DNA of 64,000 bases from NCBI GenBank assembly GCA_963989385.1, contig OZ022508.1, positions 51,747,087-51,811,086 on the forward strand, given 5' to 3'. Of the stretch, positions 1 to 64,000 are shown piece by piece. The translations under genes and the position numbers were made by a program. The number at the start of each line of letters is the position of its first letter. The stretch's first letter is position 1. Source of the DNA: Ctena decussata. Its lineage: Eukaryota > Mollusca > Bivalvia > Lucinida > Lucinidae. The notes under the pieces were generated by a model, which saw only the letters and a list, made by a program, of their open reading frames with translations, was not told where the DNA came from and searched no databases.

Positions 1-179
1 TTGCCAAAATGAGGCCATGTCACCCACAACGGTTTACTCAAAAGATGTAAAGGAAGTTGACAGTGCTCTCTCCATTTATGGGTTTCTTTGACCTAATATC
101 ATGCATATAGTTACACCAACCTATAGATGTTGTTCATAATAAGCCGCAACTCTAGGTGTCCTACACCGCTTGTACTTAT

Positions 180-1281
180 AACTATTCTATTCATTCTATT
201 CTATCCCATAACCTTACTAGGTCGTTGGTGCACCACAGATGACTTCGAAACAATCCCTTTCCACCTTTTTCCCCTCTTCAGCTGCCCTAGCCGAGCTGGC
301 AAAATCCATTCCTGTCCACTCCTTGATATTGTCTTCCCACCTCCTCCTCCGTCCACCCCCTCCCCCCTTCCCTTTCACTGTGCCCTGAAGAATTATTTTT
401 GCTAAACCAGAAGACCTTGAGACGTGGCCAAACCACCCCAGCCCCCGCCTCCCGACCAGCGTCAGGAGCCCATCATATTCTCCAATGGCTGCTTGGAACT
501 TCCTGTGTACCTCCTCATTGGTTATATGGTCCTTGTACGAAATATTCAGTAACCTTGGGTAGCATCTCATTTCAAAGGCCTGCGTTCTTTTCTCTAACTC
601 TGCTGTCAAGGCCCACGATTCACAGGCATACAGAAATATTGAAATGACAAGGGAGCGCATAAGTCTCACTCTCGGTCCAAGAGACATGCCGCTATCTCCA
701 AATTGGTTTCAGCTTGGTAAGGGCTGAAATGGCTTGTGCAATCCTTGAGAGAACCTCCTGTTTTGAGCCATCATCTGAGACAACTGACCCAAGGCATTTG
801 AAGCTGCTTACAGTACCCAGCTCCTGCCCTTTTACCTTCATCTCCCTCTGAATGCCATCTGCGCTGTTCGTCATCAGTTTGGTCCTCTCAGCACTGATCT
901 CCATCTTACACCTTGTGCAGGTTTGGTCGAGACTTTCAACTAGAGCCTCTAGTTCCTGCTCTTCCTCAGCTAGAGCGTCTATGTCATCGGCAAACCGCAG
1001 ATTGGCAATGTCCCTGCCGCCCATGCCAACCCCCTCCCCCCCCCCCCCCCCCCCCCCCCCGCCACATTCTTCCAGAGTATCAGACATGATCTCTGAAATC
1101 TATGAAGACAAGGCACAGATTCTGCTGATGTTGGAGATACTTTTCACACAGGACTCAAAGGCTGAAGATCTGTTCTGTGGTGCTCCCTACCGCTCGGAAC
1201 TTAGCCTGTTCCTCAGCGATTATCTCTTCGGCTTGTGGTTTAAGCCTGTTCAAGATGACTTTCAGCATGACTTATAACTGC
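180..1281 (-). mobile_element. Decayed non-LTR retrotransposon (RTE-like) RT fragment, internally deleted
   Basis: Read on the minus strand, 1281-1095 encodes the start of a reverse transcriptase, including AEEIIAEEQAKFRAVGSTTE and motif A (LVFIDFR). One stop codon falls inside this part. The frame then jumps to 1087-692, which carries motif C (LRFADDID) and SAERTKLMTNSADG, and to 687-217, the C-terminal YACESWALTAELEKR...RWFGHVSRSSGLAK region. About 70 residues between motif A and the segment before motif C are missing, and a long poly-C tract (1029-1060) lies near the junction. The 3' end reads GAPTT-stop followed by an (ATAGA)-type tail at about 180-205. The sequence resembles endonuclease/RT elements common in marine invertebrates; I assign RTE-like only tentatively. 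It is dead: stops, frameshifts and a deletion. Confidence 0.85.
1029..1060. repeat. Poly-C tract
   Basis: An almost pure run of about 30 C residues inside the LINE fragment, in the codons between the internal deletion point and motif C. Confidence 0.9.
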
Positions 1282-2040
1282 AACTGCAAAAAATATGTAT
1301 ACGCGCGTATTGAAACGTTGATTCATTTCTTCGGCCTTGAGGTGACCAAAATCCTCTGAAAAGTTTAAAAATGTGTGCAAGAAGAGGAATCAATCAAACA
1401 TAAAAGATATGTAAATAGAAATCTGCCTCGTGTTGATACCATTTTCGGATCACTAGACAAATGTAGGCTCATGCTTCTGAAGCACAGATAGTTTCCGATG
1501 ATATTGGCAGATAGGATAGAGTCCTGTGTGAAGCACGATTAGCCGCTGATAGAGTCTTGTGCCAGGCGCATATAGCATCCGGTGCCATTGTAAAAGGTAA
1601 AAAAGTCCGATTTTCTTCAAAAAGGAGATATTCTTTCAACTCAGAGCCTTGCAAAAGTTTAAATTCATTCATTAGGGTCAAACTTATCCAACCGATCTGT
1701 TTTCTTTCCATTGCGTTCGCAACTGATAGGCGTTCAAAGTGGACACACTCTTCAAAATTGTCAAATCTTGGCCTTTATTCCAGCTTGTAGACTCTAAAGT
1801 AAATACGAATTAGGCATACCAGCTATAGATACTGAAAGACACGAATGTCTGATGTTCCGTGCACCTTATGCCCCATAAGAAAATGTGTTGTTGACAATTA
1901 TATTAGAGTTTATTAACACCCACCCTTACTTCGTTTTCCATTTTGGGACGGATAGAATCCTAAACTAACGCAAATAGACTCCGAAATACACAGAGAGAGT
2001 CCAGTTTTCACAGATAGCGTCCGATATGGTTATGCACCGT
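1282..2040. other. No gene; degenerate short-repeat text
   Basis: No convincing coding region. Between about 1480 and 1590, and again at 1970-2040, a loosely repeated motif of the type agatag(a/c)gtccgatg recurs with changing spacing. It resembles the other degenerate short tandem arrays in this window. Confidence 0.4.
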
Positions 2041-2095
2041 GAAGATGCGGTTACTAGAAATACCAGAATACCGGTCCATAGAATTACCGGTAACT

Positions 2096-2192
2096 GGACA
2101 TCTCGGCCCATAGCAAACTCGGCCCATTGCAAACTCGGCCCAAAACAAAGTCGGCTCACACAAACTCGGCCCATAACAAACTCGGCACATAC
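2096..2192. repeat. Degenerate minisatellite, unit about aaactcggcccata
   Basis: Six imperfect units of 13-15 bp in a row (ctcggcccatagcaaa, ctcggcccattgcaaa, ctcggcccaaaacaaa and so on). It is preceded by ccggtccatagaattacc, an 18-mer also found at 25934-25951 next to a different short tandem array. Confidence 0.8.
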
Positions 2193-2365
2193 ATACATGC
2201 AGTATTGCCTATTACTTAATGGTGTTCTCACTAATTTATTTCATCAATTTGATTTTGAAATATGATGTTCACACAGACTCAAATTTGCGCTCTCTGAGAC
2301 CAATGGTAATCCAAAATGATAAGATATAACACAGACGGCTCATGTGTACAAACTCTCTGGTACTA

Positions 2366-2530
2366 CAGTGGCGGATCCAGAGGGGGTTCGGGGGTCAAAC
2401 GAACCCCCTTTTCAGCCTAAAATTATCTTATTTTCATGGGGAATTTCAGGACAAATTTGGTCGGACTGCATGAATCGAACCCCCCTCAGCTAAATTGAAC
2501 CCCCTATCCAGAATTCCTGGATCCGCCCCC
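2366..2530. mobile_element. hAT-like MITE, 165 bp, with 6-bp flanking duplication
   Basis: The element begins CAGTGGCGGATCCAG and ends CTGGATCCGCCCCC, giving imperfect terminal inverted repeats. The sequence GTACTA flanks it on both sides (2360-2365 and 2531-2536). CAGTGG ends are typical of hAT derivatives, but those normally give 8-bp duplications, so the superfamily is a guess. The interior has no coding capacity. Confidence 0.7.
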
Positions 2531-2536
2531 GTACTA

Positions 2537-2970
2537 GACCTCGGAAAAAAGATAAAAGGAAATCTAAGTGCAGTCAGTATTAAATAATCGAAAACATTTG
2601 AACCTTGTCTTAATTCTATCTTCTATCCAGAGATTATAGTAGTTGTTTGGCAAGTATATTGACTATAATCCCCCTACAGGATTGTTTATACTTTGCACGT
2701 ATGGACCGAGTTTGTTATGTGCCGAGTCAATTTGGATGGCTATATCTTGTTCAACACTGTTGTCTATACCTAGAAATTGTTATACATGTCATTTATATCA
2801 AGTTATTGCTTGGCCTGCCTTTTCAAGTGAAAAAGACCTTTGTGAAATCTGCAAAACGAAACTGTTCTATACACATAAATAATTGCGCCTTGTTTTTGTT
2901 TTAATTGCTTGTTTGTGTGCCTACAAGATACAAGAAGTTTATTACGAATTACTTGATTTACCCATTCATG
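2537..2970. other. No feature recognised
   Basis: AT-rich sequence with short chance ORFs. I see no coding or structural signal I can defend. Confidence 0.4.
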
Positions 2971-3869
2971 CCTAACGTCATAGGCAAGCAGTGCAGATCC
3001 AGATCAGACGCCGCAAAACAAAATGTCTACGTCTGCGAAATAACAAATGTTTCTTCCAAGCTGAAACCCAAAGACTAGAGGGCAAACGGTATAGCCCTAG
3101 AAGTGGCGTCTCATCCAGAGCCGACTCGTCAGGATCTACATTGTTTGAAAATGCAGCTACTTTCGTCAAGACTGTTTTAAAAGTAAACATTTTGGGCAAG
3201 AACTATTAGATCTATCTAATGCGGTTTTCAGATAATTTGCTTTTAAGACCTGCTGTAACCTTTCCTGCTAGTAGGAAGATATTTATAGATAAGAAGTTTC
3301 CCTTACATGATTCCCGGCGCTGTTAAAAGTATAGGTTGTGTATTGAGAACCAGATCTACCAGTCAAGTTTCTGCCGCCTGAGTCCAGTGGTTTACGCTTG
3401 TCTCTACTGTAGTGAGTCTAACGTCATAGGCAAACAGTGCAGACCCAGATCAGACGTCACAAAACAAAACGTCTGTAGACGTCTGCAAAACAGTGCTGCA
3501 AAATAACAATTGTTTCTTCCAAGCTGTATCATATTGAAAATCTAAAGACTAGAGGGAAAACGGTACGGCTCTAGAAGTGGCGTCTCATCCAGAGCCGACT
3601 TGTCAGGATCTACATTGTTTGAAAATGCAGCTACTTTCGTCAAGACTGTTTTTTGAAAGTAAACATTTTGGGCAAGAACTATTAGATCTATCTAATGCAG
3701 ATAATTTGCTTTTAAGACAGAGCACCTGCTGTAACCTTTCCTGCCAGTAGGAAGAAAGTTTCTCTAACATGATTCCCGGCGCTGTTAAGAGTTTAGGTTG
3801 TGTATTGAGAACCAGATCTACCAGTCAAGTTTCTGCCGCCTGAGTCCAGTGGTTTACCCTTGTCTCTAC
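2971..3869. repeat. Tandem duplication, about 446-bp period
   Basis: Copy 1 is 2971-3407 and copy 2 is 3417-3869. Both begin ctaacgtcataggcaa and end gtccagtggtttac(g/c)cttgtctctac, with small indels (for example a 22-bp insertion near 3465 in copy 2). The minus-strand translation AAFSNNVDPDESA is a peptide I associate with a widespread interspersed repeat in marine invertebrates. This is therefore probably a duplicated mobile-element fragment rather than a gene. Confidence 0.85.
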
Positions 3870-4513
3870 ACGAAACGGAAGTTGTGCAAGGAACTGGTCT
3901 AAAAATACAACGGACTTTTTCGTTCTATAAACTTTTTCGTTCTATAAATAGATATCCATTACGGCATTTAGGTACACCAAGATACCGCAACGTACTGAAA
4001 TAAAGGGGGCAAACAGTAATTCGACAGTCAGATGGGTTGTTGTGGTGAACCCTGAACAACGTTTATTAATTAAGGATATTTTATTGGCTGAAGATTACCT
4101 TTTTAATTGTTCAACTTTCATTAGGTCAAGCCAACAGAAACTGTTACGCTCGTCATGATAAGCAACATATCTCCAGCACCCGTGCTTAAAACCCACCACC
4201 GCGCCAACCAGTTCCTTGTTTATTGTTCGACTAGTTTGGATTACCTCCCCTCACACGTCAGCGTGTACGATATGACGATGTAGGTTATGCAGTGCACAAC
4301 TAATTGTTCGACATTTTCAGTCGAGGACACACATCTTCTTTCCTCAGAAGAATTATAGAAAAAAATTTAACCCACCCTCGTCCACCCTATAAATACATTT
4401 AGATACAAGTGTAGGGATTGTGTCAGTGATTGTGTCAGTGCAAACATGGCTTAGCACGTGTGTATATATACTGATCAGACACGTAATACTCGTATGAGGG
4501 TGTATACCGTATG

Positions 4514-4514
<1 letters not shown>
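3870..4514. other. No feature recognised
   Basis: Non-repetitive sequence with no long ORF, no RNA gene and no clear inverted repeats. Confidence 0.4.

Positions 4515-4555
<41 letters not shown>
4515..4555. repeat. (GATA)n microsatellite
   Basis: About ten perfect GATA units. Confidence 0.97.
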
Positions 4556-4556
<1 letters not shown>

Positions 4557-4929
4557 GGAGACGACGATCTAATGTTGTCATAACTTGTGTCTGATCCTTT
4601 TGTAATTTATGCAATAAAATATGTTTAATCTAATCAGACTGGACTTGCATATGCAATTGTGATTACTGATGAAATTCAATTAGCTTACCTTAAAGGTGAG
4701 GGTGTGATGGATACGAACATGGTTATTAGATACAGAGGGCGGTTTGTTTCTCGTGTGAGAAACATGAAGGGAGTCTCAGGATGCATGCCCATGTTCAAAC
4801 TTTATATTTGTGTATGGGTCATGTATCTTGATGATTTATTTATGGTGTAAATAGTGTACATAGAGTTGAAGGTCAGACAAACAATAAAGTGAATTTTTAA
4901 TCAAGTCGTGAGTTGGAATATATTCAACC

Positions 4930-5865
4930 CAAGTTTAATTACCATCAAATTATAGACCATTAGCTCTACTGAGTAATGTGAGAAAAGCTATGGAACGTAT
5001 TATCTTTAAAAGAGTATATAATTTCTTGATTGAAAATGATCTTTTGTACAAAGTGCCAGTGCCATTCAACTACGTTTCAGTTAATTGATATTTACCATCA
5101 TATCTGCCAAACTTTCGACCGGAATAAACTTTCTTGTATGGTGTTTTTCGATATCTCAAAGGCGTTTGATCGGGTATGGCACCCTCGCCTTTTACAAAGG
5201 CTAAAACAAACTGGTATTTCTGGCGATTTCAGAGCGTTGTACTAAATTCGGTAACATCAACTAAAAGGCACATAACAGCAGGTGTACCACAAGGTTCTAT
5301 GTTAGGACCCCTATTATTTCTTGTCTACGTAAATGACATATCAGAAAATCTATTGAGTTTAACGAGATTATTTGCGGATGACAGTTCATTGTTTGTCCCT
5401 GCTTCTAATTTACGAGATATTGAAGGTCTTATGAACCATGATTTGATTTTAGTTTCCAGTTGGGCAAAACAGTGGTTGGTCAACTTCAATCCTAATAAAA
5501 CAGGAGCAAAGTTTTTTTTCATATAAGCAGATTGAAGAATTTTCGACTTTACTTTTCGATGACGTCAATATAAAGTTTATCCCTAATCATAAACATCTGG
5601 GGCTTATATTTAGCGAAAATATGAAATGGAATGTTCATATAGAATCAATTTTAAAACGGGGCTTCTCGAATGATAGCTGTCAAATATGTATTTTCAAGAC
5701 ACGCTCTTAATCAAACATATATTTCTTTTATCAGACCAGTTTTAGAATATGCATCTATAGTGTGGGGTGGCTGTACTGTCGAACAGCGCAATTCTCTAGA
5801 AAAAAAACTGCAGAACGAGATAGCGAGAATTGTAGCTGGACTTACTAAATCTGTAAATCTGACCG
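4930..5865 (+). mobile_element. LINE reverse transcriptase fragment (CR1/Jockey/L2 group), frameshifted
   Basis: Successive frames give the RT N-terminal segment (LLSNVRKAMERIIFKRVYNF, about 4955-5030), motif A (MVFFDISKAFDRVWH, about 5140-5180), motif B (ITAGVPQGSMLGPLLF) and motif C (TRLFADDSSLF), then the thumb/C-terminal part (PNHKHLGLIF; SFIRPVLEYASIVWGG). At least three frame changes separate these blocks, and the 5' endonuclease and the C-terminus are missing. It is a truncated, inactive copy. Confidence 0.88.
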
Positions 5866-5954
5866 TTTATATAATCACCCCCCTCTCCACCCCTTTACTG
5901 CGTCCTGTATCCGTCCTGCTATTATTTGACAACAGACTAACATCTGATCTAGTC

Positions 5955-6060
5955 TAGTGAGTAGTCTAGTGTATTCCATAACCTTGTTAGGTTGTTTGGG
6001 CACCACTGACAGAGATTTTGGCCTCTGTGCTGACAAAGTCACAACAGGAGACTTATGTTG
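5955..6060 (-). mobile_element. 3' tail of an RTE-like LINE
   Basis: On the minus strand the coding end SVSGAQTT-stop followed by ggttatggaata matches the 3' end of the LINE fragment at 180-220 (GAPTT-stop, ggttatgggata). It is a 5'-truncated relic between two other LINE fragments. Confidence 0.6.
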
Positions 6061-6083
6061 TACTTTACTAAAGCTGGAAATGT

Positions 6084-6560
6084 TTACCGAAAGCCATGTT
6101 GCAGTTCATAAATGACATCATGCTGGGTTAGGTGCCCAGAAACATAGGATGCAATTATATGCTCCATCGCCTTGCACACAATACACGTTAAGGAGATGGG
6201 CCTATAATTGACATGGTCTGTTTTATCTCCCTTCTTGAAGACTTGAGCTTTTGTCCAATCCGGAGGTAGTTGGCCAGTTTGAAGAGATCTCTCAAACAGC
6301 AGACATATAACAGGGACAATCTCTATCCTTAATTCTTTTAACACAACAGGTTTAATTGAGTCAGGCCAAGCAGCCTTCTCAGGGTTTAGGTTAGCCAAAA
6401 GTTTGAGTACTCCATTATAATCAATATTTATTTCCGGCATGTAAGGGCATGGGGGTTTTAAGTTAGAGAGAAGATTTTCTTGAAATAAATTCTGAATGCT
6501 CAGAGTGCATACTTGCCCTAGCCTAAGTGGGGATAAGCATGTAAATACAGACTGAAATTG
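6084..6560 (-). mobile_element. LINE RT N-terminal fragment (CR1/Jockey type)
   Basis: The minus-strand ORF contains NLNPEKAAWPDSIKPVVLKE, PPDWTKAQVFKKGDKTDHVN, YRPISLTCIVCKAMEHII and ELQHGFR, the RT fingers region. It stops before motif A. Upstream, to about 6555, a second frame reads SPLRLGQVCTLSIQNLFQEN, the linker before the RT. It belongs to the same broad family as the longer copy at 12.5-14.76 kb. Confidence 0.85.
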
Positions 6561-6716
6561 TTGATTTAGAAGGTTATATGAGTTTTATTGTTTCTGCATA
6601 AAAAGATAATACTTATTTTTTTATTATTTAACAATTTTGAAATCATTAAAAGCAAAAAAAAAAAAAACGTTTAGAAGCTATGTTAACCTGAAACAGATTT
6701 TAAAAAAAAGCGGTTT

Positions 6717-6750
6717 GGGGTGGTTTGGGGTGTTTTGGGGTGGTTTAGGG
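6717..6750 (+). repeat. G-rich minisatellite with G-quadruplex potential
   Basis: Three GGGG runs and one GGG run separated by 6-7 nt loops (GGGGTGGTTT-type units). Confidence 0.7.
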
Positions 6751-6789
6751 TAATTCAATGGACCCCCAGGTCAATTTTCGAAAGGCTGA

Positions 6790-6925
6790 GGATATCGGCA
6801 CGACCATCGTGCCGATAAGAATCCTTATTGGCAAGACGGTCGTGCGGATAAGAATCTTTATCGGCAAGACGGTCGTGCGGATAAGAATCCTTATTCGCAC
6901 GACGGCGATCAGATACTACATTACA
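6790..6925 (+). repeat. Palindromic minisatellite (gacggtcgtgcggataagaatc unit)
   Basis: Three to four units of about 33-36 bp containing GGCAAGACGGTCGTGCGG and the inverted core GATAAGAATCCTTATC. The array and its right flank (gacggcgatcagata) reappear in reverse orientation at 14862-14955, and one partial unit lies at 22153-22175. Confidence 0.85.
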
Positions 6926-7588
6926 GATGCTATGGTCTTTCTTACAATGGTTTCATACAATACTGTGTCAGGAATTCATATGGAGATGTTAAATAACTTA
7001 AAAAATGGTATAAAAGAATCTTATGACAGTCTTTTAGTTGTTAAAACGTCTGAGAACCGGCACCAGCTTTACTGTTAACAGGGGCAATCTTATTTTCAGC
7101 ATATTCCAGTTCGATGTGCACCGGTTGTATCGTTTATACATATGTATGTAAAACGTATTCAGTCAGGGTGACAATATGAGTAAGCACTGAAAAATTGGTT
7201 TAATTACCATTTTTTTTTAATTTAAAAGAAATTTTATTTGTTCTGCTTATGTACAACTCCTGAGAATTCAAAAAAATAAATAAATAAACAACAACAACAA
7301 CTATAGAGTCAGACGGCTCATCCGGGAACTTCGAGCGTAACCCATAGCAACCAAAGCCGGAGGTGAAAGCAATCGATAATCCGCCATTTTGTTTACAGCA
7401 GTTCCTATTTATCCCCATACAAACCATGCTTAAATAAATAGCATATTTTAAGAAACAAGCTCAATGTGTAAGAAGGCAGATAATTCAACCTTTCATATCT
7501 GATATTTATTTTTATTAACAGTGTCCGATGAGCATTTATTTTAGCGCACTCTCGCAGTCTGTTTCAACCTCTGGAGAGTACGCCAATT
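6926..7588. other. No gene; short simple repeats
   Basis: Contains AT-rich stretches and a short (aac)n run near 7290. On the minus strand near 7385 there is a YY1-like AAAATGGCGG. No exon can be supported. Confidence 0.4.
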
Positions 7589-7592
7589 TTAA

Positions 7593-8499
7593 TAAAGGAC
7601 CTGGTATGATAAGGCCCATATTTGGCCCCAAAAAAACTCATTTTTCAAACGTTCTATTTCGATAACTAAAATGCATTCACAGGAAAGTTCTAACCTTGAA
7701 TGTAACAGCAAATACAAAATTAACCAGTTCTTACATAAAATATTTGTGTTTTTAATCTTGAACATGCCCATACCCCCAGCGGATTCTGACGAAAAGGACG
7801 AATTTCGTAGCCTTCGCGGCTTTCAAAATATATGAGCCCGGCCTCCAGCACATTTTATATTTTATATGCATACATAATTTTAATGTATTTACCTGCCGTG
7901 AAAATATTAAATGTGCTGGAGACCGGGCTCAATGTTTATTTTTAACTTTTTGTTACCAAACTGACAGCGTTCGGAACATTTTCCCTGTTTTCTCAACACA
8001 AAAACGCCCATATCTCCGCTCATAGTCAAAATAAACATATGTTGTGGGTATTCATTTTCTTAGTTAAAACACAAGGAATAATTTGGTTCAGATTTTATTT
8101 TGATCTGTTGGAATTTTTTGGTTAGCGTCTTTTGACTTGCAAACTTGAGTGGGTGGGGTACCTTGACTGGCCTTGTGCAGTGCACAGGTAATTAGCCGTG
8201 GTACCCAACGTATAAGCATTTCATCAAAGGCCTATTATCAAGAGCTTTCAAAGGCTATTATAAATGACTTATTTCTTTAAAGGAAAAATGATTAAACTCA
8301 GTTTTTCTTGCAATTTTCCTTCATATTATTGAACCAACACAGGCATGTCAGAAATCATGTTATTCTGAGAATTAACAAAAGTGAAACATATTATTTCTGT
8401 TTGTTCCCATACGCTCAAATGATAAGCAATAGAAACCATGCAATTTCAAGAGAATTTGAGTGGGGGCCAAAAATGGCCCTTATCATACCAGGTCCTTTG
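7593..8499. mobile_element. piggyBac-like MITE, 907 bp, TTAA-flanked
   Basis: The terminal inverted repeats are (t/c)AAAGGACCTGGTATGATAAGG at the left and its complement at the right (about 38 bp with few mismatches, including ggggccaaa inside). TTAA sits exactly at both borders (7589-7592 and 8500-8503), which is the piggyBac target-site signature. No transposase ORF is present, so it is non-autonomous. A strong hairpin lies inside it at 7834-7930. Confidence 0.8.
7834..7930. repeat. Inverted repeat (97 bp) with 22-bp arms
   Basis: gagcccggcctccagcacat at the left pairs with atgtgctggagaccgggctc at the right with one mismatch. The loop is about 53 nt and AT-rich. Confidence 0.85.
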
Positions 8500-8509
8500 T
8501 TAAAATCAT

Positions 8510-9742
8510 TAAATCAGTTCTTTCCAAAAATATTGGCGGAAATTGCGAAATAATAAATTGAGAAATTAGATCTTTGTTACATTTTTGACAAATTTTGCTC
8601 TTTAGGGTGTTACGTCAACTTAGGTGACTGTTGAAAATAGGTCAGCTTTGACATGTTTGAGGTCGTGTATCGCCGTGCTTTCTTGATGGGACCACGGTAA
8701 ATTCTCTTGGTCATCCCCAACAAGTGTAACGGAGTGTAAATTTAGAATTCTTATATACCTATGCGCATTTTCGCGATTTCAATGCAAATGTAGGCCTATA
8801 ACGATATCCATCAAGGCCAAATGCACAAATGCATTGTGAATAACGGAAAAGTCGCTGACAAGCGAGGATGTGTACTGGCTCAATACAAGCAGAAATATGT
8901 GTTTTAGCAGGCCTCTGATTTGCCTCTTGTAAATAATTTTAATGGAAATCTTTTTTATTGGGAACGCTAAATTTTTAGCACCGCACACAAAAAAAAATTA
9001 TGGTCAAATATGACGAGTCGTCTTATGAAGATAGATAGATTTTTTGACATATGAATTTCCTGACCCTCTTGTTTTCAAAGTAGTGTAACTTTTTGTTTCT
9101 TGATCGATTTTAATGATGAGAACGCTGTTTGCTCTGTCTTCGATTCAAGATATATAGATCTATCAGATTAAAAAATCTGGATATTTCAAAAAACGTCCGC
9201 CATTGCTAAGAAACTTAGAAAGTGTCAGTTTTTGACAAGTGACATCTTGTGTATTCCATACTCTCATAGTACGAGGTATCGGGTATTTTACTTTTTATGC
9301 TGAAATTACCATTCTTACTTTCACACTGAATACCCGATAAATGAAGGATGAAGTAAAAATGAAAAAGAAAATGTCAGAATAAAAATAAGAATTATAATAA
9401 AACGAAATGTTAGATAGGAGAGCGACGATCGAGTCAACTAATGTATTCCACGGATATTGAAAATCCAATGTTTTCATTTGATTCGTGACAAAATTTCATC
9501 TGGCAAACTTTTTCTATGTTTTATTCGTCATAAGAAATATTTTAATTTGGGATATCAGAGATTATTCCGAACTATAAATACAGAAAAATATGGAAAATTT
9601 AGCACAAATAGCGGTTGCTAAGATATTGTTTTCACCTCCGATGCTCGTTGCTGTGGGCTGTGACGTCATCCCGTCCGATTCTATTAAGTGCAACCCAACA
9701 ATTGTTTTATCTGACAATATTTATCAGACAAGTGGAACAACT
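8510..9742. other. No feature recognised
   Basis: AT-rich, non-repetitive by eye. The ORFs are short and lack family resemblance. Confidence 0.35.
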
Positions 9743-9821
9743 GACCTTGACCGACAAGTTATTAAAAGAAAGTTAGGCATGATTTATCAGACTAAATGTC
9801 TTTAACTTGTCGGTCAAGGTC
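9743..9821. repeat. Perfect inverted repeat with 19-bp arms
   Basis: GACCTTGACCGACAAGTTA (9743-9761) and its exact complement (9803-9821) enclose 41 nt. Further diverged copies of the arm, cttgtc(t/g)gtcaaggtcaaa, lie at 9838-9853 and 10217-10236, so it belongs to a small local repeat cluster. Confidence 0.85.
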
Positions 9822-10326
9822 AAAAATTTATTTCAGTTGTCCGACAAGGGCAAAGTTTTTTTGACTCATTTTATATCAGTTAAGTCTGCTACAATAAACT
9901 TGATTTTGTTCGATAATACATTTACATTATATAATGCTATTTATTAATAGGTTTCGACATTTTCCTAAAATGGTTTATTAGTCTAGATTTCTTTCAGTAA
10001 TTTGTCAGTCAATATCAAAGATTAATTTCTATTGCTAATTCAGATCAATGGTTTATTTCAACACATTTTATATTGGTACCACATATTATAAATTGATAAA
10101 TTTAAAATGTTTTTGTAATGAGACGGAATTAAGCCGTAAAGAAAATATTGACAAAAACTTAGCTGGAAAAAATATGACAAGTAGGTCACAATCAAATATT
10201 TTTTCCTGACTCAGCTTGTCTGTCAAGGTCAAAGATTTGTTTGAAATAACTCTATGTCAGTTTACAAAATAAACTATTAATTGACAAATGTTTTATGCGG
10301 CAAATGATTTTTTTATTTAAAAAAAA

Positions 10327-10402
10327 TGCCATGTGAGTCTTGAACTCGGGTTGCAAGATTAGAAGGCCGCGCACAGAACCAATGTGAATCAGCCAGTTAG
10401 CC
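10327..10402 (-). other. tRNA-like SINE head or pseudogene
   Basis: The minus strand reads a box A-like TGGCTAACTGGC and a box B-like GAGTTCAAGACTC at tRNA spacing. The stems do not close into a proper cloverleaf, so it is not a functional tRNA gene. Confidence 0.5.
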
Positions 10403-10635
10403 AAAAGTTTGCGATAATCTGAATTACTTAATGTCCAAATGTTCAATATACAGCTGTTGTCATACCCACATCGGACAGTGTTTTAACTGTAATAAAGTTA
10501 TTTTAAATTTTAATCTGATCATCTGACCCGACAAAAAGTATTCAGTAACTGGTGTTGAAATGTATAATTCGTATTTACGTAATTATTGGCCGGCTCTATG
10601 TCGGACAGTCAAAAGGCTTCCATGATGAAACATAA

Positions 10636-11169
10636 GACATAATCACCGGATCGGACCGGATCGGACCCGAATTTATACCACTTGTAGCTGTTTATCATAC
10701 TTTCCTTGGCTGTAAATGTTTATATTTTGCGTAAGATAGTATATCTAACATAAATATTACAGTAAGATTTGGACTTATTGAACTTACTGTTGTTATTGGG
10801 TTAGCGTGGTTGACATTTCACGGAGGCAGGTACTTAAACATGCACATATGCAATACAATGTGGCTTTAATTGCTATGAAAACGAAAATTGCCAGATAAGA
10901 TGAAATAATGTTATTTTCTAATTTTTGTTCAAAACAGAGATTGTGGGTACAGGTTATTGAGGCAGTGAGAGCAGAAATAAAACCTGCTGGATACATCACG
11001 TTAGCAAGACATAGACGAGGACTACTTCAAATCCACATATTAAAGTAATGTATCTCTTGGAGACACTATATTATGCAAAATATAAGTATTTACAGTCAAA
11101 GAAAATATGATAAAATAGCAATAAATGGTAAAATTCGGGTCCGATCCGGTCCGATCCGATGATTATGTC
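10636..11169. mobile_element. Long-TIR MITE, about 534 bp
   Basis: gacataatca(c/t)cggatcgg at the left is repeated inverted at the right end. The homology continues inwards for about 100 bp (gactgtaaat.cttatattttgc on each arm). An extra cggatcggac unit is duplicated just outside the right end (to 11190). I see no ORF and no clear target duplication. Confidence 0.75.
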
Positions 11170-11384
11170 CGATCCGGTCCGATCCGATGAGTACACGTAC
11201 CCAAGAAAATAATATTGAAATTAACATTGTGTGTTCTACAGTGGCCCAACGATAATGTGTTATTGACAAACATTGGTGTAAACATGGCACGCACCATTGA
11301 AAGGGGTGACAGGTACTTACCTGTAGTAAGTTAGGACGCCTGACCATATTAAAATGGTTAAAATGCCACAGAATAAATCACGAA

Positions 11385-11500
11385 TCAGAGTAGCTCAGTT
11401 GACCAGATTACCAACATCTAGCTTGGTTTGTCTAGGTCGTAGGTTTAAATCACACGTGTATGTTTTTTTTTTTTTGTGTGTGTGTGTGTGTGTGTTTGTT
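11385..11500 (+). mobile_element. tRNA-derived SINE-like element with (T)n(GT)n tail
   Basis: TAGCTCAGTTGACC (11391-11404) matches tRNA box A and GGTTTAAATCA (11442-11452) is a degenerate box B at the right spacing. A T-run and (GT)n follow. The stems are not conserved, so it is a SINE relic rather than a tRNA gene. Confidence 0.55.
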
Positions 11501-11548
11501 TGATATTCTTGCTTTTGAGGTTATTATTTTTTCTAGGTGCTAAATAAC

Positions 11549-11663
11549 TACCCATTAGGCACACGACGTTGAAACAATGTCGACTCAACGTTGATTCAAC
11601 GTCGACGCAACGTTGATTCAACGTTAGTTCAATGTTAATTCAACGTGATGTGGCTGCTGGGTA
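11549..11663. mobile_element. Small MITE with CAACGTTGA minisatellite core
   Basis: Imperfect terminal repeats TACCCATTAGGCACA and TGTGGCTGCTGGGTA enclose about five units of the self-complementary ttcaacgttga motif (11575-11645). Confidence 0.7.
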
Positions 11664-11784
11664 ATCTTATTTTTTCGCAATTGATTTGAGATTTCAATCC
11701 GACGCTTTCGAAATACCAGTAGGCTTACGCTGTCTAGTTGAAAAATAATTTTAATGTGTCTTAATGCCGTGACGGCATGTCTGA

Positions 11785-11853
11785 TTGAATCTTGAGATCG
11801 AACCAGTGACACCCTTGGAATAGAATATTTACCGGTCATTATACCACCGCGTT
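11785..11853 (-). other. tRNA-Gly-like SINE head or pseudogene
   Basis: The minus strand reads GCGGTGGTATAATGACCGG (box A-like), an ATTCCAA anticodon-like loop and TGGTTCGATCTC (box B). The acceptor stem is not preserved. Confidence 0.5.
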
Positions 11854-12028
11854 ATATCTATTCATGTCAGTAACGATAGAAAATAAAACTGACAAAGAAA
11901 TCAAATGATAATACAAAATAAAAAGAAAAAAGAAAAAAATGAACAAGAATAAAAATAACAGCGTAACAATATTAAATACGAAGGAAGTAAGAACTCTTGA
12001 GAAAAAGTCTTTGAAAAAAAAATGTCAA

Positions 12029-12113
12029 TGCCTGAGTTTCGAACTCGCACTAAACTGCTTTTGTGTCAAAAGAATTCGCTACTGCTGCCATTAACCCACT
12101 CGACCACGTACCA
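12029..12113 (-). other. tRNA-Leu/Ser-like SINE head or pseudogene
   Basis: The minus strand reads TGGTCGAGTGGGTTAATGGC (box A) and GAGTTCGAAACTC (box B) with a 17-bp T-arm-like region. The mispaired arms argue against an active gene. Confidence 0.55.
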
Positions 12114-12489
12114 ACTGTTTGAATGATGAAATATTAAGAAATATACTCATGGAAGTATTGCAAAAGCTGAGGATAATTGCCCGAGGCTACTCACTACCTG
12201 TTTTACCTGTTATCCTTAAATGGGCATGCTAGACTATTTGCGCGGGAAACAAATTATCTTTGGGCGACAGTACATCTACATCTGTACGTTGAACCGTCAC
12301 ATTTGACTATTACTCAACGGGTTGACTTCGGGTGGTGACGCTAGTAAAGATGAAAACAAAGAGAATATAGGCAGGTAGAAGAGAATAAAGACTGTGAGAT
12401 ATACAATAACAGAGGTTATATAAATAAATGCAAAAAAAGGTTTTTAATGTAAACATAATTTAAGACTACAAATAAAAAGATAGAAGGAA

Positions 12490-14757
12490 GGAAGAATTCC
12501 CAGATGCCTTTGGCTTACCAGGTAAAGACCAATCTGCCTTCCTTGGAGGTACCAGGGCCCTTACGTCCCCGACAGCACAGCTCCCACCATGGTAAGTAAC
12601 TCAGCATCTGGGCCCCTACATATTGCTTAGAATGAAAGGGTGGACAGCCCCTCTTTGAAGGATACCAAAGAAGGGGCCTCAGCTATAGCAGCTGGAAGAG
12701 AGTTCCACAAAGGTACTGTCCGGGGAAAAAACTGTATTTAAAGCTGTCTGTAGAAGATGAGAACTGCCTGTACTTCCTTGTATGTGCTGATCTGGTTCTT
12801 GCTGTCGATGGTGTCAAGTACTCTGCGGCTGGGATGTCAACTTGGCCTTGGACCACTTTATAGAAGAGGGTTAGCTGTATTTTACACCTCCTTGACTGTA
12901 GTGACTCCCACTGCAGGTGGTGGAGCATAGATGATACACTGCTAGTATTCCTATAGCGGTTGATGGTAAAAAAAGTAAAAAGTATGCAAAGACCAGGAAC
13001 TGAAACAATCAAAATCCAAATCCAGCCCTCAAACCATAGTTGGAAACAACTAAGATTACAAATAATCAAGATACAGAGAACATATGGCCAACCGAGTGAG
13101 CAGCTTGTTCCCAAAAGGTGGCCACTCAGCAACCCAAACCGAACCAAAAATAATAATAACATACATAAGGTAAAACATCACAGAAACTCTGACACCAAAA
13201 ACAGGCAACAAAGAACCACAACAGAACTACCGCCTTGGAACGGTCAGTAATGAATTACTGGGGGGCTTAAATCGATTTTACAGGCCCAACCTCACCCTCA
13301 GTTTCTGAAGTGGTACAAAACATTTAGTTGGTTGTTCGTAAACCTAGCAGCTCTTCTCTGTACCATCTCTACTTTATTAACTTGATCCTTGTGATAGGGA
13401 TTCCATACTGACGAGCAATATTCCAGGTTAGATCTGACCATGGTAAAATAAGCGTTGGTTTTGGTATCCTCATTGCAAGATTTCAGATTGCGACACAAGA
13501 ACCCCAGCATACTGTTGGCTTTCTTCGTGATCCTGTCGATGTGATTTTTCCAGGACAATGAGGACTGCAAGTCAACACCCAGATACTTTGTGCTGTCTTG
13601 GAGCTCCAGGATGTGACCTTTCAGTCGATAGGGGTATCTAGTAGGGCTGCGTGATCTTGTTATACTCAGGACGCTGCACTTCTGAGGATGGAACTCCATA
13701 CCCCACTTGGTCTCCCACTCAGCCAACAAGTTAAGGTCTTCTTGTAGTGCTACACAATCTCACTGGTCTTTGATTTGCCTATACACAATGCAGTCATCGG
13801 CAAAGAGTCTTGTCTTTGAGGCAATCTTATCCGGGAGGTCGTTTATAAAGAGGAGGAAAAGCAGAGGTCCCAAGACTGACCCACTGATGACAGGCACACC
13901 ATCAGACGAACTTCCTTCAACAACCACACGCTGTGAACGGTCAGACAGGAAAGACGCAATCCAACTGTGAGTGCTCCCTCTAATGCCATAATGTATAAGC
14001 TTCCTTAGAAGGCGTTGATGAGGCACGCGATCGAATGCTTTGGAGAAGTCGAGAACTACCATGTCTGTTTGGACTCCCTTGTCCAGCGAGGAGGTCAAGT
14101 CGTGGCAGAGAGTTACTAGTTGGGTCTCACAACTTCTTCTAGCACGGAAGCCGTGTTGGCAGTCTGAGAGGATTCTATGGTGGTCCACATGTTTCATTAC
14201 ACTGCTGACTATGACATGTTCCAAAATCTTGCCGCAAAGGCAGGTCAGAGAAACTGGGCGATAATTCGCGGGGTCATAATGCTGTCCTTTGTTGAACACT
14301 GCAGAAACATTGGCGGTTTTCCAGTCGTCTGGGACAGTTCCTGTCTGTAAAGACTTATTGAAGACGATGGTTAATAATGGTGCCAACTCTTCAGAGCATT
14401 CCTTTAGCAATCTTGCTGGAATCATATCAGGGCAAGTGGCTTTGCGTGGATTACTTCTTTGAAGCAGTTTCCTCACGCCGTCTTCTGTAACCGTGATGCT
14501 ATTCATATCTGGGTATGGGTCACCATCTGGGTCTGGAACTGGGATGTTGGGCTCTTCGTGAGTAAAGACAGACTGGTACTGTCTGTTAAGAATATCTGCC
14601 TTGTCTTTGGGAGTATTAAAAAGACGGCCATTATCCTTTAATGGTGCTACACCTGTCGAATCTTTACGAAGAGACTTTATGTAGTTCCAGAATCTTTTCT
14701 GTTTTGGTGGTTGAATGCCATCCGGGTCTTCAATGATTCCATTGATATGACTAGACT
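12490..14757 (-). mobile_element. CR1/Jockey-type LINE ORF2, 3' two-thirds, nearly intact
   Basis: Minus-strand coding runs from about 14757 (PKQKRFWNYIKSLRKDSTG) through the RT (14506-13760): PDDWKTANVSAVF, NYRPVSLTCLCGKILEHVI, motif A VVLDFSKAFDRV, motif B SGSVLGPLLFLLFINDLP and motif C TRLFADDCIVY. A single TGA near 13758 interrupts it, then 13729-13298 continues (STKYLGVDLQSSLSWKNH; MVRSNLEYCSSVWNP). A 0.37-kb insertion (12962-13328) splits the C-terminal part, which resumes as SSMLHHLQWESLQSRR and ends at a stop near 12627. The endonuclease half is absent (5' truncated). It was the most intact LINE of its family here but is inactive now. Confidence 0.9.
12962..13328. mobile_element. Insertion inside the LINE, about 367 bp, unknown family
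   Basis: The LINE protein reads ...RRAARFTNNQ on one side and YRNTSSVSSMLHHLQ on the other, so this segment is foreign. GGTTG occurs at both edges and may be a target duplication. The interior has no recognisable domain; it is A-rich on the plus strand and contains (aat)n. Confidence 0.6.
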
Positions 14758-14861
14758 CGTGTTGTGACTCAAATACTTAAGAACAATTATTTTAGAAATT
14801 TTAAATAACATTATAATACGATAATGATAATAATTCTCAGAATGATTGCAACTTTGTCTAT

Positions 14862-14955
14862 AGAATATCTGACCGCCGTCGTGCGGATAAGGATTCTTAT
14901 CCGCACGACCGTCTTGACGATAAGAATTCTTATCGGCGCGACCGTCTTGCCGATA
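14862..14955 (-). repeat. Palindromic minisatellite, reverse copy of 6790-6925
   Basis: Contains a perfect inverted repeat: GTCGTGCGGATAAG (14878-14891), GATT, then the exact complement (14896-14909). A second unit (gataagaattcttatc) follows. It abuts the 3' tail of the intact LINE. Confidence 0.85.
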
Positions 14956-15353
14956 ATACAATACAATACAATACAATGTTTATTTCTCCAATTAAGGACC
15001 CTTTCGGGTAAACAAGCAATCATATAAAAAACATTTAGAAGATGATTTGGTGATTGGAAAAAGATTAATAATAATAATAATGTTTCAACAACTTTACACA
15101 TATAAATATATATACATACATATGAATTCATTATATGTATCTATATACATATATATGCATACACAAATACATACACAGCTATGTATACCACACGTCCATA
15201 TAAGCGGGCAAACGGGCATATGAACTAAATGCATACATACAAAGACAATATACGATGTCAGGTAATATGTATCAGAATGTCGGAAGACCGGATTCCCAGC
15301 ATTGTGAACCTTACATCTTACTATGATTTTACACAATCTCATAAGTCTGGGTA

Positions 15354-18300
15354 TTATAAGAATTTTCTTCTTTTAGAAAAACAGGTATCTACATACTGTG
15401 CAAAAACCCTTAAAATATTATTATCTTCCTGTATTAATAACCATATCGCTTTATCATTTAGGCTTAAATTACGAAAACCTTCATTGTTTAAAATTACATT
15501 CTTGAACAAATTTTCTCTTTCTTTTTCAAATAATTTACATTTCAATATAAAATGGAATTCATCCTCGATTTCATTTAAATTACATTTTGTACATATTCTA
15601 TCAGATCTCATCAATTTATGCTTGGCATAACGTCCAGATTCTATTCGTAAATCATGTGCGCTTATTCTTAATCGACACATAGATTTTCGCAAATTAAAAC
15701 TTTCTAGCGACAAGTACTTTTCCATTGTAAAATTTTGTTTAATGCTGAAGTAAGTTTCTAGTTTACCAGAGGTGATTGATTTATTCCTTTCATTATTCCA
15801 ATATAGTTTAAACTGTTTGACTAGTCTTGTACTTACCATACGTACTAGCTGGTTTTCTGTATAATAACCACATCGATCTATATCGATACCCAAAGTTTTG
15901 AATACAAATACGACAGAACTGTACCATGTCTGTACATTACAGTTATGTAGAGTTTTAGTGAGTTTGAACGCTTCCCGTAATAATCCGTCATCACAATTTT
16001 GTAGTCTATATAGGTATTTAATCATCGATATGATAATAGAAAAATACATAGGAAACCGACCTGTTTCAGACATAACAGCAATATTTGATGAGTATTTATT
16101 GACTCCTAAAATAAATTTCAGATATTTTATTTGCGACTTATCAGCAATATTATTTTTATAAATGTTCTGAAAAATTGAATCATTATTACGATTGCAAGCT
16201 ACACTATCTGTCTTGAAGACCCCCCATATTTCTGACCCATATAAAACAATTGGTTTAATGAGGTGATCGAATAGATGCAGATTTGTTTTAACGCTAGGTT
16301 CTGACGATGAGATTAAGTTAGTTAATTTAAATGAGGCTTTTAATGATCTTTTAAATATATCTTCTTGACCATATTTAAATGATCCACTTGCCGAAAAGAA
16401 AACACCAAGATAGCGATAGTGCTGAACGCTTTCCAAAGGTTGCTGATTGAAGCAAAAGTTGTCTTTTAGCAGTCTGCCTGACTTATTAAAAACTAATATT
16501 TTTGTTTTATTAATATTTACATCAAGACACCAATCTTCACAAAATTTATGTAGAGTATCTAATCTGTTTTGTAGCCCTACACGAGAAGTAGATAAAAGAA
16601 CGATATCATCCGCATACATCAAACATTGCACATGAAAATCATTTAGAAGAACTTCGTCAGGCGTGCCTTGTAAATATTTAGGCAAATCATTTATGTACAG
16701 TTTAAATAAAGCAGGACTAAGCACATCACCCTGTCGCACTCCGATGTCTGAATGGAAAAACTCGGTATGCTTATCACCTAATTTCACACATAATTTGTTT
16801 TTTGAATACATATTAGTAATGATGTCATAAAATTTGCCCCCAATTTGATACTGTTTTAATTTAAATTTTATTCCCGGATGAATAACAGTATCGAACGCTT
16901 TCCTAAAGTCAACAAAGCATGTATAGAGACGACCACCTTTTTTATTGATATATTTATCTATCAGACTTTTAAGAACGAACATATGATCCGAAGTACGAGC
17001 ATGTTTCTTAAAACCTATTTGGCTCTCATCTATAATATTATTTTCCTCTAAATAATTATCCAATCTAACATTTAGTATCATGTTAAATAATTTACCTACA
17101 TTTGAGTTTATCGTTATACCACGATAGTTTTCCGGTTGGGTAATATCACCTGTTTTGAAGATGGGCGTGATGAATCCTGTTGCCCAAGATGAAGGATATA
17201 TACCGGATGTAAATACTAAATTAAATAACTTATAAAGACATGGGAGAAGAGTAAATTGTCCACTTTTTAACATTTCATTTTTTATGTTATCAAGACCTGA
17301 CGACTTACAATTCTTTAGTTTAGAAATCGAATTTGAAATCTCTGAATGCTTTATTATAGCATCAAGAAGGTTAAAAGTTGAGCTTCCATCTTCTTTCAGT
17401 ATTTTTTCGAGATCGTTTATCCTAGCTTTGAATTTATCTGGAACTGCATTTAAGTTTTGAAAATAACCTGACCAAGAATCAGAGTCAATAGAAAGTTCAG
17501 GGCCATTGTTTTGGTCGCGATCTTCCTTTAGTGAGTTGACAAGGTTCCAGTATTGCTTGGGATCCTTATTTTCTAAAGCATCAAGTTGTTGGACAATTTT
17601 ATTTTTGAAATTTTTCTTTTTGAATTTTACTAGTTTGCGGTATTCACGATAATGTTTAAAGTACGTATTTCTTATAAGTTGGTTGAATGGTTGACTGAAC
17701 ATTTTCCGTGCTATAGCGGTAAGGTTTCTACGTTTGACATATAGGTCTTCGTCAAACCACTTTTTACTTTTATTCTTTTTGAATTTACTTGTTCTATTCC
17801 TACGTAAGCATAATTGTGCTGTACTTACAAGTATTTCCTCAAATAAATTGGCTGCTTCGTTTACTTGCTCCACATTTGAATTAAAGTTTATATTGAGAAA
17901 TGATTCTATTTTACGTGTGATCGACGGACATACTAGGGCTTTTTTGTACATTTCTAGTGAGCATTTTTTCCGTTGGAATGTAAGTGGCATATCTTCTGTC
18001 AAATTTGTAGATGTTCTGTTTATGTAACTGGCCTTCAAATTAAATGATATTTTGCTATGACAATCAGAATACATAGGCTTAAACGGGTGAACATGGAAAT
18101 ACATAATTTCTTTAATCAACTCTTCTGATAAAATTACGTAATCTACTACGCTTGCCCCAGTGGGTTTTTGACAAGTGAATTTTCCATAAGTATCGCCCGT
18201 ACTCCTACCATTTAATATTCTTAAGCTTCCCGATATACATAGGTCAAGTAGTTGTTTCCCCCTTTCATCAACTTTAGTATCCTCACTCTTTCTCTGATTT

Positions 18301-18875
18301 ATATTTGTATCAATTATATACGACGTGTCTAATGGCAGATGTCTATCATCGTCTTTCTGGATATAATCTAATTCACGTCCGGTCCTTGCGTTCAAATCAC
18401 CACATAGTAATATTCTACCTATATTCTTATATGTATTAATGTCCCTTATAATAGCATCCAGGGTGTCCTCGTTTGACTGTTGTAAAAATGTACAAGGAGT
18501 CATGTATGAAAAGCAAATAAATATATCACTATCAAGATGGAAAAACTCTTTTGAAAGAGACAACCATTGAAATTCCGAACTTCTATTTGGAAGAATCTTG
18601 ATACCCTTTCTAATCGTGTTGCGTATTAAAATGGCTAAACCGCCGTAATAGCGACCGTTTTTCGATATGGATCTACAAACTGGAATATATTGGAATCCTT
18701 CTATATAGACAGTACTATTGTAACCTATATGCGTTTCACTCAGAAACACAAGATCATACGGCTTGATTTCCTGAATGAAATTTTCATCTTTGAGCTTATT
18801 GTAAGTTTTCGATACGAGACCTCCGACATTCCAAGAACATATTGAAATAAATGATGATCTCTTACCAACTGTCAT
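15354..18875 (-). CDS. LINE ORF2: APE endonuclease and reverse transcriptase
   Basis: 1173 residues, intact. The N-terminal apurinic-like endonuclease shows CSWNVGG (N16), FLSETHIG (E47), LLCGDLNARTG (about 155-165), ASVVDYVILSEE (about 240) and SDCHSKIS (about 270). The RT follows: FITPIFKTGDI and NYRGITINSNVGKLF (about 560-590), motif A CFVDFRKAFDTVIH (about 650), motif B GVRQGDVLSPALFKLYINDL (about 712) and motif C LMYADDIVLLS (about 754). A C-terminal zinc knuckle, CTKCNLNEIEDEFHFILKC, lies near residue 1092. It would nick target DNA and prime cDNA synthesis on the element's RNA. ORF2 contains no RNase H; that activity is apparently carried by ORF1. Clade undetermined: CR1/L2/Jockey group. 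Confidence 0.95.
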   Translation of the reverse strand: MTVGKRSSFISICSWNVGGLVSKTYNKLKDENFIQEIKPYDLVFLSETHIGYNSTVYIEGFQYIPVCRSISKNGRYYGGLAILIRNTIRKGIKILPNRSSEFQWLSLSKEFFHLDSDIFICFSYMTPCTFLQQSNEDTLDAIIRDINTYKNIGRILLCGDLNARTGRELDYIQKDDDRHLPLDTSYIIDTNINQRKSEDTKVDERGKQLLDLCISGSLRILNGRSTGDTYGKFTCQKPTGASVVDYVILSEELIKEIMYFHVHPFKPMYSDCHSKISFNLKASYINRTSTNLTEDMPLTFQRKKCSLEMYKKALVCPSITRKIESFLNINFNSNVEQVNEAANLFEEILVSTAQLCLRRNRTSKFKKNKSKKWFDEDLYVKRRNLTAIARKMFSQPFNQLIRNTYFKHYREYRKLVKFKKKNFKNKIVQQLDALENKDPKQYWNLVNSLKEDRDQNNGPELSIDSDSWSGYFQNLNAVPDKFKARINDLEKILKEDGSSTFNLLDAIIKHSEISNSISKLKNCKSSGLDNIKNEMLKSGQFTLLPCLYKLFNLVFTSGIYPSSWATGFITPIFKTGDITQPENYRGITINSNVGKLFNMILNVRLDNYLEENNIIDESQIGFKKHARTSDHMFVLKSLIDKYINKKGGRLYTCFVDFRKAFDTVIHPGIKFKLKQYQIGGKFYDIITNMYSKNKLCVKLGDKHTEFFHSDIGVRQGDVLSPALFKLYINDLPKYLQGTPDEVLLNDFHVQCLMYADDIVLLSTSRVGLQNRLDTLHKFCEDWCLDVNINKTKILVFNKSGRLLKDNFCFNQQPLESVQHYRYLGVFFSASGSFKYGQEDIFKRSLKASFKLTNLISSSEPSVKTNLHLFDHLIKPIVLYGSEIWGVFKTDSVACNRNNDSIFQNIYKNNIADKSQIKYLKFILGVNKYSSNIAVMSETGRFPMYFSIIISMIKYLYRLQNCDDGLLREAFKLTKTLHNCNVQTWYSSVVFVFKTLGIDIDRCGYYTENQLVRMVSTRLVKQFKLYWNNERNKSITSGKLETYFSIKQNFTMEKYLSLESFNLRKSMCRLRISAHDLRIESGRYAKHKLMRSDRICTKCNLNEIEDEFHFILKCKLFEKERENLFKNVILNNEGFRNLSLNDKAIWLLIQEDNNILRVFAQYVDTCFSKRRKFL

Positions 18876-19409
18876 TATTACAGTATTATGAAGTATGGTT
18901 AGCAGCTATTGCGATGAGACAACAAAATAACTATTTTCGGTACAACATACATGTATAAAACTTATAGACCTGTACTAGTTTGACATTAGTGCCGCTATAT
19001 GGTGAAAAAAGATACGGCAATAAAGTAAGCGGCCACTAATAATTATAATCATGACAGAATTAATGTTGTGTATATGTTGTGTTAAATAACATTTTCACCT
19101 TTTAAAAGTATCTAGTTTAACTATACACGTTCCACTTGTGATCAACTAGTTGTATAGAGCCGCCCATCTGCATTGGTAGTTTCTTTCATTTATATTTTTA
19201 CAGTTTCAATATACCACAGGTGACCAAAATTCAATGAGAGAGAGAGAAAAAAAAAAGGGAATAAAACATGTATATATAACGAAATGAAAGATAAGTGTAT
19301 ATCCATTACTTCGTCACATATCTCGTCAAATTTCCAGATATCACCCTCATTGAATCCTAGGTTCCCGTGAGTATACGAATATAGCGTTAAAACTCGACAG
19401 TATATAAAA

Positions 19410-21860
19410 TTAGCGCCATCTTTGACCATAGTCCCGTCTTTGGCTAAATCTGTCGGCCCGGCGCCAGGAATAATCGTTGCTTCTCCCATTTTGTTGACGA
19501 TGTTCGTATCTTACACGCTGAGCATCCGAGTAATTATTAAATGTTCCTCTTTCGTTGTGAAAGCGATTTTTTGTACTCCTATTGTTCCGACTGATCGATA
19601 GGACCTGAGGTAAATCAAGGAGGTCCCAAAGAGCGTTTTTCAGATTTTTCCCGAGTTTCTTGGTGCCATTATTTGACAGATGAAGTCCGTCTCGGCTTAG
19701 AATGCCGTGTTGAGCCTCACCTCTATAAAACAGGTTAGCGTTGTCGCAGAGATAGATGTTACTTTTGTTGCTAAGCGACTCTTTTATCAGCACATTTGTT
19801 TTCTCTATTTTTCTGTTTAGGGCTATATCAGACCTGGGAAGCCCTAAGGACACCAATATCTTTATGTCCTTGAACTTCTGAGCAATATGGTCAACAGTCT
19901 CAGAAATAACCTGCGTACATGTTTCCGGGCTTTTATCCTGTATCTCGTTACAGAGTGAGTGGAGAACTAAAACGTCTGGCGAATCGGCATCTGTCATTGA
20001 ATCTATATAATCCCTGGTTTCGTCTATTGTATATTTTAAAATCTTTGACACCTGGAGCTCATTCTCCCCTAGATATGCAGAGCTTAGATATTTTGTGTTT
20101 GAAGTTCCAACTATTTGAACGTTCTTTTTATAAGTTTTTTCCGCTGATTCCGCGCCCTGGTTGTTTCTGTTCTCATTCAGCTGACTTAACTGCCTTTTAC
20201 CTGCCCTAACGTCTGTTGATTTCTTGGACTCTAATGACTCTAATGTATGTTTATTATGCGGCTGACTAACATCATCAGAAAACGACAAGCTGTTATCGAG
20301 ATTGATAACCTCTCCATCATTGTGAGTATCTGAAGTGTTCAATTTATCTGTAATATTTGAATCATTTTTCCGCTTCTTGGAGACCTCTTGAAATGGCTCA
20401 CAGCTGCTATAACCTTGACATTTAGTTTCAATAATGGTGTCCTGGAGTTCCGATATCTTTAAGGTCAGTTTACTGATGTTTTCTTCAAGGTTTAAAATAA
20501 GCTGATTTTTTACATCTAATCTCTTCTCCATGGTCAGATTGTCAGCTTCTTGAATAGAAAGCATTTTGGTTAAGGACTCTCCCTTTTGACGCAGTAAATT
20601 CATTTCCGCATTGAGTCTTGACTCTTTTACTTCTTTTTCTAGTCTGAGGTTGTGTAAGTTGTGCTGACCCTTCTCTTTTTCCATCTCATGTTCTTTCTGT
20701 AGAGATGATATCTTTCTTGAGAGTTTATCACATTCTTTACAAGATTTTTCTTCGTATGATGGGATGTTTGTATAGTTGTTTCTCTCTAACTTTAGTCTTT
20801 CATTTTCTTCAGATAACTTCCGGATTTGTTGTTTTAAGGTGTCTACCTCGGGTTGTGTAGAGTTAACCTCCCTGATTGAGCTGTTAATCTTGTCAAAAGA
20901 GGAAACGAAGGACTCTTGAAGAAAGTCGACTGTAGATTTTTTAAACACCTCAAGCTCCTCTGTAATGGTGAAATTTGGGTTATCTGTAGCAGTTTCCATG
21001 GTCCTGATTATTTCTGTCTGTGTTTCTTTGTTCGATGTACCCTCGCTGCTGTGGTTAATATTGAAACCCAGGTTATTAGTTGATATATCTGCATCATAAT
21101 CCTGTAAATAATCTTGTTTTACTTGAAAGTCGTCTTCTATCTCTGTGCAAATCTCGCATGTAAACCTCCGTTGAGTATTTTCATACAGATATAGCTGATA
21201 GGTCGGCAACTGAGTGCACTCATAATGTATCCACCCTCTACAATCCTGACACTGAATGGCCTGGTCTGTGTCTGTACATTTAACGAGACATTTCTTGCAA
21301 ACATAATCTGAAGATGTAGGCATATCTGTTTGTTGTTCTGCAATACAAGCACTTGAATCAATTGAGAATATAAATTTACTATAATCTTGCCATTCCCCTC
21401 TTTCGCATAGAATGCCACTCTTAGCTAGATCGTCTGCGCGTAAATTTCCGTCCTCTGTGCTATGGCCTTCCACCCATTTCCATTCAACATCTAACTTCGT
21501 CCTGATATGGTCTAGTAACACCCATAAATCTTTATTTTGCACATCTTTTTTCTTCGCTGCCTTCCCCGCTGTCTTCCATTCATTCATTTTCCACTCGTTA
21601 ATCCATTTGGTGATTCCATCTTTCACATATCTGCTGTCGGTGATTATCTGCACCGATCTCAGTTCCAGCCTTACTGCTTGGGAAATACCAATTATCGCTG
21701 CTGACAGTTCGGCACGATTGTTAGTTTGTTTTTCGCCTTGCAATTTTTCCGCCCAGTTCATCGGATGGTATGGGCCCCAGTAAACTCCGCACCCGCCTTG
21801 TGGGTTATTATGCCCATTGTTTCGGCATGCTCCGTCGACATAGATGTCTACTTTATCCAT
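19410..21860 (-). CDS. LINE ORF1: RNase H, PHD finger, coiled coil, SGNH esterase
   Basis: 816 residues, intact. Residues 1-150 form a type-1 RNase H fold with all acidic residues visible: IYVDGACRNNG (D9), NNRAELSA (E51), IITDSRYV (D75), VEGHS (H133) and GNLRADDLA (D143). Residues 188-238 fit a C4HC3 PHD finger (C188, C191, C204, C207, H212, C215, C235, C238). A long charged coiled coil spans about 330-480. A diverged SGNH hydrolase follows (VQIVGTSNTKYL near 582, SLCNEI, DGLHLSNNG near 727), then an Arg/Asn-rich basic tail that probably binds nucleic acid. PHD plus esterase is known in CR1-like ORF1 proteins. An RNase H at the N-terminus of ORF1 is not something I know of. It is transcribed before ORF2. 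Confidence 0.9.
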   Translation of the reverse strand: MDKVDIYVDGACRNNGHNNPQGGCGVYWGPYHPMNWAEKLQGEKQTNNRAELSAAIIGISQAVRLELRSVQIITDSRYVKDGITKWINEWKMNEWKTAGKAAKKKDVQNKDLWVLLDHIRTKLDVEWKWVEGHSTEDGNLRADDLAKSGILCERGEWQDYSKFIFSIDSSACIAEQQTDMPTSSDYVCKKCLVKCTDTDQAIQCQDCRGWIHYECTQLPTYQLYLYENTQRRFTCEICTEIEDDFQVKQDYLQDYDADISTNNLGFNINHSSEGTSNKETQTEIIRTMETATDNPNFTITEELEVFKKSTVDFLQESFVSSFDKINSSIREVNSTQPEVDTLKQQIRKLSEENERLKLERNNYTNIPSYEEKSCKECDKLSRKISSLQKEHEMEKEKGQHNLHNLRLEKEVKESRLNAEMNLLRQKGESLTKMLSIQEADNLTMEKRLDVKNQLILNLEENISKLTLKISELQDTIIETKCQGYSSCEPFQEVSKKRKNDSNITDKLNTSDTHNDGEVINLDNSLSFSDDVSQPHNKHTLESLESKKSTDVRAGKRQLSQLNENRNNQGAESAEKTYKKNVQIVGTSNTKYLSSAYLGENELQVSKILKYTIDETRDYIDSMTDADSPDVLVLHSLCNEIQDKSPETCTQVISETVDHIAQKFKDIKILVSLGLPRSDIALNRKIEKTNVLIKESLSNKSNIYLCDNANLFYRGEAQHGILSRDGLHLSNNGTKKLGKNLKNALWDLLDLPQVLSISRNNRSTKNRFHNERGTFNNYSDAQRVRYEHRQQNGRSNDYSWRRADRFSQRRDYGQRWR

Positions 21861-22120
21861 TATTTATAGATTAAATATGTTATTATTAAAAATAACTCAC
21901 TGTCTTGTAGAATTTTCTTGTTTGAGACTTGTAGATCTGTCACAGGCGTCCTTAGTAACGAGCATCGCACAAAAAACACAGCTATTTCTCCACAAATTAC
22001 CTTGGATTTTCAATGAGAATAAATATCCGCCCTTGTACCTTGAAGCGGCTACTTTAATTGTCCTCGCAACAACTGATAAACATATTTATTCAATTATTTT
22101 TCCAGCTGATTTTGAAACTT

Positions 22121-22147
22121 CCGCCATCATTGTTTACCGTGACGTCA
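22121..22147. promoter_or_regulatory. Possible promoter motifs between LINE ORF1 and tectonic exon 1
   Basis: CCGCCATC (YY1-like) at 22121-22128 and a perfect CRE, TGACGTCA, at 22140-22147 lie between the divergent LINE ORF1 and the tectonic start codon. Either unit could use them. Function is inferred from motif matches only. Confidence 0.4.
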
Positions 22148-22227
22148 TCACTCCGCAAGACGGTCGTGCCGATAGTCACCCCCCCTTTTCGAAATCCGAG
22201 GTCGTCCAAACACGTTTGTTTACAACA

Positions 22228-22486
22228 ATGGCTGTCCGATCGAATTTTTGCGTGAAACTACTCACAAACAGGGCAGTTATTGGTTTGACATTTTTTAAGG
22301 CGGCGATTTTTCTTTTATGTTACGCTAACATTGCAGAAGCAGCAACTACACAGCCGCCTGCTACTACTCTACCAAATACTACGGCAGGTGACACCACGGC
22401 ACAAGCCCAAACAACTGCCCCAGACTTGCCGCCAACAGAACCGCCAATTGTACCGAACCAAGATAGGACAACGATAGGGGAAACAG
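22228..22486 (+). CDS. TCTN: Tectonic (TCTN) exon 1: signal peptide and Thr/Pro-rich linker
   Basis: The ATG at 22228 (acaacaATGG context) opens 86 codons. A hydrophobic signal peptide (AVIGLTFFKAAIFLLCYANI, cleavage probably after AEA) is followed by a Thr/Pro-rich segment (ATTQPPATTLPNTTAGDT...). The exon ends ACA-G before gttaaa, phase 1, which joins exon 2 in frame. Known tectonics have a signal peptide followed by a low-complexity linker before the Cys-rich region, so the layout fits. The donor (G|gttaaa) is weak but usable. The identity rests mainly on exon 2. Confidence 0.75.
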
Positions 22487-22554
22487 GTTAAATCTAGTTT
22501 ATTATATTGTCTCTATCACGGTAGCTGAAACTGGGAGTGTTTTATTATGCACAA

Positions 22555-24078
22555 GGAAGTGTCTCCGGGTACGGTACCGTATCCCTAGACCCTGGGTCTC
22601 CAGGTACGGAACCGTACCCCGAGACTCTGGGTCTCCAGGTACGGAACCGTACCTGGAGACAGTCCTATGAGGACTGGCTCCGGGTACGGCAGTAAGTTTT
22701 CAAAACTATGTATTTAGTTGTTTTACCCATTTAATATATAGTTAATTCAGCAATAAAATTACTCCTTGTAAAAATTTTATTAAGTCGCCATCTTACTAGG
22801 GAAAATTATAACGTTCAAGTCAGTCATTTGCGTTATTTTGAGTGACGTACATGTACATAAACTGCGAAAAACACGACGAGGTGTCTTATTTGATCACCCG
22901 CTAATTGCTCGCCAAAAATGACTTCTGAAGAAGCCAACAACTATCATCATGTTAAAACATGTACAAATACACAATTACAGTTATTAATAAGTATCCATCT
23001 TTTTTTTATAATTCTGCGATAAGTAATGCAGACCAAAAACAGACGCCTACAAAACGCAAGCAGGGTTCTTGAATACGCCTTTCGTCAAACGGTTTAAACA
23101 CATTAAGTCATGTGCGCCAAGTTAAGTTCTCCAAGTGTTGTTGCACATCTCAATCGAAATGACATTGACTATTCATTATTATATGTATTTAATTGTGTGC
23201 TTATGAAAGTAATATCACTTCAACAGATATCGCATTGGCGGAATCAGGACAACTCGGGCCAAAGACACCTCGCCCAAAAAAAATCCCGGCCCAGGATAAC
23301 CCGCCCCATTTTATTTTTTTAACTTACCACAAGTCAACTTGTTCCATATCATAAGCTTGCCAAAATTCAACTCGCATCAAATTATAAAACCACAGCCGAG
23401 ATTTATCATGAGTATCTTGCTCTTGATTTCTTTAAATGCCACTGAAAATGTACCGTCTGACTTCATGTGTATGCACTGACAAAATGAGAGTCCCTGACAC
23501 ACAACTTGAAGGGATTTACGGTAATTACAAGCGTCTTTGTAAATTTGGTTTTAGCTGCCCCGGCCACCCCATCAAAAACTAATCACTAACGTTACAGAAA
23601 GACATATAATTGATTTATTGCACCTCAGCGGAACATATCCATAACCGCAGTAGCGGGGCGCCGTTCGTCTGTCCATCGAATAAAAACTGTTACTCATTGT
23701 TGAATTTTATTATTAAATTTGAACATAACAGGTGTGAAAAACAACAATTATTGGTGTCAGCGCGAAAACGTCATGTTATTTTTATGCAAAAATAAACACA
23801 TTGTTTCGTCCACATTATCATTAATTATTTTCCCAAGCAAGATGGCGACTTAATGAAATTTTTACAAGGAGTAATTTTATTGCTGGATTAACTATATATT
23901 AAATGGGTAAAACTACTTAATACATAGTACTGAAAACTTACTGCCGTACCCGGAGCCAATCCTCATAGGACTGTCTCCAGGTACGGTTCCGTACCTGGAG
24001 ACCCAGAGTCTCGGGGTACGGTTCCGTACCTGGAGACCCAGGGTCTAGGGATACGGTACCGTACCCGGAGACACTTCC
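22555..24078. mobile_element. Mutator-like long-TIR element, 1524 bp, 9-bp TSD
   Basis: Inverted repeats of about 256 bp (22555-22810 and 23823-24078) start GGAAGTGTCTCCGGGTACGG. The arms contain tandem palindromic units (ccaggtacggaaccgtacc). TATCACAA-type flanks are exact: TATGCACAA at 22546-22554 and 24079-24087. Nine-bp duplications with long TIRs point to Mutator-like elements. The 1-kb interior has no transposase. It lies at the start of tectonic intron 1. Confidence 0.88.
23237..23312. repeat. Degenerate ctcgggcc/cccggccca short array
   Basis: Four to five loosely repeated units (aactcgggccaaagacacctcgcccaa and so on) of the same style as 2096-2192, inside the Mutator-like element. 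Confidence 0.55.
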
Positions 24079-24113
24079 TATGCACAAACTGGTTTCTGTT
24101 TCACCAGTTTCAG

Positions 24114-25309
24114 TATCGTGACGTCATACATTATCGCCACTCATATATGTTTTCGATGCCTTCCTTTAGGTCGCGAGATTTTCATAGATATTACATCATT
24201 TGGTCACGTTGACCTTTGATCCTGTAGACTGAAGCTTTGCCGCCAACTCAGTGAAAAAAAATCAAATAAACATGCTTAGAATCAAAGCAAGATCACTGTA
24301 CTTACAATACAACATGTAATTTGTTCATTTTCACTTATATCCATATTTCTTGGCCATAAATTCATTGAAAATTCCACTTTTGAAATTTCTGCAACTATGG
24401 ACGCTTTCCTGTCTGTTTATTTACTCTATGGGGCTATGAATAGAACAGGCTGCAGCGAGTGACTGTGTTGGATTTCAAAAGTACGGAAGTGCAAAAGTAC
24501 CATAGGTCCTTATCATACAATATAGGGAATTTGATTTTTTTTTCTTGTTTTTAGCTCACACCTGTTATTGCTGCTGAAAAGCTACTTAGATTTTATTAAT
24601 ATTTAAATTCAATGAATATTTATTGTAGAGTGTTCCAGGGGTGAACTACATGTTCTAGACAGTATGGGGCGTCTATCTGCTTCTAAAAAACGAATGATTT
24701 TCAACACCATGCTCTCAATAAATTTGTAGCAGTATCTATTTTAGCAAGTTTTGTAACATACCTTTTTCATTAATGGGTAATGTGAGCTTACAAAAACAAA
24801 GAAGAAAGTAACAGACGATTTTCGTCACGAAAATGAATGATTTTAATACCCCACCGCAGATTTTGTTGTTACACTTACACAGCGCGTGTCAATTTAAATA
24901 TGCAAATGAGTATCGATAGCATATGACGCACTATTTCATTGGTCAATTTCGAAGGTCATGTTTCTGGGTCAAGTAGCAAAACAGTCGCCCGGAAAATGGC
25001 GTGTTTTCACCAAGAATAAAGAGGGAAAAGGCGAAGTTTCACGCACACAAGACAAATATATATTGACGTTGCTGTGTTGCTTATAGACCAAGATACTTTA
25101 TTAAGGTATCGATAACACATGAGCCCAGGATAGTTGTTGTTGTTGTAACAGCCCTCTGGCCGAAGTATCTCTCTGGTATGTTGCTGGTTTCTCTGGTATT
25201 CTTCTTCACAGGTAGAAACTCTCCAGTACATTAGTAAAGTAGCACGATGTGTCAGGTTCGGTTGTTTTATGTTTTTTTATACAGAATCACAGGGACCTTT
25301 TCGGTGTTA
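24114..25309. other. Intron 1 sequence, no gene recognised
   Basis: AT-rich. A 74-codon ORF on the minus strand (25231-25007) has no recognisable domain and an Asn run from a ttg microsatellite. I do not call it a gene. Confidence 0.4.
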
Positions 25310-25366
25310 CTGAAACTGGTGAAACAGAAACCAGTTTGTGCATAATAAAAACACTCCCAGTTTCAG
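25310..25366 (-). repeat. Uninterrupted 57-bp CTGAAACTGG repeat (empty site)
   Basis: Continuous version of the sequence that is split at 22525/24113. It shows the state before the 1524-bp element inserted. Confidence 0.85.
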
Positions 25367-25367
25367 C

Positions 25368-25830
25368 TGGGACATAACGGACCACGGACAAAACAGACCA
25401 CGGACATAATGGACCAGGCTTGGGACAAAACGGACCACGTTCAGGACAAAACGGACCACATTTAAGATCAAAACAGACCACATTCAGACCAAATGTTGAG
25501 AAAGCATGTTTTATTTTAGGTGCAACACTAATAAAGAAATTTGCATGCTTAAAATATAAAAATCTTACCAGTGAATTAATTAGATAGTTGCGACAACCAA
25601 GGATAGTTGGGATCATGACCAATATTCAAATAACTGTGACCATTTAACATTGCCTTTGGTAATTATATAGGCCTTAATCTTTAAATTGGCACCAATTAAT
25701 GGTCTGGTTTGTCTCCTAGCGTGCGTGGTCGGTTTGGTCCTGAAAAGTGGTCCATTTTGTCCTGAAATGTGGTCTGTCTTGTCCTAACCATTTGTCTGGT
25801 CCGTTTTGTCCATGGTCCGTTTTGTCTGAG
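25368..25830. mobile_element. Foldback-like element with short-repeat inverted arrays
   Basis: The left array (25368-25480) has units such as gacaaaacggaccac(g). The right array (about 25705-25830) has the complement (gtggtccgttttgtc-type units). They flank about 220 bp of unrelated sequence. Terminal inverted repeats built from short tandem units resemble FB elements. No transposase is present. Confidence 0.65.
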
Positions 25831-25834
25831 TACC

Positions 25835-25930
25835 CCTGTATCATACTATTTTTGAAGGTTTTAGATGCCTAACTGTGTCTATATAGATACAGTTAGGCAT
25901 CTAAAACCTTCAAAAATAGTATGATACAGG
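25835..25930. repeat. Near-perfect 96-bp palindrome
   Basis: Arms of about 45 bp (CCTGTATCATACTATTTTTG... and its complement) meet at tctatataga with one mismatch and essentially no loop. Confidence 0.95.
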
Positions 25931-25933
25931 TCC

Positions 25934-26112
25934 CGGTCCATAGAATTACCAAAAAGCACCGAAATACCGAAAAGCACAGAAATATCGAAAAGCATAGAAT
26001 TACCGAAAAGCACCAATGCGTCATATTTGCAAGACTATGGGATGCAGTAGGACTATTTGTTAAATTTATTAAGTAACTCATTAGTTACTTTCTTATTACC
26101 GAAAAGCACCTA
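25934..26112. repeat. Degenerate (accgaaaagcacagaaat)n array
   Basis: Units of 16-18 bp from 25945 to 26020 with one isolated unit at 26098-26112. It begins with ccggtccatagaattacc, shared with 2073-2090. Confidence 0.8.
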
Positions 26113-27316
26113 AATGCAACTTAAAACAATAAATTGCCTTTCATGATCAGCCTTATTCAATCAGTGCCATATGCTTATCAAACTTTTAAATATGCCCGTT
26201 ATATCAGCCCGCTTTCCAGCCCAGAAGAAATCTTCTAAAAGAATCTGCGAATAAGTTTTTGTATAATTCTGAAAGCAGAACAAGATTTTATCTCCAAGAA
26301 TCAACTTATAAATACAAATTCTATTTAGAATTTTTCATAAAATAGGAGTTGATTTGGTATGTATGTATATATGGTTCTAGAGGTGTTTTAGATTAAGCTC
26401 AGCTGTACTGTTTCAAAACTGGTTTCAAAATAAATTTGGGCATTTCAGTCTAAATATAACTGAAACAAAACTGGCTCTTAATAAGACGCATACCGACTGC
26501 CCTAAGTGGCCCAGCACAAAGATAGAGTTATAATATTTGGCATACCCTTACATCTGGGAAAGACCAGATATTGCCAAGTCTTTCCCTGATTAAGAAAACT
26601 AAAGGAGTTCATATGAAAAATAAGATATGAACAGAGCAAGTCACATTTAGTGACAAAAAACATCAGTTGTTGGATTGTAACTAAATGGGGATTGTTTAAA
26701 GAGATGATACTATGTTGTATTTTGTGACGGAGGTTTGAAATCGAAAGTAGATTGGTGCATGTATCAGGGTTCTCAGTAACCGCGGTTGTACCGCATAAAA
26801 GGACACCAACTTGTTGCTAGGTGACGCATGATGATAACCAGACGGGAGTCCCAGAGTACGCCAATTTTATGAAATTATGCCTTTTTATCGGCAGCTTAGT
26901 CTGTGTGTAATACCTTTGTCATGCGTCCAATGGATTATGTTAATAACCTGTTGGCTGTCATTAGCGTAAGAACAACAATTCATACTTAGCTTTGCCTATT
27001 GTCCAATCAGCAGTGCTGTATTAGAATGATCCCAAGCTCTGCCTTCATTGCTTCATCCATGACATCGCAGGTGCCAATACTGGTTGGGCGACCATGTGGG
27101 TAAACATTATGACAGTTTGTATAACCACTTGACCCGACAGCAGTGCTCATGTTTTAAAGAGCAAATCAGCCTTGTCTTAGCAACGGCTCTTCGATGAGTA
27201 AAACTGGAACCCTGCTGTCAGACTGTAATAATTGTAGTGCTTGCGAAAAAAACAAGGATGCAAAAATTAAGTGGAATGTTCAGCTGATTAATCAAGCAAT
27301 TAGCGATCCATTATTA
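26113..27316. other. Intron 1 sequence, no gene recognised
   Basis: Non-coding. The phrase gagtacgccaatttta (near 26866) is also found at 7575-7590, just outside the piggyBac-like MITE, so part of this stretch is an older repeat. Confidence 0.4.
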
Positions 27317-28902
27317 TTAGCTCACCTGAGCCAAAGGCTCACAGGTGAGCTTATAGTATAGGCAGGCATCCGTCGTACGTCGTCCCTCAACATTTTCAAA
27401 CGACATCTCCTCTGAAACTACAAGGCCCATTGTAACCAAATTTCATATATAGCATCTATAGGCAGGGGGAACCAATAATATTGTGTTTTATCCAAATCGC
27501 TTAAGAACTTTGGTTGCTATGGCAACTTAAAGTTTCCATTGACTTGTATGGGAAAAATTGAAAATTTGCATTTATTGCTATGTCACTGCAGATATTTTGA
27601 CAAAACGTTTACAGAAATGTTTCATGAGTAGTCCTCTATCAACCACATGAAATTTATATCAATTGCACAATCTGGCTGGTTGCCACGGCAACCGAATGAT
27701 TAAAAATAGAAAAAATATTCAAAAATCATCTCCTCAGAAACTATGCAACCAATAAAGCTCAAACTTCACAGAAAGGATCTTAGTACTGGCTTCTATAAAA
27801 GAACTGTTTTTTCTTGGCAATTGCTCTAGCGGTTTGGTTGCTATGGGAACTTAAAGTTGCCAATGACTAATAATGGCAAAATAGAAAATTTGAATTTATT
27901 GCTATGCCTGTGCAGATATTTTGACAAAACTTTCATAGAAATGTACCTTGAGTAGTCTTTAACCAGCCTTGTTAAATTTATGCAAATTGTGCAATTTGGC
28001 TGGTTGCCATTGCAACCGATAGTTAAAAATAGAAAAATGTTAAAAATCATCTCTGCAGAAACTGTGTGGCCAATAAAGCTCAAACTTTACAGAAAGAACC
28101 TTAGTACTAGCCTCTATAGAATTACTGTTTTTCATGGCAATTACTCCAGCAGTTTGGTTGCTATGGCAACTAAGAGTTTCCATTGCTTTATTATGGGGAA
28201 AATGGAAATTGGCAATTTTTGCTGTCTCACTGCATTTATTTAGATTTTCTCTTTACAGAAATGTTTCTTGAAATGTTTCCTCTTTGTTTCATATGAATTT
28301 TCTCCAAATCGCTGAATTTGATTGGTTGCCATGGCAAAATATAGGGTAAATTTTCGGAAAAAAAAGAAGAAAAAATCCTCTGCTCAGAAGCCATATGGGG
28401 GATGAAGCTGATATTGTGCAAACATGTTGATGACAAAAGCCTCTACATGAATTTTGTTTTTTCTTCCAACCCCTTAAGAACTTTGGTTGCTATGGCAACT
28501 TGTAGTTTCCATTGACTTATAATGGGAAAAGTGAAGCCATGAGGAGGATGAAGCTGATACTTTGCATACATATTAATAACATTAGCCTCTACCTAAAGTA
28601 TGTTTCATATTATCATTGCCCATGTGAACTGGTTGCTATGGCAACTTAAAGTTTCCATAGACTTACAATGGGGCAAGTGGACATTTGGTATTCATTTCTG
28701 TGTTACTGCAGATATTTTTACAAAAGCTTTACAGAAATGTTCCTAGATTAGTCCTCTATCAGCCATATGAATTTTGCCCAAAGAGCTGATTTTGATTGGT
28801 TGCCATTGCAACTGAAAGGCCAAATTTTCATTCCTTTTTTTTTCATTTTTGTTTTTTTCATTTTTTTTGCCAAAGATCTTCTCAGAAGCCATTAAGGGGG
28901 GA

Positions 28903-28937
<35 letters not shown>

Positions 28938-29201
28938 TAAAGCTTATTTTTACATAAATGTTTTTGTGATATTATCCTCTGCATAAATGGTGTGTTTTAT
29001 TGCTGTTGTCGGAGTTTGCATCAAGTGAAGACACTGATCAGCCTGCGCATCTATGCAGTCTAAAAAGACTTTCGCATATACAGTCTGTGTTTTATTGCTG
29101 TTGAGTGTTATGCATGTTGTTTTGTTGCTGTGGCAACTTAGTTTTTCCAACATAACCTCAGTGCTCAGGTGAGCGATATAGGGCCATTGGCCCTCTGGTT
29201 A
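27317..29201 (+). mobile_element. Helentron/HINE-like element A
   Basis: It starts TTAGCTCACCTGAGCC with a hairpin (gctcacctgagc...gctcacaggtgagc) and ends in ctcaggtgagcgatatag, then the hairpin gggccattggccc and ctctggtt. The subterminal inverted repeats, 3' hairpin, insertion at T-rich sites and internal arrays fit non-autonomous Helentrons; this is inference. The inside consists of about five diverged 300-bp units (ttgctatggcaact...ggttgccatggcaacc). Confidence 0.65.
28902..28936. repeat. Poly-G tract
   Basis: About 35 nt almost entirely G, inside element A. Confidence 0.95.
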
Positions 29202-29223
29202 GAAAAAAAGACAAATAAGTTGC

Positions 29224-29408
29224 AGGGATCAAGCTAGAGATCAGAATGAGGGAGAAGTTTTTCTGATTTTAGGGAGAAGTTTCTGCCCATCTCACTGCTT
29301 TGCCTATATATTCTATACATTCAAACTTCTCCTTCAGCTCAGAACAGGGAGAAGTTTGTTCCTGCAAGGAGACTATTTCTCCTGAGTCTCCCTGTAGCTT
29401 GATCCCTG
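29224..29408. mobile_element. hAT-like MITE, 185 bp
   Basis: Terminal inverted repeat CAGGGATCAAGCTA / TAGCTTGATCCCTG with inverted ggagaagttt-type repeats inside. No flanking duplication is visible. It lies between two Helentron-like elements. Confidence 0.65.
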
Positions 29409-29438
29409 AGGTGTGTGTGTGTGCACCTTTTTTTTTTT

Positions 29439-31327
29439 TAGCTCACCTGAGCACTAAGTGCTCGAGGTGAGCTATTGTGATCGATATTAGTCCGTCGTCT
29501 GTCCGTCCGTTGTCAACAATTTCTTCAAACGACATCCCCTGCTAGACCAGTCAGCCAATTCCAAAATACTTTCACACAACTGTTTGTGTTATAGTCCTGA
29601 ACAAAAATTGCTAAAATGGTTCCGCTCTGCTGAACAAAATGGCCCCCAGAGCTAAAAATAAAAAACCTTTAAACGACATCTCCTCTGAAAAGAATGGCTT
29701 GATTTAAAAAAGAAATCACAAAAATGTTCGGGTTTGAACCAAAATTGCTAAAATGGTTCCACTCTGCTGAACAAAATGGCCACCAGAGCTAAAAATAGAA
29801 ATCTAAAAATAGAAAAACCTTTAAAAGACATCTTCTCTGAAGCCAATGGCTCGATTTCAAAATAATTTCACAGAAATGTTTGACTCATAGCCCTGAACTA
29901 AAATTGCTAAAACGGTTCCACTTCGCTGAACAAAATGGCCACCAGAGCTAAAAATAGAAATAAATCTTAGAATGACACAGAGGGCACAGTTTTGATCCAA
30001 TCATCATGAAACTTTGTCAGAATGTTTATCTTAATCAAATTTAGACCAAATTTGAAACTAGGTCACGTGGGGTCAAAAACTAGGTCACTAGGTCAAATCT
30101 TAGAAAAACCTTGTGTACACTCTAGAGGGCTCAGTTATGGTCCAATCTTCATGAAACTTTGTCAGAATGTTATCCTCATACAATTTAGGCCAAGACTGAG
30201 ACTGAGTCATGTGGGGTCAAAAACTAGGTCACTAGATCAAATCTTAGAAAACCTTGTGTACACTCTAGAGGGCACAGTTATAATCTAATCTTCATGAAAC
30301 TTTGTCAGAATGTTTATCCTTATACAATCTAGGCCAAGATTGAAACTGAGTCATGTGGGGTCAAAAACTAGGTCACTAGGTCAAATCTTAGAAAAACCTT
30401 ATGTACACTCTAGAGGGCACAGTTATGATCCAATCTTCGTGAAACTGTGTCAAAATGCTTATTTTTATGAAATCTAGATCAGCTTTGAAACTGGGTCATG
30501 TCAGGTCAAAAACTAGGTCAGACCTTAGAAAAACCATGTGAATGCTCTAGAGGGCACAGTTTTGTTCCAATCTTCATGAAACTTTGTCAAAATGTTTATC
30601 TCCAACAAATCTAGACCAAGGGTGCAACTGAGTCATGTTAGATCAAAAACTAGGTTAATAGGTCAAACCTTAGAAAAGATAAGATAAGATAAGAAATTTT
30701 ATTTTGAGACGGCATGACATAAGGCAACAAGAAACATAAGCCCTTAAGGGATTTTGACCGTCTATGACTTAGTAAATCACAGTATTTATTCAATTTCAAA
30801 GATAGAAAGACTGTAAATTATATATATATACACACTGAAAAAAGTGAAATTAGCAGATTAGAAAAACACTGTGGATACGCTAGAGGGCACAGTTTTGGTT
30901 CAATCTTCATGAAACTTTGTCAGAATGATTATCTTAATGAAATCTAGGCCAAATTTGAAACTGGGTCTTGTCAGGTCAAAAACTAGGTCACTAGGTCAAA
31001 TCATAGAAAAACCTTGTGTACACAATTGTGCCTTTATTTTGCATTGAATCTTTATGAAACTTTGTCAGAACGTTTATCTTCATGAAATGTAGGCCAAGTT
31101 TGATACTGAATAATGTCTGACCAAAAACTAGATCACCAGGTCAGATCTTAGAACTCAAGAGGAACTCAAGAGGGCACAGTTTTGATCCAATCTTCATGAA
31201 ACGTTGTCAGAATACAGATTAGAAAGTGCAAAACTGCTCAAATTGAACCATCATCAAATAGATGACCTTCCACCTCCATTTCATCATGACTCAGGTGAGC
31301 GATTTAGGTCCATCATGGACCTCTTGT
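29439..31327 (+). mobile_element. Helentron/HINE-like element B with tandem arrays
   Basis: It starts TAGCTCACCTGAGCACTAAG and ends ctcaggtgagcgatttag, hairpin ggtccatcatggacc, ctcttgtttt. It contains about three 110-bp units (gctgaacaaaatggccaccagag) followed by about seven 150-bp units (tctagagggcacagttttg...aaactaggtcactaggtcaa). Confidence 0.7.
30678..30857 (-). mobile_element. 5'-truncated LINE 3' end, 180 bp, with TSD
   Basis: TTAGAAAA flanks it exactly (30670-30677 and 30858-30865). On the minus strand it ends ccttaaggg...aataaaatttc then (TTATC)n. The hairpin plus pentanucleotide tail resembles the 3' end of the intact LINE at 14956, so it is probably a relative. It interrupts one 150-bp unit of element B. 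Confidence 0.8.
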
Positions 31328-32332
31328 TTTTTTTAGTGTGTCATCATTTTTCCGACTCAGGTAAATTTAGATTGCACATTCCATCTGAATAATGCACAGT
31401 GTCACTTAAAATTGTCCAGTTTTTAGCTCACCTGAGCCGAAGGCTCACAGGTGAGCTTATAGTATAAGCAGGCATCCGTCGTCAGTCGTCTGTCTGTCCA
31501 TCCGTCCGTCAATATTTTCATCTGAAACTACAAGGCCCATTGTTACCAAATTTCATATGTAGCATCTATAGGCAGAGGGAACCAATAATACTGTTTTGTA
31601 TCCAAATCCCTTTAGAACTTGTATGGGAAAAATTGAAAATTTGCATTTATTGCTATGTCACTGCAGATATTTTGACAAAACTTTTACAGAAATGTTCCTT
31701 GAGTTGTCCTCTATCAACAGCATGAAATTTATGTAGATTGCACAATTTGGCTGGTTGCCATGGCAACCAGCCAAATTGGTTAGCAATAGAAAAAATATTA
31801 AAAAATCATCTCCTCAGAAACTATGCAACCAATAAAGCTCAAACTTCACAGGAAGGATCTTAGTACTAGCCTCTATAAAAGAACTGTTTTTTTCTTGGCA
31901 ATTGCTTTAGCAGTTTGGTTGTTATGGGAACTTAAAAGTGCCATTGACTTTTAATGGCAAAATGGAAAATTTGCATTTATTGCTATGTAACTGCAGATAT
32001 TTTGACAAAACTTTCATAGAAATGTTCCTTGAGTAGTCCTCAACCAGTCCTTATTAAATTATGTTAATTTGCACAATTTGGCTGGTTGCCATTGCAACCA
32101 AAGAGTTAGAAATAGAAAAATAATAAAAAAATCATCTCCACAGAAACTGTGGCCAATAAAGCTCAAACACTACAGAAAGGATCTGAAGACTAGCCTCTAT
32201 AGAATAACTATTTTTCATGGCAATTGCTCCAGCAGTTTGGTTGCTATGGCAACTTATAATTTCCATTGACTTATAATGGGAAAATTGGAAATTGGCAGTT
32301 TTTGCTATCTCACTGCAGTTATTTGTTTTTTT

Positions 32333-35300
32333 TATGCCCCCGCCATTAAATATGGGGGGGGGGGCATATAGTATCACCACTGTCCATACGTACATACGTT
32401 ACGTCGTAGCGTACATACATACGTCCCGGACGAAATGGTTTCCGTTCAATATCTTTTGAAAGCATTGGTATATTGAATTCATATTTCATACACAGCTATA
32501 TAATCATAAAATACAGGTCAAGTTCGATGTTGGGCAAAATCCGTCAATTATTGTGGGAGTTAGGGCCCTTTTTCGACTTCATTTTGTATGAAAAAATGGT
32601 TTCCATTCGATATCTTTTGAAAGCATTGGTGTATTGAATTCATATTTTATACACAGGGATATAATCATAAAATACAGGTCAAGTTCGATGTTGGACACAA
32701 TCCTTGGATTATTGTTGGAGTTATTGCCCTGTATGGACTTCATTTTGTATGAAAAACTAGTTTCAGTCTGAGGTGGTTTCAGTCATATCTGTCTGACAGA
32801 ACTCAGCTGGTTGATGTACATGGTGCTTGTTCATCATTTGCTAATGTAACTTGTGGTGTCCCCCAGGAATCTATATAAGGACCTTTGTTATTCCTTATTT
32901 ATGTAAATGACATGGCTGGTGCAATAAGTGAAAAGATTCTATTGTATGCGGACGATACAGCTATTTTGGTCTCTGATAAACATGTTAATACAATTGAAGC
33001 AAGACTTGGAACTGCCCTTGAAACTATTAGTATTTGGCTTTTGATAGTAAACTATCTCTACACGTTGGTAAGACTGAGTCTGTTATGTTTGGGACAAAAC
33101 GTAAACTCTCAAACTGTAGAAATTTGAATGTTTCGTGTAATGGGATCAATATTTGAATCTAGAACTTCTGTTAGATATCTTGGAGCCTCCATTGACAATT
33201 GTTTGAGTGGTGATTTGATGGCTTTAAGTATTATTCAGAAAGCAAATTGCAGACTGAAATTTCTATATAGAAATGCAAAGTTTTTAAATAGTCATGTTAA
33301 GAGAATGTTAACATCATCATTAATCCAATGTCATTTTGACTATGGCTGTACTTCCTGGTTTTCAGCCTTGTCATGTAAATTGAAATCTAAATTGCAAACC
33401 ACTCAAAACAAACTTATACGTTTTGTGATGGGAAAACACAATCATTCACATGTGGGAACTGCTGAATTCAAAGATATCAACTGGTTGCCTGTTGAACAGA
33501 GAGTTGCTCAAATTAAATTGAATTTAGTTTACAGGAGTGTCAATGGTTCAGCACCAGACTATTTACAGAATGAGTTTAATCATGTCAGTCAGGTGCATAG
33601 GTACTCAACACGCCATAGTGTATCATCACTTTGTATTCCTTCTGTTAGAAGTGCATGAAAAGCTACTTTTACTTATTCAGCAATTAAGCTTTGGAATGAT
33701 TTGCCTAAGGAAATTAAGCTTGTAACTAGGGAACATACGTTTGAAGGCGCTGTTAAAAGTTATTTATTTGACAAAATGCTACAGAGTGATAAGTCAGATT
33801 TTTTGTATTTTAAACTGTAAGTTTTTATGGTACAACTCAGGTGATTTCTGTCTGTGATATGAATATTTATGTGCTACTTTGATGTGCCTCTTAATGTGTT
33901 TCATAATTTGATTTTATTTGTGCTTCTGGTCGTCTAAATTTTCCTAGTCATCTTTGTTAATATTTTAATGTCTTTCTGCCGGATGTCATGCGATCAGTGC
34001 GCGAGGGACCACAATGGAAATAAGTTAAATGATTTCATTTACTTTTTGTGTTATCCCTGGTACTGATTACATGACATTTTGCCCTCATTTTATGTACATG
34101 TGGTGTATAATTTTTAATGTTTGTGCATTTGATGTGTGCTTTATGTTTTATGTACATTTTTATCAAAATAAACTTCTACTACTACTACTTCCGTTCATTA
34201 TCTTTTGAAAGCATTGGTGTATTGAATTCATATTTTATACACAGGTATATAATCATAAAATACAGGTCACGTTCGATGTTTGGTAAAATCCGTCAATTAT
34301 TGTGGGAGTTATGGCCCTTTTTCAACTTCATTTTGTATGAAAAAAATGGTTTCCATTCAATATCTTTTGAAAGCATTGGTGTATTGAATTCATATTTTAT
34401 ACACAGGTATATAATCATACAATACAGGTCATTTTCGATGTTGGGCACATTCCGTCGATTATTGTTGGAGTTATGGCCCTGTATGGACTTCATTTTGTAT
34501 GAAAAACTAGTTTCCGTTCATTATCTTTTGAAAGCATTGGTGTATTGAATTCAAATTTTATACACAGGTATATAATCATATAATACAGGTCAAGTTTGAT
34601 GTTTGGTAAAATCCGTCAATTATTGTTGGAGTTATGGCCCTTTTTCGACTTCATTTTGAATGAAAAATTGGTTTCCATTCGATATCTTTTGAAAGCATTG
34701 GTGTATTGAATTCATATTATATACACAGGTATATAATCATAAAATACAGGTCATTTTCGATGTTGGGCACAATCCGTCTATTATTTTTGGAGTTATGGCC
34801 CTGTATGGACTTCATTTTGTATGAAAAACTGGTTTCCGTTCATTATCTTTTGAAAGGATTGGTGTATTGAATTCATATTTTATACAGAGGTATATAATCA
34901 TAAAATACAGGTCAAGATTGATGTTTGGTAAAATCCGTCAATTATTGTGGGAGTTATGGCCCCTTTTCAACTTCATTTCATACAATAATCAATAATGGTT
35001 TCCGTTTGTTAGATTGAAAAGCTACTTGTTTCCGGGCTATTTCTTTTGGAAAGTTGCGTGGCATCCATTTCTTTGATAAGATACAGAATGTTATCACAGT
35101 CATTACCCCCCCCCTCCCCCTCCAAGCCTCCCCCCCCCCCCCCCCCACACACACAAACACTTCTCTTGATGCAACAAGCACAATACATCTGCCCAAGGAA
35201 AACAATAAAACATGTACCACAGAAGTCTGCCTTTGTGAACCTAGTTATGCTACAAATGCCAGTACCTTAAACAAGGTGCCATCTTACTTAGGGCACTAGG

Positions 35301-35337
35301 CGGGGCCATCCGTGTCCTATGGACACATTTCTAGTTT
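32333..35337 (+). mobile_element. Second HINE-like family (tatgcccccgcc...), nested in element C
   Basis: It starts TATGCCCCCGCCATTAAATA with a G-rich hairpin and ends ggccatccgtgtcctatggacacatttctagttt. It contains about seven units of roughly 155 bp (ttccgttcattatcttttga...ggagttatggccc), two before and five after a LINE insertion. A poly-C tract lies at 35106-35147. Confidence 0.7.
32768..34188 (+). mobile_element. 5'-truncated LINE (CR1/L2 group), with 3' tail
   Basis: Begins in the RT with WFQSYLSDRTQLVDVHGACS, motif B CGVPQ(E)SI-stop-GPLLFLIYVNDM, motif C ILLYADDTAIL. After a frameshift, 33128-33658 encodes the C-terminal region (RYLGASIDNCLSG, DYGCTSWFSAL, INWLPVEQRVAQIKLNLVYR), then AIKLWNDLPKEIKLV. 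It ends aataaacttctactactactac, a (CTA)n tail. Stops and frameshifts make it inactive. It is inserted inside the 155-bp array. Confidence 0.88.
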
Positions 35338-36304
35338 ACTACAGAAATGATTCTTGAGTAGTCCTCTATGATTCATTTGAATTTTGACCAAATCGCTGAG
35401 TTTGGTTGGTTGTTGCCATGGCAAATATAGGGCAAATTTTAGAAGTCTTCTCCTCAGAAGGCATATGAGTTATGAAGCTGATACTTTGCATAGATGTTAA
35501 TGACATTAGCCTCTACATAAATTGTGTTTTTCTTCCAATCGCATAAGAATTCTGGCTGCTATGGCAACTTATACAGTAGTTTCCATTGACTTATAATGGG
35601 GAAAGTGAAAATTGGCAATTTTTGCTGTCTCACTCCAGTTATTTAGATTTTTTTTATAAAAATGTTCCTTGAGTAGTCCTCTATGATTCATATGAATTGT
35701 GTCCAAATCGTTGAATTTGATTTTTGCCATGGCATAATAAAGGGTCAATTTTTGAAAAAAATATTACAAATTTTAAATCTTCTCCTCAGAAGGCATAAGA
35801 GGGATAAAGCTGATACTTTGCATACATGCTAATGACATTAGCCTCTACCTAAGTTATGTTTTATTTTACCATTGCTCATGTGAATTTGTTGCTGTGGCAA
35901 CCTATGAGTTTTAGTAGACTTACAATGGGGGAAGTGGAAATTTTGCATTTATTTCTGTGTTACGGCAGATGTTTTGACAAAAGCTTTACAAAAATGTTCC
36001 TGGAGTAGTCCTCTCCCAACCATATGAAGTTTGCCTAAATCCCTGAATTTGGTTGGTTGCCATTGCAACTGAAAGGCCAGATTTTCTTCTTCTTTTTTTT
36101 TCTCCAAAAATCCTCTTCTCAGAAGCCATAAAGGGGGATAAAGCTGAATCTTTTTTGCATAAATGTTCATGATATTATCCTCTACATAAATGGTGTGTTT
36201 TATTGCTGTTGTGCGTGTGGTTTTGTTGCTGTGACAACTTAAAGTTTTTTTCACCATAACCTCAGTGCTCAGGTGAGCGATATAGGACCATGGGTCCTCA
36301 GGTT

Positions 36305-37262
36305 ATGATTATTACAGTAATCTTGAGTTGCAAAATTGGAAAATTAAAAGCGGCGGGTGTCTCTTCCACTAGTTCGCTTTGCCTCACAAAACTTGTAATC
36401 TGAAAACCAATAAGGACATAAGATATTAGTCAAGAATATGAAAATTTGGGAGGCATTAAAGCAATTTATCAGACCATTTTGTTAGCTTGGAAAGTGCATA
36501 CTAACATAATTTCGGACATAGCTATCTGTCTGGCAAGCGTTTCTTATGACCATGACTCCTCATGATCTGATACCTGTATGCATATTTCTCATCCTGGGAT
36601 GCCAAATGGTGCGCAGCAGGGAGTCCCTGATGCCTTTCTAATCATTCCTAGCGAGAACCCTGGGCCTTTCAAAATACCGCCAAAATACAGGTATTTGAAA
36701 ATCATATTGCGATATATCATCGCCAGCAAAAATATTGCAATAACCGGTATTGGCGATAATATTGTGCACCCCTACCCAGTGATTTTGCCTCATATTTCTA
36801 ACCCTATTTCATGGATTTGCATTATAGTTGGGTTAATAGTTTGGGCTGACACTGTGAGTGACTTCATACTTATTGTTGGTCAGAGTGACCTTAATTTCAT
36901 GGTCCAGTGATTTTAGCCATTATCTCAAACACTAATTCGTGGACTTGTATCATACTTGGTGTAATGATACATCCAGATACATTGATTGGCATCATATTAT
37001 TTTCGGTCACTGTGACCTTTATTTCACAGTTCAGAGATTTTAGCATAATCTCAGGTTTGAATAATTCTTAGGATAACTTAATTCTGATACTGCAGTTATC
37101 TCATTTTACTTGGCCTTTATTGTCCATATCAAAGTCAAGCTCCTGTAATTAGAACTTTATTGTCTTCTGACAAATCTTGTATATATTTGCAGTACTTTTG
37201 GACAGGTTAACTCTCGTCTTATAAGCGAAGAAATACAGTTTGTATTTTCTGGTGATTTTCAG
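36305..37262. other. Intron 1 end; diverged tandem repeat
   Basis: Mostly unremarkable. From about 36776 to 37050 two to three diverged units of about 125 bp occur (ccagtgattttgcc...gtcagagtgacctt). Confidence 0.45.
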
Positions 37263-37380
37263 TGATTGGACAGTGTCTTTGTGATGTAACTGGAAGTGCA
37301 TGTGACATCAACTGTTGCTGTGATGAAGATTGTTCAGAAACTGATGTTGCTGCTTTCACCTGTGATCCTGTCTCTGTTAT
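37263..37380 (+). CDS. TCTN: Tectonic (TCTN) exon 2: Cys-rich motif
   Basis: Flanked by a good acceptor (ggtgattttcag) and a consensus donor (AT|gtaagt). It translates (phase 1 in, phase 2 out) to IGQCLCDVTGSACDINCCCD followed by EDCSETDVAAFTCDPVSV. The C-x-C-D-...-CD(I/V)NCCCD-x-DC pattern is the signature of tectonic proteins. These act at the ciliary transition zone in the MKS/B9 complex and influence Hedgehog signalling. The spacing looks most like TCTN1, but the paralogue cannot be fixed from this much sequence. Confidence 0.9.
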
Positions 37381-37581
37381 GTAAGTACATGTTTACAGCT
37401 GCAAGTAGGACTGGGTACCGTATTCATTTGGCTATACAAAAGGCTTTCCCATCTCTAGAATGATCCTAAATACCTGAACCAGTCTTATGAAATGCTGCTA
37501 TAAGATGGGGTCTTCTTTTCCAAATTGATCCTGATGGATCCAGATTTTCAGGATTGCATTAGAAGGAACTCCCACTATTTG

Positions 37582-38093
37582 ATAAATACACATTATTATA
37601 ATAGTAACTTGATCTGGCGTACTGTATCACGTCAAGTGGATGAGGTCATACCATCGGATTACCCGAGACGCTTGCGTCGAGGGTGATCCAATGGTATGAG
37701 CTCATCCACGAGACGTGATACAGTATGCCAGATCAAGTTACTATTATAATAATTTGTTTATTATATACCTTACGGAACAGTCAACTATTTATATTTGCCA
37801 GCAATAATGCATCGACACGGATTCGAACCTGCGCGGCAGAGGTATGTAGCTAGTCGTGAGACAAACACTACCAACTCAGCTGTTGTGGCGCGTTGTTGCC
37901 GTGTTTGTTGACGTTACATCACTAGTCCGGTTTCTCTGGTTCTCGTTTCTGCGATGCGTGTTAACAAATGAGGCGCCTGAAGCTGGAACTCAGAAATAGC
38001 CTGGTTTTAAAGGATAGTGATACGGATTCAGAAAACTTCAGTTTGATACGGCTCTCTGTATCAGATGGCCAGAAAACAGGCAGTTCAAAGGGT
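37582..38093. mobile_element. Hairpin plus tRNA-like composite element, copy 1
   Basis: A 160-bp hairpin (37593-37752; ttattataatagtaacttga arms, gacgcttgcgtc centre) is followed by a minus-strand tRNA-like part (CAGCTGAGTTGGTAG box A and a perfect GGTTCGAATCC box B, 37802-37890) and a conserved tail ending ggcagttcaaagggtgt. Copy 2 is 57215-57688. Confidence 0.8.
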
Positions 38094-38213
38094 GTTTGAA
38101 AGGGCATTTATTTGTAATGCCAGGAATCAAATGAAAAAACATACTGATAAAGTAAACCATATCAAATTATCCATTTCGACAAATGGGGGCGAACAAAAGC
38201 CGCCACGCCCCCT

Positions 38214-38312
38214 GTGGGGATCTGTCTTTGGTTGTACCCCAAGTTTAACAAGAGGATCTGTCTTGGGTAGTACCTCTGGGGATCTGTCTCTGGATGTACC
38301 CCTGCACTATTG
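38214..38312. repeat. Short tandem array ggatctgtcttgggttgtacc
   Basis: Three units of about 30-35 bp (ggggatctgtctttggttgtacccc and variants) in the A2-B2 spacer of the outer element. Confidence 0.75.
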
Positions 38313-38480
38313 ACTTGAAATGTATCCTTGGTTGTATCCAAGAAACAAGATAAAAAAAAGATAAAATTATTCATACACCAAAATCTTATGAACATACATA
38401 ACTCGACAGTGTTGATAACAAATTAACATTATCGTATCTGAGTTATTTTCTTTTTGTGGAGGAGGAATGGGAGGAGGTGG

Positions 38481-38710
38481 TTTTAGGTCGAAAATTAATT
38501 TAACGAGGACTCACCTCTGCCAGTTCCTCCAAAAGAATGCCCGATGGCCGTGTGCAAATAAGCCTTGTTGGAAAAGGGAGCATGTGATTGGTTGGTGAGT
38601 CTGGTTCCAAGAAATTGGTTCTATGTTTAGATTTCCAGGAAAGGGAGCTAAATTTAGACTAGCATGGTCACTCAGCCATAAAATATTTTACCTGACGTAA
38701 AATCATTTAT
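38481..38710. repeat. 230-bp direct repeat R, copy A2 of outer element
   Basis: ttttaggtcgaaaattaatt...gtaaaatcatttat; matches 48522-48751 with a single difference seen (aattaa versus aattag). On the minus strand it carries GGCAGAG|GTGAGT, a strong splice donor. Confidence 0.95.
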
Positions 38711-39096
38711 GGGCTGAAGATGACCGCCTGGTGTGGAGCGCAGCTAGTTTGGCGAAATGATAATAAAGATGGAGTTGTTGTTGAAAGGGCATTTATTTGT
38801 AATACCAGGAATCAAATGAAAAAACATACTGATAAAGTAAACCATATCAAATTATCCATTTCGACAAATGGGGGCGAACAAAAGCCGCCCAGCTTGGCAG
38901 TGACGAACTGACAAGGCGCCTATGTCCTAGTACTGACGTATTGTAGTTGTTTTTAAATGCACTGTTACATTGTGTTTCTGGCATATGGTATGGAGTACCG
39001 GAAATTGTATTGGAGTCCCAGCTTGGTTGATTTGACTGAATTCCATATAATATGTTAGTTGTCAGTGGTACACGGTTCTTAGACCTCTTCTGTTTC

Positions 39097-39449
39097 GTAT
39101 TGATTAATAAGTTTAATCTGTTATTAATTCTGTAGTGGTCAGCAGCTGCTTTTCCTGCTGCTCCAAGACAATTAACTTATATGCAAGTACTATCTTTCAT
39201 CTAGGTCAGCCCCACAGGTAATCATGCAGTTTCTCAATGGAATCCTTATCTCCCTATATCAGGTTTCCCATTACACAACCCCTTCTCCCAGACAGCTCCA
39301 ATTAAGCTGTCTGTTGCTGATGTCTGTGTTGACCAATCACTGTCCAGCTGGGGTGAAGCTAAACCAATCAGATATGAGGGACTGATTTGAATCTTTATCA
39401 GTTTCAAATCTGTGATGCAGCAGGCAACATATTTTCATTGTGAACTCTA
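39097..39449 (+). repeat. A1 split direct repeat
   Basis: Starts GTATTGATTAATAAG and ends ttgtgaactcta. Same as 43368-43720 except a/c in ccaagaca(a/c)ttaac. Confidence 0.95.
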
Positions 39450-39776
39450 AAAAGATTTTAGTTATATGATATCTGTGAAAAATAGTTTTGGTTTCATATT
39501 GTGGAATTTAGTAGAACAGTGATTATGCTACCTAAAGATGGATTGTTAAATTGAACTAGGTTTAAATGTACTGGAGAGATTGCCTAAGCTTGTTTTCAAA
39601 AGCTAAAATAATTAATATGGCTAGTATTCTGGACTGCTGTGAGGGCCTCAAGGCTGAGGCATGTGTTGCCTGTGTGTTGTGGAAACCATTGCAGTATGAG
39701 TTGAATCCATCAGACAGTGTTCTTAAATAGTGAGAGAAAAGGAACAGTTCAAACCTTAATTGTGAAAAGTAGGACA

Positions 39777-40952
39777 ATGTCAGGAGAAAAAATAGCCAAA
39801 GCCTGGGCTGTACAGCACAAAATTTGTGATGAGGCGGTTTCAAAGTTGTTTGATGAAGGCTTCAATTCTCTTGATGCGATTAAATTGTTAGAGCCAGCTG
39901 ATTTATCAAAGACAAAAATAAGCCAGGGACAAAAGAAGCTGATTATAGCCTCGGTTCAAAAGCTGAATCAAGGAGATATGGCAGGGCAAGCAGAAGAGGC
40001 AGCACATTATTCTTCTGCTCACTTATCCGCAAAGCCATCTAGTGTGCAGAGGCAAGGCAATCAGCAGGGGAGACAGGCGGCAGGCCAGTATGAGGTTGAG
40101 TTTATGGGCCAAGATATTGGAGGCAGCATACGGGCAGAGCAGACTGGACTAGCAGATGGGAATCGAAATCTTCAAGCTCTTGAACAATTACAGCTGGGAC
40201 AAGCATCAGTGCTAACAGGACAATCAGTGACCAATACGGAACCATTGTATACTAACAATTGTGTGCAGTCACAGACTAGAGAACATGTGCCAGTGATTCA
40301 CTCTTGGAGAGACCCGCAGATTCATTTATCAAGGGCAGCTTTGGGTAAGTTCCCTCCTTCTCATTATGACATCACTGATTTTGTGACAGGAAATGTAGAG
40401 GAGGAGATCATTGTTGGGGGTAATGGCCAACAGCAGGTGGTCCTTAAGTCTGGCCCTAAAAAGCCCAAACTAGAAAGTGTGACCTTAGCCCAGTGGTGTG
40501 TCGCAAACAATGCCATATTATATAAGCTGGTCTCTGAGTCCAAGCTCGACTCAAACAACGTCCTGGATTACATTTCCTATGGCACAAAAATTTGTGAGTT
40601 AGTGCAGCGCTACACTTTAGTCTCTGTATTACAATATGACAGAGACTACCGTCAGCTCCAAGCCCAAAATGGTTTCAGGTGGGGCACCGATGTCCCACAC
40701 CTGCAGACTGTCCACCTTATTCCAAGACAACCCCAACCGACAAATACTCAATCCCCTAAGATTAATCCCACCCAGCTCAACAGATCTCAAGCTACCCAAG
40801 GGCCCCACACCCTGGATGGGGCAGTCATATGCAGAGTGTTTAACACCAAGGCAGGCTGTCATTATAAAAATTGTCGCTATGTTCACCAATGTTCATATAC
40901 AGGCTGTCACCAGGCACATGCGGCGGTGACTCATAACCAGACAAAAAACTAA
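39777..40952 (+). CDS. Gag-like protein with CCCH zinc finger (inner element)
   Basis: The frame is open from 39717, but I prefer the ATG at 39777 (MSGEKIAKAWAVQHKICDEA). About 391 residues. The N-terminal 60 residues look helical and SAP/SAM-like (VSKLFDEGFNSLDAIKLLEP). The middle is Gln-rich. The C-terminus has CRVFNTKAGCHYKNCRYVH (C-x8-C-x4-C-x3-H) followed by a second Cys/His cluster (CSYTGCHQAH), typical of Gag proteins from Ngaro/DIRS elements. The stop TAA directly follows a slippery A AAA AAC, so a -1 shift would fuse it to the RT. Confidence 0.8.
   Translation: MSGEKIAKAWAVQHKICDEAVSKLFDEGFNSLDAIKLLEPADLSKTKISQGQKKLIIASVQKLNQGDMAGQAEEAAHYSSAHLSAKPSSVQRQGNQQGRQAAGQYEVEFMGQDIGGSIRAEQTGLADGNRNLQALEQLQLGQASVLTGQSVTNTEPLYTNNCVQSQTREHVPVIHSWRDPQIHLSRAALGKFPPSHYDITDFVTGNVEEEIIVGGNGQQQVVLKSGPKKPKLESVTLAQWCVANNAILYKLVSESKLDSNNVLDYISYGTKICELVQRYTLVSVLQYDRDYRQLQAQNGFRWGTDVPHLQTVHLIPRQPQPTNTQSPKINPTQLNRSQATQGPHTLDGAVICRVFNTKAGCHYKNCRYVHQCSYTGCHQAHAAVTHNQTKN
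40943..40949 (+). promoter_or_regulatory. -1 ribosomal frameshift heptamer A AAA AAC
   Basis: The heptamer is in register with the gag frame (aca aaa aac taa). After a -1 slip the frame reads KKLTSARSDSPSGLCLAAWE without a stop into the RT ORF. No downstream pseudoknot was established. Confidence 0.65.
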
Positions 40953-41008
40953 CAAGCGCCCGTTCTGACTCGCCAAGTGGGTTATGCTTAGCTGCTTGGG
41001 AGGAGGAG

Positions 41009-42541
41009 ATGGAAAATGACGAAGACAGATTTTTCATTCTTAATGGCCTGCGTAATGGGTTTGACATCATTGACTCAGAGGCCTGTCCAGAAGTTGTAAA
41101 GTGTGAGAATCATAAGTCAGCAAGGCCAGGCAGTCCATATTACAAGGAGGCAACAGCTCAGGTACTAAAGGAGATTGAAATGTGCAATTATAAAGTTGTT
41201 GCGGATCCACCTGACATTATCAGTCCAATGGGTGTGATCCCAAAATCGGATGGTGGTGTCAGGCTGATTCATGACTGTTCTCAGCCTGAAGGCCTTGCTG
41301 TCAATGACTACTGCACTGCTGACTGGAAACAAAAATTCTCCAGGGTTGAGGATGCTGCCAAGCTGGTTACACCAGGTTGTTTTATGGCAAAAGTTGACTT
41401 AAAGCAGGCTTATAGGTCAGTTCCAATAAGCAAACACAGCCAGAAAGTCACTGGCCTAAAATGGCAATTTCATAATCGAACGGTCTATCTCCAAGATACG
41501 AAGCTCTGTTTTGGCTCCAGGCTAGCACCTGGCATTTTCCATCGCCTCACTCAAGCAGTAAGGCGTATGCTCAAACGTCGTGGGCTTAAAGCAACTGTTG
41601 TTTACTTAGATGACTTCTTTATAAAGGCGGATACTTTTGCAGAGTGTGTTCATGCATTGAACACAGTGATTTTTCTCTTAAGAAAGCTAGGTTTTCAAAT
41701 CAACTGGAACAAAGTGGTCGACACTACCACAAAACTCACCTTTCTTGGGATAGAAATTGACTCCACGGAAATGTGTTTGAGGCTACCTGAAGAAAAGCTC
41801 TTTCAGGTTAGGCAAGAATTAACTTTATTTGTTGCCCGAAGGCGGGCCTCAAAAAAGCAACTTCAGTCCCTTGCAGGGAAACTAAACTTCTGCGCAAGCG
41901 TAGTTTATGGCGGCAGAGTATATTCGCGCCGAATCATAGATGCGCTAAATAGGCTCAAGGCGGATAATCACAAAATAATGCTAACTGGCGGCATCAAGGC
42001 TGACATCGCATGGTGGCAGTCATTTATGGCAAACTTCAATGGCAAATCTATGCTCTTGGATACAGTTCCAATTAAGTCAGTTTTTACTGATAGTTGTAAC
42101 TTGGCAGCAGGTGCTTATTTTGAAGGTGACTGGCTTTACTGTAACTGGGAATGTGACTGGCCACTAGTTTCAAAGTTGCATATTAATTCGAAAGAGATTT
42201 TGGCTGTTTACCTGGCAGTCTGTCGTTGGGCACCATATTGGCGAAATAAAAAGATCTACATACAGTCAGACAATATGGTAACAGTTCATACAATAAACAG
42301 GGGCACTTCAAAAAATCCTTTTCTCATGGCGTGCCTTAGGGTTCTGTTTTGGCTTTCTGCTTCCTTTAACTTTCACATCACAGCTCGTTTTATACCAGGT
42401 TTGGTGAATACCTTGGCAGACGGAATTTCTCGACTTCATGAGCCCAGTAAGTTTGATCAGATCTTACCTTTTGTATTTCCATCCCCTTTAGACTTTCATA
42501 TGTCTCAGGCCAGTATGTGTTTTGTCTTCAATCAGGTCTAA
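41009..42541 (+). CDS. Reverse transcriptase-RNase H (Ngaro/DIRS type)
   Basis: 510 residues from its first ATG; by -1 frameshift it would extend gag from 40949. RT motifs: SPMGVIPKSDGGVRLIHDCS, motif A FMAKVDLKQAYRSVPI, motif B LCFGSRLAPGIFHRLTQ, motif C VVYLDDFFI, then KLTFLGIEID. RNase H follows: SVFTDSCNLAAGAYF, INSKEILAVYLAV, YIQSDNMVTVH, NTLADGISR. LCFGSRLAPGIF and YLDDF are characteristic of the DIRS/Ngaro lineage. No integrase, protease or recombinase follows. The ORF is uninterrupted. Confidence 0.92.
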   Translation: MENDEDRFFILNGLRNGFDIIDSEACPEVVKCENHKSARPGSPYYKEATAQVLKEIEMCNYKVVADPPDIISPMGVIPKSDGGVRLIHDCSQPEGLAVNDYCTADWKQKFSRVEDAAKLVTPGCFMAKVDLKQAYRSVPISKHSQKVTGLKWQFHNRTVYLQDTKLCFGSRLAPGIFHRLTQAVRRMLKRRGLKATVVYLDDFFIKADTFAECVHALNTVIFLLRKLGFQINWNKVVDTTTKLTFLGIEIDSTEMCLRLPEEKLFQVRQELTLFVARRRASKKQLQSLAGKLNFCASVVYGGRVYSRRIIDALNRLKADNHKIMLTGGIKADIAWWQSFMANFNGKSMLLDTVPIKSVFTDSCNLAAGAYFEGDWLYCNWECDWPLVSKLHINSKEILAVYLAVCRWAPYWRNKKIYIQSDNMVTVHTINRGTSKNPFLMACLRVLFWLSASFNFHITARFIPGLVNTLADGISRLHEPSKFDQILPFVFPSPLDFHMSQASMCFVFNQV

Positions 42542-43143
42542 TGACCCTGCTAACTTTTGCAGTTATTCCATTCAGCACTCAAATGATGTGAGGCATTGCT
42601 ACCAACCAAACATTTGTTTGTAGCCCATAGTTTTCATACCATTTTATAAGTATGTTTTCATGAACGTTGACACAACATTTGCAGGTCACTTAATAACACT
42701 TATACATGTTTGTCCAGCCTGGTACAACCTGGCTATGCCTGTGGGTCTAAACAGCACTATTCTTTGCGTATAGCCTGCCTCATGTCAGTCTCTCCTTTCT
42801 GGCCCTCAGGGGACCTGTGGTGCATTAGCTACAATTACCAAGTCTTGTTGGACTAATAAGCATGTAAAAAATGAACTAGCATTGCTTAACTTCCTTCTCA
42901 GGACAGCCGCAAGCATCATACCTTACAAATTTCCATTATGCCTTCTTGTCACAGAATCAGTGGTAATAATGTTAGAACGGGCGGACTTGCTCTTATGGCA
43001 TTTGTATATACATGTGGCTAATGTTTTATATACTCTGTACATGTTTGTTGTGGGATGGCAGCTGTTTGCTGCACTAATTTTATGCATATATCTATACTTA
43101 CATTTTAATTTAATACTACTACATCTACCTGGGTTTGGGATTT
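42542..43143 (+). other. Spacer between RT stop and B1
   Basis: The 106-codon ORF at 42882-43202 is hydrophobic and runs into repeat B1. No recombinase motifs (R...HxxR...Y) are visible. I regard it as non-coding 3' region. Confidence 0.5.
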
Positions 43144-43367
43144 GGAGATCAGTACTACAGTATTACTATATCCGCCATTGCAAATATGGACTTTGTATTT
43201 GATGGTACTTATGTTTTCAGCTGGCGGATATATGCTTGCTTTTCATTCACATATTTTTGGCATGTGCGCTTAAGCTTATTGCAATAAATGGTCTACATTT
43301 CCCAAACCCAGTCTTCCTTATATTTTACTAGTATGTGCCATTGGGCGACCAACAGAGAGGAATTAAT
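43144..43367 (+). repeat. B1 split direct repeat
   Basis: GGAGATCAGTACTACAG...gagaggaattaat; equals B2 at 44455-44678. The internal inverted motif tatccgcca/tggcggata flanks about 50 bp. Confidence 0.95.
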
Positions 43368-43720
43368 GTATTGATTAATAAGTTTAATCTGTTATTAATT
43401 CTGTAGTGGTCAGCAGCTGCTTTTCCTGCTGCTCCAAGACACTTAACTTATATGCAAGTACTATCTTTCATCTAGGTCAGCCCCACAGGTAATCATGCAG
43501 TTTCTCAATGGAATCCTTATCTCCCTATATCAGGTTTCCCATTACACAACCCCTTCTCCCAGACAGCTCCAATTAAGCTGTCTGTTGCTGATGTCTGTGT
43601 TGACCAATCACTGTCCAGCTGGGGTGAAGCTAAACCAATCAGATATGAGGGACTGATTTGAATCTTTATCAGTTTCAAATCTGTGATGCAGCAGGCAACA
43701 TATTTTCATTGTGAACTCTA
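43368..43720 (+). repeat. A2 split direct repeat
   Basis: Abuts B1 with no intervening base. Matches A1. Confidence 0.95.
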
Positions 43721-44106
43721 CCCACCCACCAACTCCCTAGCCTTCTGGCAGGGTTAATTTTTGCTCTTTGTGGGGCTGCTCCTTATTTATTTATCTTACT
43801 ATTATTATCATTATTATTATTCAATTTTTTTTTCAGGATGTTTAACACTTGTTTGTAGAATTGATTATATTGTCTTATTTTTATTTGTAGTATTTTAGTG
43901 TAGTAATTAGAATTTAGTGAGTAGACCATTTAGGCCTTAATAGCCTGCAGTGATTATCAGCATCTATGATTATGACTATGGCATGTATAAATGAAATAGA
44001 GGTTAGTACTTGTGTCCAGTGACTCCTTTGTGACTTGTTAATGAACAAGAATAATGCTTGAAGTGACAGTTATGGACTTGTGATGATTGTGATAATTCTT
44101 GAGGAA

Positions 44107-44454
44107 GGAGATCAGTACTACAGTATTAGGAGATCAGTACTACAGTATTACTATATCCGCCATTGCAAATATGGACTTTGTATTTGATGGTACTGGAGAT
44201 CAGTACTACAGTATTACTATATCCGCCATTGCAAATATGAACTTTGTATTTGATGGTACTTATGTTTTCAGCTGGCGGATATATGCTTGCTTTTTATTCA
44301 AATAATTTTGGCATGTGCGCTTAAGCTTATTGGAGATCAGTACTACAGTATTACTATATCCGCCATTGCAAATATGGACTTTGTATTTGAAGGTACTTAT
44401 GTTTTCAGCTGGCGGATATATGCTTGCTTTTTATTCACATATTTTTGGCATGTG
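44107..44454 (+). repeat. Four partial B copies with a common start
   Basis: GGAGATCAGTACTACAG begins at 44107, 44129, 44195 and 44332. The copies are cut after 22, 66, 137 and 123 bp before the next start. The complete B2 follows at 44455. Confidence 0.95.
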
Positions 44455-44678
44455 GGAGATCAGTACTACAGTATTACTATATCCGCCATTGCAAATATGG
44501 ACTTTGTATTTGATGGTACTTATGTTTTCAGCTGGCGGATATATGCTTGCTTTTCATTCACATATTTTTGGCATGTGCGCTTAAGCTTATTGCAATAAAT
44601 GGTCTACATTTCCCAAACCCAGTCTTCCTTATATTTTACTAGTATGTGCCATTGGGCGACCAACAGAGAGGAATTAAT
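44455..44678 (+). repeat. B2 split direct repeat (right end of inner element)
   Basis: 224 bp, same as B1. It ends ggaattaat. TTTC occurs on both outer sides (39093-39096 and 44679-44682), as microhomology or a 4-bp duplication. Confidence 0.95.
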
Positions 44679-45253
44679 TTTCTATTTTTACTAGTCATAT
44701 CATGTGCTGGTACGACACTCGTCATCACCGGTGTGCGTAAAGTATTTACCAATGTAGTGTCATTTTGTGCTAGAGCACTGGCTGTAACTGGTATAGAATC
44801 ATGTTTATTTTTCCTATTTTTCTTTGTTTTAAGTGTTGATACACGTAATTTGGGATTACATTTCTTTTTGTTTGTTGTTTTCAGTTTAGGGTGTTTACCC
44901 GCTGAAGAAGTCTCATTAAGTCCCAGTTCACTGTATAAATGATTGTCTTGCATGGCATCCAAATTTATCACTTGTACTCCCTGTAACTCTTTGTTAACCA
45001 TACAGGAACTAAAGTCAACGTCTGATGGATATGTTGGCGGATCATTAATAGTACTGACAATTTCAAGTCTTTGTTCAGTTCTACATATCTCCTCAGTTTC
45101 TGGCGTATTGGCTGCTGACGTCTGTAAGCAGCTTGAATCTGTAGTGACCTCGCAACACAGACATCGAGCTTGCGAGGCTGACCGCTTTCTGTCTCCTGGA
45201 AGCATCTGAAAAATAAAGGCAGAGGCAGTATCAAAATTGTCTTTGCTTAACAA
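44679..45253 (-). CDS. Uncharacterised ORF of outer element, interrupted by inner element
   Basis: About 191 residues from the ATG at 45253, with a Cys-rich start (QARCLCCEV) and a Lys-rich middle (KTTNKKKCNPKLRVSTLKTK). No family recognised. The last codons of the visible ORF come from repeat B2. If the inner element is removed without a target duplication, the frame continues at 39096 as KKQKRSKNRVPLTTNILYG... for about 85 codons and stops inside B1 of the outer element. A strong minus-strand acceptor (tttatttttcag) precedes ATG CTT at 45206, so the real exon may begin there. Confidence 0.5.
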
Positions 45254-47657
45254 TCTCTGTGGGTCATTATTGTTACTTTTTTATTTTCCTATCATTATTA
45301 TTATCATTTTAAGTTATTATTGTTAAATTAGTTCTGTATGTGTGGTTGTTTATTATTATTATCATATTAAATTAGTTTGGATCTCTGGGCTAATTATTAT
45401 TATTATTATTGTTATTATTATGGCAGTTGCTATAGGCCATAATTATAAAATTACATCAAATTAACTTGCTGTATGACTCCTCTGAAGTTCTTGAAGTTCT
45501 TATTGTAAGGTTACTAAAGTAGACAATTTATACCTGTCCATACATAAAATGTAATGTTTCTTGTTTCATTACTGTAACAGTGTTTTGTCATCCAGTAGAT
45601 TAAGTGTATTGGCTTATTCGAGTAAATAGTTTTTATTTATTTTTCATTACATATTTCATTATTATTCTTACATTTATTTTTTTTTTTTTTTTTATTTATA
45701 TCATTATTTATGATATATCATTATTATTATTATTATTTTCATATATTTCTTAATATTTCAACCCTTGGGTTTTGTATATATTCGCATTCCTGAAAGCTGA
45801 GATAACTAATTTATTTAATTATTATTTTATTAACTAACATGTTTGTCCCATTTTTAGGAAGAAGGTTCATTGAGACAGGTCATTTATAAATGTCTCATAA
45901 TATGTCTCAGCTCTCTGAGATGATAACTGATTTATTTATCACTGCATCATTTTTTTATTTTTTATTTTTTTTTTTATTTTTTATTTACTTTTTTTTTTTT
46001 TTTTTAATTAATTATGTAATTAAAATTAAAATAAAATTGAACCAAATTAGAACTGACTATGTAAGATTGTCCTTGCAACTCTACAGTACCCTTGTCAAAA
46101 TTTGATGAATGAATCACACAGACTTTATACCCTACTAACTTTTTATCATACCTCCGCACTGAAATTTTGAAGCTTTTTATACCCACAGGTAGTGAATAAT
46201 GTCACTGTGAATAGTCAAAGCCTGACAATTGGGCAGTATGATACATGAGAAGGACAATTATGTTACTGTTTCCCTGACAAGGGAAAGGCAAAAGGTGACC
46301 AGCTGCATTGTAAGTAAAGTGCTCTGTAGACTCTAGGGGAAGGGTCCAAAACAGCCATTCCCTGAGGACTCTAGGGAAAGGGTCCAAAACAGCCATTCCC
46401 TGTGTAGAGAGTATATTATGAAGAAACAGACTGTACGGGGTGCCACAGTAGAGTACTGTACTTGTTTTCATGAAACCATGAATTTTATTGTTAAAACTAG
46501 AAGGCGATTAGCCTCCCCAGCTGATGTAGTTTGGCAAAACATGATAGGGTTTCTATACTGCCGGTCCCCACAGACTTCACTTGTTGGTTTAGGTGTCTAT
46601 TAAGACACTTTCAAACTTGGTTTGCAGGAACTAATGGACCCTCAGTATTCTGAGTGGACCTGTAGTCCCCGCGATAACATGACGTCCTAACATAGAACTT
46701 TAGGTGACCAGCAAAACAGAAACTTTCCGGCAAGATATTTTACAACCGACACATGGCCAGCTAAATCACCAATGCTGGACATTCTCTGGCTATCTACCAA
46801 CCCTACCACTGTATGTTTAAAGAGTGCCAAGAAATGGTGATTTCTTGAGAAGGCAAACCATCTTGCTCTACCGGTGAGGAGAAAATTGCCAATATCACAA
46901 TGAACCAACCAATCCAAGCTGGTGATTTAGTAATCATTCATTTGGCTATGTATATTGTTGTAATAGTTGTAATCATAGCCCTTTAATGGCTGCAGTATCT
47001 CGCTGGTAAAACATGTATAGTATATAATACTTGTTTAGTATGACATGTATATATCCGGCTATTCCAAGAGATGTATTTAGACATTCTGATAGCTGTTAAT
47101 GTTACAGCATAATGTCAAAAGGAAAAAATAAATAAAATAAACATAAAGCTCAACAGAAAATTAAAGTTCATTTGAGCCAGGAGATAAGCAATTAGGTTAA
47201 TTTCATATTCATTAAAAATGTGGGAAAATAGCATAAGTAATGAACGAGTTCACACTTTCAACACGAAATTTTAGGTATTGTCGATTTCTAGTGATTGTGC
47301 CTCGCTAGGTAATAATAATCGGTTAGGTAAGGTGTTTAGATTAACATCGACAACAGTAATGACACACTCAAACAACCTACTAAGCATCCATTCGTTATTA
47401 AAACAATGTATGGCCATATCTTGGTCTTGAAGATACAATATTTACTTTGAACGTTTTGCTTGACTGTTTTCTGCGTAGTTACTTGTGAGGGGAGATAAGC
47501 CAAACTAAACCCGTGATAGGGTAATAACAATTTACGAATTTCAAGATTGACGAAACTCTCGAGTAGTGTCACGGATAACCGAAAGTGTTTTGCGCAGAAA
47601 CATTACCCCACAAAATAACGCCTTTAATTATTATTTGTTAAATCGATCTATATTGAT
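45207..47657. other. AT-rich spacer of outer element
   Basis: (TTA)n microsatellites (45285-45425, 45715-45740), long T runs (45668-45695, 45945-46005) and a 35-bp duplication (46325-46395, ctaggg(g)aagggtccaaaacagcc). Short ORFs on the minus strand show no recombinase or RT motifs. It may be an intron of the outer element. Confidence 0.5.
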
Positions 47658-48266
47658 TCATTTGAAAGTCTTAAGTATTGACACAACGACTGCTCGTATG
47701 CTGTAAAAGTATCTGCGTTGCCCAAAGGGTTCAGTAAGATGTACGCCATCGGTATCTATTGTTGCTTTTTTGTTTACCCCCCAAAAGCCTTTATGTCTCC
47801 AGAATCGACAGCAGTTGATTTTGGATAATTCGGTTGCCAAGAGATGGTTAGCTGTGTCTACTTTACTATTAAATTTCGGAACATCCACTTTGTGTCTAGT
47901 TGGGCGTGATGGTGGAAATCTATGTAGGATCTGTAGGACGGCAACATGGTGCACATTGTAGTTGCTTAAAAGAGAGTGGATAAAATCTTTGATTTTCGAG
48001 ACGAGCCTCTCGGGAGTGCATTTAGAGTCAGCCAAATCATTTGTTCCGATTTGGAGGATCACAATGTCAGGTTCAAAATCTTGAACGTAAGAAATGCAGT
48101 CATGTTTTAGCTTTTCTACATTGGCACCGGGCGAACTTGCGTACTGCACCATAATTTCACTTGGTTTTAAATTTAAGGAGTACGAAAAAGTGTGCCTATT
48201 TGCTTTCACAAACCTTTTGAAATGGCTTATAAAACTATGGCCGAGAAGGAGAACTTTGCGCACCAT
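47658..48266 (-). CDS. SGNH/GDSL-type hydrolase ORF
   Basis: 202 residues, uninterrupted. The SGNH blocks are all visible: VLLLGHSFI (S11), SPGAN (G47), ILQIGTNDLAD (N76) and DTDGVHLTE (D173, H176). It ends FGQRRYFYSIRAVV, as in other small SGNH domains. Substrate unknown. Such hydrolase domains are reported as passengers in some Ngaro-type elements and in CR1-like ORF1 proteins. It starts about 250 bp inside A1 of the outer element, which supports its being element-encoded and not a host gene. Confidence 0.85.
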   Translation of the reverse strand: MVRKVLLLGHSFISHFKRFVKANRHTFSYSLNLKPSEIMVQYASSPGANVEKLKHDCISYVQDFEPDIVILQIGTNDLADSKCTPERLVSKIKDFIHSLLSNYNVHHVAVLQILHRFPPSRPTRHKVDVPKFNSKVDTANHLLATELSKINCCRFWRHKGFWGVNKKATIDTDGVHLTEPFGQRRYFYSIRAVVVSILKTFK

Positions 48267-48521
48267 GTTCGCAGAGTGTGAGCCGAAAATAAACGGGGTC
48301 TACTTTCATTAGCAAGGGGACCCGAGCGGTAGCGGTCACGTGACTGATTAAGAGGCGTTGGTCGCCATTTTGTATGTTGAAAATTATGGAAAATTCACGA
48401 AAAATTAAATATATTTCTCTTAATATTAAGTTTTTATTGTACAAAAAGGCCTAGAAAAATATGATAAATCAAGGCCAAATAAAATATGGCAAATTTCAGA
48501 AGAAAAAAACGCTAGAAAAGA

Positions 48522-48751
48522 TTTTAGGTCGAAAATTAGTTTAACGAGGACTCACCTCTGCCAGTTCCTCCAAAAGAATGCCCGATGGCCGTGTGCAAAT
48601 AAGCCTTGTTGGAAAAGGGAGCATGTGATTGGTTGGTGAGTCTGGTTCCAAGAAATTGGTTCTATGTTTAGATTTCCAGGAAAGGGAGCTAAATTTAGAC
48701 TAGCATGGTCACTCAGCCATAAAATATTTTACCTGACGTAAAATCATTTAT
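48522..48751. repeat. 230-bp direct repeat R, copy A1 of outer element
   Basis: See 38481-38710. The potential splice donor on the minus strand is at 48556/48555. Confidence 0.95.
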
Positions 48752-48900
48752 CCAACACCCGAACACATGTGGGTTCACTTAAGAATTGCCTGAAAAGGAC
48801 AGTTTTGATGAGGGGTTACAGTACATAGGTTTATCTGACAAAAAGGACAAGGCCAAAGTCCCTCATTGCTTCCGAATTACTTTGGTTTTGAGACAGGTTT

Positions 48901-51900
48901 TTGGCTCACCTGAGCCAGTGGCTCCGGGAGAGCTAATAGGATGGGCTGGCTTCATCGTCCGTCGTCATTGTACGTCCATTCAGTTTCAAACCACTTCTTC
49001 TCTGAAACCACTGGACCAATTGAAACCAAATTTCATATAAAGCCCTACTGGCAACATATATAAACTGCATCAGTGGTGGGTACACAATAGAAAAACGTAT
49101 GCTGCCTGTTTTTATAGTGGCTCTTTGGCCGTAACAATAGATCTATATGTTACCTATGTGTGTTGTCATTATGTCCCCCCAGCATGGGGTGGGGGACATA
49201 TTGTTTTTGGTGTGGATCTTGTCAGCTTACCTGAGTATGTAGTAGTGCTTAGTGAGCTATTCTGATAGGACCACACCCATATAATTATGGTAAAATCCAT
49301 TAAAATCTGAAAAATCTTAAAAGCAATCTGTAAACAATTGACATCTGCTCCTAAACCACTAGGCCAGCTTGGACCAAACTTCATAGGAATGATCCTTGGG
49401 AGGTACTTACTCAAATATGTTTAAAGATTTAGAACCCAAGCAGAACTCAGGTTTCTGTGGCAACTAATATGTAATTCTGAAGAAAGTCTTTAAAAATTTT
49501 CTTGTCAAAAACTGCGTGCTGGATTTTCATGAAACTCATGACTTTGCATGAGGCCATTTCAGTTTTTTGCATTTTGGCATTTCAAGATGGTGGCCATCTG
49601 CCATTACTTAAAATAGCACAAAACACGAAAATGACAATATCTCGATAACTTTGTCTTTGCATAAAGCCATGAATACACAGTTCCGAGAATAGCCGCTAAG
49701 CTCCGCCTGCTTAGTTACTGTTACTACGTCTCACAAGCTTACAAAAAGATGGCGGAAAAACAAATCACAAATGCAAGTGCCTGCTAAATGTTTGCGATCT
49801 ATGGCAAGAATCAGCCTCCTCGTGGCCTACACATGGCAGTTGGCGCACCATGCATTTCCGATGCGTTCTGTTAAATTTATTACAAGTGGTGTTAGTTTGT
49901 TTTCTTTAAACAGGTGACATCCCTTCATTAACTGAAAGGTAGAATCACGGACTTATATTGGTATTGACCACGTGCGATTTGTTTGTGAGACTATGTCACG
50001 TGATAAGTTGTCGTTGCATTGGCCAGATATACGAAATCATGTGATTTTGTGTGACATTCTGGGTGTGGCTCGGAACTGTGTATTCAGTTTTTTGCCTTTT
50101 GGCGTTTCAAGATGGCTGCCATCTACCATTACTAAAACAGCACAAAACACAAAAATGACAATATCTTAATAACCGCTAAATGTATTTTGACAAAATTTAT
50201 GTCAGAATGACTCTTGCAAGGAGTTGTTTCAAAATTAAAAAGAAATAGACCAGTCAAGATGGCTTCTGTTACTTAAAATAGCAAAATGTTCTAGTGAGAA
50301 AAGCTCACTGGAATCAGACCAGATTTGTGTCAGAATGGCCCATGCATGTTGCCATTATGATTTTCTTGTAATTTGCCATGTCAAGATGTCAAGATGGCCC
50401 CCATCTGCCATTGCTATAAAAAATACAAAACTTGGAAATAATACTAATTCACTAACCGCTCAAATTTTTGTGAAATTGATTGTTGCATTGAGATCTTTCA
50501 AACTTAAATAAAAGTAAATGTGAAAATAAGGAAATCTCAATGAAACTGGACCAATTTTGTGTCAGAATGGTCCTTGCATCAAGCCTTTTAGATTTCTTGC
50601 ATTTTTGCATTCCAAGATGGCTACCATCTGTCGTTACCCTCTGTTACTTAAAATAGCAAACTGTGAAAGTTAAAAAATTTAAATGGAACTGGACCAATTA
50701 AGTATCAGAATGGTCCATGCATGAAGCAATTTCAATTCTTGCATTTTTAGCTTGCCTGAACGAAAGTTCAGGAAGAGCTATTGTTGTCACCCCGGCGTCA
50801 GCGTCTGTGTCCGCGTCTGCGTCGGCGTCCGGATTGGATGTTTTGGTAAAAGTTTTTTAACGACCTATATCTCCTTAACCCATTGATGGATTCTTTTGAT
50901 ACTTGCACTGTAGGTAGATATTGGTCCAAAGTTTAACAGGGTACCACCACCACCCCACTCCATGACCTTAATGTCAAGCTCATGGACTTAGAAAATTGGG
51001 AGTATTTTTGGACTGGATGTTTAGGTTAAAGTTTTATAAAGCCCAATATCTACTTAACCCATGGATGGATTCCTTTGATACTTGCACTGTAGTTAGTTAT
51101 TGGTCCAAAGTTTTCCAAGGTATAACCAACATCCCCCTCAGTGACCTTGATGTCAAGGTCATGGACTTAGAAAATTGTCTTTTTATTGATTGGATGTTTT
51201 GGTTAAAGTCTTTTAAAGACACATATCTCCTGAACCTAGTGATGAATTCTTTTCATATTTGCACTTTAGTTAGATATTAGTCCAAAGTTTTGCCGAGTAC
51301 TACCCCATCCCTGCTCAGTGACCTTGATGTCAAGGTCAGGGACTTTGGATATTTGTTCTTTATTCAAGTTTTCTAATTGCATACTGATTCATAATGCTTG
51401 GCAGAGATTTAGTTTACAGTTTACTTGAATTGATGTTAGACACTTTTTTGAGTTTTTTACAAAACACTATATACTTACCCCACTGGATGACCTTGAAGTC
51501 AAGGTCATTGCCTTAGAATTTTGTCTGAAAGATTTTGGTTAAAGTTTTGTAGTTATGAAGACATAATTTCACAGTGCTACGATGGACTCAGTTGATACTA
51601 ATACTTGGACTCATGTTAGATAATGGTTCAAGGTTTTGTTACATCCAAGCCCCCCCCCCCCCCCCACACACACACACATTTTATTTTGATTTTATTTTAA
51701 GACTTATTTCTTAGATAGCTTTTGTTTATAAATGTGTTGTCATTATGGACATGCTTGCCTGAAGTTTTATGCATAGAAGTCCACACCTCCAAAGCAACTT
51801 GTGATGGGCAAGCACCTATTCAGGCGAGCTATGCCGTCAGGCGACAGCTCTTGTTGACTTCCACGGTGGCTGCCGTTTGCCACTACTTAAAATAGCACAA

Positions 51901-52380
51901 AACATGAAAATGACAACAGCTGAATTGATTTTGACAAAATTTGTGGCAAGCTGATTCTTGCATTAAAATAAGACCAATCAAGTTGGTCTCTGTTACTAAA
52001 AATAGCAAAATGTGAAAATGAGAAAATCTCTTTGGAATTGAACCAGTTTATTGTCAGAATGGTCCTTGCATGAAGCCTTTTCGATTTTTTGCATTTTTGC
52101 ATTCCAAGATGGCTGCCAACTGCCATTACTAAAAATAGCACAAAACATGAAAATGACAATATCTCAGTAACAGCTGAATAGATTTTGATGAAATTGGTGC
52201 AAAACGATTCTTGCATTGAGATTTTTCAAAGATTAATAAAGATAGACCAGTCAAGTTGGCCTCTGTTACTAAAATAGCAAAAGACGGAAATGAGAAAATC
52301 TCAACGGAATTGGGCCAGTTTTGTATCTGAAGGGTCCTGTGGCAAAATAGCGATATCAGGCCCATTTGGACCTCTTTTTT
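48901..52380 (+). mobile_element. Helentron/HINE-like element D with nested insert
   Basis: Starts ttGGCTCACCTGAGCCAGTG and ends tagcgatatcaggcccatttggacctctttttt. The inside contains diverged units of about 310 bp (ccaagatggctgccatctgccattact...gaattggaccaattttgt). The beginnings of two other families lie at 49169 (tatgtccccccagc) and 49226 (tcagcttacctgag), so it is a mosaic. Confidence 0.55.
50748..51855 (+). mobile_element. Third HINE-like family (agcttgcctgaac...), nested in D
   Basis: Starts TAGCTTGCCTGAACGAAAGT with a hairpin, followed by gtc-rich sequence (gcgtctgtgtccgcgtctgc), and ends caggcgagctatgccgtcaggcgacagctcttgtt. It contains three to four diverged units of about 185 bp with tgaccttgatgtcaaggtca palindromes and a C-run plus (CA)n at 51648-51676. 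Confidence 0.65.
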
Positions 52381-52967
52381 TGTCCTAGTTATTGGCATTC
52401 GATTAGGAATTAGATAAAAAGCAGTATTGTCATTTTGTCTTTTTAATTAAGAGACCAAGGAGTGTGTGTTTCATCATTTGTGATATTGTATATCATTCAA
52501 ATTATTTTAGCTGTGTTGTTTCATAAAAATAGTCCGACTGAACCAGGAGGTATAGCCGGGTATGAAATTTTGGAATTGTCAGTGGAAAAGGGCATAGATG
52601 TGATTAGATTTTGTTGACCTGGACACCATTCTCAAGGTCAGTACTGAAATTTCTCTTGTCCTTTCATCTCTTGTTTTTATCTCTTAAGAAGGTGGATTTT
52701 CACAAAACTTAAGAGATTAAGTCATTTTGAGTAGCCAAACACTTGAACAGCTATTGGTGACCTTGACTCCATTTTCAAGGTCAAAGTAGGATTTTCTCTT
52801 AAAATGAAGCTACCTCTTGAACCAACAAAAATGGACTTTTACCATACTTTTATACCAAAGACCTTTACCCCATTTGCAAGGTCACAGGAGGATTTTCCGC
52901 AAAAATGAAGATATCTGTTTTGTCTTAAAAAAAAAAGAGAAAAAAAAGAGACATCTGTAGTGTACAC

Positions 52968-53390
52968 TGTAAGGCAATTGTTTTACATTTTCCCAGTTAC
53001 AATACAATACAATACAATGGGAAATGATAAACATTTGGGGTGGTGGCCATATTGGAAATTCTTGACTTTTGCAATTCTTACGTGAAAAATGTGATTTTAC
53101 CAGTCATATTTCCTAGTAAGAAATACCATAGTTAGGTGATTTTTATGAGAGCCCACTGTTTGCTTTTATGTGGAGATCAAAATTTATTTAGCATGCCATG
53201 TTTTATTAATTTATAAGACAGGAGTTTTTCCTGCCAAATAGTCTCAGAGATCTAGATCCATCTTGTAAGGCACTTGTTTTACATTTTCCCAGTTACAATA
53301 CATGCAACACAATGGGAAATGATAAACATTTGGGGTGGTGGCCATATTGGAAATTCTTGACTTTTGCAATCCTTACGTGAATAAAATTTC
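52968..53390. repeat. Tandem duplication of about 300 bp
   Basis: aaggca(a/c)ttgttttacattttcccagttacaata... occurs at 52970 and 53270. The segment 53085-53263 recurs at 55503-55681. Confidence 0.85.
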
Positions 53391-55502
53391 CTTTTAAAAG
53401 GAAGGCTTGCCCAGCTAAGCCAGTGAAATTTTCATGAGTCGTTATTGAAGTGAACCCAATTGTTGGTGCACTTTCTGTTGCTATCTTTTAATAAGCAAAG
53501 CATTTGATTTCTTAACTTTTTGAATGGTGGCAATATTTATAGGTGTGAGGTAAATACAAGTGTAGAAATTATTTGAAAAACAAACTGAGGAAATATTTAA
53601 ACACACACACACACTCACACAGAGAGAGAGAGAGAGAGAGAGTTTTCCAACGTTTTGGCCGTTAGGCATGTCTCAAGGAAAATTACCATATGAACCTATT
53701 TCAAGTCTTTTCTTTACGGCTGCTGAGTCACTTAGTTTGAATCAAATTTTAGGAAAGACTGTTTAAAACCCATGACTATGGAATTTTGGCATATCTGAAC
53801 TTGGCATCAAAGAAGACAATAAATTTATATTTACTGAAGTTTATTTTTGGGTTTAGTGGCATCAGTGGCAATTTTGACACTCTGAGAAGAAAATGCATGC
53901 TGCTATTGTTCGAGACAATAACTTGCTTTACACCATTTGGGAGCAACAAAGCATGGAACCCATTGCATTCATACTTCCATGAACTTCCGAGAAATGAAAT
54001 TTATCTTTTATATTTATGCTATGTTTTCACATCAGTTTTGTTACTTATTCGTGAAGTTCTGACTAATTTAACGCCGAGGAAAGGACGAAGAATAGCTATA
54101 AACCAACGTGTTTTATAATGATGTACAACAGCCGCTACTATGACATGACTTATATCAAACGTTACATCCGCCAATCATCTATTTGAATTATCCGTGACGT
54201 CGCTTATGCTTGTATGAATGAGTGTTGTTCATGGATGTATGAACATCGTCAGCCCAGTATAGGTTCATCTAAGGAAAACGTCGACGAGTGTAAATATTTA
54301 TCTGTACATTGGTTTAGGTGAAGTAAAAAGGCAACATAAGAGAGTGTTATAAATGCAAGAAAAATGTCCACACAAGCCCCACTCGCACCTACTGCAATCA
54401 CAGTAGGCCCTTGCCCAACTATAATCCAAATCAGTAGTACGTCCCGGTACTGGAAGTTATACCCAGCATCATCGCATCATCCAACCAACCACTCTATTGT
54501 CATAAAGCTGTCAATGATTCCCTAAAAGTCGGCCTCAACGAGATTCAAATTTAAACGGTTCTGAATTGTCCTATTTTTCTGTACCTGTATCATCGTAAGA
54601 GGTTTTTAGTTCAGGCTATTCATGAACATGTTGATGGCGAATAGGAAATTTATCAGAAGCTAAAATGTGTACATTATATCGCTTATGCCTGTTGCAATGC
54701 GTATGCGTTAATATTACTCACCTACATTACCAGCTTTTACATACATAACACGGTCAGTTGTACATAAAAGCCACACACACGGATAGATGGGATACTCTTT
54801 TCAGTAAATGTGATGAGTGATAACGGGAAAAATCGTTAAAAGCGCATGTTTCTAAATTAAAACAATGAATTTGAACTTTGCTATTTTTTTACAGATACAC
54901 AGATCAGCCCATTCCGGCATAAGCGCAGTCTGATCAGTCTATCCTCAGCATGAAAGATGTCTGCATCATGAAGAATATATATGCCGAAAAAGACTGATCA
55001 GACCCCAAGAATGCACCGGTTCTGGACAGTGTGCCGGCTGCTTTGACTAGTCAGATTATGCGATGCCCTACGGCCTATTTTTCGCGACGCCGCAGCATGA
55101 TTTTGGAAAAAGCTCATGCTTGTAAACTAAGCTATAAATATACACTGTTTCTTACACAGGTTTTGATATATTTCTAAGGACGCAAAGCCAAATATTTTGC
55201 ATTAAATTAAGAATTTCATTTTTATGCAATCAGTTTATAAAAAGCAAAAGATATATGGCCAAGTTCAAGGCACTTGTGAAAGAAAAACGTGCTTTTTAAC
55301 GGAAATATCAAAACAGAAGTACATGCACTCTCAAAAATAGATTTTCCGTCTGTTATTTTTAGCAGATGAGGTAAATCGGATATGGATAAAAATAGACTCT
55401 CTTGGTATTTTCCGACTAAGCGTGACGTATCGTCTCTTCCGAAAATAACTCGGTATCACTAAACCACTTGAATACTGGCTTGCGACCGTCATCGCAAGCC
55501 AA
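53391..55502. other. Intron 2 sequence, no gene recognised
   Basis: (CA)n(GA)n microsatellite at 53600-53641. The 110-codon ORF at 53786-54118 is hydrophobic with no recognisable domain. Around 54900-55060 the phrase gatcagcc...gcgcagtctgatcag suggests an old inverted repeat. Confidence 0.4.
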
Positions 55503-55681
55503 AAATGTGATTTTACCAGTCATATTTCCTAGTAAAAAATACCATAGTTAGGTAATTTTTATGAGAGCCCACTGTTTGCTTTTATGTGGAGATCAAAATT
55601 TATTTAGCATGCCGTTTTTTTATTAATTTATAAGACAGGAGTTTTTCCTGCCAAATAGTCTCAGAGATCTAGATCCATCTT
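55503..55681. repeat. Second copy of 53085-53263
   Basis: aaaatgtgattttaccagtc...gatctagatccatctt; nearly identical to the first copy. Confidence 0.9.
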
Positions 55682-55700
55682 GAAAGATGGATCTAGATCT
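55665..55700. repeat. Perfect 17-bp-arm palindrome
   Basis: AGATCTAGATCCATCTT, GA, then the exact complement. It marks the right border of the 55503 repeat. Confidence 0.95.
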
Positions 55701-55756
55701 TTAGGACTGTTTTGGTAGAGAAAAGGTCATTTTATTACACAAGACTGATTTAAAAA

Positions 55757-57177
55757 GGAGGGGGGGGGGTATCAATAAGGTGGGTTTTCTGCATCCTACC
55801 AAAGTTTTCTTTTTTTAACTGATGGTATACTCCAATGTGTCTAGTTTATTGGACCATATGTGACTTTGGTCGGAAAGCCCTACTTACTGAGCTATGGGTC
55901 CACAGAACTGGGTGGGGTAATCCAACATGGTTTTAGCCTGTCTTGTAAAAACATTCTCATTTGGTAGAAGAGTACAGCAGACAGACAGGATTTGATGAAA
56001 TGATTAACAGAACATCTAAACTATATTTCGTTATCATTTTATTTGGTTTAATTTGAACATATGTTGTCAAAAAAGATTTCCTTTGACATTCAGCATTTTT
56101 TGATATTTTTGTCCTCAATTTTCAATATTCTTGGCCTTATTGTTAAATAAACAGACCAGTTGTCATCAAACTAATGTCAAGGAAGCACCCTGACCTGGGC
56201 ATTCGGATGATGTGACCAGAATTTCACAATGACCTAGTTTTCATGGTCGACTGAACACATAAACTTGCTTGGAAGATGTTTCTTCATTTAATTTTGAACT
56301 AGAATTACGAACCTTTGGCCAAATTACTATTTTAACTGCTATATTATGCCCTACACCCCCGCCACTAAAGGTGAGAGAATACATATTGGCTTCAGATCGG
56401 ATCTCCTTGGCGTTTGCATCTGTGTATGCGTCATATACTTTCCAAGGTCAAGGTCAGATTTTGATGACCTTGACCTTGTTTCCAAGGTCACAGGACTTAA
56501 TTTGTGACACATACACAAATGCAGATGCCAACGAGATCCGCACTGAAGCCAATATGTATTCCCTCACCTTTAATGGCGGGGGAGTGGGGCATAATATAGC
56601 AGTTAAAATGGTAATTTGGCCAAAGGTTCAAAATTCAAGGTCAAAATAGAAAGAAAACCATCTTCCAAGGAAGTTTATGTGTTCAGTCGACCATGAAAAC
56701 TATGCCATTGTGAAATTCTGGTCACATCATCTGAGTGTCTTGTCTATGTGCTTCCTTGACATGAGCTTGATGATAACATGTCTGTTCATTTAACAATAAG
56801 GTCAATAAATAGTGAAAATTGAGGTCAAAAATATCAAAAAATGCTGAATGTCAAAGAAAGTCTTTTTTGACAACATAAGATCAAATTAAACCAAATAAAA
56901 TGATATGGAAATATAGTTTAGATGTTCTGTTAATCATTCTGTCTGATGTACAGTACTCTCCTACCAAATGAGAATGTTTTTACAAGACAGGCTAAAACCA
57001 TGTTGGATTACCCCACCCACTTCTGTGGACCCATAGCTCAGTAAGTAGGGCTTTCCGACCAAAGTCACATATGGTCCAATAAACTAGACACATTGGAGTA
57101 TACCATCAGTTAAAAAAAGAAAACTTTGGTAGGATGCAGAAAACCCACCTTATTGATACCCCCCCCCCCCCCCCCCT
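55757..57177. mobile_element. Giant near-perfect palindrome (foldback element), 1.42 kb
   Basis: The arms of about 690 bp are complementary over their whole length, e.g. tatcaataaggtgggttttc at 55770 and gaaaacccaccttattgata at 57140. The centre is CAAGGTCAAGGTCA, eight nt, TGACCTTGACCTTG (56443-56478). The outer ends are G/C runs. The ORF spanning 56269-56649 is a by-product of the symmetry. No transposase. Confidence 0.93.
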
Positions 57178-57214
57178 TTGTTATAATATTGGAAGTATAA
57201 ACCCTGGTCATATA

Positions 57215-57688
57215 ACTGAATAAATACATACACATTATTATAATAGTAACTTGATCTGAGATGCTTGCATCAAGGGTGATCAGATGGTATGAGCTCATCC
57301 ACAAGACATGATACAGTATGCAAGATCATGTAACTATTATGATAATTTGTTTATTATATACCTTACGGAACAGCCAACCACTCATACTTGCCAGCGCTAA
57401 TGCATCAACCCATATTCGAACCTGTGCAGCTGAGGTATGCAGCTAGTTGTGAGGCATACGCTTCCGACTGAGCTGTCGATGCTTGCCTTTTGACGTGTTT
57501 GATGACGTTATGTCATTAGTCCCGTTTCTCTGGTTCTCGTTTCTACACTGCACACTAAAATGACACGCCTGAAGCTGGAACTCAGACATAGCCTCGTTTT
57601 AAAGGATAGTGATAAGGATTCAGAAAATGTCAGTTTGATACGGCTTTCTGTATCAGATGGCCAAAAAACAGGCAGTTCAAAGGGTGTA
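57215..57688. mobile_element. Hairpin plus tRNA-like composite element, copy 2
   Basis: Same as 37582-38093, but most of the left hairpin arm is deleted. The tRNA-like part (57400-57480) has lost a good box B. It ends ggcagttcaaagggtgt then atcattgatagg, showing the native continuation absent from copy 1. Confidence 0.8.
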
Positions 57689-58636
57689 TCATTGATAGGT
57701 ATATAATAAAATAGCTTACCGGTATCTTGATGTTAATGGTCATAAATGTTTGGAAATTGAAGTTTGGAAATTGACAAAGGGCCATAGTGAGCTATTGTCT
57801 TACCAAAGCATCCAGCATGCGTCGTCCGTCAACAATTATTCAAACATCTTCTTGTCTAAAACTACTGGACCCATGGTTCTCAAATTTCACATGGAGCATG
57901 ACCTGACTCCAAGGTCTCAGAAATTGTAAAATTAGGTCAGGTCGAATATCCAAGATGGCCGCTGTTACTAAAAATAGCATAAATAACAAAATCATCTTCT
58001 TCTCCAGAACTGCTAGGTATATTTATCTGAAATTTGGCATGAAACATCAGTGGAACATTGGTATTCAGAATTGTAAAAATGAAAAAAATCTGTAGCGGAG
58101 TTTTGTTGCAGTAACCTACTTTCTGTTTGCAGGTGTATTTTTGCTCAATTGCCAATGTCCAAAAACAACTAATTTGAACAACTTCAAACAACTTCTGCTC
58201 TAAAACACCTGTACCCATGGGTCTCAAATTTCACATGGAGCATGACCAGACTACAAAGTTTCAAAATTGCAAAATTGGGTCAGGTTGAGAATCCAAGATG
58301 GCTGCCGTTACTAAAAACAGTAAAAGCAACAAAATCAACTTCTTCTCGAGAACCATTGGGTTTATTTGGTTGAAAGTTTGCGTGGAACATTAGTGGGACC
58401 AGTCATGTTCGTCTCTGTTACTAAAAATAGCAAAATGTGAAAATGAGAAAATCTCAATGGAATTGGACAAATTTTGTATCAGAATGGTCCTTACATTGAG
58501 CCTTAGATTTTTGCATTTTGGCATTCCAAGATGGCTGCCATCTGCCATTACTAAAAATAGCCCAAAACATGAAAATGACAATATCTCAGTAACCGCTAAA
58601 TGGATTTTGACGAAATTTGTGGCAAAATAATTCTTG

Positions 58637-58831
58637 TGTAGTAGGAGGAAAAAAATCTGTAAAGAAAATTTTGTCGAGCGCTGGGACAGGGAATGGAACC
58701 CACGACCCCAAGATTATAAAGCGAGCACACAACCACAAGGCTAAAAGGTCCGGACCAGTTAGACTGGTCAGTTATACACTCTATATACCTATATACATAT
58801 TTACACATCACTAATTGGCCGTACTACTACA
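58637..58831 (-). mobile_element. 195-bp tRNA-headed element with short TIRs
   Basis: TGTAGTAG and CTACTACA form the ends, and CTTG flanks both sides (58633-58636 and 58832-58835). On the minus strand TAGCCTTGTGGTTG (box A-like) and GGGTTCCATTCCC (box B) occur at tRNA spacing. SINE-like head with MITE-like ends. Confidence 0.7.
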
Positions 58832-58983
58832 CTTGCATTGAAGTGTTTCAAACATAACAAAATAAAGACCAGTCATATTGGTGTCTGTTACTAAAAATAG
58901 CAAAATGTGAAAATTAGAAAATCTCAATGGAATTGGACTAATTTTGAGTCAGAATGGTCCTTTCATGGAGCCCTTTTGATTTT

Positions 58984-61376
58984 TAGCTCACCTGAGCCGA
59001 AGGCTCAGAGGTGAGCTTATAGGATGGGAGTCGAGCCGTCGTCCGTCCGTGGGTGCGTCAACACTTTCAAACATAAATATCTCAGAAGCCAGTGGGCCGA
59101 TCGCAATCAAATTTTATCTGAAGCATCATTGGGGTGGGGGAAAGGCTGCATTAGGTTTTGGTGCCGATCAGCTCAGAACTCTGGTTTCCATGGCAACAGA
59201 TAGCCCCCATAGGGTTATAATGGGGAAAACGGCGTCATCACGTTTTCTCGACTGTTTTTGATTAGATCCTTATCATACTTGCAGGTAATGATGACATACA
59301 CAAGAGCTTGGATGAGTTCGAAATTTGGCCGGATTCGAGCACAGACTTCGGAGTTAGCTGCCCTTGAGCGTTTGAAAAAAATCCCATAGGGTTATAATGG
59401 GGAAAATGGCGTCATCACGTTTTCTCAACTGTTTTTACTTAGATCCTTATCATACTTGCAGGTAATGATGACATACATAAGAGCTTGGATGAGTTCGAAA
59501 TTTGGCCGGATTCGAGCACAGACTTCGGAGTTAGCTGCCCTTGAGCGTTTGAAAAAAATCCCCTAGTGTTATAATGGAGAAACCAACGTCATCACATATT
59601 TTTAGAAAAACTTTGTCATCACTCTATTGCCTACATTTCTCAACAGATTTTAAAATAACTTCACACAAATGTAGGGCATGATAAGATCTCGAGCAAGTTC
59701 GCCTTTCAGGATGCTGCGCCCAAGGTCAAGGTCACTGTGGCTATTTTTAGAAAAACTTTTTCAGCGCTCTAGCACCTACATTTCTCAGCAGATTTTAAAA
59801 TAACTTCACACAAATGTAGGGCATGACAATATCTTGAGCAAGTTCGCCTATCAGGATGCTGCGCCCAAGGTCAAGGTCACTGTGGCTATTTTCAGAAAAA
59901 CTTTGTCAGCGCTCTAGCACCTACATTTCTCAATGGATTTTGAAATAACTTCACACAAATGTAGGGCATGACAATATCTTGAGCAAGTTTGACTTTCAGG
60001 GTGCTGCACCCAAGGTCAAGGTCAATGTGGCTATTTTTAGAAAAACTTGGTCATCGCTCTAGCGCCTACATTTCTCAATGGATTTTAAATCAACTTCACA
60101 TAAATGTAGGGCATGACAATGTCTCAAACAAGTTTGACTTCCAGGTTGCTGCGCCCAAGGTCAAGGTCACTGTGGCTATTTTTAGAAAAACATTGTCAGC
60201 GCTCTAGCACCTACATTTCTCAATGGATTTTAAAATAAATTCACACAAGTGTAGGGCATGACAATATCTCGAGCAAGTTCGACTTTCAGGATGCTGTGCC
60301 CAAGGTCAAGGTCACTGTGGCTATTTTTAGAAAAACATTGTCAGCGCTCTAGCACCTACATGTCTCAATGGATTTTAAAATAACTTCACACAAATGTAGG
60401 GCATGACAATATCTCGAGCAAGTTCGACTTTCAGGATGCTGTGCCCAAGGTCAAGGTCACTGTGGCTATTTTTAGAAAAACTTTGTCATCGCCCTAGCAC
60501 CTTCATTTCTCCATGCATTTTGAAATAACTTGACACAAATGTAGGGTATGACAATATCTCAAGCAAGTTCGACTTTCAGGATGCTGTGCCCAAGGTCAAG
60601 GTCACTGTGGCTATTTTTAGAAAAACTTTTTCATCGCTCTAGCACCTACATTTCACAACGGATTTTAAAATAAATTCACACAAATGTAGGGCATGACAAT
60701 ATCTTGAGCAAGTTTGACTTTCAGGGTGCTGCAATCAAGGTTTTTGATTAGATCCTTATCATACTTGCAGGTAATGATGGCATACATAAGAGCTTGGATG
60801 AGTTCGAAATTTGGCCGGATTCGAGCACAGACTACGGAGTAAGCTGCCCTTGGGCGTTTGGAAAAAATCCCATAGTCTTATAATGGAAAAAACGTCATCA
60901 CATTTTCATTTTTCATCGGATCCTCTTCATACTTGCAGGTAATGAGGATATGCATAAAAGCTTGGATTAGTTAGCATTTTCGGCTAGATCCCACCACTGA
61001 CTATGGGGTACCTGCCCTGAGCATCCAAAAAATCAATGTCGCCACTTTTTCTTGGTTTTTGCTGATCTGATCCTTTTAAAACTTGCAGGTTATGAGGAAA
61101 TGCATAATATCTTAAACAAGTTCAAATTTTGGCCAGATCAGGCCAACCACTATGAAGCTAGCTGCCCTTGACAGCTCTGTCTATTGTGCTCTTGATTGGA
61201 TACTTTTTAAACTTGCATATATTAAATGAGGGCATACATAATGTTTTGGATGAGTTTAATTTTCAGCCTGATTGGACCACTGACTGTGGAGTTAGCTGCC
61301 CTTGAGCATCTTAAATATCCCTATAGGTTTACAATGTCTCTCAGGTGAGCAATTGTTGCCCTTGGGCTACTTGTTT
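58984..61376 (+). mobile_element. Helentron/HINE-like element F with 146-bp array
   Basis: Starts TAGCTCACCTGAGCCGAAGG and ends ctctcaggtgagcaattgttgcccttgggctacttgttt. It contains two to three copies of a 170-bp unit (gagcttggatgagttcgaaatttgg) around the array at 59580-60740. Confidence 0.7.
59580..60740 (+). repeat. Tandem array, eight units of about 146 bp
   Basis: Each unit contains ctacatttctcaatggattt, cacaaatgtagggcatgaca and cccaaggtcaaggtcactgt. Unit starts are about 146 bp apart from 59583 to 60608. Every unit carries TCAAGGTCA. Confidence 0.95.
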
Positions 61377-61690
61377 GCATTTTAGCATTCCAAGATGGCT
61401 GTGCCATTACTAAAAATAGCACAAAACATGAAAATGACAATATCTCCATAACCGTTGAATGGATTATGACGAAATTTGTGGCAAAATGATTCTTGCATTG
61501 AGGTGTTTCAAAAATAGCTGAATATAGACCAGTCAAATAGGCCACTGTTACTAAAAAAAGCAAAATGTGAAAATGAGAAAACATCAGTGGAATTGGACCA
61601 ATTTTATATCAGAATGGTCTTGTGGCAAAATATCCAGGTGAGCGATATCAGGCCCATTTGAACCTCTTGTTTTATGCTGTGATATTGCAG

Positions 61691-61797
61691 AATTGATAAC
61701 AAAGTGTGCTATCAGGAGAAAGTGTTCCTGTTTACAAGCTCACCAGCTAAGACAGCAGTTGAAGATGATGGTCTCTTCTGTATCTACTTTGACAACT
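61691..61797 (+). CDS. TCTN: Tectonic (TCTN) exon 3
   Basis: Acceptor gatattgcag, donor ACT|gtaagt. The phase matches exon 2 (AT + A = Ile). The product IDNKVCYQEKVFLFTSSPAK...EDDGLFCIYFDN resembles the segment after the Cys-rich motif in tectonics, which ends in FCI-type residues. A Helentron-like repeat ends about 20 nt upstream, so its T-rich 3' end contributes to the polypyrimidine tract. Further exons lie beyond the window. Confidence 0.82.
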
Positions 61798-62315
61798 GTA
61801 AGTATGTTTCCGTGTGCCACAGTCAATATTTATCATCCATCCACTGCAAATTCCACCTGATAACAGCAATATTAACATAATATGTTATCACATCAGTTTA
61901 GAACTGCGCTTGCATGAATGATTTCTGGCAGTACATGCACATTTCTTTAGAAGTAATCTCTTAAGGCGATTGGACGTGATAAGAATGTTTGATTGGTCAA
62001 ATGATGTCACCAAATCACATCATATTGCATATCATGATGTCAGCAGGTTCAGACAAAACTGCATTTCATTTTCATTTGAAAGCACAAAAGTTGTTTAAAT
62101 GATGCATTAGAAAACCATGCTATTGCCTTAGATATCAAGTTTATCAAATATGATCAGAAACACATAGGAATGGCTTGGCAAGCCTTGCCCTTCTTACACT
62201 GTCTCGCCTGATAAACTTGATAACAAAAGACACCAATCTGGTTTGCTCTATATCAACAGTGCAGTCCCTTTATAACGGTTTGTTTGGGGATGGAGCATGT
62301 GATACTGTAAATAGT
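61798..62315. other. Start of tectonic intron 3, no further exon seen
   Basis: Non-coding. No splice-flanked ORF with tectonic-like residues could be found from here to the end of the window. Confidence 0.5.
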
Positions 62316-63100
62316 GAACTTAACCATTTTCCGACCTCTGCACATATGCCATAGTGGTTGATATAGTGCATACTTTGTGAAATCAACATCTCTTAGAGCT
62401 TTCAGTGGATCCTTTTAGTACTTTGCAAATATAGTACACACGCAGTGAAGATGTGCATAAAGAAGTTTGATGGTGAAATATTTGACAAATTTACAGGATT
62501 TTGAACTTAGGCATTTCCCAACCTGTGCACATATTCAGTTGTGGCTGATAGTGCATACTTTGTGAAATCAACTTCTCATAGAGCTTTCACTGTATTCTTT
62601 TCAGTATTTTGTAAATTTGTTACAGATATGTTGAAGATATGCATGAACACGTTTGATGTCAGAAAAATGTTTTTTGACAAATTAATAGGGCTTTGAACGT
62701 AGCCATTTCCAACCACTGCACATATTAAATATTGATTGATACTTCATACGGTGTGAAATCAACTCCTCTCAGAGCTTTCATTGGATCTTTTCAGTAGTTA
62801 GTAAATATATTCCAGACATATTGAAGCATGGAGAAGGCTGATGCTGAAAAAAATAAGTTTTTGACAAACTGACAGGCTTTTGAACATAGCCATTTTCCAA
62901 CCACTACACACATCAAATAATGGTTGATTGTGTAAAGTTTGTTAAATCAACTCCTCTCAGAGCTTTCATTTGATCTCTTCAATATTTTGCAGATATGTCA
63001 CAGACATAATGAAGATGTTCATAAAGCAGTTAAATGCTGTTTTTTGTGTGTGTTTTTTCCCCCCAAATTATCAGGGTTTTGAACTTAGCCCAGTGCCTGC
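62316..63100 (+). repeat. Tandem array, four units of about 190 bp
   Basis: Units begin gaactta(a/g)(c/g)catttt(c)c(g/a)acc at 62318, 62504, 62695 and 62882 and include gtgaaatcaactcctctcag and gctttcattggatctttt. Confidence 0.88.
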
Positions 63101-63379
63101 ACTAATTTCTTAAGTCAGAAAGTCCTGACTTTTCCATCTATTGAGATTTGGAAGTCCCAGCCCTGAGACTTGGAAGTTCTGTCCTGATTTGAAGTGTTCC
63201 GTCAATCAAAACTCGAAAACTTTACCACCATGTAATGCCTTGAAAAAAGCACTGTTACTTTCTTAATCTAGAGAAACAGAGGGATTGAGTATACAGTGAT
63301 GCCCATTAAAATATTCATACAAGTGATGCCCATTAAAATGTTCATACAAGTGATGCTTTGGAATGCCAACTTAGGTGAA

Positions 63380-63960
63380 TGGGTAAATTTTTAAGAACCG
63401 TAACTCCACCTACATTTTTTACGGAACTATGCCCCTTTGTAAATTTTAGTATGGAAATTGTGCCCGCTCCATAACTCTGAAACTATATGAGATATTTTCG
63501 CAAAACTTGGTACAAATATTAAGTATCATGACTTGATGGGCAGAGAAAAGAAACCGAGGTTCTGCTCACATTTTCTACAGAATTACCTCCCTTTGAAAAA
63601 TTTAGCATGGAAATCATGTTTGCTCCATAATTCTGAAAGTATATGAGTTAATTTAGTGAAACTTGGTACAAATATAAAACATCAGACAATGTGCAGTGAA
63701 CAAGAACTGTAACTCCATCTACACTTTTTATGGAATTTTGCCCCTTTGTAAATTTTAGTATGGAAATCATGTTTGTTCGATAACTTTAAAACTGTAAAAG
63801 ATATTTTCATCAAACTTAATACAAATATAAAGCATCATCAGGCAATGTGCAGAGAACAAGATCCATATGCTCAGTATCTTAAAAACCTTTAGAGATATTT
63901 TCATGAAACTTCACACAGATATGAAGGAAACAAGACAGGTATTCTGGATTATTTGGAGTT
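63380..63960 (+). repeat. Tandem array, about 155-bp units
   Basis: Three to four diverged units (gtaactccacctacattttt...cttggtacaaatat) begin near 63391, 63549, 63698 and 63855. Likely the interior of another HINE-like element running off the window. Confidence 0.8.
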
Positions 63961-64000
63961 ACCCGTTTTGAACATTGAAAATAGTACAGTTTGCTTTAAT

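Follow-up and report, generated by a model that had tools for sequence, protein, structure and literature searches.

An RNase H of the cellular RNase H1 type at the N-terminus of a LINE ORF1 in the bivalve Ctena decussata

The element and its two ORFs

The stretch of DNA analysed here (the window, 64,000 nucleotides of the Ctena decussata contig OZ022508.1) contains a non-LTR retrotransposon of about 7.2 kb on the minus strand (14955..22148), in which ORF1 is followed by ORF2 and a pentanucleotide 3' tail. Its extent was defined by end-to-end matches to two full-length copies elsewhere in the genome (L012 and L013), which are 98.5–98.6% identical to it from one end to the other. The flanking DNA of the three insertions is unrelated, while their 5' end is common to all three and their 3' end to within a base. 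The short 5' UTR (21861..22148, minus strand) has the same first bases, ATGACGTCACGGTAAA, in each insertion, and the 3' terminus is made of an (ATTGT)n tail (14955..14977, minus strand). Hence, the element is a LINE, with dispersed copies sharing a 3' end and a short-repeat tail, and with an ORF2 that combines an APE-type endonuclease and a LINE-type reverse transcriptase (RT). No clear target-site duplication was seen in 12 copies compared, for which several ends are approximate and the true 5' ends of two copies (subfamily D, below) lie beyond the data. In the window, TATCGGCA is found at both sides of the element, within a palindromic repeat, 26 bases from the 5' end. The palindromic-repeat motif AAGACGGTCGTGC (at most 1 mismatch) occurs at 6833-6878, 14903-14948 and 22157-22169, and two of these three occurrences flank the element.

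ORF1 (19410..21860, minus strand, as are all its domains) encodes 816 residues in a single open frame from an ATG. The order of domains is RNase H, PHD-type finger, coiled coil, SGNH esterase and Arg-rich tail. The RNase H domain (residues 3-150; 21411..21854) carries D9, E51, D75, H133 and D143. Thus, the original prediction of an RNase H with a complete active site at the ORF1 N-terminus is borne out by the fold and by D9, E51, D75 and D143, to which H133 is added. In base composition this part resembles the remainder of ORF1 in being A-rich, but it contains more G and less T. The PHD-type zinc finger (residues 186-243; 21132..21305) was recognized from its conserved C4HC3 residues; the window copy itself falls under the Pfam cut-off, and 21 of 26 aligned members match Pfam PHD at E ≤ 0.05. 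A long coiled coil (residues 299-483; 20412..20966) is modelled by AlphaFold as long helices (block pLDDT 51-89). The SGNH (GDSL-type) esterase (residues 578-750; 19611..20129) is identified by its fold, by the presence of S587, D724 and H727, and by a profile match whose best solved structure is 4c1b, the esterase of the LINE ORF1p of ZfL2-1 (E 1.5e-11). The C-terminal tail (residues 754-816; 19413..19601) is disordered (pLDDT <50), with 25% Arg over 53 residues counted. Tails with 11-35% Arg were found in 17 of 18 ORF1 members checked, acidic residues being about as frequent in the longest ones. With its coiled coil and SGNH domain, ORF1 belongs to the esterase type. The co-occurrence of PHD, coiled coil and SGNH esterase in one ORF1, also part of the prediction, is confirmed by Pfam across members, the AlphaFold model and the profile match.

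ORF2 (15354..18875, minus strand) encodes 1173 residues, with an endonuclease domain (residues 13-251; 18123..18839, minus strand; PF03372, E 1.1e-08) and an RT domain (residues 581-825; 16401..17135, minus strand; PF00078, E 1.6e-32). Its AlphaFold model (32 sequences, pLDDT 87) has full-length human LINE-1 ORF2p as best fold match (E 2.9e-36). After the RT the model is helical and, past residue 828, shows no strand of at least 3 residues; therefore, no RNase H fold is hidden behind the RT. In agreement, Pfam found only endonuclease and RT, and no RNase H, in the six ORF2s scanned (the window copy and five others of the same genome), as had been predicted. Hence the element does not belong with the LINEs that have an RNase H beside or downstream of the RT in ORF2.

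Several other features lie in the window. Just past the 5' end of the element, a 256-base inverted repeat of 96% identity (22554-22809 / 23824-24079, with about 1 kb between the arms) is, from its sequence, a putative foldback or DNA-transposon-like unit. An ORF on the opposite strand (21844-22491, plus strand) covers the 5' end of the element and encodes a hydrophobic part followed by a Thr/Pro-rich stretch; it gave no Pfam match at E ≤ 1 and perhaps represents a host gene's first exon. Immediately downstream, the element is followed by an RT fragment of a different LINE (13298-14506, minus strand), 25% identical to ORF2. By eye, we also noted an RT-like ORF (41009-42541, plus strand) and a separate ORF of 202 residues with the SGNH-like motifs LLGHS, IGTND and DGVHL (47658-48266, minus strand).

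Copies in the genome and relatives in databases

A search of the 1.66-Gb assembly with the ORF1 protein gave at least 72 matches; by hand count, 34 of these 72 span at least 50 residues of positions 1-150. Among 20 further loci of 9.8-9.9 kb each, picked from the best ORF1 matches and above all for RNase H, the RNase H is found at 19 (not at L014, where the match starts only at residues 241-245), ORF2 at 19 (not at L018) and both at 18; PHD matches are seen at 11 and the esterase at 15. Four subfamilies can be distinguished from ORF2 identity with the window copy. Subfamily A comprises the window and L011-L014 (ORF2 pieces 89-99% identical), subfamily B L015-L018 (59-61%), subfamily C L019-L022 (39-44%), and subfamily D, the most distant, L023-L030 (28-41%). 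The 3' ends of subfamilies B, C and D are short repeats other than (ATTGT)n. Both ORFs are uninterrupted in the window and at least at L015, L017, L020 and L028. Recurrence of RNase H at these 19 loci, accompanied by ORF2 at 18 of them and in all four subfamilies, together with the shared ends of L012 and L013 in unrelated flanks, upholds the prediction that the arrangement is no chance fusion, and shows that it is a real one rather than an assembly join.

Related elements without RNase H are present in the same genome. In lineage E, ORF2 is 45-46% identical to that of the window and ORF1 has the esterase at three of three loci (32-36% identical). Neither RNase H nor PHD gave a match at E ≤ 1 in the ORF1 of these three loci, of which L040 is broken and L041 begins past the start of ORF1. 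At L039 (935-3082, minus strand, a whole ORF1) and L041 (2-1888, plus strand), an N-terminal part with no Pfam match lies upstream of the esterase, where RNase H and PHD would sit. C10:79289672 is a further candidate with no RNase H match. An RT tree, as proposed at the outset, sets E apart from A+B, C and D but gives no firm branching order for these lineages. Since lineage E has an esterase ORF1 with no RNase H match, RNase H seems dispensable for such elements, and its distribution is patchy, through loss, replacement or more than one gain.

A protein database searched with ORF1 yielded 30 matches, among which P0001-P0023 are related along ORF1, several being incomplete, and P0024 and P0025 stand further off. 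Among the 26 aligned members, window included, Pfam matches at E ≤ 0.05 are RNase H in 25, PHD in 21, GDSL_2 in 7, the RNase H1 N-terminal domain in 2 and NADAR in 1. RNase H is present in 22 of the 23 closest proteins, and the exception, P0012, begins past it. In P0024 and P0025, PHD and SGNH accompany RNase H and a hybrid-binding domain; in P0024, only the conserved residues identify the PHD, and SGNH matches weakly (E 0.11). P0025 is ORF1-like; its RNase H is catalytically degenerate, and it additionally carries a NADAR domain, which, judged from its sequence, is a candidate for a further accessory capture. No confirmed relative of the window ORF1, ORF2 or PHD was found in viral contigs, and two PHD matches in genome contigs proved on inspection to be chance (15-27 residues, bacterial contigs). 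By eye, no pair of ORF1 and ORF2 matches on the same contig was seen among the matches listed (for ORF2, 120 of 387).

Conservation and origin of the ORF1 RNase H

The window RNase H has the same fold and active site as human RNase H1 (6vrd, 2qk9), with 42% identity. With this fold and the D-E-D-D active site it is a type 1 RNase H, and its sequence assigns it to the cellular RNase H1 type. When 16 full-length members, the window among them, are compared pairwise (the other 10 of the 26 aligned members, incomplete or distant, were set aside), identity averages 62.6% for RNase H, 49.5% for PHD, 44.7% for the esterase, 33.1% for the coiled coil and 15-20% for the linkers. RNase H is therefore the most constrained part of ORF1. 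All residues of the D-E-D-H-D set are retained in 23 of the 25 aligned database rows with data, window included; P0005 has no E51 and the active site of P0025 is degenerate. In the genome, the matched RNase H stretch is free of stop codons at 19 loci, and all five residues are kept at 18 of them, the exception being L022 (His to Pro). Within subfamilies A, B and C, dN/dS is underpowered, as copies are too alike, and synonymous changes in the RNase H of some pairs are few or absent.

Subfamily D differs from the others by a hybrid-binding domain upstream of RNase H. This domain was found at six of eight loci (L023, L024, L025, L027, L028 and L030), with Pfam E-values of 2.5e-13 (L028), 4.1e-12 (L024) and 2.1e-11 (L025); a part of it is visible at L029, and the sequence retrieved for L026 stops short of its position. 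At L028, the hybrid-binding domain and RNase H are part of one uninterrupted ORF1 of 1111 residues. No PHD motif was seen in the D ORF1s examined. On the other hand, the esterase is present in this subfamily, as an SGNH domain by Pfam at L023 and as matches to the window esterase at L025, L027 and L030. No credible hybrid-binding match was found in the window copy, and none at 12 loci of subfamilies A-C. Because the hybrid-binding domain is still upstream of RNase H in subfamily D, it appears that ORF1 took up a cellular RNase H1 as a whole. Either the lineage of the window would then have lost the binding domain after one capture, or two captures would have occurred. An RNase H tree of 37 rows places subfamily D together with human RNase H1 and P0156 (95/94), away from the type of the window. 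The AU test leaves a single ORF1 RNase H clade unrejected (p 0.206), for a tree from which P0160, P0030, P0025, P0027 and P0157, as long or partial rows, and fragments P0151-P0154 were excluded; in the earlier 37-row tree that included those rows, P0024 and P0025 are unplaced.

The original prediction also proposed that the RNA-removal step had moved to ORF1 from ORF2. This part finds no support: PF00075 is absent from the precomputed domains of ORF2 relatives (120 listed of 387 matches), and the RNase H is of host type. The ORF2 relatives with no RNase H, the RNase H1 type and the hybrid-binding domain in subfamily D together speak for a captured host gene over a domain relocated from ORF2. 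A broader reading, in which whole RNase H1 genes, with their hybrid-binding domain, were captured at least twice into LINE ORF1 and gave rise to a class of elements with RNA removal on the coat protein, not on the polymerase, and free of host RNase H2, is conceivable but on balance doubtful.

Possible role of an ORF1p-borne RNase H

We consider it fairly probable that a LINE lineage captured a cellular RNase H1 at the N-terminus of ORF1, and that the RNase H borne by ORF1p clears the RNA of the RNA:cDNA hybrid, freeing the element from host RNase H2. After capture, subfamily D would have retained the hybrid-binding domain and the nuclease, and the subfamily of the window the nuclease alone. 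ORF1p would multimerise via its coiled coil, bind element RNA, probably via the Arg-rich tail, and go to the target together with ORF2p; lipids may be engaged through its esterase. Nucleic-acid binding may also be contributed by the RNase H fold and, in subfamily D, by the hybrid-binding domain. During target-primed reverse transcription, ORF2p would generate an RNA:cDNA hybrid, and ORF1p RNase H, if catalytically active, would cleave its RNA and allow second-strand synthesis without host RNase H2. RNase H is not known to cleave RNA outside hybrids, so that packaged RNA should be safe before reverse transcription. LINEs without their own RNase H have been proposed to depend on cellular RNase H2 for efficient retrotransposition, RNase H1 overexpression giving a partial rescue, according to the available text of PMC6068448. 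Against the necessity of an intact RNase H stand the ruined site of P0025, the loss of E51 in P0005 and that of the active-site histidine at L022.

The captured RNase H1 could instead serve mainly as a module that binds nucleic acid (RNA, hybrid or target DNA) for an esterase-type ORF1p, with catalysis being secondary. The survival of the hybrid-binding domain in subfamily D would fit, as would P0025, which retains both parts despite its degenerate active site, and the RepBase esterase-type ORF1ps, described as having no structural RNA-binding domain (PMC3905857, available text). However, pure binding would not require the conservation of site residues seen in 23 of 25 rows and at 18 of 19 loci, the hybrid-binding domain was not found in the window or at the 12 A-C loci, and the Arg-rich tail already offers RNA binding, which makes this role an unlikely one. 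We hold it quite improbable that RNase H acts at other steps of the life cycle, on R-loops at insertion sites or on hybrids blocking the element's own transcription. Cellular RNase H1 does process and remove RNA:DNA hybrids in nucleus and mitochondria (PMC7657459, in part), and ORF1p could be recruited to chromatin by its PHD finger, as suggested for PHD ORF1s (PMC4120745, in part), but nothing in the present data points there, and LINEs lacking RNase H reportedly need the host for clearing the RNA from the RNA:cDNA hybrid (PMC6068448). Finally, for a single locus the default reading would be that a host RNase H gene became joined to one LINE copy by chance fusion, by local insertion or in the assembly. 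Here this is practically excluded by the joint occurrence of RNase H and ORF2 at 18 of the 20 further loci, spread over four subfamilies, by RNase H in 22 of 23 closest database proteins and by common element ends within unrelated flanks.

The element can be compared with several known systems. LINEs with RNase H in ORF2 include I, R1, Tad and others; they also encode a type 1 RNase H, but within the RT polyprotein, whereas that of the window is in ORF1, with none in ORF2. Cellular RNase H1 shares its N-terminal hybrid-binding domain with subfamily D; in contrast, the RNase H of the window has no such domain and is fused, within a retrotransposon, to PHD, coiled coil, esterase and Arg-rich tail. 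Esterase-type (type IV) ORF1ps such as that of ZfL2-1 are reported in CR1, L2 and RTEX elements (PMC3905857) and likewise have a coiled coil then an SGNH esterase, but the window ORF1 places RNase H and PHD ahead of the coil. Within the set of one survey, esterase ORF1s were confined to vertebrate groups (PMC4120745). The PHD-bearing L2/CR1 ORF1s treated there resemble ours in a PHD near the N-terminus and in an ORF2 with APE endonuclease and RT, but in the window RNase H precedes PHD; "RNase" and "ribonuclease" have 0 occurrences in the main text of that survey. Bdelloid retroelements have also captured accessory enzymes, although these are an esterase or a DEDDy exonuclease in a separate ORF3, not an RNase H in ORF1 (PMC5408684). 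An RNase H in a LINE ORF1 is reported neither in the available text of PMC4120745, PMC3905857, PMC5408684, PMC11203168 and PMC8905726 (bivalve elements) nor in titles and abstract openings of open-access PMC articles among the matches listed, a search that stops short of Repbase and subscription papers.

A LINE family with a cellular RNase H1 in ORF1p bears both on the reported reliance of LINEs without RNase H on host RNase H2 and on the way in which RNA is held by esterase-type ORF1ps, a point that the literature treats as open (PMC3905857, in part). Elements with an ORF1 RNase H should be able to jump without host RNase H2. Within one genome, ORF1s that have the hybrid-binding domain, that have RNase H without this domain, or in which no RNase H was found form a natural series for comparing the parts. 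Overall, the element may carry its own RNA-removal step, which its better-studied relatives borrow from the host.
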